From Rhodopseudomonas sp. BR0M22 (GTDB taxonomy: Bacteria; Pseudomonadota; Alphaproteobacteria; Rhizobiales; Xanthobacteraceae): a DNA stretch of 64,000 bases. Positions 1 to 64,000 of the stretch are shown here, piece by piece (position 1 is the stretch's first letter; each line of letters starts with the position of its first letter). The notes under the pieces were generated by a model. That model made no database searches and was not told the origin of the DNA. It saw only the letters and a list, made by a program, of their open reading frames with translations. The stretch spans positions 1-64,000 of the forward strand of contig NZ_QUMK01000019.1 in NCBI RefSeq assembly GCF_010907035.1, in the 5' to 3' direction. The translations under genes and the position numbers were made by a program.

Positions 1-17
1 CTCCAGGGGAGGGTCAA

Positions 18-42
18 CCTCGGGGTAGCCCCTGTGCCGAGG
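18..42. other. short hairpin upstream of chorismate mutase
   Basis: CCTCGG and CCGAGG arms enclose a smaller GGGG/CCCC pairing. It lies about 80 bases before the first gene. It could be a terminator of a gene outside the window or a leader structure. There is no T-tract and no other support. Confidence 0.25.
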
Positions 43-119
43 GTAAATTCCTTTGCGTTCAATCGTCTGGTTTCCTAAGCAGAAGGTCGCATCGCGTCTC
101 GCCTGAAGGTTCTAAAGCA

Positions 120-965
120 ATGACCAAGCCGCCCTCGCCGCCGTCGCTCGCCGACCTGCGCCAGGAGATCGACAGCATCGACGAGCAGGTGCACCGGCTG
201 TTGATGCAGCGCGGCGACATCATCGACCGGCTGATCGCGGTGAAGCAGACCCAGGAGGTCGGCTCGGCGTTCCGCCCGGCCCGCGAGGCCGACATGATGC
301 GGCGGCTGGTGCAGCGCCACCACGGCATCCTGCCGCTCGACACCGTCGAGAGCATTTGGCGGGTCATCATCGCCACTTTTACCTATGTGCAGGCGCCATT
401 CTCCGTGCACGCCGACCAGTCGCTCGGCGAGTCGGCGATGCGGGATTCCGCCCGCTTCCATTTCGGCTTCACCGTGCCTTACGTCGCGCATTTCTCCGCC
501 TCCGCGGCGGTCGAAGCCGTGGCGAAATCCAAGGGCGATCTGGCGCTGGTGTCGGCGACCTCGGGCAACAATCCTTGGTGGCTGGCGCTGGAAGCCGATG
601 GCGCGCCGAAGATCATCGCCCGGCTGCCGTTCATCGAGCGCGCCGACCACCCGGCCGCGCTGCCGGTCTTCGTGGTGTCCCGGGTCGCCGACAGCGCCAT
701 GGTCACCGAGGTCGAGACCTGGAGCATCCGGGTCTCGGGCTGGAACGCCGACACCGCCCGGGCGCTGTCGCCGCTGGCCGACGTCGTGGCGGTGCCGGAT
801 ACCGCTTTTGACGGCGCCGCCCTGCTGGTGTCGATTCCAGCGCCCAGCGGCCTCGATCAGATCAAGGCTGCCCTGATCGCAGCGGGGGCCTCCCTCCGTT
901 CGTCGGCCCTCGTCGGCAGCCACGCAAGGCGCTATACGGTGCCCCCGAGCGGCAAGTCCGCGTAA
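120..965 (+). CDS. chorismate mutase (AroQ type) with C-terminal prephenate dehydratase-like region
   Basis: Converts chorismate to prephenate, the branch point to phenylalanine and tyrosine. Residues about 9-95 form an AroQ helical domain with the expected active-site series R14, R31, K42, R55/E56 and Q91. The remaining 185 residues resemble the substrate-binding fold of prephenate dehydratases, but I could not see a clear catalytic TRF motif, so dehydratase activity is uncertain. At 281 aa it is far longer than a stand-alone mutase (about 90 aa). The start follows a weak GAAGG site. hisC and prephenate dehydrogenase follow on the same strand, which supports a role in aromatic amino acid synthesis. 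Confidence 0.85.
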   Translation: MTKPPSPPSLADLRQEIDSIDEQVHRLLMQRGDIIDRLIAVKQTQEVGSAFRPAREADMMRRLVQRHHGILPLDTVESIWRVIIATFTYVQAPFSVHADQSLGESAMRDSARFHFGFTVPYVAHFSASAAVEAVAKSKGDLALVSATSGNNPWWLALEADGAPKIIARLPFIERADHPAALPVFVVSRVADSAMVTEVETWSIRVSGWNADTARALSPLADVVAVPDTAFDGAALLVSIPAPSGLDQIKAALIAAGASLRSSALVGSHARRYTVPPSGKSA

Positions 966-1007
966 TTACCGGACCTCAGCCGCCCGACTTTTTTTCCGGA
1001 GTTGACG

Positions 1008-2105
1008 ATGTCACGTCCCGTGCCGAATCCCGGCATCCTCGATATTGCGCCCTACACCCCTGGCAAAAGCCCGGTGGCCGAACCCGGCCGCAAGGTGTTC
1101 AAGCTCTCGGCCAACGAGACCCCGTTCGGCCCGTCGCCGCACGCGATCGCGGCCTATAAGAGCGCGGCGGATCATCTCGAGGACTATCCGGAAGGCACCT
1201 CGCGGATCCTGCGCGAGGCGATCGGCAAGGCCTACGGCCTCGATCCCGACCGCATCATCTGCGGCGCCGGCTCGGACGAGATCCTCAACCTGCTGGCGCA
1301 CACTTATCTGGCGCCGGGCGACGAGGCGATCTCGAGCCAGCACGGCTTCCTGGTGTACCCGATCGCCACGCTGGCGAACGGCGCCAAGAACGTGGTGGCG
1401 CCCGAGAAGAACCTGACCACCGACGTCGACGCCATGCTGGCGGCGGTGACGCCGAACACCAAGCTGGTGTGGCTCGCCAACCCGAACAATCCGACCGGCA
1501 CCTACATCCCGTTCGACGAGGTGAAGCGGTTGCGCGCTGGCCTGCCCAGCCATGTCGTGCTGGTGCTCGACGCCGCCTATGCCGACTACGTGATGAAGAA
1601 CGACTACGAGCTCGGTATCGAGCTGGTGTCGACCACCGAGAACACCGTGCTGACCCACACCTTCTCCAAGGTGCATGGCCTTGCCGCGCTGCGGATCGGC
1701 TGGATGTTCGGCCCGGCCAATATCGTCGATGCGGTCAACCGCATCCGCGGGCCGTTCAACGTCTCGGTGCCGGCGCAGCTCGCTGCGGTGGCGGCGATCC
1801 AGGACACCGGCCATGTCGAGCGCTCGCGCGCCCACACCGACAAATGGCGCAACCAGCTCGCCGAAGAGCTGACCAGGCTCGGGCTGACCGTGACGCCGAG
1901 CGTGTGCAACTTCGTGCTGATCCACTTCCCGACCACCAAGGGCAAGACCGCGGCGGACGCCGACGCGTTCCTGACCAAACGTGGCCTGGTGCTGCGCGCA
2001 CTCAACAATTACGGCCTGCCGCATGCGCTGCGCATGACCATCGGCACCGACGAAGCCAACGCGCTGGCGCTCGATAACTTGCGCGAGTTCATGGGCCAGC
2101 CATGA
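1008..2105 (+). CDS. hisC: histidinol-phosphate aminotransferase (HisC family)
   Basis: Fold-type I PLP aminotransferase of 365 aa, the usual HisC length. It shows the N-terminal [11 protein letters not shown] substrate motif, NPNNPTGT, and the PLP lysine K221 in [20 protein letters not shown] at 1002 lies in frame, but GGAG at 998-1001 is correctly spaced only for the ATG at 1008. It sits between chorismate mutase and prephenate dehydrogenase and overlaps the latter by four bases. HisC paralogues in alphaproteobacteria often serve as aromatic aminotransferases, so this copy probably transaminates prephenate, phenylpyruvate or 4-hydroxyphenylpyruvate as well as, or instead of, imidazole-acetol phosphate (inference from context). 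Confidence 0.93.
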
Positions 2106-3043
2106 ACTCTGCGCCGATGTTTCGCAAAGTCGCGCTAATCGGCTTCGGCCTGATTGGTGGATCAATCGCGCGTGGAGCGAAGTCGCTAGGCCTCGCCGGC
2201 GAGATCGTGACCACCGCGCGTTCGGAATCGACCCGGGCGCGGGTGCGCGAACTCGGCATCGTCGACCACGTGGTCGAGAGCAACGCCGAAGCCGCCGACG
2301 GTGCCGATCTCATTATCCTCTGCATCCCGGTCGGCGCCTGCGGCGATGTCGCCAAGGAGATCGCGCCGCATCTCAAGCATGGCGCGATCGTCTCCGACGT
2401 CGGCTCGGTCAAGGCCGCGGTCGTCAAGGCGATGGCGCCGTTCCTGCCGGAGGACGTTCACTTCGTGCCGGCGCATCCGGTCGCCGGCACCGAGAATTCG
2501 GGTCCTGACTCCGGCTTCGCCGAGCTGTTCATCAATCGCTGGTGCATTCTGACCCCGCCCGAAGGCACCAACGCCGAGGCGACCGAAAAGCTCGCCGCGT
2601 TCTGGCGCGCGCTCGGCGCCAATGTCGAGATCATGACGCCCGAGCACCACGATCTGGTGCTCGCGGTGACCAGCCATCTGCCGCATCTGATCGCCTATAC
2701 GATCGTGTCGACCGCCGAAGAACTCGAAGGCGTGACGCAGTCGGAAGTGCTGAAGTTCTCGGCCGGCGGTTTTCGCGATTTCACCCGCATCGCCGCGTCC
2801 GACCCGACGATGTGGCGCGACGTGTTCCTGACCAACAAGGACGCGGTGCTGGAGATGCTCGGCGAATTCCAGGAAGATCTGTCGAAGCTGACCCGCGCCA
2901 TCCGTCGCGGCGACGGCGACGCGCTGTTCGATCACTTCACCCGCACCCGCGCCATCCGCCGCGGCATCGTCCAGATCGGTCAGGACGAAGCCGCCCCGGA
3001 CTTCGGGCGGCGGCACAAGCAACTCGGCAAGGCGGCGGAGTAG
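2102..3043 (+). CDS. tyrC: prephenate/arogenate dehydrogenase
   Basis: NAD(P)-dependent oxidative decarboxylation of prephenate or arogenate toward tyrosine. A Rossmann motif [11 protein letters not shown] lies at about residues 10-20. [14 protein letters not shown] and SHLPHLIAY are characteristic of the TyrA family. Its 313 aa fit the family without an extra mutase or ACT domain. The ATG overlaps the hisC stop as ATGA, so translation is probably coupled. Chorismate mutase, aminotransferase and dehydrogenase together make a compact tyrosine/phenylalanine operon. Confidence 0.93.
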
Positions 3044-3274
3044 CCGCGGCGCGCTTGCATTCGGCGCCGTGCCCGGGACGCGCCGCGGCATGCAGCGCCG
3101 TCCACAAGCCCAAGCGCCTGAGCATGACGGCGTGCGGGTTGGGGTGCGGCGCGTTGGACACTGTCTTCACAATCGGGAACAGATTGTGATCGGCCGCACA
3201 GGCCGCGCCGCTTGAACATGCCCGCCCCGGCATGATGCACTCTGCCGCATCTCTTAAGCGGCGGACCTGTTGCC

Positions 3275-3853
3275 ATGATCGCCGGACGACCGGCTCCCGA
3301 ACTGATCGCCCGGATCAATGCCGAGCATCTGCTGACGACGCCACTCGTGCCCGCCGATCTGCTCTTCGTGTTCGGCACCCGCGACGGCGTGAGCGAACGC
3401 ATCGATGCCGCCTATCGGCTGTGGCGCGACGGTTATTGCCGCCGGCTGATCGTCAGCGGCGGGATGACGCCCGGCGCGGACCGGACGGAATGCGACATCA
3501 TCAAGGGCGGCATCGTCGCGCGCGGCGTTCCGGCCGACGTCATCCTGGAAGAGCATCGCGCCACCAACACCGGCGAGAACGTGATCTTCTCGCTGCCGCT
3601 GATCGCCCGCCATGTCGGATTGGACAACGTCCGCTCGGTGATCTGCCTCGGCAATCTCTGGACCGCGCGGCGCTACCCGATGACGCTGCACCGCCACTGG
3701 CCCGCGCCGACAAAGATGCTCGTGACCGTGAATCACTACGCCACGCCCGACGAGCTCTGGCATACCGATCCGGAGCTTTGCGCGCGCGTCCTCGGCGAAT
3801 GGCACAAGATCGAGCCGTACAAAGCCCGCGGCTTCATCGCCGACTGGCCATGA
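3275..3853 (+). CDS. YdcF/SanA-like DUF218 protein
   Basis: A 192-aa protein matching the DUF218 fold: LLFVFGTRDGVSERIDAAY near the N-terminus, LIVSGGMTPG at about residues 60-70, and EEHRATNTGENVIFS, the conserved acidic/Asn segment. The family includes YdcF, which binds S-adenosylmethionine, and membrane SanA/ElyC proteins involved in envelope integrity. This copy has no transmembrane segment and so looks cytoplasmic. Its substrate is unknown. It is separated from the aromatic operon by 230 bases without an evident gene and probably has its own promoter. Confidence 0.75.
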   Translation: MIAGRPAPELIARINAEHLLTTPLVPADLLFVFGTRDGVSERIDAAYRLWRDGYCRRLIVSGGMTPGADRTECDIIKGGIVARGVPADVILEEHRATNTGENVIFSLPLIARHVGLDNVRSVICLGNLWTARRYPMTLHRHWPAPTKMLVTVNHYATPDELWHTDPELCARVLGEWHKIEPYKARGFIADWP

Positions 3854-3911
3854 ACGTAGCGCGCCAGCATGACGTGTGCTGCGACGGCCCGATGGCACAC
3901 TCTCTCCGCCG

Positions 3912-4060
3912 TCGTTCCGGGGCGCGCGAAGCGCGAGCCCGGAATCCATAACCACCGTGCGCACGGCTCGCACAGCGCGGCCACGCCGTACGCCACCCCG
4001 AGTCCCGGGGATATGGATTCCGGACAGCCTCGCTACGCTCGGCTTCCGGAATGACGGCAG
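3912..4060. repeat. family A extragenic palindrome (CCGGAATCC type)
   Basis: Long imperfect inverted repeat: TTCCGGGGCGCG, an inner hairpin, CCCGGAATCCATA, then GGATATGGATTCCGGA, a second hairpin and TTCCGGAATGACG. The same architecture recurs at 31954-32162, 47924-48126 and 52150-52249. Together with the next repeat it fills the 387-base gap between the YdcF-like gene and the small antitoxin-like gene, and no other gene is visible there. Confidence 0.75.
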
Positions 4061-4085
4061 TGAGGTCGTGTATACTCCATACCGT

Positions 4086-4193
4086 CGTCACCGGGCTTGA
4101 CCCGTTCGACCCATCGCTTGGACGATGGGGACGATTGAATTGCCGATTGAGGTCGATTTGAAGTGGATGCGCGGGTCAAGCCCGCACATGACG
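4086..4193. repeat. inverted-repeat element (GGGCTTGACCCG type)
   Basis: CGTCACCGGGCTTGACCCG at 4086-4104 is matched by the inverted GCGGGTCAAGCCCGCACATGACG at 4171-4193. The internal segment contains a second small palindrome (CCCATCG...CGATGGGG). Only one copy was seen in this window. It resembles the short mobile palindromes common in rhizobial genomes. Confidence 0.6.
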
Positions 4194-4240
4194 CCGAGGG
4201 TGCCAAGATACCCCGTTCCGTTCGCACATGAGGAAAACCA

Positions 4241-4423
4241 ATGCCTGCGAAAATGCGCGCTTTGGGCAGCGACTTGAAGAAAGTCGACGCCCACGTCATC
4301 ACGCCGGAAGAGTACGAGGAAATCCCTGAACTCACCGACGAATGGTTCGCGCGTGCCGACCTCTATCACGGCGGGAAGCTGATCAGTCGCGGGCGACAGA
4401 AGGCGGACGACAACAAGCCGTAG
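4241..4423 (+). CDS. truncated BrnA-like antitoxin fragment
   Basis: A 60-aa ORF preceded by a GAGGA-like site. It reads ALGSDLKKVDAHVITPEEYEE, then IPELTDEWFARADLYHGG and ISRGRQK. This looks like the N-terminal half of BrnA/DUF4415-type antitoxins, which normally continue after the RGRPK segment into a ribbon-helix-helix DNA-binding tail. Here the frame stops at once, so the DNA-binding part is missing, and no BrnT-like toxin gene flanks it. Together with the neighbouring IS110 remnant and REP transposase it looks like a decayed accessory locus. The family assignment is from memory of the motif. Confidence 0.45.
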   Translation: MPAKMRALGSDLKKVDAHVITPEEYEEIPELTDEWFARADLYHGGKLISRGRQKADDNKP

Positions 4424-4429
4424 CAACCA

Positions 4430-4572
4430 TTAAGGCGCGATCGGTTTTTCCACCCATGGGGAGCCGCGCTGGACGACGGTGTTGGCGTAGATGAGGAGCT
4501 TGCGGGCACAGGCGACCAAGACGTAGTTGTGCGCGTAGCCCCTGGCTCTGAGGTGGGCGTAGAAACAGCGCT
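4430..4572 (-). pseudogene. 3' remnant of an IS110-family transposase
   Basis: The minus strand encodes FYAHLRARGYAHNYVLVAC, then ARKLLIYANTVVQRGSPW and a TAA stop complementary to 4430-4432. This matches the C-terminal end of IS110/IS116/IS902 transposases (Transposase_20), where an FY-LR-G-ALVA-RKLL-N pattern is conserved. Nothing upstream in this frame looks like transposase. The remnant ends within a few bases of the REP palindrome at 4574, so the insertion sequence was cut off at the REP/transposase unit. Confidence 0.65.
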
Positions 4573-4573
4573 G

Positions 4574-4604
4574 TAGCCCGGATGGAGCGCAGCGAAATCC
4601 GGGA
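4574..4604 (+). repeat. REP palindrome upstream of the RAYT gene
   Basis: TAGCCCGGATGGAGCGCAGC followed by GAAATCCGGGA: a REP with CCCGGAT/ATCCGGG arms and an inner GCG/CGC hairpin. Near-identical copies in both orientations lie downstream of the transposase gene (5185-5280). Confidence 0.85.
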
Positions 4605-4616
4605 CGGACTGCTACC

Positions 4617-5153
4617 ATGGTGCAGTATCGACGCAACCTTATCCCGGGCGGCACTTTCTTCTTCACGGTCGCATTGGCAGACCGCCGCAGCACGTTGCTC
4701 ATCGACCACATTGCAGGACTGCGTAGCGCCTTCCAAAAAGCCCGCCTCGACAAGCCGTTTCGAGTGGATGCGATGGTCGTTCTCCCGGACCATCTCCACG
4801 TCATCATGACATTACCCGAAGCAGATGCTGATTTTCCCGGACGCTGGAAAGCCATCAAGGCTGCATTCTCGCGTTCGGTTGCTGCTGCAATACCAACGCT
4901 TCGTCCTAACCGGCGTGGCGGCTATCGGATCTGGCAGAGCCGTTATTGGGAGCACACTGTCCGGGACGACGCAGATTTCGAGCGCTGCGCCAATTACATC
5001 CACTTCAATCCCGTCAAACACGGGCTCGTCTCCGCACCCAGGGCGTGGCCATACTCTTCGATACACCGTTACATCCGCGAGGGCATCTTGCCGACGGACT
5101 GGGGTGGCGATGGAGGTCATAACTGCATTGGTTTTGGTGAGCCGCGTGAGTGA
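4617..5153 (+). CDS. REP-associated tyrosine transposase (RAYT, Y1_Tnp)
   Basis: A 178-aa single-domain HUH nuclease of the IS200/IS605-like Y1 family thought to mobilise REP palindromes. LPDHLHVIM carries the metal-binding HUH pair H59 and H61. NYIHFNPVKHG carries the likely nucleophile Y127, and WQSRYWEHTVRDD is the usual central RAYT motif. The length is typical for the group. REPs flank it at 4574-4604 and, as an inverted pair, at 5185-5214 and 5251-5280, making a complete REPtron. The gene appears intact. The ATG sits 12 bases after the REP, so the palindrome may also lie in its leader. Confidence 0.9.
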   Translation: MVQYRRNLIPGGTFFFTVALADRRSTLLIDHIAGLRSAFQKARLDKPFRVDAMVVLPDHLHVIMTLPEADADFPGRWKAIKAAFSRSVAAAIPTLRPNRRGGYRIWQSRYWEHTVRDDADFERCANYIHFNPVKHGLVSAPRAWPYSSIHRYIREGILPTDWGGDGGHNCIGFGEPRE

Positions 5154-5184
5154 TTGCAGTCCCAAATCGAGTCATCGACCTTCG

Positions 5185-5280
5185 TAGCCTGGATGGAGCG
5201 AAGCGTAATCCTGGTCGATCAGGGACCAGAACCATCGTTTAGCTCGCGATCCCGGATTGCGCTTCGCTTCATCCGGGCTA
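5185..5280. repeat. inverted pair of REPs (BIME-like) downstream of RAYT
   Basis: TAGCCTGGATGGAGCGAAGC (5185 on) and its inverted partner CCCGGATTGCGCTTCGCTTC ending in ATCCGGGCTA (5251-5280) are separated by about 36 bases. The arms match the REP before the transposase. The element lies between the convergent RAYT and corA genes and may act as a bidirectional terminator. Confidence 0.85.
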
Positions 5281-5294
5281 CCGACCTCAGCCCA

Positions 5295-6275
5295 TCACAA
5301 CCACTTCTTCCACTTGAAGAACATGTACGGCAGCACCGCGGCCAGCAGCATCATGCCGAGAGCCATGGTGTAGCCGTGCTGCCATTCGAGTTCGGGCATG
5401 ATCTTGAAGTTCATGCCGTAGATCGAGGCGATCAGGGTCGGCGGCATCAGGACGACGGCCATCACCGAGAACAGCTTGATGATGTTGTTCTGCTCGAGAT
5501 TGACGACGCCGAGCATCGCATCGAGCGTGAAGGTGATCTTGTTCGACAGGTAGCTGGCGTGGTCGGTCAGCGACAGCACGTCGCGCTGCATGGTCTTGAG
5601 CTGGGCGCGCAGATCCTTCGGCCGCTTGATGCCCTCGCCTTCCACCGACAGGAACGCCACCACCCGGCCGATCGACACCAGGCTCTCGCGCACCTTGGAG
5701 ACCAGGTCGCCCTTGCGGCCGATCGCGATCAGGATGTCGGAATAGCGCTTGGGGTGGCCGGTGCGGGCCGCCCCCTCCGGCTCGAAGATCTGCCGGCTGA
5801 CGTCGTCGACGTCGGCGCCGGCGCGCTCCAGGATGTCGGCGCAGCGGTCGATCACCGCGTCGAGCAGTTCGAACAGCACGAACTCGCCGCTGCTGCCCGA
5901 GCCCGGTGCCCGCGCCAGCCGGCTCTCGACCACTGCGAACGGCCGCGGCTCGTCGTAGCGCACCGTCACCAGCCGCCGGCCGGCCAGAATGAAGGTGACC
6001 GGCGACAGCCGCGGCGAGGTGGTGTCGGCGCCGCACATCAAGCTGGCGGTCATGTAGCGGGCGCCGTTCTCGATATAGAGACGACTGGAGATCTCGATCT
6101 CCTGCATGTCTTCCCGGGTCGGAACTTCGATCCGCGCCAGCCGCTCCACCGCCTTGTCCTCGTCCGGAGTCGGGCGATCGAGATCGACCCACACCGTGTC
6201 CTCAGGCAGCGCGTCCAGATCCTCCGCGGTGGCGCGCTTCAGGATGGCTTCGGCGGGGGCGAAGAAAGCAAGCAT
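5295..6275 (-). CDS. corA: CorA-family magnesium/divalent cation channel
   Basis: Inner-membrane pentameric Mg2+ (Co2+/Ni2+) channel of 326 aa. A large soluble N-terminal funnel is followed by two C-terminal membrane helices, the first ending in the diagnostic YGMNF (GMN at 287-289) and the second in ALGMMLLAAVLPYMFFKWKKWL. The basic C-terminal tail is typical. It is convergent with the RAYT gene and monocistronic. About 340 bases separate its start from the divergently placed L,D-transpeptidase gene. Confidence 0.93.
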   Translation of the reverse strand: MLAFFAPAEAILKRATAEDLDALPEDTVWVDLDRPTPDEDKAVERLARIEVPTREDMQEIEISSRLYIENGARYMTASLMCGADTTSPRLSPVTFILAGRRLVTVRYDEPRPFAVVESRLARAPGSGSSGEFVLFELLDAVIDRCADILERAGADVDDVSRQIFEPEGAARTGHPKRYSDILIAIGRKGDLVSKVRESLVSIGRVVAFLSVEGEGIKRPKDLRAQLKTMQRDVLSLTDHASYLSNKITFTLDAMLGVVNLEQNNIIKLFSVMAVVLMPPTLIASIYGMNFKIMPELEWQHGYTMALGMMLLAAVLPYMFFKWKKWL

Positions 6276-6617
6276 GGCAACTCCAGGCTGGGAACATGTT
6301 CGAGGCGGAAGGGCGAGCGGCGCCGGTCTGGCAGCGCCGGCATCGGCTCGATGCGGCGAGGGTACTTACGTATTTTGTGGCCAGGGCGTGGCAGCGCCAT
6401 GACAATCTGCACCAAGGCGCCACAACTGTTGCCCGAAAATTAGTCGGGGGTCAGATGTGATGCGGCAGAAATGCAACAACACCGGCATCTCGTTACGAAC
6501 CACTCGCCGTAATGCTGGCAAACCAGGCCATTTGCGAGATACTAACAGGCAGAATCGTGGAGTTTTGCGATGCCTCCCGGCGCGCGGTTGCGCGCCCGAT
6601 CGTGATTGGAATTCAGA

Positions 6618-7301
6618 ATGGCCTTGAACCGAACCAAGCTGGGATTGCTGGCCCTTGCCGGTCTGCTGCTGTCGGGTTGCATGCAGACCACCTACCAGGC
6701 CGCCCCGGAAGCCAACCTCAAACCCAACGACAAGGCCCAACTCGCCAAGGCGCGCTATGCCAAGGTGTCGGTGCCGGAGCCGTTCCGCCGCGCGATCGTG
6801 GATTATCATCGCAAGGAAGCTCCCGGCACCATCGTGGTCGATTCGGACAACCACTTTCTGTACTACGTGCTCGATAACGGCAAGGCGATCCGCTACGGCG
6901 TGACCGTGGGCGAAGAAGCGCTGGCGTTCTCCGGCATCGCGCGCGTCGGCAACATGGCCGAATGGCCGAAATGGACCCCAACCGCCGACATTCACAAGCG
7001 GATCGAAGGCCTGCCGTCCTCGGTGCCCGGCGGCATCGACAACCCGCTCGGCGCCCGCGCACTGTATCTCTACCAGGGCAATCGCGACACCCTGTTCCGG
7101 ATCCACGGCACCAACCAGCCGGAATATATCGGCGCCTCGATCTCCTCGGGCTGCATCCGCATGACCAACGAGGACGTCATCGACCTGTACAGCAAGGTCA
7201 AGATGGGCACGATCGTGGTGGTGCTCGACCGCAAGCAGGGCGACTCCCCGGTCAATTCGCGGATGGCGCTCCAGGGCGGCAGCGGAACCGCGATGCAGTA
7301 A
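6618..7301 (+). CDS. L,D-transpeptidase lipoprotein (YkuD domain)
   Basis: Periplasmic peptidoglycan cross-linking or lipoprotein-anchoring enzyme of 227 aa. The N-terminal signal ends in the lipobox LLSGC with lipidated C21. The YkuD motif is complete, with H163 in HGTNQPEYIG and catalytic C179 in ISSGCIRM. An in-frame TTG lies at 6606, but the ATG at 6618 places a normal lipoprotein signal at the start. A strong intrinsic terminator follows. ErfK/YbiS-type enzymes form 3-3 cross-links, which are abundant in Rhizobiales walls. Confidence 0.92.
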   Translation: MALNRTKLGLLALAGLLLSGCMQTTYQAAPEANLKPNDKAQLAKARYAKVSVPEPFRRAIVDYHRKEAPGTIVVDSDNHFLYYVLDNGKAIRYGVTVGEEALAFSGIARVGNMAEWPKWTPTADIHKRIEGLPSSVPGGIDNPLGARALYLYQGNRDTLFRIHGTNQPEYIGASISSGCIRMTNEDVIDLYSKVKMGTIVVVLDRKQGDSPVNSRMALQGGSGTAMQ

Positions 7302-7333
7302 AGCGCTCCGCGCGCATCACCGATAGAGCTTGC

Positions 7334-7361
7334 AAAAGCGCCGGTTCGCCGGCGCTTTTTT
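7334..7361 (+). terminator. intrinsic terminator after the L,D-transpeptidase gene
   Basis: An 11-bp perfect stem AAAAGCGCCGG / CCGGCGCTTTT with a TTCG tetraloop is followed by a run of T. It lies 33 bases past the stop codon. The A-rich 5' arm could let it work in the other direction too, for the convergent extensin-like gene. Confidence 0.92.
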
Positions 7362-7439
7362 ATTGCGCGCTAAGTTGGTGGTGGCGCTTGGGCCGTGCTC
7401 CACATTGCCCGCTACCGAGCTCGGCATCGCACCCGGCAC

Positions 7440-7611
7440 AGAGCGCTCCCTCGCCCCGCTCTTCGCGGGGAGAGGGCTGGGGTGAGAGGCGGACGCAAGC
7501 ACTTGAGTCTCGGCGTTGCGGAAGCGCCCCTCACCCGACCGGCTTCACTTCGCTCCCCCGGTCGACCTCTCCCCGCGCGCGAGGAGAGGTCAGCATCACC
7601 GCGGGGAGAGG
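7440..7611. repeat. family B-like GC palindromes (CTCACCC / GGGGAGAGG)
   Basis: Several interleaved palindromes built from CCTCGCCCCGC, GCGGGGAGAGGGCTGGGGTGAG, CCCCTCACCCGACC and GACCTCTCCCCGCGCG. They are divergent relatives of the sharper copies at 10464, 11855 and 30754. With the terminator they fill the 310-base gap between the convergent L,D-transpeptidase and extensin-like genes. No gene is visible here. Confidence 0.6.
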
Positions 7612-8679
7612 TTAAGCGGGCGGCCGTGCCGGCGCTGGCTTGCCGCGGACCGAGGGCTTTGCCGCCGGCGCGGTTCGCGGTGTGAGATCGATCGGTTTGG
7701 TGGCGGCCGGCTTGGATGCGGCCTTGGCCTTGGCGCGCTTGGCCGGTTTCGGCGGCGGAGGCGGCGCGGGCTCCGCCTGTTCGCGTTCGGCCGTCTCGGC
7801 CGGCACCGGCTCGGCGGCTTCCGGCTGGGGCGGCGTCGCCTGCTGCGGGCCACGCTCGTCGTCAGCGGCAACTTCGCGCGGCGGCGCCTCGGCCGGACGA
7901 GGCAACGGCATCGCCGGGGCGATTTCCGGCAGCCCCTCGTACAGCGCCCATTGGCACATCCGGTAACCGCCGCGCCGCTCGGCGAGATCGAGGTGAATGT
8001 GGTCCTCGTGGTAACCGTCCGAGCCCGGGCCGAGCACGGTGGTGAAGCGCGCGCACACCGACTGCATCACGGCCTCGCGCGCCTGCCGCGGCGCTTCGCG
8101 GTCGGTCAGCGAGATCATCCGGCCGTCCGCCAGCTTGATGCCGCGCACATCGAGCGCGTTGGCACGGCCGTGCTCGGACAGCTTGGCGCCGCGCACCCGG
8201 TTGCGGCCACGACATTCATACGCATCGAAATTGTCGAGGGCGGCGGCCCGGCTGCCGAGCGAGGTTGCGAGCGGCGCGATATCGGCCCGCACCCAATCGG
8301 CCAGCGCCCGCGCCATACCGCAGCGCACCGTCGCGGCCGGCGACACCGCGACGCGCCCGCCGTCCGGCAGGACCACGGCTTCGAGCCGCACCAGATCGGT
8401 GCCGCCGCAGCCGCCCGGCCCGGTGATATCCGGAATGCTCGGCGCGATCGCGATCTGCTCGGTCAGCGCCAGCCGGCACGCCGACGGCGGCTTGGCGGCC
8501 GGGGCCGTGGCGCCGGGCGCTGTGCCCGGCTCTGCCGGTTCCGCCGGGGCAGGCTCGGTCTCGGCGGGCTCGGCACCGGCCACGCTCGCCTGCGGCGCCG
8601 CGGCTGGGCGCGGCTTCGGCAACGGAACATGCTCGCTTGCGCGCGCGGCCGACACACCGCCCACAACCAGCGCGATCAT
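7612..8679 (-). CDS. extensin-like protein (Extensin-like_C, M15-type fold)
   Basis: A 355-aa exported protein. A short signal (MIALVVGGVSAARA) and a Pro/Ala/Glu-rich linker lead to a central Extensin_like_C domain (about residues 65-250) with conserved C-x-L near its start, VRCGMARALADW, ECRGRNRV, LSEHGRANALDVRG and GYHEDHIHLDLAERRGGYR. The His/Asp pattern resembles D-alanyl-D-alanine peptidases of family M15, so a wall hydrolase role is plausible. The C-terminal 100 residues are Pro/Lys/Ala-rich and low complexity. The start is uncertain: GGGGAG lies unusually close to the chosen ATG. The frame stays open far upstream, antisense to the acyl-CoA ligase, but that part is not coding. Confidence 0.8.
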   Translation of the reverse strand: MIALVVGGVSAARASEHVPLPKPRPAAAPQASVAGAEPAETEPAPAEPAEPGTAPGATAPAAKPPSACRLALTEQIAIAPSIPDITGPGGCGGTDLVRLEAVVLPDGGRVAVSPAATVRCGMARALADWVRADIAPLATSLGSRAAALDNFDAYECRGRNRVRGAKLSEHGRANALDVRGIKLADGRMISLTDREAPRQAREAVMQSVCARFTTVLGPGSDGYHEDHIHLDLAERRGGYRMCQWALYEGLPEIAPAMPLPRPAEAPPREVAADDERGPQQATPPQPEAAEPVPAETAEREQAEPAPPPPPKPAKRAKAKAASKPAATKPIDLTPRTAPAAKPSVRGKPAPARPPA

Positions 8680-8784
8680 CACTCCCCAGAAAGGCGCTTT
8701 GCCGCGGAGCGGCTCAAGACAAGACCGTTTTCCGTCAAGCGGGTAGGCGCTAAGGTCGGAACCAATCCCAAGGGGATAACGATC

Positions 8785-8790
8785 AGGAGG
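8785..8790 (+). promoter_or_regulatory. ribosome-binding site fixing the acyl-CoA ligase start
   Basis: A perfect AGGAGG nine bases before the ATG at 8800. It fixes the start although the reading frame is open more than 1.2 kb upstream. Confidence 0.9.
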
Positions 8791-8799
8791 AAATCTCGA

Positions 8800-10428
8800 A
8801 TGCTTGGACTGATGCAAGACTGGCCTTTGCTGTGTCATCGGATCATCGAGCACGCGGCTCGGATCCACGGCAACCAGGAGGTGGTCACCCGGTCGGTCGA
8901 GGGTCCGATCGTCCGCACCACCTATGCGCAGATCCATCAACGGGCGCTGAAAGTCAGCCAGATGCTGGACCGCTCCGGCATCAAGCTCGGCGACCGCGTC
9001 GCGACGATCGCCTGGAACACCGCCCGGCACCTCGAGTGCTGGTACGGCATTATGGGAATCGGCGCGATTTGCCATACGGTCAATCCGCGGCTTTTTCCGG
9101 ACCAGATCGCCTGGATCGTCAATCACGCCCAGGACCGGGTGATGATCACCGATCTGACCTTCGTGCCGATCCTGGAGAAGATCGCCGACCAGATCCCGAG
9201 CGTGGAACGGTTCGTGGTGCTCACCGACAAGGAGCACATGCCGCAGACCACGCTGAAGAACGCGGTCGCCTATGAGGAGTGGCTGAACGAAGCCGACGGC
9301 GATTTCGCGTGGGGAACCTTCGACGAGAACACCGCGGCGGCAATGTGCTACACCTCGGGCACCACCGGCGATCCGAAGGGCGTGCTGTATTCGCACCGCT
9401 CCAACGTGCTGCACGCGCTGATGGCCAACAACCCGGACGCGCTCGGCACCCGCGCCGCCGACACCATGCTGCCGGTGGTTCCGCTGTTCCACGCCAACAG
9501 CTGGGGCATCGCGTTCTCGGCGCCGTCGATGGGCACCAAGCTGGTGATGCCCGGCGCCAAGCTCGACGGCGCGTCCGTCTATGAGCTGCTGTCGACCGAG
9601 AAGGTGACGCACACCGCGGGCGTGCCGACGGTGTGGCTGATGCTGCTGCAATACATGCAGAAGGAGAAGCTGACGCTGCCGCATCTGAAGATGGTGGTGT
9701 GCGGCGGCTCGGCGATGCCGCGCTCGATGATCAAGGCGTTCGTCGATATGGGCGCCGAGGCTCGCCACGCCTGGGGCATGACCGAGATGAGCCCGCTCGG
9801 CACACTCGCCACGCTGAAGCCGCCGTTCGACCAGACCACCGGCGACGCCCGGCTCGACGTGCTGGCGACCCAGGGCTATCCGCCGTTCGGCGTGCAGATG
9901 AAGATCACCGACGATGCCGGCAAGGACGTCGATTGGGACGGCAAGACCTTCGGCCGGCTGAAAGTGTCGGGCCCGGCGATCGCCAAGAAGTACTATCGGG
10001 TCGACACCGAGATCCTCGACGATGCCGGCTTCTTCGACACCGGCGACGTCGCCACCATCGACCAGGACGGCTACATGCGGATCACCGACCGCTCCAAGGA
10101 CGTGATCAAGTCCGGCGGCGAGTGGATCTCCTCGATCGACCTCGAGAATCTGGCAGTCGGCCATCCCAAGGTGGCGGAAGCCGCGGTGATCGGCGTGTAT
10201 CACCCGAAATGGGACGAACGCCCACTCTTGATCTGCCAGCTCAAACCGGACGTCACCTGCACCCGGGAAGAGATCCTGGAATACATGGACGGCAAGATCG
10301 CCAAATGGTGGATGCCCGACGACATCGTGTTCGTCGACGCCATCCCGCACACGGCAACCGGCAAGATCCTGAAAACCGCGCTGCGCGATCAGTTCAAGAC
10401 CTACACACTGCCGGGCGCGGCGGCGTAA
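8800..10428 (+). CDS. medium/long-chain acyl-CoA ligase (AMP-forming)
   Basis: ANL-superfamily ligase of 542 aa that activates a carboxylic acid through an acyl-adenylate to its CoA thioester. The P-loop [11 protein letters not shown] lies at 184-194, followed by [13 protein letters not shown]-type and [10 protein letters not shown] motifs, [23 protein letters not shown], and the catalytic lysine K522 in [10 protein letters not shown]. It belongs to the fatty-acid/3-methylmercaptopropionyl-CoA ligase (FadD/DmdB-like) branch. The exact acid is not predictable. No other beta-oxidation gene is adjacent and it appears monocistronic. Confidence 0.9.
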
Positions 10429-10463
10429 GCTATCGTCAGGGTGCAGGCTCACTGCCTGTGGCG

Positions 10464-10511
10464 CCCTCACCCCAGCCCTCTCCCGCAAGCGGGAGAGGGA
10501 GCGCGCTGCGG
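10464..10511. repeat. family B extragenic palindrome, copy 1
   Basis: CCCTCACCCCAGCCCTCTCC, then a CGCAAGCG hairpin tip, GGGAGAGGG and AGCGCGCTGCGG. It is almost identical to 11855-11902 and 30754-30800. It lies between the ligase and the acyltransferase genes. Confidence 0.85.
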
Positions 10512-10656
10512 CGCGGGGTAGGCGCCGCCTTCCACCTCCGGCATCCGCACATTTGCTTGAAGAGGTATCTGCGGCTCGACATTTCGGACCCCAAGGCCGC
10601 TTACTTCCGGTATGACCGGCTCGCGCGAATGATGCGGTGATGGCGGGAGCGCCAAG

Positions 10657-11838
10657 ATGCGGACCGGTGCGAGGGGGCAAGCTGTGGACGTGGGTCCCGG
10701 CGCCGCAACCGAAGAGCGACCTGCACGCAATGGTGGGCTCGACGCGCTACGCGCGACGATGACCTTGCTGGTGCTGTTTCATCATGCGGCGATCACCTAC
10801 GGCGCCAGCGGCGGCTGGTTCTATCACGAACTTCCGGCCGACGGCTCGCGCGCATCGCAATTGCTGACGCTGTTCGTGGCGATCAACCAAGCCTATTTCA
10901 TGGGCCTGTTCTTTCTGCTGGCCGGCTATTTCACACCGGCCGCGTTGCACAGCAAAGGGTCGATGCGTTTTGCGCGCGATCGGCTGATCCGGCTCGGCCT
11001 GCCGCTGCTGGCGTTCGGCTGGATGCTCGGGCCGGTCAGCGAGGCCCTGGGACAGACCGCCCACGGCCAGCCGTTTTTCTCGACGCTGGCTGCGACGATG
11101 AGCAGCGGGCGCTTTATCGAAGGCCCCCTGTGGTTCGCCGAGGCGCTGCTGATTTTCGGGGCGGGTGCGGTGCTGTGGTTTGAACTGACGCAGCGTCGGT
11201 CGCCAGCCGCTGACGCCGCCACCATCCCCTTCCCGTCCAATCTCATGCTGCTGCTCGCTGCACTGCTCACCGGCGTCGCGGCGTTCGGGCTGCGGCTGTG
11301 GTGGCCGGTGGGGTCGGAATGGCACGGGCTGCAGCTCGGTTACTTCGCAAGCTACACGGTGCTGTTCGCGGCCGGCTATGCGGCGGCCGCTCCGCGATGG
11401 CTGGAGCGCGTGCCGCCCGCAACCACGCGGCGATGGCTGATGCTGGCGCTGATCTGCTTGCCTGTGCTGCCGATCGCGTCGCTGTCGGGGGCTGTGGTCC
11501 CGGCGCTGCACCGGTCCTCGAACGGCGGCTGGACGTTGCCGGCCGTCATTTACGCGATGTGGGAGCCGGTCGTTGCCTGGGGACTCATTTTGTGGCTGCT
11601 GCCGACTTTTCAACACCGCTTCACCACGCTGAGCCCAACCTGGCGCAAGCTGGCCGACCGAGCCTATGCGATCTACATCATCCACCCGCCGGTGCTGGTC
11701 GGCGTCGCACTCGTCGGCCGACCACTCGCATTACCGGCTTTGCTCAAATTCCTGATCGCCGGCACGATCACTTGCATGCTGTGCTACGCACTCGCCGGGC
11801 TGCTGCTTCGAATTCCGGGTGCACGTAGGGTTGTCTGA
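10657..11838 (+). CDS. acyltransferase 3 family membrane protein
   Basis: Integral membrane O-acyltransferase of the OafA/NolL/OpgC group, 393 aa with about ten hydrophobic segments. The N-terminal GGLDALRATMTLLVLFHHAA carries the Arg and the FHH motif of the family (R32, H42/H43), and later YAIYIIHPPVLVG is the typical penultimate helix. These proteins acylate glucans, lipid or surface polysaccharides. The acceptor cannot be inferred because no polysaccharide gene is adjacent. It is flanked on both sides by family B palindromes. Confidence 0.82.
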   Translation: MRTGARGQAVDVGPGAATEERPARNGGLDALRATMTLLVLFHHAAITYGASGGWFYHELPADGSRASQLLTLFVAINQAYFMGLFFLLAGYFTPAALHSKGSMRFARDRLIRLGLPLLAFGWMLGPVSEALGQTAHGQPFFSTLAATMSSGRFIEGPLWFAEALLIFGAGAVLWFELTQRRSPAADAATIPFPSNLMLLLAALLTGVAAFGLRLWWPVGSEWHGLQLGYFASYTVLFAAGYAAAAPRWLERVPPATTRRWLMLALICLPVLPIASLSGAVVPALHRSSNGGWTLPAVIYAMWEPVVAWGLILWLLPTFQHRFTTLSPTWRKLADRAYAIYIIHPPVLVGVALVGRPLALPALLKFLIAGTITCMLCYALAGLLLRIPGARRVV

Positions 11839-11854
11839 CTCAGTGCCCGGGGCG

Positions 11855-11902
11855 CCCTCACCCCAGCCCTCTCCCGCAAGCGGGAGAGGGAGCGCGCTGC
11901 GG
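11855..11902. repeat. family B extragenic palindrome, copy 2
   Basis: Same sequence as the copy at 10464, placed after the acyltransferase stop between convergent genes. It may terminate transcription from both sides. Confidence 0.85.
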
Positions 11903-11940
11903 TCGGGGAGATGTATCGCCCTGACCGATCGGGTGCTGGT

Positions 11941-12633
11941 TCAGCCCAGCACCGTCAACGTTCGCACGTCGTAGCCGCTGCTGATGCTACGATTCAACAC
12001 CGGGTCGATGAGTTCGTAGTCGAACCGCGTCGCCGGGCGGATGCCGCCTTTGGCGGCGAAGGTGCCGCCGAACATCGCGGCGCCCTCGGGCAGGCCGGCA
12101 GCGCCGAATTCGCGTTCGATCAGCTCGGCCGGCGGCAGCATGCCGGACAGCGTGCCTTCCTGATACAGCACGCGTTCGCCGCCGATCGTCGCCCATGAAC
12201 GCAGCACGAGCTGGTCCCAATGCGCCGCGACATCGTCCACGGCCCACAGCTCGGGCGCGACCGGCTTGTCGCACATCTGCTTGGACACGGTGATGTTGTA
12301 GGTCTCGACCTTGCGGTCGGTATGGTCCGAGCCGACGCCGACATACAGCCTGCCGCCGGACTTGATCAGCACGAATTCGACTTCGCCGCTGGAATTCTCG
12401 TCCGAGACTTCGATCGCGGTGCGCGTCGTCAGCCGGCTGGCGGCGACGCGGTAGTAGATCGGCGTCGAGGCCGGAGGCGCAATGCCCAGCTCCTCGAGTT
12501 CCTTGATGTGCTTGTCGCGCGCCACCGGATCGCGGCCGGTCCAGCCGGCGATGATCAGATCGCCGATCTGCACCGATCGCGGGACCTTGCGGCCCTGTTC
12601 GTGGACGAGGAATTCGATGGGGGCGGCATACAT
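11941..12633 (-). CDS. DUF2848 family protein
   Basis: A 230-aa cytoplasmic protein matching DUF2848 (for example YYRVAASRLTTRTAIEVSDENSSGEVEF and VGVGSDHTDRKVETYNI). The length and the C-terminal GIRPATRFDYELIDPVLNRSI are reminiscent of the fumarylacetoacetate-hydrolase fold. A hydrolase or lyase acting on the product of the upstream monooxygenase is possible but unproven. It is the last gene of the marR-monooxygenase-Liv unit, 81 bases after the binding-protein gene and beyond a strong hairpin that may lower its expression. Confidence 0.75.
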   Translation of the reverse strand: MYAAPIEFLVHEQGRKVPRSVQIGDLIIAGWTGRDPVARDKHIKELEELGIAPPASTPIYYRVAASRLTTRTAIEVSDENSSGEVEFVLIKSGGRLYVGVGSDHTDRKVETYNITVSKQMCDKPVAPELWAVDDVAAHWDQLVLRSWATIGGERVLYQEGTLSGMLPPAELIEREFGAAGLPEGAAMFGGTFAAKGGIRPATRFDYELIDPVLNRSISSGYDVRTLTVLG

Positions 12634-12666
12634 GACTGGTCTCGCGAGATGGACGGCTGAACGAGC

Positions 12667-12700
12667 ATCGTGCGGGGACGGCGTCGCCTCCCCGCACGAT
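12667..12700 (-). terminator. intercistronic hairpin between the binding-protein gene and DUF2848 gene
   Basis: A 12-bp perfect stem ATCGTGCGGGGA / TCCCCGCACGAT with a 10-base loop. There is no clear U-tract, so it is either an attenuator or an mRNA 3'-end stabiliser of the kind often found after binding-protein genes. Confidence 0.7.
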
Positions 12701-12713
12701 GCGGATGAGTGAA

Positions 12714-13889
12714 CTACTGGCCCTTGCGGGTGTCGAGCAGATGCCAGCTCTGGTTACCTGCTTCGATGACGTAGATCGGCTTGATGGCGTCGCGATCTTC
12801 CGCGAACGAGATTTCACCTTCAAGCGCGGCGAAGCCCTTCAACTTGGCCAGATCGTCCCGGATCGCGGTGCGCTCGGCCGCGACCTTGCCGGCATCGCCG
12901 GTGGTCTTGGCGGTCTTCATCGCTTCGGCCAGCAGATAGACGATATCGTAGGCCGACGCATCCTGCTGGTTCGGCTCCAGCCGGGTCATGCCGGCTTCCT
13001 TGGCCCGGGTCGCGAATTCCTTGGCGAACGCCTTGGTGCGATCGTTGAGCTCGGCGAAGAACGTGGTGCCGATCGTCATCGAATTGCCGGCGCCCGCCAT
13101 CCGGCGCGGCAGATCGGGATCGGCCACCGTGGTGCCGCCGACCAGCCGCGCGCTGACGCCCTGGCGCTTCAGTTCCTTGGCGAGGTTGATGGCGGCTTCC
13201 GGCGGCGCGCCGAGGCCGATCAGATCCGGCTTCATCTGGGCGAGCTGCGAGACCTGCGGCGACAGATCGAAGGCGTTGTACTGGAAGTCGACCGCGCCCT
13301 TGTCGGCGATGTCGAACTTCTTGAACAGCGCCGGCAGCACCTTGGTGCCGACCGCCTTGGACACGGTGTCGTCGGTCGCGAATGCGGTGGCGCCGGTCGC
13401 CATCGGCAGCTTCTTGTCGCGCAGCGTCGCCAGCACTTCGGAGATCACGGTGCCTTCGTCGCGGGTGTTGCGGAAGCCGTAGGTGAAGCCCTTGGTCAGG
13501 CCGGGCGCAGACGACGACATCGACATCTGCACGATGCCGAGACGCTCGCCGGCGGGAAACGCCACCCGCACTTCGCCCGAGGAGAACGGGCCGATCACCG
13601 CGAGCGCCTTGTTGTCCTCGGCGAACTGCCGCACCGCGAGCGCGGCCTGCTTGGGATCGCCGCCGGTGTCGAACTTCACCAGCTTGATCTTGTTGCCGCC
13701 GATGCCGCCCTTGGCGTTGATCTCGTCGACCGCCATGTCGACCGCGACCTCGTTGGTGTTGGCGAGGCTGACATAGGGGCCGGTCTTGGCCATCGAGAAT
13801 CCGAGCACGAGGTCGGCCGCCTGCGCGCCTCCCGCGAACCCGCCGATCAGTCCGAGTGCGACACCCGCCGCCACCATATTCGCCTTCAT
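12714..13889 (-). CDS. periplasmic substrate-binding protein of LivK type (ABC transporter)
   Basis: A 391-aa Peripla_BP_6 protein. The Sec signal peptide (KANMVAAGVALGLIGGFAGGAQAA) leads to the mature start DLVLGFSMAKTGPYVS. The family motifs NEVAVDMAVDEINAKGGIGG and VIGPFSSG are clear. The start at 13889 has GAGG upstream and gives a normal signal; the frame extends further without merit. The ligand is unknown. Relatives in R. palustris bind aromatic acids and fatty acids as often as amino acids, and the linked monooxygenase favours an aromatic compound. Confidence 0.88.
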   Translation of the reverse strand: MKANMVAAGVALGLIGGFAGGAQAADLVLGFSMAKTGPYVSLANTNEVAVDMAVDEINAKGGIGGNKIKLVKFDTGGDPKQAALAVRQFAEDNKALAVIGPFSSGEVRVAFPAGERLGIVQMSMSSSAPGLTKGFTYGFRNTRDEGTVISEVLATLRDKKLPMATGATAFATDDTVSKAVGTKVLPALFKKFDIADKGAVDFQYNAFDLSPQVSQLAQMKPDLIGLGAPPEAAINLAKELKRQGVSARLVGGTTVADPDLPRRMAGAGNSMTIGTTFFAELNDRTKAFAKEFATRAKEAGMTRLEPNQQDASAYDIVYLLAEAMKTAKTTGDAGKVAAERTAIRDDLAKLKGFAALEGEISFAEDRDAIKPIYVIEAGNQSWHLLDTRKGQ

Positions 13890-13908
13890 CAGCCTGTTCC
13901 TCTTCTCT

Positions 13909-14670
13909 TCATTGAGACCCCACCCGCATCGGCTGCGGGTCGCCGGACGACTCGGCGCTGCCGCCGAGATAGGCTTCGAGCAGCCGATGATCGTTGCGCA
14001 GCGCGTCACAGGGACCGGCTACCGCGACCTTGCCGAGCTCGAGCACGGTGGCGCTGTGCGCGACCGACAGCGCCTTGCCGGTGTTCTGCTCGACCAGCAC
14101 GATCGTCAGCCCGCTGCGGTTCATTTCCTGGATCAGATCGAACACCTTGGAGACGAACAGCGGCGACAGACCGAGCGACGGTTCGTCCAGCATCAGCACC
14201 TGCGGCCGCGCCACCATCGCGCGGCCGATCGCCACCATCTGCTGCTCGCCGCCGGACAGCGTCGCCGCCGCGGTGTGGCGGCGCTGGCCGAGATTGGGGA
14301 AGCGCTCGTAGATCGCGGCGATCTCGCTGCGCACCGCCTGGCGGTCGCGGCGCAGATGCGCGCCGAGCAACAGATTCTCTTCGACCGTCAGCGACACCAG
14401 CACCTGCCGGCCTTCGGGGACGAGCACCAGCCCCTTGGCCAATCTCGTATGCGGCCGGGCGCGCGACAGGTCGGCGTCGCGAAACTGGATGCGGCCCCGC
14501 ATAGCAGGCACCGCGCCCATGATGCCGAGCAGCAGCGTCGTCTTGCCGGCGCCGTTGGCGCCCAGCACGGTGACGATCTCGCCTTCCTCGACGCTGAGCG
14601 AGACGCCATCGAGTGCGGTGACGCCGCCATAGGCGACGGTGAGATCGGAGACGGACAGGATCGCGCTCAT
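13909..14670 (-). CDS. livF: LivF-type ABC transporter ATPase
   Basis: A 253-aa ATPase subunit of a branched-chain-type importer. Walker A GANGAGKTT spans 37-45, the signature is LSGGEQQM, and Walker B is VLMLDEPSLGLSP, all LivF-like. It ends with the AYLGG motif of the family. The ATG overlaps the livG stop by four bases, so translation is coupled. The substrate is set by the binding protein downstream and is not known. Confidence 0.92.
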   Translation of the reverse strand: MSAILSVSDLTVAYGGVTALDGVSLSVEEGEIVTVLGANGAGKTTLLLGIMGAVPAMRGRIQFRDADLSRARPHTRLAKGLVLVPEGRQVLVSLTVEENLLLGAHLRRDRQAVRSEIAAIYERFPNLGQRRHTAAATLSGGEQQMVAIGRAMVARPQVLMLDEPSLGLSPLFVSKVFDLIQEMNRSGLTIVLVEQNTGKALSVAHSATVLELGKVAVAGPCDALRNDHRLLEAYLGGSAESSGDPQPMRVGSQ

Positions 14671-15437
14671 GCGGCCTGCTCCGCGCCGAGATAGGCGGTG
14701 CGCACCACCGCGTCGTGCTGCACCACCGACAGCGGCCCCTCGGCGATCTTGCTGCCGAAATTGAGCACCACGACGTGGTCGCAGATCTTGTCGACGAAGT
14801 GCATGTCGTGCTCGACGATCAACAGCGTGATGCCGCGCGCCTTCAGCGCTTCGAGATGCGCGGTGAGCGCCTGGGTTTCGACCGGGTTGAGGCCCGCCGC
14901 CGGCTCGTCGAGCATCAGCAGCGAAGCGCCCGCGAGCGTGGCACGGACGAGATCGATCCGCTTGCGGATGCCGTAAGGCAGCTCGCTCACCGTTGCGTCG
15001 GCGTAACCACCGAGCCCCATCTCGTCGAGCGCGGCGACCACTTCGCGCCGCCAGCGGTGGTTCGGGATCAGCCGGAACGGCGTCAGCAGGTTGAGAAGGC
15101 CCGAAGCGCGGACATGCTGGCCGACCAGCAGGTTCTCCCACACGGTGAGATGCTGCATCAGCCGCACGTTCTGGAAGCTGCGGGCGATGCCGAGCCCGAT
15201 CCGTCGGCGCGACGCCATGTTGGTGATGTCGCGCCCGTCGAACGACACAGTGCCGTCGTCGGGGCGGAACACGCCGCTGACCATGTTGAACGCGGTGGTC
15301 TTGCCGGCGCCGTTCGGGCCGATCAGACCGACGGTCTGGCCGCGCGCCACCGAGAAGCTGAGCTCGCGGATGACGCGCAGGCCACCGAACGATTTCGAGA
15401 CATTGTCGAGCGCGAGCAGAGGAGCCTTGGCACTCAT
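14667..15437 (-). CDS. livG: LivG-type ABC transporter ATPase
   Basis: A 256-aa partner ATPase. Walker A GPNGAGKTT spans 40-48. The signature is the LivG-specific degenerate form ELPYGIRKRI, and Walker B is LLMLDEPAAGLNP. The C-terminal VEHDMHFVDKICDHVVVLNFG switch region is typical. It overlaps livM upstream and livF downstream by four bases each. Confidence 0.92.
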   Translation of the reverse strand: MSAKAPLLALDNVSKSFGGLRVIRELSFSVARGQTVGLIGPNGAGKTTAFNMVSGVFRPDDGTVSFDGRDITNMASRRRIGLGIARSFQNVRLMQHLTVWENLLVGQHVRASGLLNLLTPFRLIPNHRWRREVVAALDEMGLGGYADATVSELPYGIRKRIDLVRATLAGASLLMLDEPAAGLNPVETQALTAHLEALKARGITLLIVEHDMHFVDKICDHVVVLNFGSKIAEGPLSVVQHDAVVRTAYLGAEQAA

Positions 15438-16294
15438 GGCTGAGCCCCCGGTGCGGCAGGCTTGCGCCCGAACAGACGGCCGATGCCGCGCAGCGCCGTC
15501 GACGTCACCAGCCCCTGCGGCCGCACCGCCATGAAGGCGACGATCAGCGCGGCGAAAATCACATAGCGCCAGGCCTCGCCGGCCCGCAGCAGCTCCGGCA
15601 CCAGACTGAAGAACAGCGCGCCGACCAGCGGGCCCCACACCGTCTGGGTGCCGCCGAGCAGCACGTACAGCACCGTGTAGATGCTGAGCTGGACGCTGAA
15701 GTGCTGCGCCTCGATGAAGCTGAAATGATGCGCGTACAGCCCGCCGCCGATGCCGGCGATCGCCGCGCCGAGCGTGAACGCCGCGACCTGCAGCCCCCAC
15801 ACTTTGAGACCGAGCAGGTCGGCGACCAGCCGGTCGTTCTTGATCGCGGTGAGATACAGCGTGAACCGGGTCTGCGACAGCCCGACCACGAACAGCACGA
15901 TCGCAGCCGTCACCGAGAACACCGCGAGCGGCGACGCATAGGTCGAGACCGGATAGCCGGCGGCCGCGCCGACCACTTCGAGATTGAGGAACACCGCCGA
16001 GATCACTTGGCCGAGCGCGAAGGTCGCGAGCGCCAGATAAATGCCGTGGGTGCGCAGGATCGGCACCGCGACCAGCAGCGCCAGCCCGCCCGCGGCGAGG
16101 CCGCCGGCGGGAATCGCCGAGACCAGCGACCAGCCCATCTCGTTGGTGAGATAGGCCGCCGTGTAGGCACCGATCGCCATGAAGCCGGCGATGCCGAGAT
16201 TGAGCTGACCGGCGACCAGCGGCAGATACACCGCATAGGCCGCCATGATGTTGAAGCACAGGATGATCAGGACGCCGGTCTGATAGCCGCTCAT
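15434..16294 (-). CDS. livM: LivM-type ABC transporter permease
   Basis: A 286-aa inner-membrane permease with about eight hydrophobic segments and the GLPAIGAYTAA-like segment IAGFMAIGAYTAAYLT. The C-terminal LLGGTQTVWGPLVGALFF is the conserved BPD_transp_2 loop that contacts the ATPase. The start at 16294 overlaps the livH stop by one base (TGATG). The open frame upstream is antisense to nothing useful and was discarded. Confidence 0.92.
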   Translation of the reverse strand: MSGYQTGVLIILCFNIMAAYAVYLPLVAGQLNLGIAGFMAIGAYTAAYLTNEMGWSLVSAIPAGGLAAGGLALLVAVPILRTHGIYLALATFALGQVISAVFLNLEVVGAAAGYPVSTYASPLAVFSVTAAIVLFVVGLSQTRFTLYLTAIKNDRLVADLLGLKVWGLQVAAFTLGAAIAGIGGGLYAHHFSFIEAQHFSVQLSIYTVLYVLLGGTQTVWGPLVGALFFSLVPELLRAGEAWRYVIFAALIVAFMAVRPQGLVTSTALRGIGRLFGRKPAAPGAQP

Positions 16295-17166
16295 CACAGC
16301 TTCTCCCGGATCGCCGGCTTGCCGAACAGTCCGTGCGGCCGCAGGATCAAGAGCAGCAGCAGCGAGCCATAGACCGCGATGTTGACGGTGTCGGCACCGA
16401 ACGCCCAGATCGAACCAACCTCGATCAGGCCGATGATCAGTCCTCCGATCACCGCGCCCCAGACGCTGCCCATGCCGCCGATGATCATCGCGGCGACGCC
16501 CTTGAAGCCGACGCCCTCGCCCATGAACGGCGACACCTGCAGATAGCTGAGCGCGAACATCACGCCGCCGAGTGCGGTGAACAGCGCGGTCAGCACGAAG
16601 ATCTTCGGCACCAGGCGGCCGACATCGACCCCGAGCAGCACCGCGGTCGAGCGGCTCTCGGCGATCGCCCGGATCTGGCGGCCGAGATTGGTGCGGCCGA
16701 GCACGAACGACAGCCCGACCACCAGCGCGAAGGTCAGCACCAGGCTGATCGCCTGCGCGGCACCGATCACCAAGCCGCCGATGCGGAAATTGAAATCGCC
16801 AAGCAGCGACGGAAACGTCTGCTGATCGGAGCCGACGCCGACCAGCACAAGATTCTCCAGCAGCACCAGAAATCCCAGCGACGACACCAGCGGCACTTCC
16901 GGATCGGCGCCGCGGGTGCGCCGATAGGACAATTGCTCGACCGCGAGCGACACCAGAGCCGCAGCGGCGAGCGCGGCGCCGATCGCGGCCGCCCAATGCC
17001 AGCCTTGGGTCAGCAACACCCAGCTCACCATGCCGCCGATCATGAACAGGCCGGGGATGGAGAAGTTGAGGAAGTTGAGGATGCCGATCGCGAGCGTGAA
17101 GGACACCCCCACCAGCACGTAGATCGAGCCGAGCATCACGCCATTGATCAGCTGCTGCGCGATCAT
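16294..17166 (-). CDS. livH: LivH-type ABC transporter permease
   Basis: A 290-aa inner-membrane permease beginning MIAQQLINGVMLGSIYVLVG, the classic LivH N-terminus. The family motifs LGRQIRAIAES and IIGGMGSVWGAVIGG are present. It follows the cupin gene by about 100 bases, so the transport genes probably share the transcript that starts at the flavin reductase, with a possible internal promoter. Confidence 0.92.
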   Translation of the reverse strand: MIAQQLINGVMLGSIYVLVGVSFTLAIGILNFLNFSIPGLFMIGGMVSWVLLTQGWHWAAAIGAALAAAALVSLAVEQLSYRRTRGADPEVPLVSSLGFLVLLENLVLVGVGSDQQTFPSLLGDFNFRIGGLVIGAAQAISLVLTFALVVGLSFVLGRTNLGRQIRAIAESRSTAVLLGVDVGRLVPKIFVLTALFTALGGVMFALSYLQVSPFMGEGVGFKGVAAMIIGGMGSVWGAVIGGLIIGLIEVGSIWAFGADTVNIAVYGSLLLLLILRPHGLFGKPAIREKL

Positions 17167-17266
17167 GCCCGACCTCCGCACTCCGCGGCGTCCCGGGCAG
17201 CATCGGCCCGAACGTCGCGGCAGGAGCCGGAGAAGGTGCTGGGGGAGAGGTCCGTCATCTTATGCC

Positions 17267-17647
17267 TTACACCGGGTCGAAGTAGTGCAGTTCGAACAGC
17301 ACGCAGCCGGTCTCGGACTTGAACGGACCGTGGAACGCGCCCGGCGGACGGCACGCATAGGTGAACGGCTTGAAGCTCTCGCCGCCATTGCCGTTCTCGT
17401 CGTTGCCGACGGTCAGATCGCCGGAGACCAGGAACACTTCCTCCCAGTATTCGTGCACGAACGGCTTGGTGGTGAATTCGCCCGGCTCGAACCGCAGCAG
17501 GCGGCTGCGCGAGCCGCGGCGGTTCTCCTCATCGAGTCCGCCGGACAGGATCTTCTGCTGGATGCCCTTGGGATAGCCGGCCGGCACTTCCCAGCCCGTG
17601 CTCATATCGACGGCACGGAATTCGTCGTGGATTTTGTTGACAGCCAT
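17267..17647 (-). CDS. cupin-domain protein
   Basis: A 126-aa single-domain cupin. HEYWEEVFLVSGDLTV gives the first cupin motif and RPPGAFHGPF the second. Metal ligands are probably H and E in the first and H in the second. The second ATG (17647) is favoured by GGAG spacing. Its place directly after the HpaB-like monooxygenase suggests a role in handling the same substrate, either as a small metal-dependent enzyme or as a ligand-binding protein. Confidence 0.78.
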   Translation of the reverse strand: MAVNKIHDEFRAVDMSTGWEVPAGYPKGIQQKILSGGLDEENRRGSRSRLLRFEPGEFTTKPFVHEYWEEVFLVSGDLTVGNDENGNGGESFKPFTYACRPPGAFHGPFKSETGCVLFELHYFDPV

Positions 17648-17660
17648 CATGCGCTCCTGA

Positions 17661-19133
17661 TCAGGCGGCTTGCGAGGTCTTCAGCTCGTCGGCGAGCTCG
17701 TAGCTGGACAGCATCTGGCTGACGAGGTCGCCGGCGCTGTCCCAGTCGTAGGTGCGGAACGAGTGGTTCTTGGTGACGAAGGTCGCACCGGCGTAGAACA
17801 TCTCGTATTGCTGATGCCGCGAGGCGAATTCCGAACCGACCGCGTCCCAGGCCAGCTTGTAGAACTTGACCTTGTCGAGCGCGCCTGCCGCCGGCGACTG
17901 CTGGGTCTTCTCGACCAGTGCCGCAATCTCCGGATTGGCGAGATCCTGCACCGAGGACGGCAACATGATCATGCCGCCGCCGGCGAGTTCGCGCAGCGTA
18001 TTGAGGACCTTGGCGTAGAGCTGCTGGGTGAGCGTCTGCGCCGCGTACAGCGTGTGGCGGTCCGGCACGTAGTAGCGCCCGTATTTGGTGCCCTTGATTT
18101 CCATGGCGGCCACGAAGGCGTCGACCATGCCGCCTTCGGCGGCGAGCTGGCCGAGAGTTTCGCGAACCTGCGGGAAGCCGAGTACGCCATTGGTTTCGGC
18201 GATCCGCCGCGCCATGCCGATCAGGAAGCGCAGCTTCACCGAGAGGCGAACCATCGCCTGATAGTTCTGATAGACGTGCGCCGGCGTCGCATGGAACTGC
18301 TTCTGGCACATCTCCAGGTTCTTGTAGACGAAGATCCGGTCCCACGGCACCTTGACGTCGTCGAAGTACAGCACCGCGTCGTTCTCGTCGAACCGGCTCG
18401 ACAGCGGATTGTCGAACACCGATTGCGAGGACTCTTCGTAGGACTTGCGCGACAGGATCTGCAGGCCCTTGCTGTTCATCGGGATCGCGAACGACAGCGC
18501 GTAAATCTCATCGCCCGGCTGCAGCGGCTGGATGCAGGTGACGAACACTTCGTCCGCCATGATGCCGCCGGTCGCCAGCATCTTGGCGCCGCGCACGGTG
18601 ATGCCTTCGGCGTCCTGATCGACCACGCCGGTGGTGAGGAACGCATCCTTCTGCTGGGCGGCGCTCTTGGAGCGGTCGGCCTGCGGATTGATGATGACGT
18701 AGGTCAGATACAGATCGTTGTCGCGCGCATAGGCGTAGTAGTCGGACAGCGCCTTGGCGCGATCCTTGTCGTAGGCCTCGAACTGATCGAGCCCCATATA
18801 CATGCCGGCGATGCAGGAGGCGACGTGATCGGGCGCGCGGCCGAGGAAGCCGGCATGCAGCCCGCCCCACGCTTCCAGCGCGGTGCGGCGCTGGCGCAGC
18901 TCGTCGAAGCTCTCGGGAAGCTGCCAGATCCGGTTGGCACGAGCGCCGCTCGGCGTCGCGAAGGTCATCAGCTCGCGATTGGCCTCATCGGCGGCGAAAT
19001 CGAACAGCTTGCCGACCGAATGGATGGCACGGCGAAACGCCGGGTGCCGGGTGGTGTCGTCGACCCGGCGACCGTCGATGAAAACGGCGCGCCCGTCGCG
19101 GAGGCCGGCGATATGTTGTTGTCCTGTCTTCAT
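17661..19133 (-). CDS. HpaB/PvcC-family FADH2-dependent monooxygenase
   Basis: The large oxygenase of a two-component flavin monooxygenase, 490 aa, as in the 4-hydroxyphenylacetate 3-hydroxylase family. IAGMYMGLDQFEAYDKDRA, YVIINPQADRSKS, the QDAEGITVRGAKMLATGG loop and DDVKVPWDRIFVY are hallmark segments. Members hydroxylate phenolic rings ortho to an OH, or act on chlorophenols and related molecules. The flavin reductase 36 bases upstream would supply FADH2. No ring-cleavage dioxygenase lies nearby, so the substrate and downstream route stay open. Confidence 0.88.
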   Translation of the reverse strand: MKTGQQHIAGLRDGRAVFIDGRRVDDTTRHPAFRRAIHSVGKLFDFAADEANRELMTFATPSGARANRIWQLPESFDELRQRRTALEAWGGLHAGFLGRAPDHVASCIAGMYMGLDQFEAYDKDRAKALSDYYAYARDNDLYLTYVIINPQADRSKSAAQQKDAFLTTGVVDQDAEGITVRGAKMLATGGIMADEVFVTCIQPLQPGDEIYALSFAIPMNSKGLQILSRKSYEESSQSVFDNPLSSRFDENDAVLYFDDVKVPWDRIFVYKNLEMCQKQFHATPAHVYQNYQAMVRLSVKLRFLIGMARRIAETNGVLGFPQVRETLGQLAAEGGMVDAFVAAMEIKGTKYGRYYVPDRHTLYAAQTLTQQLYAKVLNTLRELAGGGMIMLPSSVQDLANPEIAALVEKTQQSPAAGALDKVKFYKLAWDAVGSEFASRHQQYEMFYAGATFVTKNHSFRTYDWDSAGDLVSQMLSSYELADELKTSQAA

Positions 19134-19168
19134 CGTCACTCGCTTCCCTATGCTGACGCCCGCGCCGG

Positions 19169-19690
19169 TCAGTAGTGGATCGGCAGCGGCCACATCGGCT
19201 CGCTGCCCTCCTGCCGGCTCAGGCTCTGATACTTGCCGCGGAAGAACACCAACGGCTCCTCGTCGTCGCGCGCACTGAAACGCACCACCCGGCCGACGAA
19301 GATGACATGGTCACCACCGTCGTACTGGGCGTAAGGCGCGCACTCGAAATGCGCGATCGCGCCCGCCAGCAGCGGCGCCTCGGCGTGGCCGACCGAATGC
19401 GCGACGTTGCTCCATTTGTCCGTCGACGCCTTGGCGAACTGGTTAGACAGCGCCTCCTGGCCGCGGCTCAGAATATTGACGGCGTAGCCTTCGGCGGCCT
19501 GCATCGCCGGCAGACTGAGTGCACGGCGATCGACGCTGAACAGCACCAAAGGCGGATCGAGCGAGACCGAGTTGAACGAACTCATCGTCATTCCGATCGG
19601 AGCGTTCGCTTCGCCGCGCGCCGTGATCACGGCGACGCCGGTCGCGAATTGCGACAATGCCGATCGAAACTGCCGCACGTCCTGAACCAT
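19169..19690 (-). CDS. flavin reductase (HpaC-like small component)
   Basis: NAD(P)H:flavin oxidoreductase of 173 aa. FRSALSQFATGVAVITA at the N-terminus, then PIGMTMSSFNSVSLDPPLVLFSV, are the flavin_reduct domain signature, and GDHVIFVGRVVRF is the conserved C-terminal strand. It supplies reduced FAD to the adjacent HpaB-like oxygenase. It is the first structural gene after marR. The ATG lies 28 bases downstream of a perfect palindromic operator. Confidence 0.9.
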   Translation of the reverse strand: MVQDVRQFRSALSQFATGVAVITARGEANAPIGMTMSSFNSVSLDPPLVLFSVDRRALSLPAMQAAEGYAVNILSRGQEALSNQFAKASTDKWSNVAHSVGHAEAPLLAGAIAHFECAPYAQYDGGDHVIFVGRVVRFSARDDEEPLVFFRGKYQSLSRQEGSEPMWPLPIHY

Positions 19691-19717
19691 CAAACGCCAA
19701 CTCGTTCTCGCCTCAAG

Positions 19718-19754
19718 TAGCTTTGATACAAAGCTATTCCAAAAAGCTAGTCAA
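19718..19754 (-). promoter_or_regulatory. promoter with palindromic MarR-type operator
   Basis: TAGCTTTG-ATA-CAAAGCTA at 19718-19736 is a perfect inverted repeat with 8-bp arms. On the minus strand a TTGACT hexamer (19754-19749) precedes it at -35 distance, so the palindrome covers the -10 region of the flavin reductase promoter. The size and AT-rich arms fit MarR dimer operators. The marR gene lies immediately upstream. Confidence 0.75.
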
Positions 19755-19884
19755 GCGCGAATGCGATGCAGTTGCTGACAAATGATGCGGCAACGCGGCA
19801 TGAATTTGGGCACAATCTCGCAGCCGGCGGCCCCGACAGGCCGCCGCAACTCGGCTCAGCGATGTGACGAAAGACGATCCGAGG

Positions 19885-20412
19885 TCAGCGTCGACGCGAG
19901 GTTTTGCGCGCGGTTTCGGATGTTGCCGGCGCCGACGGCGCGGTGAGGAAATTCATCAGCGCGACCGCCTTGTCGCCGCACGCGACCAGCCGCGCCATCA
20001 TCGATGCGAGCAGGCGAAACTCCGACGCGCTGAGGCAATCGAACAGCGCGTCGTTGACGGGCGCCTGGATTTCGACGAGCTGCTCGAGCAATTTGCGCGC
20101 TTTCGGCGTCACGGTGAGCAGCACGCGCCGGCGGTCTTCCTGATTGGCGCGCTTGTGGATCAGTCCGGCCTTCACCAGCTTCGACACTTCGATGGTGACG
20201 AAGGCGCCCGACAGATGCAGATGTTCGGCGACACGGCTGACGCCGACGCCCTCCTCGCCCTGCAGATGCGCCACGGAGATCAGCGTCGTATAGGCGATGC
20301 CCGAAATCCCGAGACGATCGCCGAAGCCGGCCCGGCATTGATCGACCCGCGCGCTGAACGCGAGGAAGTCGTGAATGAAGGTGCGGAAAACCTCGTCGTC
20401 ACCGCCGGCCAT
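19885..20412 (-). CDS. MarR-family transcriptional regulator
   Basis: A 175-aa winged-helix repressor. The helix-turn-helix region is GVSRVAEHLHLSGAFVTIEVSKLVKAGLI and the wing is KRANQEDRRRVLLTVTPKARKLL. MarR proteins of this type release DNA on binding aromatic acids or CoA esters. It probably controls the downstream reductase-monooxygenase-transport unit through the palindrome at 19718-19736. A TTG start at 20445 is possible, but the ATG at 20412 gives a conventional N-terminus. Confidence 0.88.
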   Translation of the reverse strand: MAGGDDEVFRTFIHDFLAFSARVDQCRAGFGDRLGISGIAYTTLISVAHLQGEEGVGVSRVAEHLHLSGAFVTIEVSKLVKAGLIHKRANQEDRRRVLLTVTPKARKLLEQLVEIQAPVNDALFDCLSASEFRLLASMMARLVACGDKAVALMNFLTAPSAPATSETARKTSRRR

Positions 20413-20826
20413 CAGTTCCGACTTCGATACGGTTGCGCGGCGCAAACTCTGCCTCCCCTGGGCTCGCGGCGCAGACGGCCGGACGGATGGTACTCTTCAT
20501 ACAGAAGACGCCGCTTGTACAGGTTCACGTCGCGCGGCCACTGTCTGCGCTGAGCGCGGAGCGGAAGCTGCGAGATAGAGTGCCTGCGCCGCGTAGTCGG
20601 CATGGCCATCGAGCCCGCGATGCAGAGCCGGTCCGCACCAGCGGTTCGCCACACGACCAGCGCGGTGATCACAGCGACCGGCAGCGACACGCCGCCGGAC
20701 CCGAGAATCAGCAGCTCGAGCCGGCCGGTGCGCTCTCTGGCCTTGAATTCGGCTGCCGGCCGTGGTCTCAACGAAGGCTCCTGCGGCGCAAAGGCTGCCG
20801 CGTTCGAACCCGGCAGTCGTGACTCG
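20413..20826. other. intergenic region between divergent marR and DUF1499 genes
   Basis: About 410 bases. The frame of the DUF1499 gene stays open back to 20602, but the extra residues are Ser/Pro/Ala-rich without family character, and the natural start is the ATG at 20827. Promoters for both genes should lie here. I could not identify a convincing operator or RNA. Confidence 0.5.
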
Positions 20827-21672
20827 ATGGCGCGCAGATTCTCCGCTCCGTATCTGAAGGAGCCCGTCTCCGGACTCGCCACCTGGGCACGCAATCTCGC
20901 GGTGTTCTCAGCGGTGGCGACGCTGGTGTCGATCGCGGTGGTGCGGTTCGGCTTTCTGGAAATGCGCCCCGCGATGGCGACCTTGTTCGGCGCGCTGGCG
21001 CTGGCCGGGGTCTCGATCCTGCTGGCGCTCGCCGGCTTCGCGGCGATCTGGCAGAACGGCTCGCGCGGCATTCCGCGCATCCTGCTGGCGCTGCTGCTGG
21101 ATGCACTGATCCTCGCCTACCCGGCCTATCTCGGCTGGCAGTACCGCACCCTGCCGGCGATCCACGACGTCACCACCGACTCGATCGATCCGCCGAAGTT
21201 CGACACCCTGGCGCGGCTGCGGGTCGGCGACGACGTCAACACCGCGGTTTATGCCGGCCTGTACTCGGCCGAACGCCAGCGGGCCGCCTATCCGAACATC
21301 GAGACGCTGCAGGTCGAGATGCCGGTGCAGCGCGCCTACGACATCGTCCTGCAACTGGTGAACCGGCGGAAATGGCGGGTGGTCGACGAGCGGGCGCCGC
21401 AGCCGCCGAAGCGCGAAGGGCACATCGAGGCGGTTTCGCGCACCACCATCCTCAGCCTGCCCGAGGACGTGGTGATCCGGCTGCGGCCGGACGGCGAGGA
21501 GACCAGGATCGATATCCGCTCGTCGTCGCGCTACTTCGAAAGCGACCTCGGCAGCAACGCGGCGCGCATCGCCAAGCTGACCGAGGACATCAACACCGCG
21601 GTCGAGAACGCGCCGACCCCGAAGGCCGAGCCGGCCGCCAAGCAGCCGGCCAAGACCAAGGCCAAGAAGTAA
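20827..21672 (+). CDS. DUF1499 membrane protein
   Basis: A 281-aa protein. Three N-terminal hydrophobic helices (about residues 20-110) precede a DUF1499 domain that includes the Pro/Tyr segment AYPNIETLQVEMPVQRAYDIV, RWRVVDERA-like and TRIDIRSSSRYFESDLGSNAARI motifs. The C-terminus is Lys/Ala-rich (KAEPAAKQPAKTKAKK). The function of the family is unknown. The gene looks monocistronic and convergent with the following minus-strand operon. Confidence 0.78.
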   Translation: MARRFSAPYLKEPVSGLATWARNLAVFSAVATLVSIAVVRFGFLEMRPAMATLFGALALAGVSILLALAGFAAIWQNGSRGIPRILLALLLDALILAYPAYLGWQYRTLPAIHDVTTDSIDPPKFDTLARLRVGDDVNTAVYAGLYSAERQRAAYPNIETLQVEMPVQRAYDIVLQLVNRRKWRVVDERAPQPPKREGHIEAVSRTTILSLPEDVVIRLRPDGEETRIDIRSSSRYFESDLGSNAARIAKLTEDINTAVENAPTPKAEPAAKQPAKTKAKK

Positions 21673-21693
21673 TCGGCCGCAGCGCGGCGCCGG

Positions 21694-21993
21694 TCACTTG
21701 CCGGCGCCGCCAATCACCTGCTTGCACGGATCCGACAGCGCGCCAAAATTGTCGTTCAGGCATTTCTTGATGCGGCCGCCGCCCGGCGCCACGCCGCTGC
21801 AGAATTTCTGATAGTCGCCCTTGCAGGCCTCGCGCGCCGCGCCTTTGTCCTGTGCGCTGGCGATCTGCAGCGTCAGTAACAGGCCGGCGACCACGCAGGC
21901 GGCGGCGAGCGTCGCCCGCACCAGAACGTCGGGCGCGCGAAACAGCGGGGCGGGGCGACCGGAACGGGGCGAAGTCTTCATTCGTTGCACCAT
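21694..21993 (-). CDS. small secreted cysteine-rich-repeat protein
   Basis: A 99-aa protein. A hydrophobic signal segment (TLAAACVVAGLLLTLQIASAQ) is followed by a short Cys-rich unit with four cysteines (REACKGDYQKFCSG and IKKCLNDNFGALSDPCKQ), matching the Cys-rich repeat family PF00839. It is probably periplasmic with two disulfides. AGGA six bases before the first ATG supports the start at 21993. It lies 84 bases after the metal-sensor gene on the same strand and may be the last gene of the ECF sigma operon. Confidence 0.7.
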   Translation of the reverse strand: MVQRMKTSPRSGRPAPLFRAPDVLVRATLAAACVVAGLLLTLQIASAQDKGAAREACKGDYQKFCSGVAPGGGRIKKCLNDNFGALSDPCKQVIGGAGK

Positions 21994-22077
21994 GACGAAT
22001 CCTTGGGTTCGAAGTGAACGTCGTCGAGACGGACGTAGTTGATACCCTCGAGCCAGTCCGATCCTTCGCGCCGCGCG

Positions 22078-22521
22078 TCAGCGAAACAGCCCGTCGGCAA
22101 GGCGGCGGCGTCCTTCCGGAGAGATCTGCTCCAGCGTCTCGACGAAGGTGTCGATCATCGCGTCGCCGACCTTGCTGCGCTTGTCGCGGGTGGCCTCGAC
22201 GGCGGCGCGCAGCGCCGCCTTGTCGGGCTCCGGCTGCGCCGCGATGTTCAGGGTGGCCCGCAGCGCCGCCACGTAGTCGCGCTGCAGCGGCTTCAGCGTG
22301 GCTTCCTTGGCGTGGAAGTTGCGCCAAAGAACCTCGGCGTCGGCCGGCGGCAACCGCGAGGCCACGCGTTCGATCAGCCGCATAGGAACCCCGGCATGCA
22401 GCGGCGCCCACGGCGGCCGCAGCCACTGCGCGCCCACATACGCCCCGAGCGCGACGTTGAGGCAAAGCGATCCCAGCAGCAGCCAGCGCCCGGCGGTGAA
22501 GCGACCAAACGACATCTTCAT
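22078..22521 (-). CDS. periplasmic metal-sensor-like protein (Metal_resist/CpxP-Spy fold)
   Basis: A 147-aa protein. One N-terminal membrane anchor (GRWLLLGSLCLNVALGAYVG) precedes a helical domain of the heavy-metal resistance/Spy type (LIERVASRLPPADAEVLWRNF, LRATLNIAAQPEPDKAALRAAV). Its start overlaps the upstream gene's stop as ATGA, and GGAG is well placed. In related bacteria such proteins form RpoE/CnrH-like ECF systems as periplasmic sensors, so it probably senses metal or envelope stress for the sigma factor of this operon. Confidence 0.75.
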   Translation of the reverse strand: MKMSFGRFTAGRWLLLGSLCLNVALGAYVGAQWLRPPWAPLHAGVPMRLIERVASRLPPADAEVLWRNFHAKEATLKPLQRDYVAALRATLNIAAQPEPDKAALRAAVEATRDKRSKVGDAMIDTFVETLEQISPEGRRRLADGLFR

Positions 22522-22937
22522 TGCGGGCTCCACAATGTCACGACGGAGGAATCGAACACCGCGTCGATCGCGGCGAGCGCCTCATGCGAATGCTGATAAG
22601 GTAGCGTTCCGGCGAGCCACAGGCCGACCAGCGCCGAACAGGCGAGAGTGCCGGCCGGCAGCAGCGAGGCCGGCTGCAACAGCCGGCGATACCACGGCTC
22701 CCGCATCTGACCTGAGCCGATCCGCTGTAGCACCGCGAGCGATACGCGCCCCGCCCGCGCCGAAGTCACCTCGGGCGGCGCCGCGAGCAGCGCGTCGAAC
22801 GCGGCCGCTTCGCGCAGCACCGCCGCGCCCGGTTCGCCGGCGGCGATCACCCGCGCCGCGCCGCGCGTCTCCGCCGGCCAGCGCGCGATGTCGCCGCCCC
22901 AGATCTCGGCCAAATCCCTGAACTGATCGAGCGTCAT
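22518..22937 (-). CDS. putative anti-sigma factor, single-pass membrane protein
   Basis: A 139-aa protein. A soluble N-terminal part (MTLDQFRDLAEIWGGDIARW) is followed by a single membrane helix (SLLPAGTLACSALVGLWLAG) and a short outer tail. It is four-base coupled to both the sigma factor upstream and the metal-sensor gene downstream. That position and topology are those of an anti-sigma factor, although no zinc-binding HxxxCxxC motif is present. AGGAGG precedes the start. Confidence 0.65.
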   Translation of the reverse strand: MTLDQFRDLAEIWGGDIARWPAETRGAARVIAAGEPGAAVLREAAAFDALLAAPPEVTSARAGRVSLAVLQRIGSGQMREPWYRRLLQPASLLPAGTLACSALVGLWLAGTLPYQHSHEALAAIDAVFDSSVVTLWSPQ

Positions 22938-23560
22938 GCTCGCCTCCTGTCGTCTTGCCGTCTTTCGACTTCTTTTTTGAGCGCCAGCCGCGCCCGGCCA
23001 AGCAGCGACTCGAACGCCTTGGGGCTGAGATTCATCGCACGCGCGGCCTCCTCGCCGGACAGCCCTTCCATATGAAACAGCGCGATCGCACCGCGCTGCC
23101 GCTCCGGCAGTTCGGCCAGCGCCGCCTCCAAGAGGCGCTGCTGCTGCGCGGCGATCAGGGTCTCGACCGGTGCCGGATCGCCTGCCGCCACCTCGGCGGC
23201 GTCCTCGATCGGCGCGTGCCGCGGCTTGCGGGTACGGTCGAAGCTGAGGTTCAGCACGATCCGGTACAGCCAGGTCGAGAATCGCGCGATGCTCGGATCG
23301 AACGACGACGCTTTGTTCCACACCCGCAGAAACGCCTCCTGGCCGATGTCGTCGGCCTCGGCCGCATCGCGGACGATGCGCTGGGCGATCCTGATGGCGC
23401 GCGGCATGTGGCGCGCCATCAGCACGCGGAACGCCTGCTGCCGGCGCGCCACAACGTCCAGCATCAGCGCCTCGTCGCTATCGTCCTCCAGGCTCACCGG
23501 GCGCAAGCAGCCGGCTTCGACCGGGACGCCAGCCGTTTGCCTGGCGACGACCGCCGGCAC
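22934..23560 (-). CDS. ECF-type RNA polymerase sigma factor
   Basis: A 208-aa extracytoplasmic-function sigma factor. Region 2 is RIAQRIVRDAAEADDIGQEAF followed by FDPSIARFSTWLYRIVLNLSFDRTRK. Region 4 is LAELPERQRGAIALFHMEGLSGEEAARAMNLS with KAFESLLGRAR. The open frame starts at a GTG (23560) only four bases after the upstream stop and without a good ribosome site; an internal ATG is possible. The coupled downstream genes look like its anti-sigma factor and periplasmic sensor. Confidence 0.88.
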   Translation of the reverse strand: MPAVVARQTAGVPVEAGCLRPVSLEDDSDEALMLDVVARRQQAFRVLMARHMPRAIRIAQRIVRDAAEADDIGQEAFLRVWNKASSFDPSIARFSTWLYRIVLNLSFDRTRKPRHAPIEDAAEVAAGDPAPVETLIAAQQQRLLEAALAELPERQRGAIALFHMEGLSGEEAARAMNLSPKAFESLLGRARLALKKEVERRQDDRRRA

Positions 23561-23564
23561 GCGA

Positions 23565-23921
23565 TCAACACGGCCGCCAAGCGCCGGCGATCCAGCACCG
23601 CCGCGGCGCCGGCACCACCGCCGGCCCAGCGACGATCACCGGCGGAGCGACATAGACGGGGGCGACCGGATACGGACGCGCGACGTAATACGGGTACGGC
23701 CGATAGTAGTAGGGCCGGCGATAGTAGCCGCAACCGGGATATACCCCGACGCCGCGCCAGCCGCCGCGGACGCAGGCCACGGTCTCGATCGGCAGCGCCG
23801 CATCGGCCGCAACCGCCATGGGCCGCGCGGCAGGCGCCAGCGGCGCCGCCACGGCGGCAGAACCAACCGAAGCGGCCAGTGCCGAGGCGGCGAACGACGC
23901 CGTCATCATCCATTTGCGCAT
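23565..23921 (-). CDS. small secreted Tyr/Pro-rich protein
   Basis: A 118-aa protein of unknown function. The signal peptide (MRKWMMTASFAASALAASVGSAAVAAP) is followed by a short conserved-looking VACVRGGWRGVGVYPGCGYYRR, a run of Tyr/Pro/Arg (RPYYYRPYPYYVARPYP) and a C-terminal RRCWIAGAWRPC. The four cysteines may pair in the periplasm. AGGA precedes the ATG at 23921. It sits four bases before the sigma gene and may be expressed with it. Similar GYY-rich small exported proteins are common in Rhizobiales. Confidence 0.65.
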   Translation of the reverse strand: MRKWMMTASFAASALAASVGSAAVAAPLAPAARPMAVAADAALPIETVACVRGGWRGVGVYPGCGYYRRPYYYRPYPYYVARPYPVAPVYVAPPVIVAGPAVVPAPRRCWIAGAWRPC

Positions 23922-24455
23922 CACGACATCCTTTCCTGCTCGAAGCCAAGCCCACCGCAGCGGACCGATGTCGGGAATACGGTGCCAATGGGATTTTCCT
24001 TCGCGGCCGGATACCGGTTGTGCGACCAATCGTATCACTTCGTAGAACACCGAGGTACGGGACACTCAAATCGGTACCCCTGTGTTGGATTCTGAACAAT
24101 TATCAATCGCAAGCCGCGTAGCGTTTCGAGGCACGACCGCTGCTGTTTACTAAAATGATAGTGTTTGGATCGCATGGTTTTGGGAATTTCCGGCATTGCT
24201 ACCTCATCATCGTGACTGCCGGATCCGCTGATACCCTCGGGTGACACGAGGGGCTCCTCATCCGCCTTCCGTCGGGCGTTGCGCGTTCGCGCTCCACGAA
24301 CCTGGAGCGGTCAGCATCGTCGAGTCGATGCGATCCCGAGCGATACGCAAAGCAAGACACGGGGGGCGCGATGCGGCCAGTGAACATCCATCGAAAGTAA
24401 TGCTGCGCACCGACCGGCTGTCAGGCCGCTTGGTCGATTTTTTGGAGTACAATTG
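23922..24455. other. intergenic region with no evident gene
   Basis: About 530 bases between divergent genes. A small hairpin CCCTCG/CGAGGG lies at 24234-24252, and GGAG at 24444-24447 is the ribosome site of the chemoreceptor. Short open frames here look random. The local composition is slightly less GC-rich than the flanks, as expected for a promoter region. Confidence 0.5.
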
Positions 24456-26147
24456 ATGCTGTCGCGACTGCGTATGACCATCGGACGCCGGATCTATCTC
24501 CTCATAGGACTCGGCTTCCTCGGCCTTCTCGGCATCACCCTCCTCGACTCCCGCGAGTTGGCGACCGGCCTGCAGCAGCAGAAACAGATTGAGCTCAAAC
24601 ACCTCGCCGAACTGGCAATCAGCTTCGTCAAGGACGAGTACGACGCCGCTCAGCGCGGCGAGATCAGCACCGACGAGGCGCAGAAGCGCGCCCAGGTGCG
24701 GATCTCCAGGCTGCGTTACGGCGGCAGCGAATACTTCTTCATCACCGACATGAACAGCCGGATGCTGATGCACCCGATCGCCAAGCAATTGATCGGACAG
24801 GATCAGTCGGGCGCCAAGGACCCGAACGGCAAACTGCTGTTCGTGGCGATGGTCGACACCGTGCGCCGCAATGGCAGCGGCTTCGTCGACTACGTCTGGC
24901 CGAAACCGGGCACCAATGAGCCGCAGCCGAAGCTGACCTATGTGGCCGGATTCGAGCCGTGGGGCTGGATCATCGGCACCGGCGTCTATATCGACGACCT
25001 CGAAGCCCAGACCTGGGGCGCGATGCAGCGCTCGCTGATCGCTGCCGCACTGGTGTTGCTGCTGACGATCCTGGCGTCGGTGGTGATCGCGCGGCGTATC
25101 ACCAAGCCGATCCACGCCATGACCGCAGCGATGAAAAGCCTCGCCGGCGGCCGGCTCGAGGTCGAGGTGCCCGGCATCGGCCGCCGTGACGAGATCGGCG
25201 AGATGGCGAGTGCGGTCGAAGTGTTCAAGGTTCACGCCCTCGAACGCCAGCGGCTCGAAGCCGAGCAGAAGGAGATGGAGGCGCGAACTGCCGCCGAGCG
25301 CAAGGCTCATGCCGCCCGCCTCGCCGATGCGTTCGAGCGCGCGATCGGCGAGATCGTCGAAACCGTCTCGGCGGCTTCCAACGAACTCGAAGCCTCGGCC
25401 ACCACCCTGACCCGCACCGCCGACCAGTCGCAGGATCTGGCAACCGCCGTCGCCGCCGCCTCCGAGGAGGCCTCCACCAACGTCCAGTCGGTGGCCTCGG
25501 CCACCGAGGAGATGAGCTCGTCGGTCAACGAGATCAGCCGCCAGGTGCAGGAATCCGCCCGGATCGCCCACGAGGCGGTGGATCAGGCGCGGCAGACCAA
25601 CGGCCGGGTCGAAGAACTCGCCAAGGCGGCGGCGCGGATCGGCGACGTGGTCGAACTGATCAGCAACATCGCCGGCCAGACCAACCTGCTGGCGCTCAAC
25701 GCCACCATCGAGGCGGCACGCGCCGGCGAAGCCGGCCGCGGCTTCGCCGTGGTGGCCGCCGAGGTGAAGCAGCTCGCCGAACAGACCGCCAAGGCCACCG
25801 GCGAGATCACCCAGCAGATCAACGGCATCCAGGCGGCGACCGACCAGTCGGTGGCGGCCATCAAGGAGATCGGCCAGACCATCGGCCAGATGTCGGAGAT
25901 CTCGTCGACCATCGCCGCCGCGGTGGAAGAACAAGGCGCGGCGACGCAGGAGATTTCGCGCAACGTCCAGCAGGCTTCGCTCGGCACCCAGCAGGTATCG
26001 GCCAACATTTCCGACGTGCAGCGCGGTGCCACCGAGACCGGCGCGGCTTCCGCCCAGGTGCTGGCGGCGGCAAAATCGCTGTCCGGCGACTCCGCCCGGC
26101 TCAAGACGGAAGTGTCGAACTTCCTGGAGTCCGTGCGCGCAGCGTAA
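24456..26147 (+). CDS. methyl-accepting chemotaxis protein with single Cache sensor
   Basis: Transmembrane chemoreceptor of 563 aa. It has TM1 (residues about 12-32), a periplasmic sCache_2 domain ([25 protein letters not shown] and [19 protein letters not shown]), TM2, a HAMP domain ([21 protein letters not shown]), and a long signalling domain whose tip reads [28 protein letters not shown]. sCache_2 sensors often bind short organic acids, but the ligand is not predictable. No C-terminal NWET/F tether is visible. The ATG at 24456 has GGAG eight bases upstream. A strong terminator follows. Confidence 0.92.
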
Positions 26148-26167
26148 CCCACCGACCTTCCTCGCTG

Positions 26168-26198
26168 AGGCCGGCGCCCGCGAGGCGCCGGCCTTTTT
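26168..26198 (+). terminator. intrinsic terminator after the chemoreceptor gene
   Basis: The 11-bp stem AGGCCGGCGCC / GGCGCCGGCCT with a CGCGA loop is followed by TTTTT, 20 bases past the stop codon. Confidence 0.9.
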
Positions 26199-26258
26199 GC
26201 TGAGCGAGCGCGACAGCAGGAATCGTGCGCCGCACTCCGTAACCGCACGAGGTTTTGG

Positions 26259-26274
26259 TAAAGCGGACGTTAAC
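26259..26274 (+). promoter_or_regulatory. possible CtrA-like box upstream of the PLP/ATP-grasp operon
   Basis: TAAA-GCGGACG-TTAAC differs by one base from the CtrA consensus TTAA-N7-TTAAC. It also lies in a near-perfect inverted repeat (TTGGTAA at 26255-26261 and TAACCAA at 26271-26277). It sits about 85 bases before the first start codon of the operon. One-site resemblance only. Confidence 0.35.
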
Positions 26275-26357
26275 CAAGCCGGTTTACAGCTCGGAACAGG
26301 TTCCACCGCTGCGCCCTCTCGGCGCGGCGGTTCAGCACCGGGCGAGGTGAACGAGCG

Positions 26358-27956
26358 ATGGCCCATCCCGGAAGTCTCATCCGCCAGGCGGCCGAGCGCC
26401 GGCCGCTTGGCGCCGCAGCCGACAAGCCGCAATCGCCGCTGCGTGAATTGTTCGCTCCGCCCGACCTGCTGCTGACCTGCGGCGGCGACACCCGAATCGA
26501 CATCGACCCCGCAACCGGCTGCAACGCCTATGGCTGCAGCCCCAGTCCCGCCCCCGAAATTCCCAGCTTCGCCTCCTGTACCGCCAGCACAATTTCGCCG
26601 CGCGGCTACGAGGCGGTCAAACGCGCACGCGATGCGCTGATGTCGTCGGCCATGCTGCACGGGCTGGTCGAGTGCTTCGACGCCCGGATCGAGGCGATGC
26701 GCGACGAACTCAAGGCGCTGCTCGGCGTGCCGCAGCCCGGCGCCGAGATCGTGTTCACATCGTCGGGCACCGACGCCCAACTGGTCGCGCTGGGGCTGAC
26801 CCGTGCGCTGCTCGGCGACCATCTCGTCACGGTCGTGGCGGGCGCGGATCAGACCGGCACCGGCACAGCCTTCACCGCGCACGGCCAGCATTTCGCCGCG
26901 CGCAGCGCCTGCGGCGTCGCCGCCACGCGCGGCGCACCGATTAACGGGCTCGGCCCGGTGCACAGCGTCAAGCTGCGTCTGCGCGATGCCGGCGGCCGCT
27001 TGTGCTCGCCCTCGTCGGTCGACGCCGAAACCCTCGAAATGGTCGAATCAGCGGTCGCGCAGGGCGCCCGGGTGATGCTGGAAGCGATGGACTGCTCCAA
27101 GCTGGGCTACGCGGCGCCCGGCGACCGCTGCCTCGACGAGATCGCCGCACGCTGGCCGGGACGGGTGCAGATCGTGATCGATGCCTGCCAGGCACGGCTC
27201 GGCAGCCAGCGGCTCGCCAGCTATCTCGACCGCGGCTTCATGGTGCTGCTGACCGGCTCGAAGTTCTTCGGCGGCCCCGCCTTCAGCGGCGCCGTGCTGG
27301 TCCCGCCGCAACTCGTCGGCCCGATCGGCGCACTGCCGCGACTGGCGCCGGGTCTGGCCGCCTATCTCGGCCGCAGTGACTGGCCGCTGCGCTGGCAAGC
27401 GTTGCGCGCGCAATTCCCGGCTCAGCCGAATTTTGGCGAGTGGCTGCGCTGGGAGGCCGCGCTCGAAGAGATCCGCGCCTATGCGGCCGTGCCCGTTCCG
27501 TTCCGCCGCGATATCATCCGCAAGCTCGGCGACGGCTTGGCCGGGCTGATCTCGGCCTCGCCGTCGGCGCGGCTGTTGCCGCCACAGTCGCGCGCCGCCA
27601 ACGCCGACGAGTTCGCGTTGCCGACGATCTTCGCCTTCACGCTTCACCGCGGCGGCAGCACGCTGTCGCTGGCCGAGTGCCGTGCCCTGCACCACGCACT
27701 CGCACACGGCACCGCGGGCCACGCCGCCTGCCTGCTCGGCCAGCCGGTCGGCTGGGGCGGACGCGGCGACGACAAGGAGGCTGCGCTGAGGCTGTGTATC
27801 AGCGCCGGCCATGTCGTCGACTCGTATGCAGATCCTGCCGTGCCGGACCGCATTCTCACCGATGCGGCCAGCGCGCTGACCACGCTCGAAACGCTGCTGC
27901 GGCAGCCCTCCCTGTTCCCCGACAACAATGCCGCCAAGGAGCGCCATGTCCACTAA
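26358..27956 (+). CDS. class V-type PLP-dependent enzyme of unknown function
   Basis: A 532-aa fold-type I PLP protein. TSSGTDAQLVALGL is the cofactor phosphate-binding turn, VIDACQAR carries the Asp that pairs with the pyridine nitrogen, and LLTGSKFFGGPAFSGAVLVP carries the Schiff-base lysine. The arrangement is that of class V aminotransferases and cysteine desulfurases, but no desulfurase active-site Cys loop is obvious, and the protein is about 130 residues longer than those enzymes. The N-terminal region contains several cysteines (LTCGGD, GCNAYGC, SFASC). It is first in a three-gene operon and overlaps the ATP-grasp gene by 11 bases. The reaction is unknown. Confidence 0.75.
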   Translation: MAHPGSLIRQAAERRPLGAAADKPQSPLRELFAPPDLLLTCGGDTRIDIDPATGCNAYGCSPSPAPEIPSFASCTASTISPRGYEAVKRARDALMSSAMLHGLVECFDARIEAMRDELKALLGVPQPGAEIVFTSSGTDAQLVALGLTRALLGDHLVTVVAGADQTGTGTAFTAHGQHFAARSACGVAATRGAPINGLGPVHSVKLRLRDAGGRLCSPSSVDAETLEMVESAVAQGARVMLEAMDCSKLGYAAPGDRCLDEIAARWPGRVQIVIDACQARLGSQRLASYLDRGFMVLLTGSKFFGGPAFSGAVLVPPQLVGPIGALPRLAPGLAAYLGRSDWPLRWQALRAQFPAQPNFGEWLRWEAALEEIRAYAAVPVPFRRDIIRKLGDGLAGLISASPSARLLPPQSRAANADEFALPTIFAFTLHRGGSTLSLAECRALHHALAHGTAGHAACLLGQPVGWGGRGDDKEAALRLCISAGHVVDSYADPAVPDRILTDAASALTTLETLLRQPSLFPDNNAAKERHVH

Positions 27957-29181
27957 GACCTCCCAGCCGGTCGCCGCCGAGCGGATCGGCTTCGCCCGCC
28001 TGACCAAGCGCGCTTTCGACGGCGAGAACCTGTACCCGCTGTGGCAGGCGCTGATGACCAAGGTCGACACCCGCACCGCGACCGCCGGGGAGCAGCTCGA
28101 CCTCGCGCTGATCACGCAGTTGTTCGGCCACAAGCAGGCCGGCCTGTCGGTGCAGACCGAGACGCTGAAGCAACAGCAACTGTTCCGTTCGCCTTGCGCC
28201 AGCGACCATCCGCGCCTGCGCGTGCTGGCGCTCGCCGCCGATATCGACATGGGCGGCAACACCCCGATCGAATTCCTGCTGCAGGACTCCGGAATTGAGC
28301 TGCTGACGCTGTACGTGCTCGACGGCATCCCGCTGCCCGATCCGCTGCCGGAGCACGACGTTGCGATCGTGATCGCCTCCGACTCCGACGAATGTCGCGC
28401 GGCGCTGGCTGCGATCGAGGCGCGCGCGGCCGACTGGCCGGCGCCGCTGCTCAACCCGCCGCATCTGATCCGGCATCTCGACCGCGACAAGCTGTATCGG
28501 CTGATCGGCGATGTCGAGGGGCTGGCGATTCCCGCCACGGTACCGGTCGGGCGCGACGCGCTGATGGCCGCCGCCAACGGCTCGGCGGCGCTGCCCGAGG
28601 TCGCCGGCGGCCTCGACTTCCCGATCATCGTGCGACCGCGCGGCTCGCACGCCGGCTTCGGCCTCGCCCGGATCGCCGACAGCGTCGCGCTGCTCGATTA
28701 TCTGCGCGACCGCCAGGAGAGCGATTACTTCATCGCCCGCTACGTCGACTACGCCAGCGAGGACGGCCAGTTCCGCAAGTATCGCGTGGTCGTGGTCGAC
28801 GGCAAGCCCTATGCCTGCCACATGGCGATCGCCGACCGCTGGGACATCTGGTACCTCAACGCCGGCATGGCCGAGGACGAGGTCAAGCGGCTGGAGGAAG
28901 CGGCGTTCTTCCACACCTTCGATTTCGGCTTCGCGCTGCGCCACAAGACCGCGCTCGAAGGCATGATCGAGCGGATCGGACTCGATTACTTCACCATCGA
29001 CTGCGCCCAGATGCCGAGCGGCGACCTCCTGGTGTTCGAGATCGACAACACTTCGGTGGTGCACGACATGGACAGCCCGGAGCTCTATCCCTACAAGCCG
29101 CCGCAGATGCACAAGATCTTCGACGCCTTCGCGTCGATGCTGGAGCGCCGGGTCGAATCCCGTCTGACGAGCGTGGCGTGA
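27946..29181 (+). CDS. ATP-grasp ligase (RimK/glutathione-synthase-like)
   Basis: A 411-aa protein whose second half is an ATP-grasp domain. HLDRDKLYRLIGDVEGLAIP opens the domain and PIIVRPRGSHAGFGLARI is the nucleotide-binding loop. ARYVDYASEDGQFRKYRVVV and LVFEIDNTSVVHDM contain the Mg-binding acidic residues. Such enzymes join a carboxylate to an amine through an acyl phosphate. The N-terminal 180 residues include an NTPIEFLLQDSGIEL pre-ATP-grasp fold. AAGGAG precedes the ATG inside the upstream gene, and the stop overlaps the decarboxylase start as GTGA. A peptide-like amide product is inferred, with substrates unknown. Confidence 0.82.
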   Translation: MSTKTSQPVAAERIGFARLTKRAFDGENLYPLWQALMTKVDTRTATAGEQLDLALITQLFGHKQAGLSVQTETLKQQQLFRSPCASDHPRLRVLALAADIDMGGNTPIEFLLQDSGIELLTLYVLDGIPLPDPLPEHDVAIVIASDSDECRAALAAIEARAADWPAPLLNPPHLIRHLDRDKLYRLIGDVEGLAIPATVPVGRDALMAAANGSAALPEVAGGLDFPIIVRPRGSHAGFGLARIADSVALLDYLRDRQESDYFIARYVDYASEDGQFRKYRVVVVDGKPYACHMAIADRWDIWYLNAGMAEDEVKRLEEAAFFHTFDFGFALRHKTALEGMIERIGLDYFTIDCAQMPSGDLLVFEIDNTSVVHDMDSPELYPYKPPQMHKIFDAFASMLERRVESRLTSVA

Positions 29182-30638
29182 GCGACGCAATCCGCGCCGG
29201 CGCGAATGCCGGCGCAACGAGCCTTGATCCTGACAATTGGGACGCGCTGCGCGCTGATGCGCATCGCATGCTCGACGACATGCTCGACTACATTGCCGGG
29301 GTGCGCGACCGGCCGGTGTGGCAGCCGATCCCGCCGAAGGTCCGCGCCGGCTTCGCCGAGCCGCTGCCGCGCGGCGGCACGCCGCTGCCGGAGGTCTATC
29401 GCCGCTTCACCGAGGAGATCGCGCCCTACGCCACCGGCAACGTCCATCCCGGTTTCATGGGCTGGGTGCACGGCGGCGGCACCGCGGTCGGCATGCTGGC
29501 CGAAATGCTGGCGGCCGGCCTCAACGCCAATTGCGGCGGCCGCGATCACATCGGCATCGAGGTCGAGCGCCAGATCGCACGCTGGCTGCGCGAATTGTTC
29601 GGCTTTCCGCAAACCGCCAGCGGCGTGTTCGTCACCGGTTCGTCGATGGCCAATTTCATGGCGCTGCTGGTGGCGCGCACCGCCACGGTCGGTCCGCAAG
29701 TGCGCGAAGGCGGCCTGCAGGGCGAACGACTCACGGCTTACGCGTCCGCAGCGGTGCACGGCTGCGTGGTGCAGGCCGCCGATTTGGCCGGACTCGGCCG
29801 CGGCGCGCTGCGGCGGATTCCGTTCGGAAAGGACCACCGCATCGATCTCGCCGCGCTGAAACGGCGGATCGCGGAGGACCGCGCCGCCGGCTGTCGGCCG
29901 TTCCTGGTGACCGGCTCGGCCGGCACCGTCGATGTCGGCGCGATCGACGATCTATCGGCGCTTGCCGCGCTGTGCCGCGACGAAGGGCTGTGGTTTCACG
30001 TCGACGGTGCCTACGGCTCCCTAGGCATGCTGTCCGACGACATTGCGCCGAAGCTGAAGGGACTGTCGGAGGCGGATTCGATCGCGCTCGACTTCCACAA
30101 ATGGGGCCAGGTCAATTACGACGCCGGCTTCCTGATCGTCCGCGACGGCGAGCAGCACCGCGACACGTTCGCGGCGCCGGCCGCTTACTTGCGCCGCGAG
30201 ACTCGCGGCCTCGCCGGCGGCTCGCCCTGGCCGTGCGACTACGGCCCCGACCTGTCGCGCGGTTTTCGCGCGCTGAAGACCTGGTTCACGCTGAAGACTT
30301 TCGGCGCCGACCGGATGGGCGCGATGATCGCCCAGACCTGCAAGATTGCGCGCTATCTGGAAGCCCGCGTGCAGCGCGAGCCGGAGCTGGAGATGCGGGC
30401 GCCGGTGACGCTGAACATCGTCTGCTTCCGCTATCGCGCCGCGCCGGACGTGATGGACGCGCTCAATGCCGAAATCGTCGCGGATTTGCACGAGTCCGGC
30501 ATCGCCGCGCCATCCTCGACCACGATCGACGGCGCCTTGGCGATCCGCGCCGCGATCGTCAACCACCGCACGACGTTTGCGGATGTCGACAGGATGGTCG
30601 ATGCGGTGCTGCAATTCGGAGCGGAGCGGGTAGGCTGA
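29178..30638 (+). CDS. PLP-dependent amino-acid decarboxylase (group II, DDC-like)
   Basis: A 486-aa fold-type I decarboxylase related to aromatic-L-amino-acid and glutamate decarboxylases. GNVHPGFMGWVHGGGT and CGGRDHIGIEVERQIARWL are conserved N-terminal segments, TGSAGTVDVGAIDDL is a family hallmark, WFHVDGAYGS carries the cofactor Asp, and the PLP lysine is in ALDFHKWGQVNYDAG. The GTG start overlaps the preceding stop (GTGA), so it is translationally coupled. It would make an amine, which the ATP-grasp enzyme could use or which could come from its product. An amino-acid preference cannot be read from the sequence. Confidence 0.85.
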   Translation: MSDAIRAGANAGATSLDPDNWDALRADAHRMLDDMLDYIAGVRDRPVWQPIPPKVRAGFAEPLPRGGTPLPEVYRRFTEEIAPYATGNVHPGFMGWVHGGGTAVGMLAEMLAAGLNANCGGRDHIGIEVERQIARWLRELFGFPQTASGVFVTGSSMANFMALLVARTATVGPQVREGGLQGERLTAYASAAVHGCVVQAADLAGLGRGALRRIPFGKDHRIDLAALKRRIAEDRAAGCRPFLVTGSAGTVDVGAIDDLSALAALCRDEGLWFHVDGAYGSLGMLSDDIAPKLKGLSEADSIALDFHKWGQVNYDAGFLIVRDGEQHRDTFAAPAAYLRRETRGLAGGSPWPCDYGPDLSRGFRALKTWFTLKTFGADRMGAMIAQTCKIARYLEARVQREPELEMRAPVTLNIVCFRYRAAPDVMDALNAEIVADLHESGIAAPSSTTIDGALAIRAAIVNHRTTFADVDRMVDAVLQFGAERVG

Positions 30639-30656
30639 TCACCCTCGCCGCGCGCA

Positions 30657-30720
30657 CGGCGCAACCTCTCCCGCGTGTGGGAGAGGTCGACGCGCGAAGC
30701 GCGGCGGGTGAGGCCCCTCC
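30657..30720. repeat. family B-like palindrome (ACCTCTCCC / GGGAGAGGT)
   Basis: AACCTCTCCCGCGTGTGGGA followed by GAGGTCGACGCGCGAAGCGC and GGCGGGTGAGGCCCC: a degenerate relative of family B directly before a canonical copy. Confidence 0.6.
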
Positions 30721-30753
30721 TCTCCGCGAATCGCAGCCTCACTACCTGGGTCG

Positions 30754-30800
30754 CCCTCACCCCAGCCCTCTCCCGCAAGCGGGAGAGGGAGCGCGCTGCG
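30754..30800. repeat. family B extragenic palindrome, copy 3
   Basis: Matches 10464-10511 and 11855-11902 over nearly the whole element. It lies between the decarboxylase and ppk2 genes and may terminate the three-gene operon. Confidence 0.85.
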
Positions 30801-30915
30801 ATTCGCGGTAAGCGCGGTGACACGCACACGTGCCAAATCATCGCACCTTGGTCACCGTCATACGCGTGACAAACACGCAGCGGCATTTTCCGGCGCACCC
30901 TGTCCGGAGAACCAG

Positions 30916-31941
30916 ATGCCCCGCAAGCCTGCGCCGAAGACTGCCAAGACGTCTCCCAAGAAATTAGTCAAGAAATCAGTCAAAAAGACCGTCAAGAAAG
31001 CCGCGAAGCCGGCCGAGACGTCCGCCGAATTGGCCCAGCAGCTATCGATGCGGCAGCGGATCGAGGCCGAGATGCTCGACGGCTTCGACGAAGAGCTCGA
31101 ACTCGAAATCGACGACGATCGCATCGATGCGATGACCAACGAATTTGCCGGCCACTCGCCGGCCGAGACGCTGGATCGCCGCCTGTACTTCAAGGAACTG
31201 TTCCGCCTGCAAGGCGAGCTGGTCAAGCTGCAAAGCTGGGTGCAGCATCAGGGCCTCAAGGTGGTGGTGATCTTCGAGGGCCGCGACTCCGCCGGCAAGG
31301 GCGGCGTCATCAAGCGCATCACCCAGCGGCTCAATCCGCGGATCTGCCGGGTCGCGGCGCTGCCGGCGCCGAGCGTGCGCGAGCGCAGCCAATGGTACTT
31401 CCAGCGCTACGTGTCGCATCTGCCGGCCGCGGGCGAAATCGTGCTGTTCGACCGGAGCTGGTACAACCGCGCCGGCGTCGAACGGGTGATGGGATTTTGC
31501 ACCGAGGCCGAGGTCGAAGAGTTCTTTCGTTCGGTGCCGGAGTTCGAGCGGATGCTGGTGCGTTCCGGCATCGTGCTGATCAAATACTGGTTCTCGATCA
31601 CGGACGACGAGCAGCAGCTGCGCTTCATGATGCGCATCAACGATCCCCTCAAGCAGTGGAAGCTGAGCCCGATGGACGTGCAGTCGCGGGCGCGCTGGGA
31701 GCACTACACCAAGGCCAAGGAAGAGATGCTGGAGCGCACCAGCATCGCCGAAGCGCCGTGGCACGTCGTCCAGGCCGTCGACAAGAAGAAGGCGCGGCTC
31801 AACTGCATCGCGCACCTGCTCGATCAAATTCCCTACGAGGAAGTGCCCTACAGCCCGGTGGTGCTGCCGCCGCGGATCCACCACCCCGACTATCACCGCA
31901 CGCCAATTCCGGCGGAGATGTACGTGCCGGAAAGGTATTGA
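30916..31941 (+). CDS. ppk2: polyphosphate kinase 2 (PPK2)
   Basis: Polyphosphate-driven nucleotide kinase of 341 aa. A Lys-rich low-complexity leader (residues 1-45, KKLVKKSVKKTVKKAAK) is followed by the PPK2 domain. This has Walker A FEGRDSAGKGG (about 119-130), the lid segment with ERSQWYFQRYVSHLPAAGE, Walker B LFDRSWYNRAG and KYWFSITDDEQ. Single-domain PPK2s phosphorylate ADP or GDP (class I) or AMP (class II); the class is not assigned here. CCGGAGA upstream supports the ATG at 30916. The basic leader may bind polyphosphate or nucleic acid. Confidence 0.93.
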   Translation: MPRKPAPKTAKTSPKKLVKKSVKKTVKKAAKPAETSAELAQQLSMRQRIEAEMLDGFDEELELEIDDDRIDAMTNEFAGHSPAETLDRRLYFKELFRLQGELVKLQSWVQHQGLKVVVIFEGRDSAGKGGVIKRITQRLNPRICRVAALPAPSVRERSQWYFQRYVSHLPAAGEIVLFDRSWYNRAGVERVMGFCTEAEVEEFFRSVPEFERMLVRSGIVLIKYWFSITDDEQQLRFMMRINDPLKQWKLSPMDVQSRARWEHYTKAKEEMLERTSIAEAPWHVVQAVDKKKARLNCIAHLLDQIPYEEVPYSPVVLPPRIHHPDYHRTPIPAEMYVPERY

Positions 31942-31953
31942 GCCTTCTGTCGT

Positions 31954-32162
31954 CATTCCGGGGCGCCGCGCAGCGGCGAGCCCGGAATCCATAATCACCG
32001 CGCTGGCGGTGAGACGCAGCGCGAGATGCGCAGTGTTCTGCCGAGAGTCCAGGGCGTATGGATTCCGGACTTGCGCGCAGCGCGCGCAAGTCCGGAATGA
32101 CGAGGGAGAGACAGTAGAGATTCCGGGTTCGCTCACTTGCGTGAGCGCCCCGGAATGACGGA
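31954..32162. repeat. family A extragenic palindromes, tandem pair
   Basis: GTCATTCCGGGGCGCCGCGC, then CCCGGAATCCATAATC, TATGGATTCCGGAC and TCCGGAATGACG, followed by a shorter ATTCCGGGTTCGC...GCGCCCCGGAATGACGG unit. It fills the gap between the convergent ppk2 and ymdB-like genes. Confidence 0.8.
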
Positions 32163-32172
32163 CGAGAGGTTG

Positions 32173-33000
32173 TTAGTTCGCCGTCCAGAATGCCGGCTTG
32201 GCGGGCTCCAGCCTGCCGCCGACGCGGACCGGGGCGATCTTCACCGCGAGGCCGGTCGAATCGTCGGTTTCCACCGCGACCCCGCTGAGGGTGGCGTCGC
32301 CGTTGGCCGGTTCGAACCGGCCTTGCGGGATGCCGGTGAGGAAGCGATGCACCGGCTCGTCCTTGTGCATGCCGATCACCGAATCATAGTCACCGGTCAT
32401 GCCGGCGTCGGTCATGTAGCCGGTGCCGTTCGGCAGGATCTGATGATCTGCGGTCGGGACGTGCGTATGGGTGCCGACCACGAGGCTGACGCGGCCGTCG
32501 CAAAAATGGCCCATGCCCTGCTTCTCGCTCGACGCCTCGCCATGGAAATCGAGCACGATGGCATCGGCGGCGTCGCGCAGCGGACAGGCTTCGAGCTCGC
32601 GCCCGATCGCCGCGAACGGATCGTTCAACGGCTCCATGAACACCCGGCCCATCGCATTGATCACGAGCACGCGCGCGCCCTTGCGGGTCTCGATCAGCGC
32701 GGCGCCGCGGCCCGGCGTGTGGCGCGGAAAGTTGATCGGGCGAACCAGGCGCGGCGCGCGCTCGATGAACACCAGCGCCTCCTTCTGATTCCAGGCGTGG
32801 TTGCCGAGCGTCACCGCATCGGCGCCGGCGTCGATGAAATCGTTGTAGATCGCCTCGGTGATACCGAAACCGCCGGCGGCATTCTCGCCATTGACGATGG
32901 TGCAATCGAGCTGCCAGTCGCGGATCAGACCCGGCAGATGCTCGGCGATTGCGGTGCGGCCGGATTTTCCGACCACGTCGCCGATGAACAGAATGCGCAA
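32173..33000 (-). CDS. YmdB-family metallophosphoesterase
   Basis: A 275-aa protein of the YmdB family, 2',3'-cyclic nucleotide phosphodiesterases with a dinuclear metal site. Ligands are visible at D8 (FIGDVVG), E39 (VNGENAAGGFG), N67/H68 (TLGNHAWN), the HGEASSEK loop, and the two His of VVGTHTHVPTAD. The C-terminal MTGDYDSVIGM is the usual family end block. It follows the 5-formyl-THF cyclo-ligase gene by one base on the same strand, a pairing often seen in Rhizobiales. Confidence 0.9.
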   Translation of the reverse strand: MRILFIGDVVGKSGRTAIAEHLPGLIRDWQLDCTIVNGENAAGGFGITEAIYNDFIDAGADAVTLGNHAWNQKEALVFIERAPRLVRPINFPRHTPGRGAALIETRKGARVLVINAMGRVFMEPLNDPFAAIGRELEACPLRDAADAIVLDFHGEASSEKQGMGHFCDGRVSLVVGTHTHVPTADHQILPNGTGYMTDAGMTGDYDSVIGMHKDEPVHRFLTGIPQGRFEPANGDATLSGVAVETDDSTGLAVKIAPVRVGGRLEPAKPAFWTAN

Positions 33001-33001
33001 A

Positions 33002-33595
33002 CTATCGACTCCGGAAAGTGAGCAGGCCCTGCTCCGTTAGCACATAATCCAGCACCACGTCGTGGGCGTCGGCCGGCACGGCGGGGATTTGCTGCATCGC
33101 AAACGCCAAGCCGATCGCCACCACCGGACCGCGCGCGCGCAAGTCTTCCAACGTGCAGTCGTAGTGCCCGGCGCCGTAGCCGATGCGATGACCGTTGCCA
33201 TCGAATGCGGCGAGCGGCACCAGCACGATGTCGGGCGTCACCTCCGCCGCATCCGGCGACGGCTCGCGAATGCCGAGCGCGCTCCGGGGCAGCGGGTCGC
33301 TGTCGCGCCAGGCGCGGAACAGCAAGGGCGTGCCCCGCCCCGTCACCACCGGCAGCGCCAGCCGCGCCCCGCGGGCGGCGAGCGCCTGCATCATCGGAAA
33401 CGGATCGAGCTCGCCGCGAATCGGCGCATAGCCGGCGACCACCGCGCCCTCCGGCAGCGGCACCGGCAGCCCGCGCGCAGCGACCGCCGCTGCGGCGGCG
33501 CGACGATCGTCCTCGCTCACGCTCGAGCGGCGCGCCAAAGCAGCCGCGCGCAGCGCGGTCTTGGTCTCGCTCAAGGTTTCGGACAGCTCGGACAT
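33002..33595 (-). CDS. 5-formyltetrahydrofolate cyclo-ligase
   Basis: ATP-dependent conversion of 5-formyl-THF to 5,10-methenyl-THF, 197 aa. ALRAAALARRSSV at the N-terminus, GELDPFPMMQAL, the folate/ATP loop GHRIGYGAGHYDCTL (usually GxGxGxYDR, so Cys replaces the common Arg) and IGLAFAMQQ are all present. The ATG at 33595 gives the normal length. A structured region that may be 6S RNA lies upstream, as in the classical ssrS-ygfA arrangement. Confidence 0.92.
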   Translation of the reverse strand: MSELSETLSETKTALRAAALARRSSVSEDDRRAAAAAVAARGLPVPLPEGAVVAGYAPIRGELDPFPMMQALAARGARLALPVVTGRGTPLLFRAWRDSDPLPRSALGIREPSPDAAEVTPDIVLVPLAAFDGNGHRIGYGAGHYDCTLEDLRARGPVVAIGLAFAMQQIPAVPADAHDVVLDYVLTEQGLLTFRSR

Positions 33596-33639
33596 CGGGC
33601 GGGTTATAGGCGGCCGGGGCCGGCGCATGAAGCTCGGGC

Positions 33640-33800
33640 GACCGTCAGGCAGCAACGCGCCGGACAGAATGGAAAGTGCGAGGCCGCGGCGACCGTTGAA
33701 GCACTCGATCCCGGAGTTCCCTACGAAAGTAGGTGGGCACCATATGATCGGGTCCACGGACCCGGCCAGAGACAGTTCCCGAAAGGATCGATAAGGCCCC
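33640..33800 (-). ncRNA. ssrS: candidate 6S RNA (ssrS) upstream of the cyclo-ligase gene
   Basis: This region is conserved-looking, not protein-like, and strongly self-complementary. It holds a perfect CGGGTCC-N2-GGACCCG hairpin (33749-33764) and a CCTAC-N4-GTAGG hairpin (33720-33733), with GAGTGC and GCACTTTCC segments able to pair. It directly precedes the 5-formyl-THF cyclo-ligase gene, where 6S RNA resides in many proteobacteria. The strand and ends are estimates. On the plus strand the second hairpin would have a GAAA loop, so a plus-strand RNA cannot be excluded. The rest of the 33596-34000 gap shows no gene. Confidence 0.5.
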
Positions 33801-34000
33801 GGGGATATATGGCTCCTGACGCATCCCGCAGCTTCGCCTCGCCAATGTAGCGATCATACCGCCGGTTCGCCAGCCCGTGGCAGCGGAATTCGCCGCAACG
33901 ACGAACCACCTGACGTGGACAACCGTTTCGGCTATCAAGAACCGTCCCACGATCGCCATCAAATCCGGCGACTGCTGTCGGACGCTCAACCCGGATCGCC

Positions 34001-34465
34001 ATGGCCTCGAAGTCCAGCACCACCATCGCCCGCCGAGCCCGCACCAGGGCCGAAGCCGATTTCGCGACCTGGCTGATGATGGCCAAGCTCGGCAGCTTCG
34101 ATACCCTGCCGGAAAATGCCCAGAAGGTGCTGAACGGCTATCGCGAACGGCTCGACCGCATGACCGAGATCGAATCCAAGGCGATTGCGGTACGCGAGAC
34201 CTATCAGGCCTACTACAGCGACATGGGCGGCACCGGCGAAGCCCCGGAGCCGGAGCCGCGGACCCCGCCGCCGGCCGACCGCGGCGACGCGGCGGTCGAC
34301 AACGTGGTCCGGTTCAAGAAGCCGCAAAAGCCGAAGGTGACCCGGATCGCCGATCGCGGCGCCCGCCCGGCTCCGACGAGCGGGCCACGCCGCCCGCTGC
34401 CGGCCTGGCTGATCTTCATCGCGCTGTGCGCGATCGTGGTGGCGTGGAAGTTTCTGACCAAGTGA
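34001..34465 (+). CDS. hypothetical protein with C-terminal membrane anchor
   Basis: A 154-aa protein without a recognised family. The N-terminal half is helical (RTRAEADFATWLMMAKLGSF, VLNGYRERLDRMTEIESKAI). A Pro/Lys-rich linker leads to one C-terminal helix (LPAWLIFIALCAIVVAWKFL) that would anchor it with the bulk in the cytoplasm. The last codons and stop are triplicated in tandem (34447-34497), which may mark slippage. The function is unknown. Confidence 0.6.
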   Translation: MASKSSTTIARRARTRAEADFATWLMMAKLGSFDTLPENAQKVLNGYRERLDRMTEIESKAIAVRETYQAYYSDMGGTGEAPEPEPRTPPPADRGDAAVDNVVRFKKPQKPKVTRIADRGARPAPTSGPRRPLPAWLIFIALCAIVVAWKFLTK

Positions 34466-34497
34466 AGTTTCGGACCGAGTGAAGTTTCGGACCGAGT
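34447..34497 (+). repeat. three tandem copies of a 17-base unit at a gene end
   Basis: The unit GAAGTTTCGGACCGAGT occurs twice exactly (34464-34480, 34481-34497) and once with three substitutions (34447-34463). The first copy holds the final codons and part of the stop of the preceding gene, and the later copies lie in the 3' untranslated part. Confidence 0.9.
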
Positions 34498-34511
34498 GAG
34501 AGCTCGTCCGC

Positions 34512-34685
34512 TCACCGCTGCGGCGGGCGCGGCGGTCGCACGGTCACGATCCGCGGACGGCGGCCGAACAGGCCGCCGATCCGGCGCAGCACTTGCACGG
34601 CAAACGTCGCGACGACCAACACCAAGACGACGAGTATCAGCAAGCGCGCGGCGATTTGGAACCAAGTGAGGCTATCAACCGTCAT
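34512..34685 (-). CDS. small single-pass membrane protein
   Basis: A 57-aa ORF. MTVDSLTWFQIAARLLILVV and VLVVATFAVQVLRRIGGL form one long hydrophobic helix, followed by a basic Arg/Pro tail (FGRRPRIVTVRPPRPPQR). It is convergent with the preceding gene. GGGTCCCGCAG upstream is only a weak ribosome site. Unknown function; coding status is supported by the clear TM-plus-basic-tail pattern. Confidence 0.5.
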   Translation of the reverse strand: MTVDSLTWFQIAARLLILVVLVLVVATFAVQVLRRIGGLFGRRPRIVTVRPPRPPQR

Positions 34686-34790
34686 CTGCGGGACCCTCTG
34701 CTGAGCAGGACAAGGTCGGCCACGCCGTATCGTTCCGGGCAGAATCATCATTGCCGGATAGCAGCGACAAGTCGAGTTAGGAGGATTGCG

Positions 34791-35342
34791 GTGAACGACG
34801 AGACCAAGCGAGAGCCTGATACCAAAACCAACGCCGCACCGAAGCGGGCCAAGAAGCAGATGCCGCTGGTCGACAACCTGATCGACCTGATGGTCGACGG
34901 CGCGGTCGAGATCACCAAGGTCGCAGCCAAGCGGGCGGTGCGCCGGCTGGTGGCCGGCCCGGTCAAGGCCACGGTGACGAAAGCCGCCGCGCGCGCCGGC
35001 CTCGCCGACTTCACCAAGCCGCTGGCGAAGCCTGCGCCGAGCAAGCGCAAGGCTGACGCGAAGGCTGGCGGAGCGTCGGGGGCAAAGAAGGCCGCGACCA
35101 AGTCGTCGGCCAGCAAGGCCAAGGCTTCAAAGGCCAAAACTTCGAAATCAACGACTTCAAAGGCCAAGACTTCAAAGGCAAAGGCTTCGAAGGCGAAGAC
35201 TTCAAAAGCCAAGGCCGCAAAGACCAAAGCTCCGAAGTCAAAGATGTCGACGAAAAAGACCGCAAAGCCGCAGACCACAAAGTCCGCGGCGACGACACCA
35301 AAGGCCAAGACCGCGAAGACGGCAAAAACGAAAAAACGCTGA
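34791..35342 (+). CDS. histone H1-like Lys/Ala-rich protein
   Basis: A 183-aa protein. The N-terminal 80 residues are an ordinary helical region (MPLVDNLIDLMVDGAVEITK, AAKRAVRRLVAGPVKATVTK). The C-terminal 100 residues are a lysine/alanine/serine repeat of the SKAKT/SKAKA type, like eukaryotic H1 tails and bacterial AlgP/HctB-type proteins, and so probably bind DNA or polyphosphate. The GTG start at 34791 is preceded by a perfect AGGAGG (34779-34784). The repeat DNA (about 35090-35330) has a short codon-level period and is prone to length change. Confidence 0.75.
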   Translation: MNDETKREPDTKTNAAPKRAKKQMPLVDNLIDLMVDGAVEITKVAAKRAVRRLVAGPVKATVTKAAARAGLADFTKPLAKPAPSKRKADAKAGGASGAKKAATKSSASKAKASKAKTSKSTTSKAKTSKAKASKAKTSKAKAAKTKAPKSKMSTKKTAKPQTTKSAATTPKAKTAKTAKTKKR

Positions 35343-35367
35343 GAGGCGGGCGCAGCCAGCTCAGCGT

Positions 35368-35422
35368 CATTGCGAGCGAAGCGAAGCAATCCAGCGTCTC
35401 GCACCGCGCTGGATTGCTCCGC
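35368..35422. repeat. family C palindrome (ATTGCGAGCGAAGCGAAGCAATCC)
   Basis: CATTGCGAGCGAAGCGAAGC then AATCCAG, a short spacer and CTGGATTGCTCCG. The same element with longer arms occurs at 47302-47385. It lies between convergent genes (H1-like and rhodanese). Confidence 0.75.
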
Positions 35423-35430
35423 CGCTGATA

Positions 35431-35820
35431 CTACATGCCGCGTTCGATCGGCTGTTCGACCGCGCCGCCGGCCTCGGCCCAGTCCTTGAACGCGCCGAGG
35501 TTGAACACTTTTTCGTAGCCGAGATCCTTCAGCACCTTGCCGGCCAGCGCCGAGCGGCCGCCGGAGGCGCAGTACACGATCACCGGGCGATCCTTGGCGA
35601 GGTGCTTGTCGTGGAACGGCGAATCCGGATCGGCGCGAAATTCCAGCATGCCGCGCGAGATGTTGACGGCGCCGGCGACCTTGCCGGTGTTGCCGACTTC
35701 CGGCGCGTCGCGGACGTCGACCACCAGCGCGCCCTGTTCGATCAGCTGGCGCGCGTCGTCGACGCTCACCCGCGGCACCGCGGCGTTGGCGGCTTCCATC
35801 ATCTGCTTCAACGTTGTCAT
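35431..35820 (-). CDS. rhodanese-domain sulfurtransferase
   Basis: A 129-aa single-domain rhodanese. ALVVDVRDAPEV and GKVAGAVNISRGMLEF are CH2A/B-like blocks, and the active-site loop VYCASGGRSALAG carries C84. It transfers sulfane sulfur, for example from thiosulfate or persulfides, to thiol acceptors. It opens the sulfur-oxidation island and is followed on the same strand by a small membrane methyltransferase gene. GGAG precedes the ATG at 35820. Confidence 0.9.
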   Translation of the reverse strand: MTTLKQMMEAANAAVPRVSVDDARQLIEQGALVVDVRDAPEVGNTGKVAGAVNISRGMLEFRADPDSPFHDKHLAKDRPVIVYCASGGRSALAGKVLKDLGYEKVFNLGAFKDWAEAGGAVEQPIERGM

Positions 35821-35843
35821 CGCAGTCTCCTGTGGTGAAGGGC

Positions 35844-36320
35844 TCAGCGGATCAGCCAGCGCGGCGTCACGGCCGCATAGTCGATCCAGGCGTTGCCGAA
35901 ACGAATCGCCAAATGCCGCTCCTCGCTGCGGATCGCCAGCCGGTCGACCAGCACCGCCGTCAGCAACGCCAGCGGAATGAACCAGCCGTTGCCGGCGGCC
36001 AGGCCGATTCCGATCAACAGCAGCGTGTTGGCCAGATAGATCGGATTGCGGCTGAATCGGAACGGTCCCCCGGTCACCAGCCGATCGGCGGCGCGGTGCG
36101 GCAGAATGTTGGTGCGGGCGGCCCGCATCGTCAGGATCGCCCAGCCGTCGAGCGCGAAGCCGAACACGGCGACCAGATAGCCGATCCACACCACCGCGTC
36201 GTTGCGGGGCAGCGGCACCGGCAGCACGATGCCGAGCCCGATCGCGGCCAGTGCCGCGATCGCCAGCAGCATCGGCGGCCACGGCCATTTGTTCGGGCGG
36301 GCGCCCTCGGAATTTGTCAT
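35844..36320 (-). CDS. isoprenylcysteine methyltransferase-like (ICMT/PEMT) membrane protein
   Basis: A 158-aa integral membrane protein with four to five hydrophobic helices and the S-adenosylmethionine-binding C-terminal block GPFRFSRNPIYLANTLLLIG plus EERHLAIRFGNAWIDY. This is the pattern of phospholipid methyltransferase/ICMT-like proteins. The substrate is unknown. Several such genes sit beside sulfur-oxidation loci in Rhizobiales, so a volatile thiol or sulfide methylation role is conceivable but only inferred. Confidence 0.78.
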   Translation of the reverse strand: MTNSEGARPNKWPWPPMLLAIAALAAIGLGIVLPVPLPRNDAVVWIGYLVAVFGFALDGWAILTMRAARTNILPHRAADRLVTGGPFRFSRNPIYLANTLLLIGIGLAAGNGWFIPLALLTAVLVDRLAIRSEERHLAIRFGNAWIDYAAVTPRWLIR

Positions 36321-36344
36321 TGCAACTCGTCGTCGGACATTCGA

Positions 36345-37613
36345 TCAACCGAATATATCGGTCGTCATGCCGATATACCAGCCGGCCGCCTCGCGCGCCT
36401 GCTTGGCGCGAAGCTGCGGGCTTTCGTCGAGCTGCGAGGTATAGGGATCGGACATCACGATCTTGCCGTCCTGCGGGGCGTAGCGCGCGCCGTTCTTGAT
36501 CGCGTCGTCGGGCGCGATGTCGCTCCAGCAATGGTTGGTGAAGCGAACCGGCATCCGGCGGTCGCCGATCAGATCGGCGCGGATGATCATCGCGGCGATC
36601 TTGCCCTCGTTGTTGGCGGAGAAGCCGGACTTCGGAAACTCGCCGCCGGCGGAATCGCCGATCACATGGATCGACGGATCGATCAGCGACGCCATGGTGC
36701 CGGCATCGACCGGGCAGAATCCGCTGGCATCGGCGAGCCCGGCGTCGCGGGCGAGCCTCCCGGCGATCTGCGGCGGGATGACGTTGACCATCGCGGCCTT
36801 GTGGGTTTCGAAATCGGTGGTGACGGTCATCGCCTTGGGATCGACCGCCTTGATGCCGCCGTGGATGGTCGGGTCCTGCCACTCGATCATGCCGGGGTAG
36901 TGCCGCTCCCAGCCGTCGATGAACAGCGTCTGCATCGCGAAGTGATCCTTGGCGTCAAGGATCACGATGCGGGCGTTCTTCACGCCGCGGCTCTTGAGGG
37001 CGTAAGCCATCATCGAGGCACGCTCGTAGGGCGCGGGCGGGCAGCGATACGGATTGGGCGGCGCGATGATCACGATCAGCGCGCCATCGCCGAGCGCATC
37101 GAGCTGGCGCTTCAACAATTCGAACTGCGCGCCGCCGCGGTAGCCGTGTGGCATCCGCTCGGCGGCCGCTTCGGAATAGCCCGGGACCGCATCCCAGCGA
37201 AAATCGATGCCCGGCGACAGCACCAGCCGGTCGTAGCCGAGCCGCGCGCCGCCGGCGGTGCGAACTTCTCTTTTGTCGCGATCGATTGCCGACACCTGAT
37301 CGAACACCAAGCCGACGCCGTGGCCGGCGACACCCTCATAGCCGAAGGTCAGGCTCTCGAACGGCTTCAGCCCGCCGAGATACAGGTTCGAGGTGAACGG
37401 CGTGACGTAGTGACGATTGGCCTCGACCAGCGTCACCTCGACCGCATCGTTGCCGTGACGCAGATATTTCGCCGCCGTGGCGCCGCCAGCGCCGCCGCCG
37501 ACCACCACCACGCGCGGCTTGGCCTTGGCGATCGCCGGGCAGGCGAACAGCGCAGTCGCCGCCGCGGCGGTGCGGATCACGCCGCGGCGGCTGATCAGAT
37601 TCGGCTTGGACAC
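36345..37613 (-). CDS. FccB/SoxF-type flavoprotein lacking the FAD-linking cysteine
   Basis: A 422-aa FAD protein of the flavocytochrome c sulfide dehydrogenase family. The Tat-type signal ISRRGVIRTAAAA is followed by the dinucleotide motif VVVVGGGAGGATAAKYL. The redox disulfide cysteines are C191 (PYRCPPAPYER) and C300 (SGFCPVDA). The segment that holds the covalent 8-alpha-S-cysteinyl FAD in FccB reads YVTPFTSNLYLG here, with Pro72-Phe73 where the linked Cys would be, so flavin is probably bound non-covalently. The paralogue directly upstream (37675-38940) keeps that Cys. It is the last gene of a flavoprotein-cytochrome-YeeE set. Confidence 0.85.
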   Translation of the reverse strand: MSKPNLISRRGVIRTAAAATALFACPAIAKAKPRVVVVGGGAGGATAAKYLRHGNDAVEVTLVEANRHYVTPFTSNLYLGGLKPFESLTFGYEGVAGHGVGLVFDQVSAIDRDKREVRTAGGARLGYDRLVLSPGIDFRWDAVPGYSEAAAERMPHGYRGGAQFELLKRQLDALGDGALIVIIAPPNPYRCPPAPYERASMMAYALKSRGVKNARIVILDAKDHFAMQTLFIDGWERHYPGMIEWQDPTIHGGIKAVDPKAMTVTTDFETHKAAMVNVIPPQIAGRLARDAGLADASGFCPVDAGTMASLIDPSIHVIGDSAGGEFPKSGFSANNEGKIAAMIIRADLIGDRRMPVRFTNHCWSDIAPDDAIKNGARYAPQDGKIVMSDPYTSQLDESPQLRAKQAREAAGWYIGMTTDIFG

Positions 37614-37674
37614 TCAGTCGCTCCGCTGGTTCAGGCGCGGGCCGACGCGCGCGAGGCGCCGGCCCGCAATGACG

Positions 37675-38940
37675 TCAGGAGAAGATGTCGGTAGTGATGC
37701 CGGCATACCATCCCATGTTTTCTTCGGAGGTCTGCAGCCGGAGCCCGGAATCCTCTCCGGTCTTCGACACGAAACCTTCGATCTCGGCGATCTTGCCGTC
37801 CTTCGGCTCGTAGCGACCGCCGACCTTCACCGTATCGTCCTGCGCCAGCACCGACCAGCAGGTGTTGGCATAACGCGCCGGGAAGGTGCGCGATCCCGTC
37901 AGTTCGCCGCGCACCGCATTGGCAACCACCTTGGCCTGGCTGTTGGCCGAAAACGCCGACTTCGGCATCGCGCCGGCGATCGCGGCGTCGCCGAGCACAT
38001 AGATGTTGGGATCGATCGCCGACTTCATGTTGGTCGCGTCGATCGGGCAATAGCCGCTCTCGTTCACGAGCCCGGCCTCCCGGGCGATCTTGCCCGCCAT
38101 CTGCGCCGGAATGACGTTGACCATGTCGGCCTTGATGGTCTCGAAATCGGTGGTGACGGTCATCGCCTTGGGATCGACGCCCTTGATGCCGCCGTGCATC
38201 GTCGGATCCATCCATTCGACCATACCGGGATAGTGCTTCTGCCAGCCCTCCTGGAACAGCGCCATCTTGGAGAATTTGTCCTTCGGATCGAGCACGATGA
38301 TCTTGGACTTGGTGTGGCCCTTGGCCTTCAGCACCTTGGCCATCACCGAAACACGCTCATAGGGGCCGGGCGGGCAGCGATACGGATTCGGCGGTGCCAC
38401 CATCACGATGGTCGCGCCGTCCTGCAGCGCGTCGAGCTGCTGCTTCACCAGCTTGGTCTGAGCGCCGGGCTTCCAGCCGTGCGGCATGATCTCGGCGGCT
38501 TCTTCCGAATAGCCGGGCACCGAGTCGAACTTGATGTCGATGCCGGGCGCCATCACCAGCCGGTCGTAGGGCACGGCAGAGCCGTCGGCGAGCTTGACCT
38601 CCTTCTTGTCGCGATTGATCGCCGCAGCGAACTGGCGAACATGCTTCACGCCGTAGCCGCCGAGTTTGTAGCCGTGACTGATCGAGTCGAACGAGCGCAT
38701 ATCGCCGAGATAGAGGTTGGAATGGAAGCAGGTGACGAAGGTCTCCCGCGGCTCGATCATCGTGACCTCGACCGCGCCTTGCGAATCCCGCGCGACGTAT
38801 TTGGCGACAGTGGCCCCGCCCGGGCCGCCGCCGATCACCACCACGCGCGGCTTGGCCTGGGCGCGCACCACGCCGGGCAGCGCGACCGCACCGGCCGCCA
38901 CAAATAAGCCAGCCGAAAACTGGCGCCGATTGATTGTCAT
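37675..38940 (-). CDS. soxF: flavocytochrome c sulfide dehydrogenase flavoprotein subunit (FccB/SoxF)
   Basis: Periplasmic sulfide-oxidising flavoprotein, 421 aa. Twin-arginine signal INRRQFSAGLFVAAGAVALPG. FAD motif VVVIGGGPGGATVAKYVA. C71 in FVTCFHSNLYLG is at the position of the covalent FAD linkage, and C189 (PYRCPPGPYER) and C298 (SGYCPIDA) form the redox disulfide. It is closely similar to the next gene, a clear tandem duplication. The monoheme cytochrome gene immediately upstream encodes the likely electron acceptor (FccA/SoxE role). Confidence 0.92.
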   Translation of the reverse strand: MTINRRQFSAGLFVAAGAVALPGVVRAQAKPRVVVIGGGPGGATVAKYVARDSQGAVEVTMIEPRETFVTCFHSNLYLGDMRSFDSISHGYKLGGYGVKHVRQFAAAINRDKKEVKLADGSAVPYDRLVMAPGIDIKFDSVPGYSEEAAEIMPHGWKPGAQTKLVKQQLDALQDGATIVMVAPPNPYRCPPGPYERVSVMAKVLKAKGHTKSKIIVLDPKDKFSKMALFQEGWQKHYPGMVEWMDPTMHGGIKGVDPKAMTVTTDFETIKADMVNVIPAQMAGKIAREAGLVNESGYCPIDATNMKSAIDPNIYVLGDAAIAGAMPKSAFSANSQAKVVANAVRGELTGSRTFPARYANTCWSVLAQDDTVKVGGRYEPKDGKIAEIEGFVSKTGEDSGLRLQTSEENMGWYAGITTDIFS

Positions 38941-38969
38941 ATCGTCCCCTCCGATTCTGCTCTGATCGA

Positions 38970-39389
38970 TTACCGGGTGTCTCCACTCCGGTCTGCAGTG
39001 CGCTCGATTTGTTGTTTTTCGATGCTGCCGAAGTAGCTCGCGAGCGCGGCGATCTCTTCGTCATTGAACTTGGCGGCGATCGCCCGCATCACCGGATTGT
39101 CGCGAACCTTGTCGCGATATTCGGTGAGCGCGGCGACCAGCTCGTTCTCTTCGCGGCCGACGATCGACGGGATGCCGTCGAACCGTCCGCTGATCTGATG
39201 GCAGGTGACGCATTCGCTCGACAGATACTCGCCGAGTTCGCGATCACCGCCGGCGAACGCCGGGGCCGCCAGCGCGCAGGCGAGCAGCATCGCCGTTGCG
39301 GTTCGCACCGGGCGCCATGCGGCGATGATCTGCGCTCCCAAAAGCAGGGCGCAATGCGGACGGTCGAAATATCGGCCGGGCACGGCCAT
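38970..39389 (-). CDS. monoheme cytochrome c (FccA/SoxE-like)
   Basis: A 139-aa exported class I cytochrome c. After a signal ending in ACALAAPAFA comes C60-V-T-C-H64 heme binding in LSSECVTCHQISG. The distal Met is probably in DNPVMRAIAAKF, and the C-terminal helix is EEIAALASYFGSI. It fits the cytochrome subunit paired with FccB. Paracoccus SoxE is diheme, so this is a one-heme version. The ATG at 39389 is set by GGGAGG six bases upstream. The frame stays open upstream, overlapping the transporter gene, but is not coding there. Confidence 0.88.
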   Translation of the reverse strand: MAVPGRYFDRPHCALLLGAQIIAAWRPVRTATAMLLACALAAPAFAGGDRELGEYLSSECVTCHQISGRFDGIPSIVGREENELVAALTEYRDKVRDNPVMRAIAAKFNDEEIAALASYFGSIEKQQIERTADRSGDTR

Positions 39390-39433
39390 CGTCATCCTCC
39401 CGAGACACAGACAGTCGTATGGGGCGTGCCGGC

Positions 39434-40546
39434 TTAGTTGCCGGTCTGTTTCGCCGAAAGAGCCGGCTCGATCGCCGGCGCCGCTTCCACTTTCACGTCG
39501 GCTTTCGCGTCGAGCAGCGTATGGGTCGCCAGCGCGCCGAGCCACATCGATGCAAGCGCCAGCCACGCCGTCACCGCGAAGATCGAGCCGCCGGTGACGC
39601 CGGCGCCGACCGCGCAGCCGCCGGCCAGCATGCCGCCGAACCCCATCAGGAACGCCCCCGACGCGTAGCGGCCCATGCTGAGACCGTCGTGAAAGCCTTG
39701 CAACTTCCAATCGCGGCCGATCAACGCCGCCAGCAGCGAGCCGGCGAACACGCCCGGCACCAGCCCGATATCGAAGCCGAGCGGCACCGAAGGCGAATTG
39801 ATCAGCCCCATCAGCGTATCGGCCGAGGGCCCGGTGAAGCTGACGCTTTTGATCTGGGTCGGCTCGAACGAATGCTGCGCCAGAATGTAGGTCACCAGCC
39901 ACCCGGCGGTGACCGCGAGACCGACGCCGATCGCCGCAAGGCCGGTGATGATCCCGATCCGGTTGCGCCAGCCGAGCCACAGCGCCCACACCAGCACCGC
40001 GAAGCCGAACGAGGCGCCGATCACTGGGCCCGCATGCGCGACACTGAGCAGATTGCGCGACGCCCCGCCCGGCAGCGTCCACAGCGAAGTGAAGAACTCG
40101 CGCACCGGCGACAGCACGCCGCGCAGCGACGCCTGCGCCACAATGGTGAGGATCAGCCCGGTGACCAGCGCGCGCAAATTTCCGGTGCCGGACAGCACCA
40201 GCAGCCGGCTGGCGCAGCCGCGCGACAGGATCATGCCGGCACCGAACATCAATCCGCCGATGATCGCGCCCGACAGGCTGCCGGTGGCGGCGAGCTGCCG
40301 CGCTTCGGAGACGTCGAGCACGCCGGAGGTGATCGCGACCTGCGTCGCAGCGACCGCGGCCGCGAACGTCAGCAGCCACACCGCCAGCTTCGGACCGAAC
40401 GAACTTTCGGAAAATTCGATCACCGCCGAGCGCAGGCAGAACTTGCTGCGTTCCGCAGCGGCGCCGAACACCAGCCCGACCAGCAGACCGCCTGCAGTCA
40501 GCATCGTGGTTTCGCCGAAACGCTCGATGAGAAGGTCGAGATCCAA
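39434..40546 (-). CDS. YeeE/YedE sulfur-compound transporter, paralogue 1
   Basis: A 370-aa membrane protein with about nine to ten helices and the internal repeats of the Sulf_transp family. AERSKFCLRSAVIEF and GMILSRGCASRLLVLSGTGNLR are half one, and GFGGMLAGGCAVGAGVTGGS is half two, each with the Cys that in TsuA passes thiosulfate. A TTG at 40546 with GAGGAA eight bases upstream gives a good start, and a plain ATG lies at 40504. It is first in the operon with the cytochrome and FccB genes and likely moves a reduced sulfur species for them. Confidence 0.82.
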   Translation of the reverse strand: MDLDLLIERFGETTMLTAGGLLVGLVFGAAAERSKFCLRSAVIEFSESSFGPKLAVWLLTFAAAVAATQVAITSGVLDVSEARQLAATGSLSGAIIGGLMFGAGMILSRGCASRLLVLSGTGNLRALVTGLILTIVAQASLRGVLSPVREFFTSLWTLPGGASRNLLSVAHAGPVIGASFGFAVLVWALWLGWRNRIGIITGLAAIGVGLAVTAGWLVTYILAQHSFEPTQIKSVSFTGPSADTLMGLINSPSVPLGFDIGLVPGVFAGSLLAALIGRDWKLQGFHDGLSMGRYASGAFLMGFGGMLAGGCAVGAGVTGGSIFAVTAWLALASMWLGALATHTLLDAKADVKVEAAPAIEPALSAKQTGN

Positions 40547-40718
40547 AACAGGCGTTCCTCGTCTTGGCTGCACGCTGCGAGCCGCAATGCGCAGGTCGGC
40601 TCGTCTTCGATCTTCCAAGAGCGGCAGCGGAACGACAGATTGTCCTCCGCACGCGCCGATCGACATTGATCTGGCGCAACCGAACTAATCAATTATCACT
40701 TCGCTGTCGCAATTACTT

Positions 40719-40751
40719 GGCGCGCGCCGCTCAAATGCCGCGGCGCGCGCC
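40719..40751 (-). terminator. GC-rich hairpin downstream of soxD
   Basis: The 11-bp perfect stem GGCGCGCGCCG / CGGCGCGCGCC has an 11-base loop. It lies 10 bases after the soxD stop. There is no long T-run, so it is a probable terminator or 3'-end protector between soxYZBCD and the next operon. Confidence 0.7.
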
Positions 40752-40761
40752 GAGGGTTGAA

Positions 40762-41517
40762 TCAATCCACCTTCGGACCGGCCTTTTCGTCGGGCGTGAC
40801 GTCCACCGCGATCGCTCGCCCCGTCACCTTCGGCGCCGGCCTGCAGTCCTTCATGCACGGATTTTTGTTCCAGAACGCCTTCTCGGCCGTCTCGCGATCG
40901 TCTTCGTAGAAGCCGTCGGCGTTGGGCATCTTCACTTTGGCGAGATTGTCCTGGTTCAGCTCGAAGTCCTGATCCTTGATGACGTCGTTCATGTTGAGCA
41001 GATACGCCGTCAAGGCATAGATCTCGTCGTTGCTCAGCGAGCGCGCGTTGCCGAACGGCATCGCGTGGCGGACGTAGTCGTACACCGTGGTGGCGTCCGG
41101 CCAGTACGAACCGATGGTCTTGTCGGGCCGGTCGGCCTTCAGAGTGCCCTGGCCGCCGGACAACACCGGATAGCGGCCGACACCTTCACCGAACTCGCCG
41201 TGGCAGGTCGAGCATTTTTCCTGGAACAGCGCATCGCCTTCCTTGGCGGTGCCGTGGCCGGGCGGCAGCCCCTGCCCGTCGGGACGCACATCGATGTCCC
41301 AGGCAGCGATTTCTTCCGGCAGCGCGACGCGGCCGAGACCGAGCTGAGCCGGCGCCTGCGGCCACGCCGGCACAGCGACTTGTTCCTTGACGGTGGCGTT
41401 CGCGCTCGCCTTGGCGACCTTATGACCCGCCTTGTGTTCGGCAGTCGCCTGCGCCAGCGGCAACGCCAGCACCGCGACGGCAGCGAGCCCGGCGAGAGCC
41501 TTAAGCGATTTCGACAT
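40762..41517 (-). CDS. soxD: SoxD, cytochrome c subunit of sulfane dehydrogenase
   Basis: Partner of the molybdenum subunit SoxC in oxidising the sulfane sulfur on SoxY, 251 aa. Sec signal MSKSLKALAGLAAVAVLALP. One heme site C102-S-T-C-H106 (FQEKCSTCHGEFGEGVGRYP). LSNDEIYALTAYLLNMNDVI is the C-terminal cytochrome helix, followed by a SoxD-type tail with two Cys (KNPCMKDCRP). Paracoccus SoxD carries two hemes over 384 aa, so this is the shorter one-heme form. Its start overlaps the soxC end by 17 bases. Confidence 0.92.
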   Translation of the reverse strand: MSKSLKALAGLAAVAVLALPLAQATAEHKAGHKVAKASANATVKEQVAVPAWPQAPAQLGLGRVALPEEIAAWDIDVRPDGQGLPPGHGTAKEGDALFQEKCSTCHGEFGEGVGRYPVLSGGQGTLKADRPDKTIGSYWPDATTVYDYVRHAMPFGNARSLSNDEIYALTAYLLNMNDVIKDQDFELNQDNLAKVKMPNADGFYEDDRETAEKAFWNKNPCMKDCRPAPKVTGRAIAVDVTPDEKAGPKVD

Positions 41518-42796
41518 TTTCAGTCACTCCGTCGGGATGCACGAGCCAGGTCTGGATGCCGTTGTTGTGGTAGACCGAGTTGACGCCGCGGATCTTGCGC
41601 AGCTCGGCCTTGGTCGGCTGCACGTAGCCGGTCTCGTCGATGGCGCGCGATTGCAGCATCAGCTCTTCGCCGTTCCAGTCGAAATCGACATAGAACCGCA
41701 CGATCGATTTGTTCAGCACCGGGCCGTCGATCCGCGCTTCGTACCAATTGCGACCGCCGTCCATCGACACGTCGACGCGCTTGACCGTGCCGCGGCCGGA
41801 CCAGGCGATGCCGGTGAGCACGTTGCGGCCCTTGAACTTCAGCGGCGCCTGCGGCGACGGCGAGGTGATCACGCTCTTGGCGTCCATCACGAAGGTGTGC
41901 TTGCGCGCACGGCCGTCCGGCATCAGATCGGTGTACTTCGACGTTTCTTCGCGGGTCTGCCACGGCATGTCGCCGACTTCGATGCGGCGCAGCCACTTCA
42001 CCCACAGATTGCCTTGCCAGCCGGGGATCACCGCGCGCAGCGGATAGCCGTTCTCCGGGCGCAGCGCTTCGCCGTTCATCGCATAGGCGATCATCACGTC
42101 GTCGAGCGCTTTCTCCAGCGGCAGCGAACGATCCATCCCGGCAGAGTCGGCGCCTTCGAGCAGCAGCCATTTGGCGTTCGGCTTCACGCCGGCCTGCTCC
42201 AGCAGCGTCTTCAGCGTGACGCCGGTGTACATGACGTTGTGGATCATGCCGTGGGTGAACTGACAGCCGTTGAGCTGCGCGCCGCGCCACTCCATGCCGG
42301 AATTCGCCGCACATTCCAGGAAGTAGATCTTGTTGACCCGCGGCATCCGCTTGATGTCGTCCATGGTGAACACCAAGGGCTTCTCGACCAGGCCGTGGAT
42401 CATCAGCCGGTGCATCGCCGGATCGATCTCCGCGACACCGCCGTGGTGGCGTTCGAAGCACACGCCGGACGGAGTGATGATGCCGTCGAGCGCGTGCAGC
42501 GGCGTGAAGTTCACCGAGGATTCCGGCGACGCGGTGAGCCACGACACATCGCGGCGGATCACGTCCTTCTCGAACTTCGACGGCATGCCGTAGGGCCGCT
42601 TGTCGACGCCGTCGCCGAGATAGCGATTCCAATCCTGGATCTCGGTGATCGCCGGATCGGGCTTGGCCGCCTCGCCGGCCTTGGCCGCGAGCGACGGCAG
42701 CATCGCCCCGCCGCCGGCGAGACCGGCTGCACTCAGCCCGGCCGCGCCGAGAAATCGGCGGCGGTTGAGGACGTCGGATGTGGGCTTCTGACTCAT
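41501..42796 (-). CDS. soxC: SoxC, molybdopterin subunit of sulfane dehydrogenase
   Basis: Periplasmic sulfite-oxidase-family protein of 431 aa with a Tat signal NRRRFLGAAGLSAAG. The molybdenum-ligand Cys is C162 in YFLECAANSGMEWRG. GVSLKTLLEQAG-like YTGVTLKTLLEQAG and the C-terminal dimerisation part are typical. With SoxD it removes six electrons from the SoxY-bound sulfane, so thiosulfate is oxidised completely to sulfate. It lies between soxB and soxD in the usual order. Confidence 0.94.
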   Translation of the reverse strand: MSQKPTSDVLNRRRFLGAAGLSAAGLAGGGAMLPSLAAKAGEAAKPDPAITEIQDWNRYLGDGVDKRPYGMPSKFEKDVIRRDVSWLTASPESSVNFTPLHALDGIITPSGVCFERHHGGVAEIDPAMHRLMIHGLVEKPLVFTMDDIKRMPRVNKIYFLECAANSGMEWRGAQLNGCQFTHGMIHNVMYTGVTLKTLLEQAGVKPNAKWLLLEGADSAGMDRSLPLEKALDDVMIAYAMNGEALRPENGYPLRAVIPGWQGNLWVKWLRRIEVGDMPWQTREETSKYTDLMPDGRARKHTFVMDAKSVITSPSPQAPLKFKGRNVLTGIAWSGRGTVKRVDVSMDGGRNWYEARIDGPVLNKSIVRFYVDFDWNGEELMLQSRAIDETGYVQPTKAELRKIRGVNSVYHNNGIQTWLVHPDGVTENVEIA

Positions 42797-42865
42797 GCCG
42801 CTAGCCTCTTTCTCATTGCGATACGTGAATGTGTGGGGCGCGCCGATGCGCGACTCCGGCGCGCG

Positions 42866-44563
42866 TCACGCACCGGAGACCTTCACCGCGCTGTTCGGCT
42901 CGATCTTCACGGGGCCGGCGCCGGCGACGTGCTTCTCCAGCACCTCCCAGATCGGCGGACCTTCGGTGCCCTGGTTGACGCTGGCCCAGCCGGACACCGT
43001 GTACTTCTTCGACGCCTCGATCGGCTTGCCGGTCGCCAGATGCGTCATGTCGGAGATGCGCGAGCCGATCTCCTTACTGACGTCGATCGCGTAGCCCATG
43101 CCGCCGGTACGCACCATGTCGCCGCCGCCCTGATAGTAAGGGTCGGGATGGAAGATGTTGTCGGCGATGTCCTCGAGCACGTTCTTGAGCTGCTCGCCGG
43201 TCATCTCGGTGCGGTAGCAGTTCGGATAGGTGATGGCGGTGGCGTTGGTGATCGCCTCCCAGGTGATGGCGTCTTCCGGCAGCAGCGTGCCGCCCCAGCG
43301 GAAACCGGGCGACAGCGCGATCTCGGTGTCGCGCTGCTTCAGCATCGCATCGCAGATCAGATCGTCGAAGGTGCCGTTGAAATTGCCGCGGCGATACAAG
43401 AGCGAGTCGGTCTTGCCGACGACGCGGGCGAGATCCTTGGCGTAAGGCGCGCGCAGCTTCTCGACCAGCTTGGCCATCTCGGGGTCCGGCGCGATCGCGT
43501 CCGCAAACACCGGCATCAGCTTGAAGCGGATGTCGGCGACCTTGCCGCCGTCGACCTTGATGTCGAGCCGCGACACAAATTTGCCGTGCGAGCCGGACGC
43601 CACCAGCACGGTGTCGCCCACCTTGATCACGCCCGGCATGGCGTCGTGGGTGTGGCCGGTGAGAATGACGTCGATGCCCTTGACGCGGCCGGCGAGCTTG
43701 CGGTCGACGTCGAAGCCGTTGTGCGACAGCAGCACCACGATCGCGGCGCCGTCGGCACGCGCTTCCTCGACCTGCTTCTGGATGTCCTCCTCGCGGATAC
43801 CGAACTCCCAGTTCGGGAACATCCAGCGCGGATTGGCGACGGCGGTGCGCGGCAGCGCCTGGCCGATCACCGCGATCTTGACGCCGCCGCGTTCGAACGT
43901 CTTGCGAGCCTCGAACACCGGTTCCTGCCATTCGACATCACGGACGTTCTGCGCCAGGAACGCGAACGGCGCCTTCTCGGCGATTTCCTTGACGCGGTCG
44001 GCGCCGTAGGTGAACTCCCAATGCCCGGTCATGGCGTCGACCTTGAGCCCGGCGAGCGCGTCGATCATGTCCTGACCGTTGCTCTTCAGCGAGCTCCAGC
44101 TGCCCTGCAGCGCATCGCCGCCGTCGAGCAGCAACACCTTGTCGGCGCCGCGCTCGGCGCGGATCGCGTTGACCAGGGTGGCGATGCGATCGAAGCCGCC
44201 CATCTTGCCGTAGTTGCGGGCGAGCGCGGTGAAGTCGTCGGCGGTCAGCGCGAACGCATCCGGCGAGCCGGTGGCGATGTGGAAGTAGTTGCGGAATTCC
44301 GCGTCGGTGAGATGCGGCGGCTTGCCCTTGACCTCGCCGACGCCGAGATTGACCGAGGGCTCGCGGAAATGCAGCGGCACGAGCTGGGCGTGGGTGTCGG
44401 TGATGTGCAGCAGCGTCACCGTGCCGAGGGGATCGAATTTTAGGATGTCGGCCTGCGTCAGCCGCTGCTGCGCCGCCACCTGCCCGATCGGCCCCAGGCC
44501 GCCGGCGATCGTCAGCGCCGATGCGGCGGCCGTCGCCTGCAGGAATTCCCGCCTCGAGATCAT
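42866..44563 (-). CDS. soxB: SoxB, dimanganese thiosulfohydrolase
   Basis: Hydrolyses the sulfonate from SoxY-bound sulfur to release sulfate, 565 aa. Tat-type signal ISRREFLQATAAASALTIAG. Metal ligands lie in LHITDTHAQLVP, LLDGGDALQGS, the SoxB-specific TGHWEFTYGADR, LSHNGFDVD and LTGHTHDAMPG. The C-terminal nucleotidase-type domain has GGDMVRTGGMGYAIDVSK. The length and order between soxZ and soxC are standard. Confidence 0.96.
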   Translation of the reverse strand: MISRREFLQATAAASALTIAGGLGPIGQVAAQQRLTQADILKFDPLGTVTLLHITDTHAQLVPLHFREPSVNLGVGEVKGKPPHLTDAEFRNYFHIATGSPDAFALTADDFTALARNYGKMGGFDRIATLVNAIRAERGADKVLLLDGGDALQGSWSSLKSNGQDMIDALAGLKVDAMTGHWEFTYGADRVKEIAEKAPFAFLAQNVRDVEWQEPVFEARKTFERGGVKIAVIGQALPRTAVANPRWMFPNWEFGIREEDIQKQVEEARADGAAIVVLLSHNGFDVDRKLAGRVKGIDVILTGHTHDAMPGVIKVGDTVLVASGSHGKFVSRLDIKVDGGKVADIRFKLMPVFADAIAPDPEMAKLVEKLRAPYAKDLARVVGKTDSLLYRRGNFNGTFDDLICDAMLKQRDTEIALSPGFRWGGTLLPEDAITWEAITNATAITYPNCYRTEMTGEQLKNVLEDIADNIFHPDPYYQGGGDMVRTGGMGYAIDVSKEIGSRISDMTHLATGKPIEASKKYTVSGWASVNQGTEGPPIWEVLEKHVAGAGPVKIEPNSAVKVSGA

Positions 44564-44706
44564 CGTTTCATCCCTTGCTACGCGCCGCGTTGGGCACTGC
44601 CACCGTCGCCGGCGGTCGTTCGATCAGGTCGCAGGTCCGCCGTCCGGGAGCCGCAAAGGCTCCCGGTGATGCGACGATTGCTGCGAAGTCGGTCCGGCCG
44701 CCGCGA

Positions 44707-45036
44707 TTAGGCGACGGTCAGCTTGTGCTTGGATTCGTAGACCGAGCCGTCATCGTCCTTCCACAGGAAGGCGAACTCGCCGCTCTCCGAAGCCTTGTAG
44801 AAGAACGACTGATACGGGTTGGCGGAGATCGCCGGATTCCAATCGGCCTCGAACACGGTCTTGCCGTTGAACTGCGCCGTGAAGGTGTTGATGATCTTGC
44901 GCGGCACGATCTTGCCGGACGCATCCTTGCGCTGACCGGATTCCATTTCGTGGGAGATCAGCGTCTTGATTTCGAGCAGTTCGCCCGGCTTGGCCTGGGT
45001 CGGAACGCGGACGCGCGGGGTCGGTTTGACGGACAT
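44707..45036 (-). CDS. soxZ: SoxZ, sulfur-carrier partner
   Basis: A 109-aa immunoglobulin-like protein that pairs with SoxY. RVRVPTQAKPGELLEIKTLI, SHEMESGQRKDASGK and IINTFTAQFNGKTVFEADW are highly conserved SoxZ blocks. There is no signal peptide; it is exported bound to SoxY by the Tat route. It follows soxY by about 37 bases. Confidence 0.96.
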   Translation of the reverse strand: MSVKPTPRVRVPTQAKPGELLEIKTLISHEMESGQRKDASGKIVPRKIINTFTAQFNGKTVFEADWNPAISANPYQSFFYKASESGEFAFLWKDDDGSVYESKHKLTVA

Positions 45037-45073
45037 TGAAATTTCCTCGCCTTGAATTGTTGCCGTTGCCGGA

Positions 45074-45529
45074 CTAGCCGCCGCAGCCGCCGATGGTGAC
45101 CTTCACGCTCGACTTGGTCGAGTACAGCTTGCCGTCCGACATTTCCGCGATGCAGATGATGTTCTGGGTCTGCGCCAGACGCATCCGGGTCGAGGCCGAC
45201 GCCTTGCCGCAGGCCGGGGTGAACTTGTAGCTGACGATGCCCGGCGCCGGGTTGCCGTCGGCGAACACATGCACCGCCTTGACGTAGTCCGCGTCGGTCA
45301 TCGGGCTTTCGACATCAATGGTGATCGGCACCACCAGGCCGTTCTCGGCGATCTCGGGCACGTCGAGCTTGACCTTGCCGCTCTCGAACTTCTTGTCGCC
45401 GTACAGCTTCTTGATCTCGGCATCGACCATCGCCGCGTCGGCGAAGGACATCCGCGGCGCCAGCAGCGCAACGAGGCCGGCGATGCCCGCCAGCGCCAGA
45501 GCCTCGCGGCGGCTCGTTTCGGTCTTCAT
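45074..45529 (-). CDS. soxY: SoxY, sulfur-carrier protein
   Basis: Carries the sulfur intermediates on a C-terminal swinging Cys, 151 aa. Tat signal ETSRREALALAGIAGLVALL. The protein ends VKVTIGGCGG with C149 as carrier. The ATG at 45529 is the likely start; an ATG three codons upstream exists. It heads the soxYZBCD operon and diverges from soxAX across a shared control region. Confidence 0.95.
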   Translation of the reverse strand: MKTETSRREALALAGIAGLVALLAPRMSFADAAMVDAEIKKLYGDKKFESGKVKLDVPEIAENGLVVPITIDVESPMTDADYVKAVHVFADGNPAPGIVSYKFTPACGKASASTRMRLAQTQNIICIAEMSDGKLYSTKSSVKVTIGGCGG

Positions 45530-45538
45530 CAACACCAT

Positions 45539-45724
45539 TGGGCATCCTCCTTCAGGGAGTCTTTCGCATCCCTTGCCATACTAACGCTTGACGATTGCAA
45601 GCGCGATCGGTCATGATCCGCAAACATCATTATATTGTTTTTCTTGAATGTAAAGATGCCAGGCCGTAAGCCGAGGTGTCATCGGCCGCAACTCACAAGA
45701 CGGTCGCCGGAGGAGGGAGGACCC
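45539..45724. promoter_or_regulatory. divergent soxY/soxA control region
   Basis: An AT-rich island in GC-rich surroundings. A perfect TATAAT reads on the minus strand at 45634-45629. An imperfect inverted repeat, ACAT (45624-45627) to ATGT (45648-45651), overlaps it and is a candidate SoxR operator. A TTGACG hexamer lies near 45589-45594 on the plus strand. GGAGGAGGGAGG directly precedes soxA. A similar AT-rich island with an ATACAT/ATGTAT repeat precedes soxS. Confidence 0.6.
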
Positions 45725-46546
45725 ATGAGACCCATCGCCGCTATCTCGGCGGTGATCGCTATCGTGTTCTGCACGATGCCGATCGTCGCCCAGGCGCAGG
45801 ACGCCAGCGAGAAGGAAATCGAGCGCTATCGCGAGATGATTTCCGACCCGATGTCGAACCCCGGCTTCCTCGCGGTTGATCGCGGCGAGCAGCTCTGGGC
45901 GGAGAAGCGGGGCACCAAGAACGTCTCCCTTGAAAGCTGCGATCTCGGCCTTGGCGCCGGCAAGCTGGAAGGCGCGTTCGCCCAACTGCCGCGCTACTTC
46001 AAGGACGCCGACAAGGTGATGGACCTCGAGCAGCGCCTGCTGTGGTGCATGCAGAACATCCAGGGTCTCGATACCAAGGACATCGTCGCGCGCCGATTCT
46101 CCGGCCCCGGTAAGACCTCGGACATGGAAGATCTAGTCGCGTATATCGCCAACAAGTCCAGCGGCATGAAGATCGAGCCGCAGCTCAGCCATCCCAAGGA
46201 ACAGGAGATGGCGGCGGTCGGCGAGGAGCTGTTTCACCGCCGCGGCGGGGTGATGGATTTTTCGTGTTCGACCTGCCACGGCGCCGAAGGCAAGCGTATC
46301 CGTCTGCAGGCGCTGCCCTACCTCGCCGGCCCCGGCAAGGACGCGCAAGTGACGATGGCGAGCTGGCCGACCTACCGCGTGTCGCAGAGCGCGCTGCGGA
46401 CCTTCCAGCACCGGATCTGGGACTGCTATCGCCAGCAGCGCTGGCCGGCGCCGGAATACGGCTCCGAAGGCATCACCGCCCTGACCTTGTATCTCAACAA
46501 GATCGCGGCGGGCGGCGAGCTCGCCGTGCCGTCGATCAAGCGCTGA
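45725..46546 (+). CDS. soxA: SoxA, L-cysteine S-thiosulfotransferase catalytic subunit
   Basis: Couples thiosulfate to the SoxY cysteine, 273 aa with a Sec signal ending in VAQA. The C-terminal heme site is C181-S-T-C-H185 ([12 protein letters not shown]), and the catalytic heme-ligand Cys is C234 in WDCYRQQRW. The N-terminal heme site found in diheme SoxA is degenerate here ([10 protein letters not shown], no CxxCH). The remaining C72 and C108 (LLWCMQN) probably form a disulfide, so this is a monoheme SoxA. A very strong ribosome site fixes the start. Confidence 0.95.
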
Positions 46547-46559
46547 GGGAGGCGAAGCC

Positions 46560-47285
46560 ATGATGAAGATCCATGTCTCGATGCTGGCGCTCGCGCTCGG
46601 CGCAGCGCTCTCCGCCACCGCGCCGACCGCAACTCTTGCGGCCGATCAGCCGGTGCCGAAGTCGGCCGGCACGATGAGCAAAACCGCCGACAAGGCGGCA
46701 GAGGCCGCGAAACCGGCTGCCGCCAGCACCGCCAGCGCGAAAGTCTCGCCCGAAACCGTCGACGCCTACATCAAGGCGACGTTCGGCAAGGCGCCGGAAG
46801 ACTGGCAGAAGCGGATCGTCCCCGACGAGACGATGCAGGCCTGCAACAAATATCGCAACGAGGTGCCGCACGACGTCGCCGATGCGATCATGCAGCGCGA
46901 GATCAAGAAGGTGGTTTATCCGGCCGACGGCAAATTGCTCGGCGACTGGAAGGCCGGCGCCCAGATCGCCAACAACGGCCGCGGCGGCCAGTTCTCCGAC
47001 AAGCCGGAGACGGTGCACGGCGGCAATTGCTACGCCTGCCATCAGATGGCGCAGTCGGAAGTATCGTTCGGCACGCTCGGCCCCAGCCTCACCCACTACG
47101 GCAAGGACCGCAATTACACCGAAGCCGAGATCAAGCAGGCCTACACCAAGATCTACAATTCACAGGCGGTGGTGCCGTGCTCGAACATGCCGCGGTTCGG
47201 CACCAACGGCTTCCTCAGCGAACAGCAGATCAAGGACGTGTTGGCGTTCCTGTTCGATCCGGAATCCCCGGTGAACAAGGAATAA
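46560..47285 (+). CDS. soxX: SoxX, monoheme cytochrome subunit of SoxAX
   Basis: Electron-accepting partner of SoxA, 241 aa (an alternative ATG is at 46563). Sec signal ending in TATLAA. An Ala/Lys/Thr-rich linker (about 30-60) precedes a YIKATFGKAPEDW segment, then the heme site C157-Y-A-C-H161 (GGNCYACHQMA) and the Met ligand probably in SNMPRFGTNGF. SoxX is often about 150 aa, so the N-terminal extension of about 80 residues marks the longer subtype. The gene is 14 bases after soxA. Confidence 0.93.
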   Translation: MMKIHVSMLALALGAALSATAPTATLAADQPVPKSAGTMSKTADKAAEAAKPAAASTASAKVSPETVDAYIKATFGKAPEDWQKRIVPDETMQACNKYRNEVPHDVADAIMQREIKKVVYPADGKLLGDWKAGAQIANNGRGGQFSDKPETVHGGNCYACHQMAQSEVSFGTLGPSLTHYGKDRNYTEAEIKQAYTKIYNSQAVVPCSNMPRFGTNGFLSEQQIKDVLAFLFDPESPVNKE

Positions 47286-47301
47286 CACCACCAAAGCCTG
47301 C

Positions 47302-47385
47302 GTCATTGCGAGCGAAGCGAAGCAATCCATGAGCTCCGTGCACTGCCCCATGGATTGCTTCGTCGCTTCGCTCCTCGCAATGACG
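47302..47385. repeat. family C palindrome, long-armed copy
   Basis: GTCATTGCGAGCGAAGCGAA then GCAATCCATG, a spacer and CATGGATTGCTTCGTCGCTTC then GCTCCTCGCAATGACG: nearly perfect arms of about 35 bases. It lies between soxX and the GlcG-like gene and could end the soxAX transcript. Confidence 0.85.
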
Positions 47386-47409
47386 ACAACTACGAAGCGG
47401 AGCAATTGA

Positions 47410-47907
47410 ATGATTGATCGAATCGGTCTTGCCTTGGCCGCCATCGCTGTCTTGGCCGCTCCGGCCCGCGCCGACGACGCGCTGGTGACCACCAAGTCGC
47501 TCAGCCCAGAACTGGCGCTGGACGCGGCGAAAGCTGCGCTCGGCGAATGCCGCAAGCAGGGCTTCCAGGTCGCGGTCGCCGTGGTCGATCGCAGCGGCCT
47601 GCCGCAGGTGATGCTGCGCGACCGCTTCGCCGGCGCGCACACGCCGACCACCGCGGCCGGGAAGGCGTGGACTGCGGTATCGTTCAAGACCGCGACCGGC
47701 GAACTCGCCGACATGACCAAGCCCGGCATGCCGCAGTCCGGCCTGCGCAACCTGCCCGGCGTCGTCGTGCTCGGCGGCGGACTGATCATCGAGGCCGCCG
47801 GCTCGCTTGTCGCCGGCATCGGCGTCTCCGGCGCCCCCGGCGGCGACGCCGATGAAGCCTGCGCCAAAGCCGGCATCGACGCGATCAAGGACAAACTGGA
47901 CTTCTGA
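47410..47907 (+). CDS. exported GlcG/HbpS-like (DUF336) protein
   Basis: A 165-aa protein. A signal peptide (LALAAIAVLAAPARADD) precedes a full HbpS/GlcG domain: LALDAAKAALGECRKQGFQVAVAVVD, RFAGAHTPTTAAGKAWTAVSF and a glycine-rich C-terminal VVVLGGGLIIEAAGSLVAGI. The fold binds heme or small acids. Secreted members occur beside sox genes, where a heme or redox-carrier role is possible but unproven. It is transcribed with, or shortly after, soxAX beyond a family C palindrome. Confidence 0.8.
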   Translation: MIDRIGLALAAIAVLAAPARADDALVTTKSLSPELALDAAKAALGECRKQGFQVAVAVVDRSGLPQVMLRDRFAGAHTPTTAAGKAWTAVSFKTATGELADMTKPGMPQSGLRNLPGVVVLGGGLIIEAAGSLVAGIGVSGAPGGDADEACAKAGIDAIKDKLDF

Positions 47908-47923
47908 TCCTGCTCCCCCAACG

Positions 47924-48126
47924 TCATTCCGGGTGCGCGTCAGCGCGAACCCGGAATGACGAGGCCCTGCAATATAACGGTGGACAGACTCGTCGCACCG
48001 CCTTCACCGACAAACTCTCGTTCGTCATTCCGGGATGCGTCGCGTCAGCGGCGCAGGCCCGGAATCCATACTCACAGGTGGTGGTTATGGATTCCGGGCT
48101 CGCGCTACGCGCGCCCCGGAATGACG
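47924..48126. repeat. family A extragenic palindromes, two units
   Basis: GTCATTCCGGGTGCGCGTCA...GCGAACCCGGAATGACG, then GTCATTCCGGGATGCGTC...CAGGCCCGGAATCCATAC, GGTTATGGATTCCGGGCTCG and CGCGCCCCGGAATGACG. It fills the gap between the convergent GlcG-like and soxW genes. Confidence 0.8.
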
Positions 48127-48144
48127 TTGATAGTAAGGTGCTCC

Positions 48145-48729
48145 CTACACCGGCCGCTTCAGCCAGTCGGTGAACGGCATCGACTGATAGCCTTTCTCGC
48201 GGACGTATTTGAACATCGCCAGGAATTCCGGCGGCTCGAGCAGGCCGGGCATGCGGGCGACTTCGCGATACTGCGGCTTCTTGCCGGCGAGACCGTCGGC
48301 GCTCTCGGGGAAGAACTGCAGCGACGGGGTGAAGCGGATGCCGTAAGCCTGTGCGAACGCCTTTTCGCTCAGTTTGCTGCCGCCAAAATCGGTGACCTCG
48401 CGGGCACCGATGTGGTTGAGGTGCACGATCTCGAAATTGTCGCGGATATAGCTCTCGATCGCCGGATCGCGCATGTGCACCTCGTGCAGCTTGCGGCAGA
48501 ACGGACAGCCCTTCAGCCCCCACAGGATCGCGAAGCGCTTGCCTTTCGCGGTGGCGCCGTCGAGGTCTTCCTTCAGATCGAGGAAACTCTGCAAGTACCA
48601 GTCGAGCTGATACAGCCCGTCGTCGCCGAGCACCGGCTCCGCAGCAGCAGCCGGCAGGCTGCGCAGCGACAGCGCGCCGATGCCCAGCGCGGCGATGGCG
48701 CCGCGGCGCGAGAACGAAGCCTTCGTCAT
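48145..48729 (-). CDS. soxW: SoxW, periplasmic thioredoxin-like protein
   Basis: A 194-aa exported thioredoxin with a Tat-like signal FSRRGAIAALGIGALSLRSLP. The redox motif is ILWGLKGCPFCRKLHEVHM (CPFC). It is reduced by the membrane protein SoxV and keeps Sox thiols, notably SoxY, active. soxV lies immediately upstream, 28 bases before, in the same operon. Confidence 0.92.
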   Translation of the reverse strand: MTKASFSRRGAIAALGIGALSLRSLPAAAAEPVLGDDGLYQLDWYLQSFLDLKEDLDGATAKGKRFAILWGLKGCPFCRKLHEVHMRDPAIESYIRDNFEIVHLNHIGAREVTDFGGSKLSEKAFAQAYGIRFTPSLQFFPESADGLAGKKPQYREVARMPGLLEPPEFLAMFKYVREKGYQSMPFTDWLKRPV

Positions 48730-48757
48730 CACCAGTCCTCCCTGTGGCCGGGCGCCG

Positions 48758-49501
48758 TCAGCCGATCTCGCCGAAGGCCGGAAAGGTCTGCAGCAGCCAC
48801 CCTGAAATCCGCGGCATCGCGCCGGTGAGAAACAATACGCCGGTCAGCACCAGCGCGCCGCCCATGACCTTCTCGACCGTCGCCATCTGTGTCCGCAGCC
48901 GCGCCATCAGCCTGATGAAGGCGCCGGAAAACAAAGACGCCAGCAGGAACGGCAGCCCGATCCCCAGCGAATAGGCGCCGAGCAGCACCGCACCGTGCGC
49001 CGCCGAGCCTTCGACGCCGGCGACCAGCAGGATCGTCGCCAGTACCGGCCCGACGCACGGCGTCCAGCCGAATGCGAATGCCAGGCCGACCACATAGGCG
49101 CCGACAAAACCGACGCCGCGGCGGACGTTGTGAAACCGCGCCTCGCGATACAATAGGCCGATGCGGAATAGGCCGAGGAAATGGAGTCCGAGCACGATGA
49201 TGATGACGCCTGCGACGATGCCGAGGGCGTCGAAATGCTCGGTCACCGCCTTGCCGATCGCCGAGGCCGACGCCCCGAGCGCAACGAACACGGTGGAGAA
49301 GCCGAGCACGAAGGCGGCCGACGAGGCCACCACCCGCCAATCGATCGCCTTGGCAGGCTGGTCGGCACCGCGGGTCAGCTGGTCCAGGCTGACGCCGGCC
49401 AGAAAGCACAGATAGGGCGGCACCAGCGGCAGCACGCACGGCGACAGGAACGACAGCACCCCGGCCCCGAAGGCGCCGACCAGCGAGATATTCGAAACCA
49501 C
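48758..49501 (-). CDS. soxV: SoxV/CcdA thiol-reductant membrane transporter
   Basis: A 247-aa six-helix CcdA-family protein that passes electrons from cytoplasmic thioredoxin to periplasmic SoxW. The two redox cysteines are in VLSFLSPCVLPLVPPYL and FAFGWTPCVGPVLATIL. It heads soxV-soxW on the minus strand and diverges from soxS across about 50 bases that contain an AT-rich inverted repeat. Confidence 0.93.
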   Translation of the reverse strand: MVSNISLVGAFGAGVLSFLSPCVLPLVPPYLCFLAGVSLDQLTRGADQPAKAIDWRVVASSAAFVLGFSTVFVALGASASAIGKAVTEHFDALGIVAGVIIIVLGLHFLGLFRIGLLYREARFHNVRRGVGFVGAYVVGLAFAFGWTPCVGPVLATILLVAGVEGSAAHGAVLLGAYSLGIGLPFLLASLFSGAFIRLMARLRTQMATVEKVMGGALVLTGVLFLTGAMPRISGWLLQTFPAFGEIG

Positions 49502-49521
49502 CGCGTTTCCGCCCCTGGAAC

Positions 49522-49547
49522 ATACATGCGAATTCGTCTATATGTAT
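49522..49547. promoter_or_regulatory. candidate SoxR operator between soxV and soxS
   Basis: ATACAT (49522-49527) and ATGTAT (49542-49547) form an inverted repeat around the palindrome CGAATTCG (49529-49536). It lies in the only AT-rich patch between the divergent soxV and soxS genes. The length and AT-rich ends fit an ArsR-family operator. Confidence 0.55.
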
Positions 49548-49553
49548 CACATC

Positions 49554-49946
49554 ATGGGCCGGAAGATGCTGAAATCGACTCTCATCGGCGCGATTATGTT
49601 GTGTGCGGCGCAGCTAACGGCTGCGGCGGCGCACGCGGCCGAGCTGGTGATGTTCGAACGCGACGGCTGCGTCTGGTGCGCGCGCTGGGACCGCGACGTC
49701 GGCCCGATCTATCCCAAGACCGACGAGGCCAAGCTGCTGCCGCTGCGCCGCATCAACATCGACCACGCCAAGGACCCGGGCCTCGGCCTTGCAAGTCCGG
49801 TGCGGTTCACGCCGACCTTCGTGGTGATGGACCAGGGCCGCGAGATCGGGCGGATCACCGGCTACATCAACGACGACGCATTCTGGGGCCTACTCGGCGC
49901 GCTGGCCGCCAAGGTGACGCCGCCACCGCAGCGCGGCCACACCTGA
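49554..49946 (+). CDS. soxS: SoxS, periplasmic thioredoxin-like protein
   Basis: A 130-aa exported protein. The signal TLIGAIMLCAAQLTAAAAHA is followed by MFERDGCVWCARWDRDVGPIY with a CVWC redox pair and a cis-Pro region RFTPTFVVMDQG. In Paracoccus SoxS reactivates SoxY by reducing mixed disulfides. The start is uncertain: an ATG at 49542 lies inside the inverted repeat and is unlikely, and ATGs at 49554 and 49566 are both possible. soxR follows on the same strand. Confidence 0.88.
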   Translation: MGRKMLKSTLIGAIMLCAAQLTAAAAHAAELVMFERDGCVWCARWDRDVGPIYPKTDEAKLLPLRRINIDHAKDPGLGLASPVRFTPTFVVMDQGREIGRITGYINDDAFWGLLGALAAKVTPPPQRGHT

Positions 49947-50006
49947 TATGCTGCATATGCTGCGAACGACATCTTGCAACGCCAACCGAAACGATAGCTG
50001 ATCGCC

Positions 50007-50381
50007 ATGACCTCGATCCTCGAACCCGATATCGAGACCGAACTCCGCGACGGCGCGGAATACTCGCCCGAGCTCGACATGCTGATGCGCCGGGCGCGCA
50101 AGGCCAGCAACTTCCTGAAAGCCGTGTCGCACGAGAACCGGCTGCTGCTTCTCTGCTTGCTCGCCGAACGCGAGCGCTCGGTGAGCGAACTGGAGAACAT
50201 CCTGTCGCTGCGTCAGTCGGCGGTGTCGCAGCAGCTCGCGCGGCTGCGCTACGACGGCATGGTCGACACCAGGCGGGACGGTAAGACCATTTACTACAGC
50301 CTCGCCAACGACGACGTTCGTCGCGTCATCTCGGTGATCTATGATATCTTCTGCTCGTCCGCGCGAGACGCCCAGAAGTAA
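50007..50381 (+). CDS. soxR: SoxR, ArsR-family persulfide-type repressor
   Basis: A 124-aa winged-helix regulator. The helix-turn-helix block is SVSELENILSLRQSAVSQQLARLRYDGMV and the wing is DTRRDGKTIYYSL. Two cysteines, C50 (NRLLLLCLLAE, helix 2) and C116 (YDIFCSSA, helix 5), match the pair that forms a sulfide or tetrasulfide bridge in SqrR and BigR. It is therefore expected to leave DNA when reactive sulfur builds up, inducing the sox genes. It lies between soxS and soxT. Confidence 0.92.
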   Translation: MTSILEPDIETELRDGAEYSPELDMLMRRARKASNFLKAVSHENRLLLLCLLAERERSVSELENILSLRQSAVSQQLARLRYDGMVDTRRDGKTIYYSLANDDVRRVISVIYDIFCSSARDAQK

Positions 50382-50456
50382 TCGGGCTCGCGCGCGACGC
50401 GACCAGTAAGCGACGCAAGGGCGCATCGCACGCCTGCGCGCAACCGAGGGAACCCC

Positions 50457-51662
50457 ATGCAGGACGCATCCGCCTGGATGCTCGCGCTCGCCGGCCTGTG
50501 CGTCGGCGTCACCGCAGGTTTCTTCGTGCGGCTGGCGCGGCTGTGCTCGTTCGGCGCCGTCGAAGACGCGCTGATGGGCGGCGATACCAGGCGCCTGCGC
50601 ATCTTCGGCCTGGCGCTCGGCATCGCGCTGCTCGGCACCCAGGCGCTGGTGATCGCCGGCCAGCTCGACCCCGGCCAATCCAACTACACCGCGCCGGCGC
50701 TGCCGCTGGCCTCGATCGTGATCGGCAGCGTGCTGTTCGGCGTCGGCATGGCGCTCGTCGGCACCTGCGGGTTCGGCTCGCTGGTGCGGCTCGGCACCGG
50801 CGATCTGCGCAGCTTCGTGGTGATCCTGGTGCTCGGCGGCGCCGCCTATGCGACGCTGCGCGGGATGCTGTCCGGCTTCCGCATCACCGTGCTGGAGCGG
50901 TTCGCGCTGAAGATGCCGGACGGCCTCAACGCCGATCTCGCTTCGCTGCTCCAGCATCTGTCCGGCATGGACCTGCGCGCGGTGATCGCCGCGCTCGGCG
51001 GCGGCGTGCTGTGTCTGATTGCGCTCGGCGACAAGCGGCTGCGGCGGACGCCGCGCCTGCTCGCGGCCGGAGTCGCGCTCGGCGTGCTGACGGTGGTCGG
51101 CTGGCTCGCGACCACGAAACTGGCCGATCCGTTCGCCGGCCCGGTGCACCCGCAGAGCCTGACCTTCGTCTCGACCATCGGCAAAGCGGTGTATGCGGGG
51201 CTGCTCAACGTCGGCAATTTCGCCGATTTCGGCGTCGGCACGGTGTTCGGCGTGGTGCTCGGCTCGTTTCTGGCGGCGTGGCGCGCCGACGAGCTACGCT
51301 GGGAAGCGTTCGACGACGATCACGAGATGCGCCGCCACGTCACCGGCGCCGCGCTGATGGGATTCGGCGGCATCCTGACCGGCGGCTGCACCATCGGCCA
51401 GGGCATCACCGCGGGCTCGGTGATGGCGCTGTCGTGGCCGATCGCGATCCTCGGCATGATGCTGGGCGCGCGGATCGGCATCGCGGTGCTGGTCGACGGA
51501 TCGCCGCGCGAGCTGATCCGCCGCCGGTTCGACGGCTGGCGCGAGTTCCTGCGCAGCCGCAGCGAGACCGCGAGGCCTACGGCCGCAAATACGCCCAGCC
51601 GTCGCCCTGCAGTTCGATCAGACGCACCGCACCCGACGGCACCTCGCTCGCTTGCGGAATGA
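50457..51662 (+). CDS. soxT: SoxT-like YeeE/YedE transporter, paralogue 2
   Basis: A 401-aa membrane protein with two Sulf_transp halves. VRLARLCSFGAVEDALMGGD and GMALVGTCGFGSLVRLGTGDL are half one, and GFGGILTGGCTIGQGITAGS is half two, each with a glycine-flanked Cys. It follows soxR by 75 bases, the position of soxT, which is linked to sulfur uptake and SoxR signalling. The last roughly 35 residues (ARPTAANTPSRRPAVRSDAP on) are low-complexity and overlap the convergent DsrE-like gene by 86 bases. Confidence 0.87.
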   Translation: MQDASAWMLALAGLCVGVTAGFFVRLARLCSFGAVEDALMGGDTRRLRIFGLALGIALLGTQALVIAGQLDPGQSNYTAPALPLASIVIGSVLFGVGMALVGTCGFGSLVRLGTGDLRSFVVILVLGGAAYATLRGMLSGFRITVLERFALKMPDGLNADLASLLQHLSGMDLRAVIAALGGGVLCLIALGDKRLRRTPRLLAAGVALGVLTVVGWLATTKLADPFAGPVHPQSLTFVSTIGKAVYAGLLNVGNFADFGVGTVFGVVLGSFLAAWRADELRWEAFDDDHEMRRHVTGAALMGFGGILTGGCTIGQGITAGSVMALSWPIAILGMMLGARIGIAVLVDGSPRELIRRRFDGWREFLRSRSETARPTAANTPSRRPAVRSDAPHPTAPRSLAE

Positions 51663-52029
51663 GGCTGACGGCATGGCCTTCGTGCTTCTCCATGCCCTTC
51701 TTGGTGTTGTCGCAGGCGGCGAATTTGATGCTGGACGGAAACGCGGCGTCGCTGATCTGCTTGATGCGATCCTTCACCGGCGATGAATCGGTGCGCAGCA
51801 TGTGCAGGCCGGGGCCGAAGGTGACAACCTCGACCTGAACGTCCTCGTTCTTGGCCTTGTAGTAGTCGATGATGTTGGCGGCATTGTTGAGCGCAAGGTT
51901 CATCACCGCCGGATCGTTCTGATCGACCTGAATGGCGACCCGGTGCGGCTTGGCGTCGGCCGCCAAAGCAGGCGCCGCAGCGACCGTGAGCAGCACCGCC
52001 GCAGCGGCGGCCTTGAACAACGACTTCAT
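51577..52029 (-). CDS. exported DsrE-family protein
   Basis: A 150-aa protein. The signal peptide (KSLFKAAAAAVLLTVAAAPALAA) precedes a DsrE-like domain: VAIQVDQNDPAVMNLALNNA, VEVVTFGPGLHML and IKFAACDNTKKGMEKHEG with one Cys. DsrE folds bind and transfer sulfur. Periplasmic versions occur with Sox loci. GGAG precedes the ATG at 52029. Its 3' end overlaps the tail of soxT on the other strand. Confidence 0.85.
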   Translation of the reverse strand: MKSLFKAAAAAVLLTVAAAPALAADAKPHRVAIQVDQNDPAVMNLALNNAANIIDYYKAKNEDVQVEVVTFGPGLHMLRTDSSPVKDRIKQISDAAFPSSIKFAACDNTKKGMEKHEGHAVSLIPQASEVPSGAVRLIELQGDGWAYLRP

Positions 52030-52149
52030 CGTGATCCTCCCCGAACGTAGTTCGCCACGCAAACTAACCACACGGATAGCCGCTGTCATCAAAGGATCAG
52101 CGGGACCAAGTGATCACGTTGCCGTCAGGTCGAAAGGGAATCTCAGGTT

Positions 52150-52249
52150 CGTCATTCCGGGGCACGCGTGAAACGCGTGAACCCGGAATCCCGAGATAGC
52201 TCGAAGAGAGATTCCGGGTTCGCGAGCTGCGCTCGCGCCCCGGAATGAC
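52150..52249. repeat. family A extragenic palindrome
   Basis: GTCATTCCGGGGCACGCGTG...GTGAACCCGGAATCCCGAG, then GAGATTCCGGGTTCGCGAGC...GCGCCCCGGAATGAC. Same design as the other three family A sites, placed between the dsrE-like gene and the third YeeE/YedE gene. Confidence 0.8.
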
Positions 52250-52264
52250 TCCGGTGTGAGGGAC

Positions 52265-53320
52265 TCACCGCGCGGCGAGCGCTGCGACCGGGGCGAAGCG
52301 GCGGATGCCGAGCGCGGCGCCGCCGACGATGCCGGCGACGGCGATGAACGACGGCAGCGCCAGCGTCGACAGGCCGGTGAGGCCCTGCCCGACCGAGCAG
52401 CCATAGGCCATCGCGCCGCCCGAGCCCATCAGCGCCGCGCCGAGCGTCGAGCGCAGCATGTGCGGCGCCGAGGTGAAGCCTTCCAGCGCGAAGCGGCCGG
52501 TGAGCAGCGCGGTGGTGGCGCTGCCGGCGAACACGCCGACCGCGAGCGCGACGCCGAAGCTCAGCGTCAGGCCGGTGGAGAACATCGCGTATTGCAGCGT
52601 ATCGGCGAGCGGCGCGACGAAGCTCAGCGAGGTCGCCGGGATCGGGTTGAAGTCGTCGGCGCCGAAGTAACCGGTCGCGAGCCAACCGGCGACGACCAGC
52701 AGGCCGATCACCACGCCGGCCGTGATCTGCCCGCCGGCACGGCGGAAACTGCGATCGGAGAACGCGAACACCAGCAGCGCGCCGGCCGCGATCAGCACCG
52801 CGGCGATCTGCGCGACCGCTTCGCCGAGGCCCGCGGCGCCGAGCAGCGACGGCACCGAGACGTGCGGCGGCGACACCTGGGTCCACTGCAGGAAGGCGAG
52901 CCGCGCCGGCGCGAACAGCCCCTTCAGTGTGATCTGCGCCGCCACCGCGATGATGCCGACCACCAGCAGCGAGCGTAGATTGCCCTTGCCGAGCAGCACC
53001 AGCGCGCGCGAGGCGCAGCCATTCGCCAGGACCATGCCGAGGCCGAACATCAGGCCGCCGAGGAAGATCAGCGGCGCCGAGAACGACGGCTGCAGATACA
53101 ACGACTTGCCGCTGTCGACATAACCGAGCCCGGCGATCAGCTGGGTGCCGGCGATCGCGACCGCCAGCGCCACCGCGTAGCTGCGAAGCTTGCGGCCGTC
53201 GTCCTTGGTCCAGTAGTCGCGCAGCCCGCTCATCAGGCAGAAGCCGCTGAGCAGGCCGGCGACGCCGAACGCAGCGCCGATCGCAAAGCCCAGGATGATC
53301 ACCAGTTCCGGCATCTGCAT
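52265..53320 (-). CDS. YeeE/YedE transporter, paralogue 3
   Basis: A 351-aa membrane protein with about nine helices. VAGLLSGFCLMSGLRDYW and GMVLANGCASRALVLLGKGNLR are half one, and GSGGAMAYGCSVGQGLTGLS is half two. It is closest in layout to paralogue 1 near the FccB genes. GGAGG eight bases before the ATG at 53320 sets the start. It faces the SLC13-type gene across about 280 bases in which no gene was seen. It likely transports thiosulfate, sulfide or a related sulfur species. Confidence 0.82.
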   Translation of the reverse strand: MQMPELVIILGFAIGAAFGVAGLLSGFCLMSGLRDYWTKDDGRKLRSYAVALAVAIAGTQLIAGLGYVDSGKSLYLQPSFSAPLIFLGGLMFGLGMVLANGCASRALVLLGKGNLRSLLVVGIIAVAAQITLKGLFAPARLAFLQWTQVSPPHVSVPSLLGAAGLGEAVAQIAAVLIAAGALLVFAFSDRSFRRAGGQITAGVVIGLLVVAGWLATGYFGADDFNPIPATSLSFVAPLADTLQYAMFSTGLTLSFGVALAVGVFAGSATTALLTGRFALEGFTSAPHMLRSTLGAALMGSGGAMAYGCSVGQGLTGLSTLALPSFIAVAGIVGGAALGIRRFAPVAALAAR

Positions 53321-53602
53321 CGCCCGATCCTCCAGCCGGCGCGCCATGAGGTCGCGCCTGTTCCGCGGCTGGATGTACGCATCGCAGCAGAAGCGGTAAA
53401 TACGTGAGGAAAATTAAGCAGGAAGTTGCAGCAGCTGGGGATGGAGCAGAGTTTTCTCCTTCCGGCGCGATCCGAGGAATGAAATTATTCTCCCGGCCGA
53501 TGGGCACGGTTCCGCAGCTCGCGCGTTGAAGCCCGCCGCTCCGTTCCACCGGCGAGTTCCATCCCGCCTTTCCTCTTACCCTTCGGGACTGCGATCCGCG
53601 CC

Positions 53603-55426
53603 ATGACGCTCGACCAGATTCTGCTGTTCGCCCTGTTCGCCGCCATCCTGGCGCTGCTGGTATGGGGCCGGTTCCGCTACGATCTGGTGGCCGCGGCCGG
53701 ACTGTTCATCGCGGTCGCACTCGGGCTGGTGCCACAGGATGCGGCGTTCTCCGGTTTCTCCAATCCCGCCGTGGTGGTGGTCGCGCTGGTGCTGATCGCC
53801 TCGCGCGCATTCGAAAATTCCGGCGTGCTCGGCGTGGTGGCGCAATGGGCGGTCGACGACAAGCGACCGATCGGCATTCACATCGCGCTGGTCGGCGGCA
53901 TCGCGACGGCGCTGTCGGCGGTGATCAACAACGTCGCGGCGCTGGCGCTGTTGATGCCGATGGACATCCAGGCGGCGCGCAAAGCGGGCCGGCCGCCGGG
54001 CATGACGCTGATGGCGCTGTCGTTCGCCACTATCCTCGGCGGTATGACGACGCTGATCGGCACGCCGCCGAACATCATCGCCTCCTCGATCCGCGCCGAG
54101 CAGCTCGGCCAACCGTACCGGATGTTCGACTTCGCGCCGGTCGGCGTCGCGGTGGCGGTCGCCGGCGTGATCTTCGTTGCGCTGATCGGCTGGCGGCTGG
54201 TGCCGCGCCGCGGCGACAGCGCCGCCGAACTCGCCTCGGAATCCTCGTTCGAAGCCGAGCTCGAAGTCGGCAAGGAGTCGCCGGCAGTCGGCAAGCTGGT
54301 CGCCGAGTTCGAGGACGACGCCGAGAATGCCGACGTGCTGATCACCGGCCTGATCCGCGACGGCACGCTGCGGCGGAGCGGCGCCCGGCTCTACACCATC
54401 GAGCCGGACGACCTGTTGGTGGTGAAAGGCTCGGGCGACGCTATCGCCGCCTTCATCAAGGCGACCAATCTGCAGGAAGCTGCGTCGGCCGAAGGCGCCG
54501 CGCAAGACGCGGCGGCCCCCAAGCGCAGCGACGCCGGCAAGGACGACGGCGACACCAAAGAGCGTGGCAGCGGATCGGCCATCGTCGAAGTGGTGGTGCG
54601 CTCCGATTCCTATCTGGTCGGCCAGTCCGCCGCGTCGCTGCGGCTGCGCAAACGGTTCGGACTGACGCTGCTCGGCATTTCCCACGCCGGCAAGCTGGCG
54701 CGGGAGAAGGTCGCCGACCGCCTGATCGAGGCCGGCGACCTGCTGCTGCTGGCCGGTCCCGGCGCGGCCTCGACCGCGACGCTGAATTCGATGCGGCTGC
54801 TGCCGGTCAACACCATCAACGTCGCGCCCTATCGGGCCTGGAAGGTCGCCCTCACCGTCGGGCTGTTCGTCGCGGCGATCGCGGCGGCCTCGTTCGGTCT
54901 GCTGTCGTTCACGGTGGCGATCGCGATGGCGGTGGTGGCCTATGCGGCGTTCGGCCTGGTGCCGGCGCGCGACTTCTACTCGACCATCGAGTGGCCGGTG
55001 GTGGTGATGCTGGCCTGCCTGCTGCCGATCGGCGCGGCGTTCGATCGTGTCGGCGGCACCGCGCTGGTGGCGGGGTGGATCGGCGAAATCACACAGGGCT
55101 ATTCGCCGGTCGTGGCGCTGATCGCCCTGATGGTCGCCACCATGGCGCTGTCCGACGTGCTCAACAACGTCGCCACCATCGTGGTCGCGGGGCCGATCGC
55201 GATCGACCTCGCCCACCGCGTCGGCGGCAATCCCGACACGTTCCTGATGGCGGTGACGATCGCCTCGTCCTGCGCGTTCCTGACCCCGATCGGCCACAAG
55301 AACAACACGCTGATCATGGGCCCGGGCGGCTACCGCTTCGCCGATTACTGGCGGATGGGGCTGCCGCTCGAACTGGTCGTGCTCGCGGTCGCGGTGCCGA
55401 TGCTGTTGATCGTGTGGCCGATCTGA
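53603..55426 (+). CDS. SLC13/DASS-type anion transporter with two RCK_C domains
   Basis: A 607-aa membrane protein. Two transport halves carry the SNT-like signatures INNVAALALLMPM with LIGTPPNIIASS, and DVLNNVATIVVAGP with LTPIGHKNNTLIMGPGGY. The cytoplasmic middle (about 205-390) contains two TrkA-C/RCK_C modules (VLITGLIRDGTLRRSGARLY, and SYLVGQSAASLRLRKRFGLTL). Proteins of this build near sulfur genes are often sulfate or other oxyanion carriers. Here export of sulfate made by Sox is an attractive inference. Confidence 0.83.
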   Translation: MTLDQILLFALFAAILALLVWGRFRYDLVAAAGLFIAVALGLVPQDAAFSGFSNPAVVVVALVLIASRAFENSGVLGVVAQWAVDDKRPIGIHIALVGGIATALSAVINNVAALALLMPMDIQAARKAGRPPGMTLMALSFATILGGMTTLIGTPPNIIASSIRAEQLGQPYRMFDFAPVGVAVAVAGVIFVALIGWRLVPRRGDSAAELASESSFEAELEVGKESPAVGKLVAEFEDDAENADVLITGLIRDGTLRRSGARLYTIEPDDLLVVKGSGDAIAAFIKATNLQEAASAEGAAQDAAAPKRSDAGKDDGDTKERGSGSAIVEVVVRSDSYLVGQSAASLRLRKRFGLTLLGISHAGKLAREKVADRLIEAGDLLLLAGPGAASTATLNSMRLLPVNTINVAPYRAWKVALTVGLFVAAIAAASFGLLSFTVAIAMAVVAYAAFGLVPARDFYSTIEWPVVVMLACLLPIGAAFDRVGGTALVAGWIGEITQGYSPVVALIALMVATMALSDVLNNVATIVVAGPIAIDLAHRVGGNPDTFLMAVTIASSCAFLTPIGHKNNTLIMGPGGYRFADYWRMGLPLELVVLAVAVPMLLIVWPI

Positions 55427-55430
55427 TCGA

Positions 55431-55736
55431 TTACAGCAGACCGTCCGCGGTCGCCGCCACGATCCGCCAGCGCAGACCGCGACCGTTGAATTCGTCGCCG
55501 AGCGCATCGAGCAGGCCGCGCAACGCTGCGGCGTCGGCGGTGACGACGATCTCGACCGACAGCGTGTGGCCGCGGACCTGCTCGACCACGCTGTCGTAGT
55601 CGACATCGCGGCCGTAACCTTCGACCTCCCGCGCGGTGAAGCCGACGCGCGCGGTCGGCTCGTGCGACAGCATCGCGGCCACGACATCGTCCTTCAGCGC
55701 CACCGGCACCAGCAGCGTCAGCACCATCGCGCTCAT
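55431..55736 (-). CDS. DUF3240 protein (PII-like, metal-efflux associated)
   Basis: A 101-aa small protein with a ferredoxin-like PII fold pattern (MVLTLLVPVALKDDVVAAML, SVVEQVRGHTLSVEIVVTAD). DUF3240 genes typically accompany CzcA-type pumps and may act as cytoplasmic sensors or regulators. The ATG overlaps the pump gene stop as ATGA. It ends the efflux operon and is convergent with the SLC13 gene. Confidence 0.8.
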   Translation of the reverse strand: MSAMVLTLLVPVALKDDVVAAMLSHEPTARVGFTAREVEGYGRDVDYDSVVEQVRGHTLSVEIVVTADAAALRGLLDALGDEFNGRGLRWRIVAATADGLL

Positions 55737-58700
55737 GGCTGGGCCTCCGACGGTTTCGGCGGAATCCCGAAGCGGCGATAAAGCACCGGCAGGATCACCA
55801 GCGTCAGCAGCGTCGAGGTGACGAGGCCGCCGATCACCACCACCGCCAGCGGCCGCTGCACGTCGGCGCCCGGACCGGTGGCGTAGAGCAGCGGCACCAG
55901 GCCGAACGCGGTGATGCTGGCGGTGAGCAGGATCGGCCGCAGCCGCCGCTGCGCGCCGAGCTCGACGATCTGATCCGGCGGCAGCCCCTGGCTGCGCAGC
56001 ATGTTGAAATACGACACCAGCACCAGGCCGTTCAGCACCGCGATGCCGAGCAGCGCGATGAAGCCGACCGAGGCCGGCACCGACAGATATTCGCCGGTGA
56101 TCAGCAGGCTGAACACGCCGCCGATCAGCGCGAACGGGATGTTGATGAACACCAAGAGCGACTGCCGCAGCGACGAGAAGGTGACGAACAGCAGCAGGAA
56201 CACCAAAGCCAGTGCGATCGGCACCACGACGCCGAGCCGCGCCGCGGCGCGCTGCTGGTTCTCGAACTGGCCGCCCCAGACGATGCTGGTGCCTTCCGGC
56301 AGCTTGACTCGCTCGGCGACCGCCGCCTTGGCCTCGTCGACGAAACCGACGAGGTCGCGGCCCGAGACGTTGCTCATCACCAGCGCCAGCCGCTTGCCGT
56401 TCTCGCGGTCGATCTTCACCGGCCCGTCGATCCGCTCCAGTCTGGCCACGTTGGCGAGCGGCACCGACTTGCCATCGGCTAGTACCAGATTAATGCCGGC
56501 GAGCCGCGCCGGGGACTCGCGCAGCGACTCGGTGCCGCGGATCAGCACCGGCGTGCGGCGGCCTTGTTCGACCACGATGCCGGCCTGCCGGCCTTCGATC
56601 TGGGTGCGCAGCGCTTCGGTGAGCGCATCGACATCGAGCCCGAGCCGGCCGGCCTGCAGCCGGTCGATGCCGACATTGTAGTACTCGAAGCCTTCGTTCA
56701 GCGTGGTGCGGACGTCTTCGGCGCCCTTCAGCGTCTTCAATGTCGCGGTGATCTGTTCGGCCAGCCGGTTGAGCGTCGGGATGTCTGTGCCGAAAATCTT
56801 CGCCACTACATCGCCGCGGGCGCCGATGATCATCTCCTGCACCCGCATCTCGATCGGCTGGGTGAACGAGAAGCCGATGCCCGGGAAGCCGGCGAGCGCC
56901 TTGCGCAGCTCGCCCATCAGCCAGTCCTTGTCGTGCGGCCGGCGCCACTCCGCCTCGGGCTTGAGGATGATGTAAGTGTCGGTCTGATTGAGGCCCATCG
57001 GGTCGAGGCCGAGTTCGTCGGAGCCGACGCGCGCCACAATGCTGTTGACCTCCGGCACCGCGCCCATCACCGCCTGCTGGATTCGGAGATCGAGATTGAC
57101 GCTTTCTTCGAGCCCGATCGACGGCAGCTTCTCTACGCTGATGATCGGTGTGCCCTCTTCCATCGTCGGCATGAAGATTTTGCCGAGCTGCGTATAGGCG
57201 AACACGGTCGCGACCAGCGCCAGCGCCGACACCGCCAGCACCGCCTTCTCGTGATTGAGCGCGAACCGCAGCACCGGCGTGTAGCCGGCGCTGATCTTGC
57301 GCACCAGCCAGGTGTCGCCGTGGCCGGCGGTCTTCAGCAGCAGCGAGGCCAGTACGGGAATCACGGTCAGCGCCAGCAGCAGCGACGAGCCGAGCGCAAA
57401 CACGATCGCCAGCGCCACCGGGATGAACAGCTTGCCTTCCAGCCCCTGCAGCGTCAGCAGCGGCAGAAACACGATGACGATGATGCCGATGCCGGACGTC
57501 ACCGGCACCACCACTTCGCGCAGCGCCTGATAGATCCGGTGCAGCAGCGGCACCTGCGCGGCGTGGCGGTCGTGCGCCAGATGCGACACGACGTTCTCGA
57601 CCACCACCACGGCGGCGTCGATCAGCATGCCGATCGCCACCGCGAGGCCGCCGAGGCTCATCAGGTTCGCCGACATGCCGGCGAACCGCATCAGCACGAA
57701 GGTGGCGAGCGCCGACAGCGGCAGCGTCAACGCCACCACCAGCGCGGCGCGCCAGTCGCCGAGGAACAGGATCAGCAGCACGATCACCAGCACCACGGCT
57801 TCGAGCAGCGACTTCGACACCGTGCCGACGGCGCGCCCGACCAGATCGCCGCGGTCGTAGAACACGTTCAGCGTCACGCCCTTCGGCAGCGTCGGCTCCA
57901 GCTCCTTGAACTTGGCGCGGACGCCATCGACGACGTCGCGGGCATTGGCGCCGCGCAGGCCGAGCACCAGGCCCTGCACCGTTTCGCCCTGACCGTCGCG
58001 CGTCACCGCGCCGTAGCGGGTGATGCTGCCGATCCGCACTTCGGCGACATCGCGGACCCGCACCATGCCGCCGTCGCGCGACGCCAGCACGATGTCGCGC
58101 AGATCGTCGAGATTGCGGACCTGACCGTCGACGCGGACCAGCAACACCTCTTCGCCGGCCGACAGCCGCCCTGCTCCGCCGTTGCGGTTGTTCTTCTCGA
58201 TCGCCTTTTCCAGCGTATCGATGGTGATGCCGTGCGACGCCATCGCCAGATTGTCGGGCACGATCTCGAAGCTGCGAACGAAGCCGCCGAGCGAATTGAC
58301 GTCGGCGACGCCGGGCAGCGTGCGCAGCGCCGGACGGATGGTCCAATCGAGCAGCGTGCGGCGCTCGGCCAGCGTCAGGTCGCCGCCCTCGATGGTGAAC
58401 ATGAACATCTCGCCGAGCGGCGTGGTGATCGGCGCGAGCCCTCCGGTGAGGCCGTCGGGCATGTCCTTCATCGCCGAAGCCAGCCGTTCGGCGACCTGAT
58501 TGCGGGCCCAATAGAGGTCGACGCCGTCGGCGAAATCGATGGTGACGTCGGCGAGGCCGTATTTGGTGGTCGAGCGCAGGATGGTCTTGTTGGGGATGCC
58601 GAGCATCTCGAGCTCGAGCGGCATCGTCACCCGGGTCTCGACTTCCTCGGGCGTCATGCCCGGGGCCTTCATGATGATCTTGACCTGGACCGGCGAGACG

Positions 58701-58822
58701 TCCGGAAAAGCGTCGATCGGCAGATGCCGGAACGCCAGCACGCCGGCGCCGATCAGCAGCAGCGTGGCCAGCACCACCAGCAGGCGATGCGACAGCGAGA
58801 ACTCGACGAGACGGGTCAGCAT
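55733..58822 (-). CDS. heavy-metal RND efflux pump (CzcA/CusA family)
   Basis: Inner-membrane proton-driven pump of 1029 aa with the classic N-terminus LVEFSLSHRLLVVLATLLLI and RHLPIDAFPDVSPVQVKI. TM4 reads GLAVAIGMLIDAAVVVVENV. From memory of the published HME classes this AIG-DAA-EN pattern is closer to the copper/silver type than to the DFG-DGA-EN of zinc/cobalt/cadmium pumps, so the metal is left open. It directly abuts the fusion-protein gene. No outer-membrane CzcC/CusC gene is present in the window. Confidence 0.9.
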   Translation of the reverse strand: MLTRLVEFSLSHRLLVVLATLLLIGAGVLAFRHLPIDAFPDVSPVQVKIIMKAPGMTPEEVETRVTMPLELEMLGIPNKTILRSTTKYGLADVTIDFADGVDLYWARNQVAERLASAMKDMPDGLTGGLAPITTPLGEMFMFTIEGGDLTLAERRTLLDWTIRPALRTLPGVADVNSLGGFVRSFEIVPDNLAMASHGITIDTLEKAIEKNNRNGGAGRLSAGEEVLLVRVDGQVRNLDDLRDIVLASRDGGMVRVRDVAEVRIGSITRYGAVTRDGQGETVQGLVLGLRGANARDVVDGVRAKFKELEPTLPKGVTLNVFYDRGDLVGRAVGTVSKSLLEAVVLVIVLLILFLGDWRAALVVALTLPLSALATFVLMRFAGMSANLMSLGGLAVAIGMLIDAAVVVVENVVSHLAHDRHAAQVPLLHRIYQALREVVVPVTSGIGIIVIVFLPLLTLQGLEGKLFIPVALAIVFALGSSLLLALTVIPVLASLLLKTAGHGDTWLVRKISAGYTPVLRFALNHEKAVLAVSALALVATVFAYTQLGKIFMPTMEEGTPIISVEKLPSIGLEESVNLDLRIQQAVMGAVPEVNSIVARVGSDELGLDPMGLNQTDTYIILKPEAEWRRPHDKDWLMGELRKALAGFPGIGFSFTQPIEMRVQEMIIGARGDVVAKIFGTDIPTLNRLAEQITATLKTLKGAEDVRTTLNEGFEYYNVGIDRLQAGRLGLDVDALTEALRTQIEGRQAGIVVEQGRRTPVLIRGTESLRESPARLAGINLVLADGKSVPLANVARLERIDGPVKIDRENGKRLALVMSNVSGRDLVGFVDEAKAAVAERVKLPEGTSIVWGGQFENQQRAAARLGVVVPIALALVFLLLFVTFSSLRQSLLVFINIPFALIGGVFSLLITGEYLSVPASVGFIALLGIAVLNGLVLVSYFNMLRSQGLPPDQIVELGAQRRLRPILLTASITAFGLVPLLYATGPGADVQRPLAVVVIGGLVTSTLLTLVILPVLYRRFGIPPKPSEAQP

Positions 58823-59929
58823 CTACTCGACCCCGCCGAGCCCCTGCCAGGCGCCCTTCAGCGCGGCGATGCCGCGTATTGCGATCCGCTCGTCGCCGCG
58901 GAATCTGCCGCTGACCACCGCGAATTGCGGCAGCTCCTCGCGGACCTTCACCGGGGTGGCGACGAAGCCGCTGTCGGTCTGCACGAACACGAAGGCGTCC
59001 TTGCCCCGGCGCACCATCGCGCCGCTGTTGACCCGCCATTCGGCCGCGCCGCTGGTGATCGGAGCGATCTGCGCCTCGACCACCTGGCCGGGCCGCAAGT
59101 CCGTATCGGGCTCGTCGAACTCGGCGCGGACGATCACGGTCTGCGAGGTCGGCTCGACGCTGGAGCCGATCGACACCACCTTGCCGATGCAATCATGGCC
59201 GCGCAGCGTGACGCGGGCGCCGACCGCGAAATCCTCCGCCCGCAACGCCGGCACCTGAATTTCGGCCCACAGCGGCGCGAGCTGCGCCAGCTTGAACACC
59301 AGCGCCAGCGCCTCGACGGTCTGGCCGGGCGTGGTCGGACTTTCCAGCACCACGCCATCGATCGGCGCGATCAGCGTCAGCCTGGGGTCGAGCTTCTGGC
59401 TCGCCGCCAGCTTGTCGACCGCTACTTCGGTCATGCCGTAATGCAGCAGCGCCTGGCGGCGCTCGGCCGCGGTCGCGCGGGCTTGTTCATATTCGCTCTG
59501 GGTGACGATGACCTGCTTCTTGGTGACCGCCCCATAAGGGGCGAGCTGCTCCTCGCGGTCGAGATTGGTCTTGAGCAGCCGCTCTTTATTGAAGGCGACC
59601 AGATACTCGGCCTGGGCGTTGGCAAGCGCCGGGCTCTGGATCTCGGCCAGCAGATCGCCGGCCTTCACCACCGTATCGGTACGTACCAGCAGCCGCTCGA
59701 TCCGGCCGCCGAGCGGCGCATTCATCAGCCGGCTGCGATCCGGCGGCACCGCAATCCTGCCCGGGAAACTGAGGCCGGCCGCGGCGGGCTGCTTCTCCAG
59801 CGGCGAGGTCTCGATCCCGACCCGTTCGGCCTGCTGTTTTGAGATCGGCAGTTCGTCGCCGGCGCGCGCGGTCCCGCACGCCAGCACGGCGGCAATCAGC
59901 AAAAGCCAGATGGTCGAAAAGCGGAGCAT
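58823..59929 (-). CDS. RND efflux periplasmic adaptor (CzcB/HlyD family)
   Basis: A 368-aa membrane-fusion protein with a signal peptide (FSTIWLLLIAAVLACGTARA). The barrel-sandwich part is GRIERLLVRTDTVVKAGDLLAEIQSPAL with its return half IAPIDGVVLESPTTPGQTVE. It joins the RND pump to an outer-membrane channel. It is the first gene of the operon, and a PhoB-like direct repeat lies about 100 bases upstream. Confidence 0.9.
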   Translation of the reverse strand: MLRFSTIWLLLIAAVLACGTARAGDELPISKQQAERVGIETSPLEKQPAAAGLSFPGRIAVPPDRSRLMNAPLGGRIERLLVRTDTVVKAGDLLAEIQSPALANAQAEYLVAFNKERLLKTNLDREEQLAPYGAVTKKQVIVTQSEYEQARATAAERRQALLHYGMTEVAVDKLAASQKLDPRLTLIAPIDGVVLESPTTPGQTVEALALVFKLAQLAPLWAEIQVPALRAEDFAVGARVTLRGHDCIGKVVSIGSSVEPTSQTVIVRAEFDEPDTDLRPGQVVEAQIAPITSGAAEWRVNSGAMVRRGKDAFVFVQTDSGFVATPVKVREELPQFAVVSGRFRGDERIAIRGIAALKGAWQGLGGVE

Positions 59930-60025
59930 GGGTCTGTCACTGGCACCTGTGCCGGCCCAAAGATGCCGGACGCGCCGGCTCCCCGCAGCCGCCGCAAAAC
60001 GTGCTGCTTGCCTATGCTAGCGCGG

Positions 60026-60043
60026 CTGACAGGACGCTGACAG
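60026..60043 (-). promoter_or_regulatory. PhoB/OmpR-family direct-repeat site upstream of the efflux operon
   Basis: On the minus strand it reads CTGTCAG-CGTC-CTGTCAG, two exact heptamers spaced 11 bases apart, like half-sites of a Pho box. TAGCAT a few bases downstream could be the -10. OmpR-family regulators of metal efflux (CusR/CzcR type) also use such direct repeats, so the actual regulator is unknown. Confidence 0.5.
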
Positions 60044-60145
60044 GTCCATCCGCCGCCAGCGTCAACAGCCGGTGTGCGGCGTCCGGAGCGCATTGCCAGC
60101 GATTCGCAGCAGGACTCGCCAGTCCTGCTGCGACCGTTGCGACCT

Positions 60146-61468
60146 TCAGCCGGCGCGCTGGGCCAGCATGTCGGCGCGGACACGGCCGAGATAATCGCGG
60201 ATCCGGTGCGCCAGCGTCTCCGACTGTGACGACAGATGGGTCGAGGCGGTCATGGTCGAAGCGGCGGACTGCTCGGTGTCGCGGGCGCTCGCGGTCACCG
60301 CCTGAATGCTGCCGGCGATCTCGCTGACCACGTCGTAAGCCTGCTCGATGTTCCTGGCGATGTCGGCGGTCGCAGCCGATTGCGCCTCGGCGGCGCCGGC
60401 CACGGCCGCCGTGATGTTGTCGACCTCGGTCATCACCTCCCCGATCTCGCCGATCGACTGGCTGACGAGGTCGGCTGCGCTGTGAACGTGATCGACCTGA
60501 TCCTCGATCTCGCCGGTGAATTTGGCGGTCTGCTCGGCGAGTGCCTTCACTTCCGCAGCCACCACCGCAAAGCCGCGACCGGCTTCACCGGCGCGCGCCG
60601 CCTCGATCGTGGCGTTCAGCGCCAGCAGGTTGGTCTGGCCGGCGATCACTTCGATCGACTTCACCACCTCGGCGATCCGCTCGGCGACGCTGCGCAGGCT
60701 GGCGACATTGGCAGAGGCTTCCGACACCCGGGTCACCGCCCGGCCGACCACTTCGGCGGAGCGGCCGATCTCGGCGCCGACCTCGCGGGCGCTGGCGGAC
60801 AGTTCGGTGGTGGCGGCGGCGACGCTGCGCATGTTGCTGCTGGCCTGCTCCGACGCCGCGGCAACGGCGGTGAGGCGCTCGCGGGTGAGCGAGGCACCGC
60901 TGGTGAGACTGCCGGCGGTGTCGCGCATGCCGCGGGAATCCTCGTCGAGCGACGACACCACGTCGCTCACCGCGGCTTCGAGCTGCGCCGCCTGCTGGGC
61001 GAAACTGTCGATCCGCGCCTCGATGCTGTCGGTGGCGGCGTTGATGGTCTTGGCGCCGCGCAGCAGCGCGCCGTGCATCCCGTCCGGCAGGATGCGGCGG
61101 AAGTAGCGATGCTGCTGCACCGCATGCATCGCCGCGGTGGCCTCGCGCACGAAGGCGTCGCAGCCGTCGATCACGTCGTTGACGGTGAGCAGCAGTTCGC
61201 CGGTGCGGCCGCGTTCGCCGATGTGCAGAATGCGCGCTTCGAAGTCGCCGCGGGAAATCCGCTTGCAGACGTCGGACGCCTGGTCGATCAGCTTGGCGGT
61301 CTCGACCACCCGGTAGATCGCCATCACGGCCGCGCCGATCACCACCGCCTGCATCGCCCAGGCGGCGGTCTGATACTGCATCGCCTGCAGCGCGATCGCC
61401 AGCAAGGCACCGGCGATGACGACGCCGAGATTAAGCAGCGCTCTTGAGAGCGAACATGAGTTCGTCAT
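60146..61468 (-). CDS. methyl-accepting chemotaxis protein paired with a PAS protein, copy 1
   Basis: A 440-aa receptor. Two N-terminal membrane helices with almost no periplasmic loop ([40 protein letters not shown]) are followed by a HAMP-like segment ([17 protein letters not shown]) and a signalling domain with the tip [28 protein letters not shown]. It has no ligand domain of its own, so sensing should come from the PAS protein encoded upstream, whose gene overlaps this one by 38 bases. This resembles Aer cut into two proteins. The ATG at 61468 was chosen by alignment with copy 2, which has the identical length. Confidence 0.88.
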
Positions 61469-61967
61469 AACTGACTTTCTGAGAGGTGACGAAGTCCACC
61501 AGCGCCTTGTAGCCGGCCTCGACCGCCTGCTTGCCGTTGGCGTGGCTCTGCTCGACCCGCAGCACTTCGGCATAGAGCGGGGCTATCGCGTTCTCGATGA
61601 TGCCGCGGTCCGGGTTGCGGCGGTTGGAATGGTAGGCGACGATGTTGCCGGCATCGTCGAACGACGGCGTGACGTGGGCGAACACCCAATAATGGTCGCC
61701 GGACCGCGCCATGTTCTTGACGTAGCCGAAGATTTCGCGCCCTGCCGCGATCGTGTCCCAGACCAGGCGAAACACCGCCCGCGGCATGTCGGGGTGGCGG
61801 ATGATGCTGTGCGGCTGGCCCAGCAGTTCATCCTCGGCGTAGCCGGCGATGTGACAAAAAGTGCGGTTGGCGTAGGTGATGCGGCCTTTCAGATCGGTCT
61901 TGGACACGATCAGTTCGCCCGCCGGAAAGTACACTTCTTTGCCGGTCGGCTGAATTTGGACAGCCAT
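61431..61967 (-). CDS. Aer-like PAS sensor protein, copy 1
   Basis: A 178-aa soluble protein with one Aer-type PAS domain (about 15-125) and a short C-terminal helix. Residues known to matter for FAD in E. coli Aer are at the same numbers here: N34 (YANRTF), R57, H58, D60 (IIRHPDMP). W70 and [15 protein letters not shown] follow. It therefore probably binds FAD and senses redox state or oxygen. It likely signals to the MCP encoded by the overlapping downstream gene. Confidence 0.88.
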
Positions 61968-62122
61968 CGCCTCTCTCCTCGCACCACACGCTCATGCTTC
62001 TTATGATCGGTCGTTTGAATTTGTCTTAAGGCCCCGCCGCCAATTGCAACTGACTTCGTAGTTGCACGAAGCCAGGTTCATGGAACTCGCGACGCCCGCC
62101 AAACAGGTTCCCGCCACACCCC

Positions 62123-63445
62123 TCAGATCGCTCGTTGTTCCACCAGCTCCTTGCGGACCTGACCGAGATAACTGCTGATCTGCTCCGTGAGCTGTTCGGA
62201 CTGCGACGACAGCTCCGCCGACGTGGTCATGGTCGAGGCCGCCGCGCGCTCGTTGTCCGCGGCATTGCCGGCGAGCACATGGATGGTATCGGAGATTTCG
62301 CGCACCACCGCGAACGCCTCGTCGATGTTGCGGGCGATCTCGGCAGTCGATTGCGACTGCGCGCCCGCCGCATCCGCGACCTGGCGGGTGATGCTGTCGA
62401 TTTCGGCGATCACGCTGCCGATCTCGCCGATCGAGTGACTGACCGCGCCGGCCGCGCCGTGAACCTGGCCGACCTGAGTCTCGATCTGATCGGTGAACTG
62501 CGCGGTCTGCGACGCCAGTGCCTTGACCTCGTGCGCCACCACCGCGAAGCCGCGCCCGGCGTCGCCGGCCCGCGCCGCCTCGATCGTGGCATTGAGTGCG
62601 AGCAGATTGGTCTGGCTGGCGATCGCCTGGATCGCCCTGACCATCTCGCCGATATTGTTGGCGACCTGCTGCAGCGCATCGACGTTGTTGCTGGCCTCGC
62701 CGACGCTGCTCACCGCGCGCGCCACGATCGCGGCGGAGCGCTCGATCTCGGTTCGCACGCCGCCGGCGCTCGACGTCAGCTCGGAGGTGGCCGACGCCAC
62801 CGACTGCATGTTGGCGGATGCCTGCTCGGAGGCCGCGGCGACCGACGCCAGCCGTTCGCGCGCCGACGAGGCGCCGACCGTCAGCGTACCGGCGGTGGTC
62901 TTCATCTCGGCCGAGCCCTGATCGAGCGCGGTGACGATCGCACTCGTGGTCGCCTCCAGCTCCGCGGTGCGGCCTTCGAAGCTCCTGATCCGGCTCTCGA
63001 TGTTGCCGGCGGCGGTGTTGATGGCGCCGGCGCCGTGCAGCAGCGCGCCGTGCAGACCGCCCGGCAGGATGCGGCGGAAGTACTTGTTGTGATGCATCGC
63101 GGTCATCGCCGCCGTCGCTTCGCGGACGAACGCGTCGCAATCGTCGATCATGTCGTTGATCGCATACAGCAGCTTGCCGGTCCGTCCGTCGTCGGGAATG
63201 CCGAGAATCCGCGCCTCGAAATCGCCGCCTGCAACGCGACGGCAAACGGCGCCGGCCTCGCCGAGCAACCGATGCGTCTGGGACATGCGGAACAGCGCCA
63301 TGCCGGCAAATGCCATCACCACGCCTTGGATCACCATCGCGGCGACGTAGTAGTCGAACACGCCGCACAGCATCGCCGCGCCCGCGGCGACGATCAATCC
63401 GGCGACGTCAAGCCGCGCTTTGGAGAGAGAACATAAGTTCGTCAT
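62123..63445 (-). CDS. methyl-accepting chemotaxis protein paired with a PAS protein, copy 2
   Basis: A 440-aa receptor, the same length and layout as copy 1. Two membrane helices without a periplasmic domain ([40 protein letters not shown]), a HAMP-like segment ([17 protein letters not shown]) and a signalling tip [28 protein letters not shown]. The two copies differ at many sites, so the duplication is old. Overlaps its PAS gene by 38 bases, exactly as copy 1 does. Confidence 0.88.
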
Positions 63446-63941
63446 AGGAGGCCTTCCGGGAAGCGACGAAATCCGACAGCGCACGGCCGCCGGCCGACAG
63501 CGCGTCCTTGCCGTTGGCATGGCTGCGCTCGGTACGAAGGATGTCGGCGTAGAGCGGGATGATCGTGCCTTCGAGCACGCTGCGGTCCGGCGCGCGGCGA
63601 TTGGAGTGATAGCCGACCACCCGGCCCGCACCGTCGAACGACGGCGTGACATGGGCGAACACCCAGTAGTGGTCGCCGACCCGCGTCATGTTCTTCACAT
63701 AGGCGAAGATCTCGCGGCCCTGCTGCACCGCGTCCCACAGCAGCTTGAACACTGCGCGCGGCATCTCGGGATGGCGGATGATGTTGTGCGGCTTGCCGAT
63801 CAGCTCGGCTTCGCGATAGCCGGCAAGATCGCAGAACAGCCGATTGGCGTAGGTCAGCCGGCCTTTGGTGTCGGTCTTGGAAACGATCAATTCAGAAGCT
63901 GGGAAGAAGGCCTCCCGTCCGCTGGGCGTGACGTGGCGCAT
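63408..63941 (-). CDS. Aer-like PAS sensor protein, copy 2
   Basis: A 177-aa Aer-type PAS protein. YANRLF (N33), R56, H57 and W69 are kept, but the acidic residue after RHP is Glu59 instead of the Asp60 of copy 1 and of Aer, a conservative change in the FAD-binding loop. [15 protein letters not shown] is identical to copy 1. It precedes and overlaps its MCP gene. Confidence 0.88.
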
Positions 63942-64000
63942 AGACGACCTCGATGGAACTCATTTGCGCCTGCTCGTTATTCGCATAACTGTTGCGAACA

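Follow-up and report, generated by a model that had tools for sequence, protein, structure and literature searches.

A conserved trio of PLP enzyme, ATP-grasp ligase and decarboxylase genes from Rhodopseudomonas with a possible role in flagellar filament decoration

The locus described here lies in a window of 64,000 nucleotides of Rhodopseudomonas sp. BR0M22 (the first 64,000 positions of contig NZ_QUMK01000019.1) and consists of three genes on one strand, termed O1, O2 and O3 (Table 1). The reading frames confirm the overlaps given by an earlier sequence-only reading of the same DNA, 11 bases between O1 and O2 and 4 bases between O2 and O3. A chemoreceptor gene precedes the trio, as one flanks it in 7 of the 10 named Rhodopseudomonas loci, and the two are probably transcribed separately; the terminator-like hairpin between them is absent from the listing of a consensus terminator scanner. 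A check for phage origin against PHROGs left both O1 and O2 unmatched.

Table 1. Features of the trio locus, in positions of the window
Feature	Position	Strand	Description or basis
Chemoreceptor gene	24453..26147	+	sCache_2, HAMP, MCPsignal (Pfam)
Hairpin with U-tract, terminator-like	26167..26199	+	Between chemoreceptor gene and trio; MFE -27.6 kcal/mol, z -3.56
Conserved upstream element	26258..26286	+	GTAAA-N7-TTAACCAAG-N3-GTTTA; 9 Rhodopseudomonas sequences aligned
O1	26358..27956	+	Class V-like (fold type I) PLP enzyme, 532 aa, ATG start
O1 Asp275	codon 27180-27182	+	Putative PLP-pyridine Asp
O1 Lys302	codon 27261-27263	+	Putative Schiff-base Lys
O2	27946..29181	+	ATP-grasp ligase, 411 aa, ATG start
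O2 N-terminal helices, residues 16-77	27991..28176	+	DSSP of model; TPR region in relatives
O3	29178..30638	+	Group II PLP decarboxylase, 486 aa, GTG start
O3 Lys308	codon 30099-30101	+	Catalytic Lys

O3 matches Pfam Pyridoxal_deC with 199.9 bits against a cut-off of 27 (E 6.9e-59), and His194, Asp276, Lys308 and Tyr337 are invariant among 11 sequences. Its best PDB relative is 4obu (E 4.2e-63), described as the R. gnavus tryptophan decarboxylase. With the Pfam cut-off passed and the catalytic Lys, Asp and His in place, O3 is predicted from its sequence to be a group II decarboxylase. It does not belong to the DABA, PanP, MfnA, tyrosine, histidine or glutamate decarboxylase equivalogs of NCBIfam, where the best score, 181.6 bits, falls short of the cut-off of 900; for MfnA it was 73 bits against 299.4.

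For O1 the Pfam Aminotran_5 model gives 16.5 bits, under its cut-off of 21.5, so that membership of this family was rejected, and no match was found in NCBIfam (E<=0.01) or among PDB sequences (E<=0.1). In an alignment of 19 sequences the invariant residues include Ser136-Gly-Thr, Asp275, Cys277, Gln278, Ser301, Lys302 and Arg478, and Lys248 is likewise invariant. The AF2 model has a mean pLDDT of 87.1, and Foldseek places it near group II decarboxylases, a carbon-sulfoxide lyase, PvdN and SufS. On the basis of the predicted fold and the conserved Lys and Asp, O1 may be regarded as a putative fold-type-I PLP enzyme. It shares this predicted fold with the cysteine desulfurase, carbon-sulfoxide lyase and PvdN group, and the short stretch around its DACQ motif recurs in one cysteine desulfurase (E 0.17, not significant alone); however, it differs from that group in its length of 532 aa, its identity of about 15% and its own set of invariant residues.

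O2 has no Pfam or NCBIfam match (E<=0.01), and its assignment comes from structure prediction. The AF2 model (mean pLDDT 85.5) has an ATP-grasp fold, with Foldseek neighbours including ArgX/LysX, RimK, D-Ala-D-Ala ligase and ITPK1. Asp352 and Glu365 are invariant in two alignments, of 20 and of 17 sequences, and are candidate Mg/ATP ligands; together with the predicted fold, these conserved acidic residues mark O2 as a likely ATP-grasp enzyme. The RimK, LysX and ArgX ligases count among its nearest solved structures (3vpb, 3vpd, 5zct), but the window O2 does not match the RimK models (E<=0.01), and TIGR00768 (RimK), with a cut-off of 143.4, scored a relative of O2 from locus L187 at only 18.8 bits; membership of the RimK family was therefore rejected. 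The N-terminal helices of O2 correspond to a region in which some relatives carry a TPR signal, present in L208, where it passes the cut-off, and in L212, and weak, below the cut-off, in L187 and L195. TPR was undetected in O2 of the window and in the O2 proteins of L042 and L220.

These results uphold the enzyme classes proposed in the sequence-only reading, in which O1 was a class V-type PLP enzyme outside the named families (it fits no family model tested), O2 an ATP-grasp ligase and O3 a group II decarboxylase. That reading also held that the three genes act together and pointed to gene neighbourhoods elsewhere as the means of checking this; the search was run, and the trio proved to be conserved. 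One scan for relatives of O1 returned 205 stretches, the best 80 of which are referred to as named loci, and the order O1-O2-O3 on one strand is present in 77 of these 80. By a rough measure, a gap of more than 80 bases separates O1 from O2 in 2 of the 77 and O2 from O3 in 4. Only O1-O2 is visible in the remaining three loci (L079, L100 and L111), and in L100 and L111 the available sequence stops just past O2. The trio is found in at least two bacterial classes and in three gene orders (O1-O2-O3, O2-O1-O3 and O3-O2-O1), and in L219 O3 and O2 are fused in a single frame of 884 aa adjoining O1. O1, O2 and O3 thus behave as one unit whose linkage is conserved.

A search for O1 in 398 Pseudomonadota genomes matched 26, or 25 strong genomes once the weak match in G595 was set aside. 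O2 (E<=1e-40) is present in 19 of the 25, with O2 and O1 on separate contigs in one of them (G583). The remaining six have exchanged O2 for a different ATP-grasp gene adjoining O1 or O1-O3, assigned by Pfam in four cases and through clustering in the other two. O2 also occurs alone or with a SerC paralog. In the class to which locus L195 belongs, which may resemble Zetaproteobacteria in genome size, GC and synteny (78 genomes; f38/f57), the distribution is sporadic, with O2 in 9 of the 78 genomes.

In some lineages the trio is seen beside flagellar genes. Of the 80 named loci (the best 80 of 205), 69 have genes for flagellin, FlbT, FlaF, FlgK, FlgL or FlgE in their flanks, as judged by flank profiles built from the loci's own genes and named by eye, with FlbT checked by Pfam; nearly all of these are from Bradyrhizobium, and the 69 placements may count as a single event. 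Two further placements lie outside this genus. In L195, from another class, one strand reads flagellin-FlaG-FliD-[106-aa frame]-FliS-O3-O2-O1, and in L220, from another order, O1 is separated from O2-O3 by a flagellin gene and FlbT. Outside the family of the window, the trio or O1 lies within 10 kb of Flagellin_N in 3 of 21 genomes against 0.30 expected, among the matches listed, with a nominal P of 0.003 that takes genomes as independent and uses a distance picked after the data were viewed. In the other 18 genomes, several of them with short contigs, no listed flagellin match lies within 10 kb of the trio or O1. Flagellin adjacency in the class of L195 is confined to L195's own genome among the nine with O2; in another, the 68% complete G498, flagellin was not matched at all. 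The mere presence of flagellin is weak evidence and was set aside, being found in 24 of the 25 strong O1 genomes against 329 of 398 overall. Among the matches listed, the trio of Rhodopseudomonas is not near flagellin.

In Rhodopseudomonas a flagellar connection is suggested by the conserved upstream element, whose centre lies about 86 bp ahead of the start of O1. TTAACCAA is invariant in the nine aligned sequences, and the remaining parts vary. The window holds an exact match, and the sole other match with up to two mismatches is the same site reversed (0.13 expected). Genome-wide, nine other matches with at most one mismatch were found, two of which are at flagellar genes: one lies 425 bp ahead of a flagellin gene, where it falls within the called start of a divergent TPR-GT41 gene, and the other lies before fliL. 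When a strict position-weight matrix of the footprint was run over 435 kb, no second real site emerged; as this matrix was too narrow, the core GTTAACCA and the genome-wide pattern search were used instead. The core also precedes three flagellar operons in Rhodopseudomonas; it occurs at 8 places in 435 kb, 4 of them non-flagellar, in a sample that purposely took in the flagellar contig. For the simpler core TTAACC, the flagellar contig is not denser than elsewhere.

The trio probably makes an unusual amine or amino-acid group and attaches it to a target. Several lines of evidence, short of proof, suggest that this target is the flagellum. Relatives of the trio within flagellin clusters of two classes, together with the upstream core at flagellar operons, favour decoration of the filament, and we tentatively favour a reading, at rather less than an even chance, in which the trio acts as a self-contained unit for amide formation and decorates the flagellar filament, either flagellin or its glycan. 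The substrates and the order of steps are inferred: O3 would decarboxylate an amino acid to an amine, O2 would activate a carboxylate with ATP and couple it to the amine, and O1, as an amino-acid-binding PLP enzyme, would prepare or trim one building block; the product would be attached to flagellin. A TPR-like N-terminal part of O2 may aid in finding flagellin, a role that the TPR part of FlmG has in Caulobacter. A narrower form of this reading, which we consider rather improbable, is direct amidation in place of glycosylation, in which O2 would dock on flagellin through its TPR-like part and couple the amine or amino acid that O3 and O1 supply to flagellin carboxyl groups, much as RimK acts on ribosomal protein S6.

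A possible, if somewhat doubtful, alternative is that the trio makes a diffusible small amide without an NRPS, in which O3 would supply an amine, O2 would join it to an amino or organic acid and O1 would tailor the product, the proximity to motility genes being regulatory or accidental. The enzyme set is of a suitable kind, the sporadic distribution of O2 in the class of L195 resembles that of an accessory pathway, and ATP-grasp and PLP-decarboxylase terms occur in the accessible part of a published account of the fungal E-64 pathway (PMC12568646). An NRPS-independent ATP-grasp amide cluster would be expected to hold a ligase, building-block enzymes and export or self-protection genes, of which the first two are present. 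Transporter or regulator genes also adjoin the trio in six far loci: TetR regulator genes immediately precede it in L183, L193 and L196, as does an EamA transporter gene in L197 and L198 (one genus), and ABC transporter genes immediately follow it in L187. However, transporter and regulator vary by lineage, transporter genes adjoin the trio in L187, L197 and L198 only, and neither transporter nor regulator was seen in the common arrangement of Bradyrhizobium and Rhodopseudomonas, its neighbours being flagellar or chemotaxis genes. The claim in the sequence-only reading that no transport gene is attached holds for the window but not for all relatives. Its further proposal of a small peptide-like or amide metabolite stands in part: amine and amide chemistry fits the set naturally, with O3 and O2 fused in L219, but a free metabolite is less supported given the flagellin clusters in two classes and the upstream core at flagellar operons.

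Modification of another surface structure, or synthesis of an intracellular compound, such as a polysaccharide substituent, a solute or a cofactor part, with an indirect tie to motility, is an unlikely function of the trio; the trio or O1 is distant from flagellar genes in many lineages and O2 exists alone or with the SerC paralog, as this would allow, but no recurrent polysaccharide or cofactor neighbour was seen in lists read by eye and partly scanned with Pfam. A purely coincidental flagellar link, arising from a single ancestral insertion in a flagellin cluster of the Bradyrhizobium lineage plus two chance placements, is in keeping with the near restriction of the 69 placements to a single genus and with the assumptions behind the nominal P, but is quite improbable because L195 and L220 show immediate placements, behind fliS and around flbT respectively, and not just ones within 10 kb, and because a related upstream element is present in Rhodopseudomonas although the trio sits elsewhere there.

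Several known systems resemble the trio in part. In the pathway to methanofuran, the tyrosine decarboxylase MfnA is paired with MfnD, an ATP-grasp tyramine-glutamate ligase, and by description the pair resembles the order proposed for O3 and O2, in which a decarboxylase supplies an ATP-grasp ligase. SfmE (SO_3265), an ATP-grasp protein of 412 aa encoded in the flagellin-modification operon sfmABCDE of Shewanella oneidensis, is required for full flagellin modification, and its loss alters flagellin mass and soft-agar spreading, according to the parts of the paper available (PMC3765264); by description O2 is alike in class and size. The partners given there are a PseI-like protein, a TPP enzyme, a reductase and a methyltransferase; unlike the trio, no PLP enzyme is described, and 'pyridoxal' and 'decarboxylase' are absent from the text (PMC3765264). 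Caulobacter FlmG is a flagellin glycosyltransferase with TPR and GT-B domains in the accessible part of its description (PMC7591256), and resembles some O2 relatives in carrying TPR, but its catalytic part is a glycosyltransferase, whereas O2 is a predicted ATP-grasp ligase and in the window lacks detectable TPR. The available portion of a phylogenetic study of Bradyrhizobium flagella does not mention a decarboxylase (PMC6406911). The available portion of a study of RpoN in Bradyrhizobium DOA9 includes an ATP-grasp gene for which an RpoN site is predicted (PMC13207237); this gene could not be tied to the trio.

No publication on the trio was found in the open-licence PMC literature, and no characterised pathway matching its products was found in the family libraries and literature searched. 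O1 and O2 meet no family model tested, though a single scan found 205 stretches encoding O1 relatives. If the trio makes a free amide, it would represent an NRPS-free route that is apparently undescribed in the literature searched. Should it decorate flagellin instead, the filaments of rhizobial and photosynthetic bacteria would carry a chemistry drawn from decarboxylated amino acids, and it may be speculated that this might affect the perception of such flagellins by plants.

The trio of the window comprises a class V-like PLP enzyme (O1), an ATP-grasp ligase (O2) and a group II PLP decarboxylase (O3), and its reading frames confirm the location and the overlaps of 11 bases (O1/O2) and 4 bases (O2/O3) claimed in the sequence-only reading. 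The description of O3 as a group II decarboxylase is upheld by a Pfam match to Pyridoxal_deC of 199.9 bits; its best solved relative is 4obu, a tryptophan decarboxylase, and its scores for the named decarboxylase equivalogs listed in NCBIfam are all far too low to pass their cut-offs. O1 was said to fit no named family, and indeed scores 16.5 bits against Aminotran_5 of Pfam (cut-off 21.5) with no NCBIfam match at E<=0.01; for O2, neither Pfam nor NCBIfam gave a match at E<=0.01. Judged by these profiles, neither O1 nor O2 reaches the cut-off of any Pfam or NCBIfam model. A search of the full-text literature, limited to open-licence papers so that absence is not proof, found no description of the trio.

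Features of the window and of related loci
Feature	Position	Detail	Basis
O1	window 26358-27956	532 aa	reading frame
O2	window 27946-29181	411 aa	reading frame
O3	window 29178-30638	486 aa, GTG start	reading frame
Chemoreceptor gene	window 24453-26147	single Cache domain	
O3 + O2 fusion	L219:9624-12278	884 aa, one frame	
O1 relative, extended N-terminus	L184:8105-10309		
Two O2-type ATP-grasp genes	L051:3668-9487		
O2-type + SerC-like pair	L033:7977-10342		
O2-type + SerC-like pair	L207:6700-9062		
O2-type + SerC-like pair	L206:6561-8940		
TetR regulator gene	L183:5925-6602	directly before trio	
TetR regulator gene	L193:4975-5604	directly before trio	
TetR regulator gene	L196:4340-5062	directly before trio	
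EamA transporter gene	L197:756-1631	directly before trio	
EamA transporter gene	L198:11426-12301	directly before trio	
ABC transporter genes	L187:9660-12710	directly after trio	
Flagellin and sugar-type genes	contig C82 of the window's genome (G000), ~99675-118775	L235-L236	

For O1 and O2, AlphaFold2 models based on the window protein together with named relatives are of good quality (pLDDT 87.1 and 85.5). Foldseek places the predicted O1 among fold-type-I PLP enzymes, with group II decarboxylases, a carbon-sulfoxide lyase, PvdN and SufS at ~15% identity, and the predicted O2 among ATP-grasp proteins near ArgX/LysX, D-Ala-D-Ala ligase, ITPK1 and RimK; this fold, together with D352 and E365, which are invariant among aligned relatives, bears out the reading of O2 as an ATP-grasp ligase. 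Across 19 aligned O1 sequences S136-G-T, D275-x-C-Q and S301-K302 are invariant, and K302 would be the Schiff-base lysine, although K248 is likewise invariant. The 11 aligned O3 sequences all keep H194, D276, K308 and Y337, and Y337 aligns with the loop tyrosine that distinguishes true decarboxylases from aldehyde synthases.

O1 relatives are encoded in 205 stretches of the named-genome scan, and in 77 of the best 80, which come from Rhodopseudomonas, Bradyrhizobium and a few genomes with less exact names, the genes follow the order O1-O2-O3 on a single strand; this supports the earlier claim that the three act together, and the outcome that would have counted against it, a trio not kept together in other genomes, was looked for and not borne out. 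O1 is present in 26 of 398 Pseudomonadota genomes sampled (one a weak match), and of the 25 strong O1 genomes 19 carry O2 at E<=1e-40 and 16 have all three genes adjoining. A family search at E<=1e-3, which includes distant and weak matches, places O2 in 60/248 genomes and 14/47 genera. The order O1-O2-O3 is that of the window's family; O2-O1-O3 is seen in L036 (a Rhizobium tumorigenes plasmid), L182 and L183 (the latter two from the window's order of bacteria), and O3-O2-O1 in L187, L192, L193 and L195-L200, all but L187 belonging to one class other than the window's. L187 is probably from a third class, because its genome is absent from the 78 genomes of the L195 class. O3 and O2 are fused in L219, with O1 downstream. 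Within the fetched stretches, O2-O3 occurs without O1 in L047, L053 and L209, O3-O2 without O1 in L054, L055 and L204, O1-O2 without O3 in L045, and O2 also alone; in genome G583, O1 and O2 are on separate contigs. In every compared relative with all three genes, conservation is lowest in O1. The O1 relative of L184, unlinked to O2 in that genome, has ~150-180 additional N-terminal residues with no Pfam match.

All six strong O1 genomes that lack O2 have a different ATP-grasp gene close to O1; a tandem cyanophycin-synthetase-like protein lies 3' of O1-O3 in L186 and L188, a sugar-transfer-associated ATP-grasp 3' of O1 in L185, and a D-Ala-D-Ala-ligase-like protein divergent from O1 in L189-L191. 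In Paraburkholderia (L033) and in genomes G561 (L207) and G250, the gene adjoining O2 encodes a SerC-like class V aminotransferase, with 4-base overlaps in L033 and L207. This partner scores below the TIGR01364 cut-off, that of G561 exceeds the cut-off of PRK12462, another phosphoserine-transaminase model, and G561 and G250 have a further canonical SerC elsewhere. As O1 occurs with other ATP-grasp genes and O2 with SerC-like genes, the association of a PLP enzyme with an ATP-grasp ligase tends to outlast a change of family. Further O2-like ATP-grasp proteins, which bear no family name, form a broader set in L060-L068, L208, L211 and L212; the two scanned, L208 and L212, have N-terminal TPRs, and in L061, L062 and L063, of the window's family, a formyltransferase-like gene (named by eye) precedes the ATP-grasp gene on the same strand.

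The Bradyrhizobium trio is bordered on one side by flgE-flgK-flgL and a putative glycosyltransferase, so named by eye and without a Pfam match, and on the other by flbT-flagellin-flagellin-flaF. Flagellar genes flank 69 of the best 80 of 205 loci, as judged by profiles that were derived from loci of the window's family and given names by inspection, with FlbT and one flagellin checked against Pfam; the remaining 11 comprise 10 Rhodopseudomonas loci and a short contig (L142). Farther afield, L195 has flagellin, FlaG, FliD, a 106-aa frame with no Pfam match, FliS and then directly O3-O2-O1 on the same strand, the only flagellin adjacency among nine O2-carrying genomes of its class, and L220, which belongs to a different order from the window, has flagellin and FlbT between O1 and O2-O3. 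Among the Flagellin_N matches listed, the trio or O1 lies within 5, 10 and 15 kb of one in 2, 3 and 4 of 21 genomes outside the window's family (0.17, 0.30 and 0.44 expected; nominal P 0.012, 0.003 and 0.0008, with genomes taken as independent and distances picked post hoc). All but one of the strong O1 genomes (24 of 25) have flagellin genes, the exception being a 68% complete genome, and this says little because 329 of the 398 have them anyway. In L051, a stretch without O1 and O3, two distinct O2-type ATP-grasp genes are enclosed by flagellin genes on one side and flbT-flaF on the other.

The Rhodopseudomonas trio is not near flagellin among the flagellin matches listed. Chemoreceptor genes flank 7 of the 10 named Rhodopseudomonas loci; that of the window lies just upstream of the trio, with a strong hairpin and its U-tract in between. 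An element upstream of O1, in the window GTAAA-N7-TTAACCAAG-N3-GTTTA, is kept in nine sequences, with TTAACCAA invariant. Genome-wide, GTAAA-N7-TTAACCA with up to one mismatch gives 10 matches against 5 for a reversed control pattern, among them the trio, a site before fliL and one that precedes a flagellin gene by 425 bp and falls within the called start of a TPR-GT41 gene read divergently. The core GTTAACCA occurs eight times (before the trio, before flagellin, at flgI, at fliL and at four other places) in 435 kb, a sample that deliberately took in the flagellar contig, and TTAACC alone is no denser on that contig than elsewhere. The trio carries TTAACCAA, and the published CtrA half site is TTAACCAT (PMC6180460, PMC3692519); the likeness of the element to flagellar sites and to this half site is suggestive only. 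The C82 stretch of the window's genome holds a large flagellin, FlbT and the divergent TPR-GT41 glycosyltransferase, along with nucleotidyltransferase, short-chain dehydrogenase, TPP enzyme, E1 dehydrogenase, SIS and epimerase genes, and is a probable flagellin glycosylation island; as the glycosyltransferase and sugar-type genes adjoin the flagellin gene, this flagellin is probably glycosylated.

A close rival to a flagellar role is that the trio makes a free metabolite instead of a filament substituent. TetR genes (two lineages), EamA genes, with chemoreceptor genes on the trio's other side, and ABC transporter genes stand directly beside it in six loci, and a transported compound would explain these neighbours no less well than a flagellar role.

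For the flagellar role, Shewanella SfmE is a precedent for an ATP-grasp protein in flagellin modification, its deletion being reported to lower flagellin mass and soft-agar spreading (PMC3765264). The flagellin-modifying enzyme FlmG of Caulobacter has a TPR part (PMC7591256), as do O2 relatives, whereas the window's O2 has none by Pfam. Glycosylation of the subpolar flagellum in B. diazoefficiens has been raised as a possibility in a review (PMC8429497). The identity of the amine, its carboxylate partner, the role of O1 and the choice of glycan or protein as target are what we infer. We therefore propose that the trio would make, for the flagellar filament, a substituent consisting of an amine or amino acid in amide linkage.
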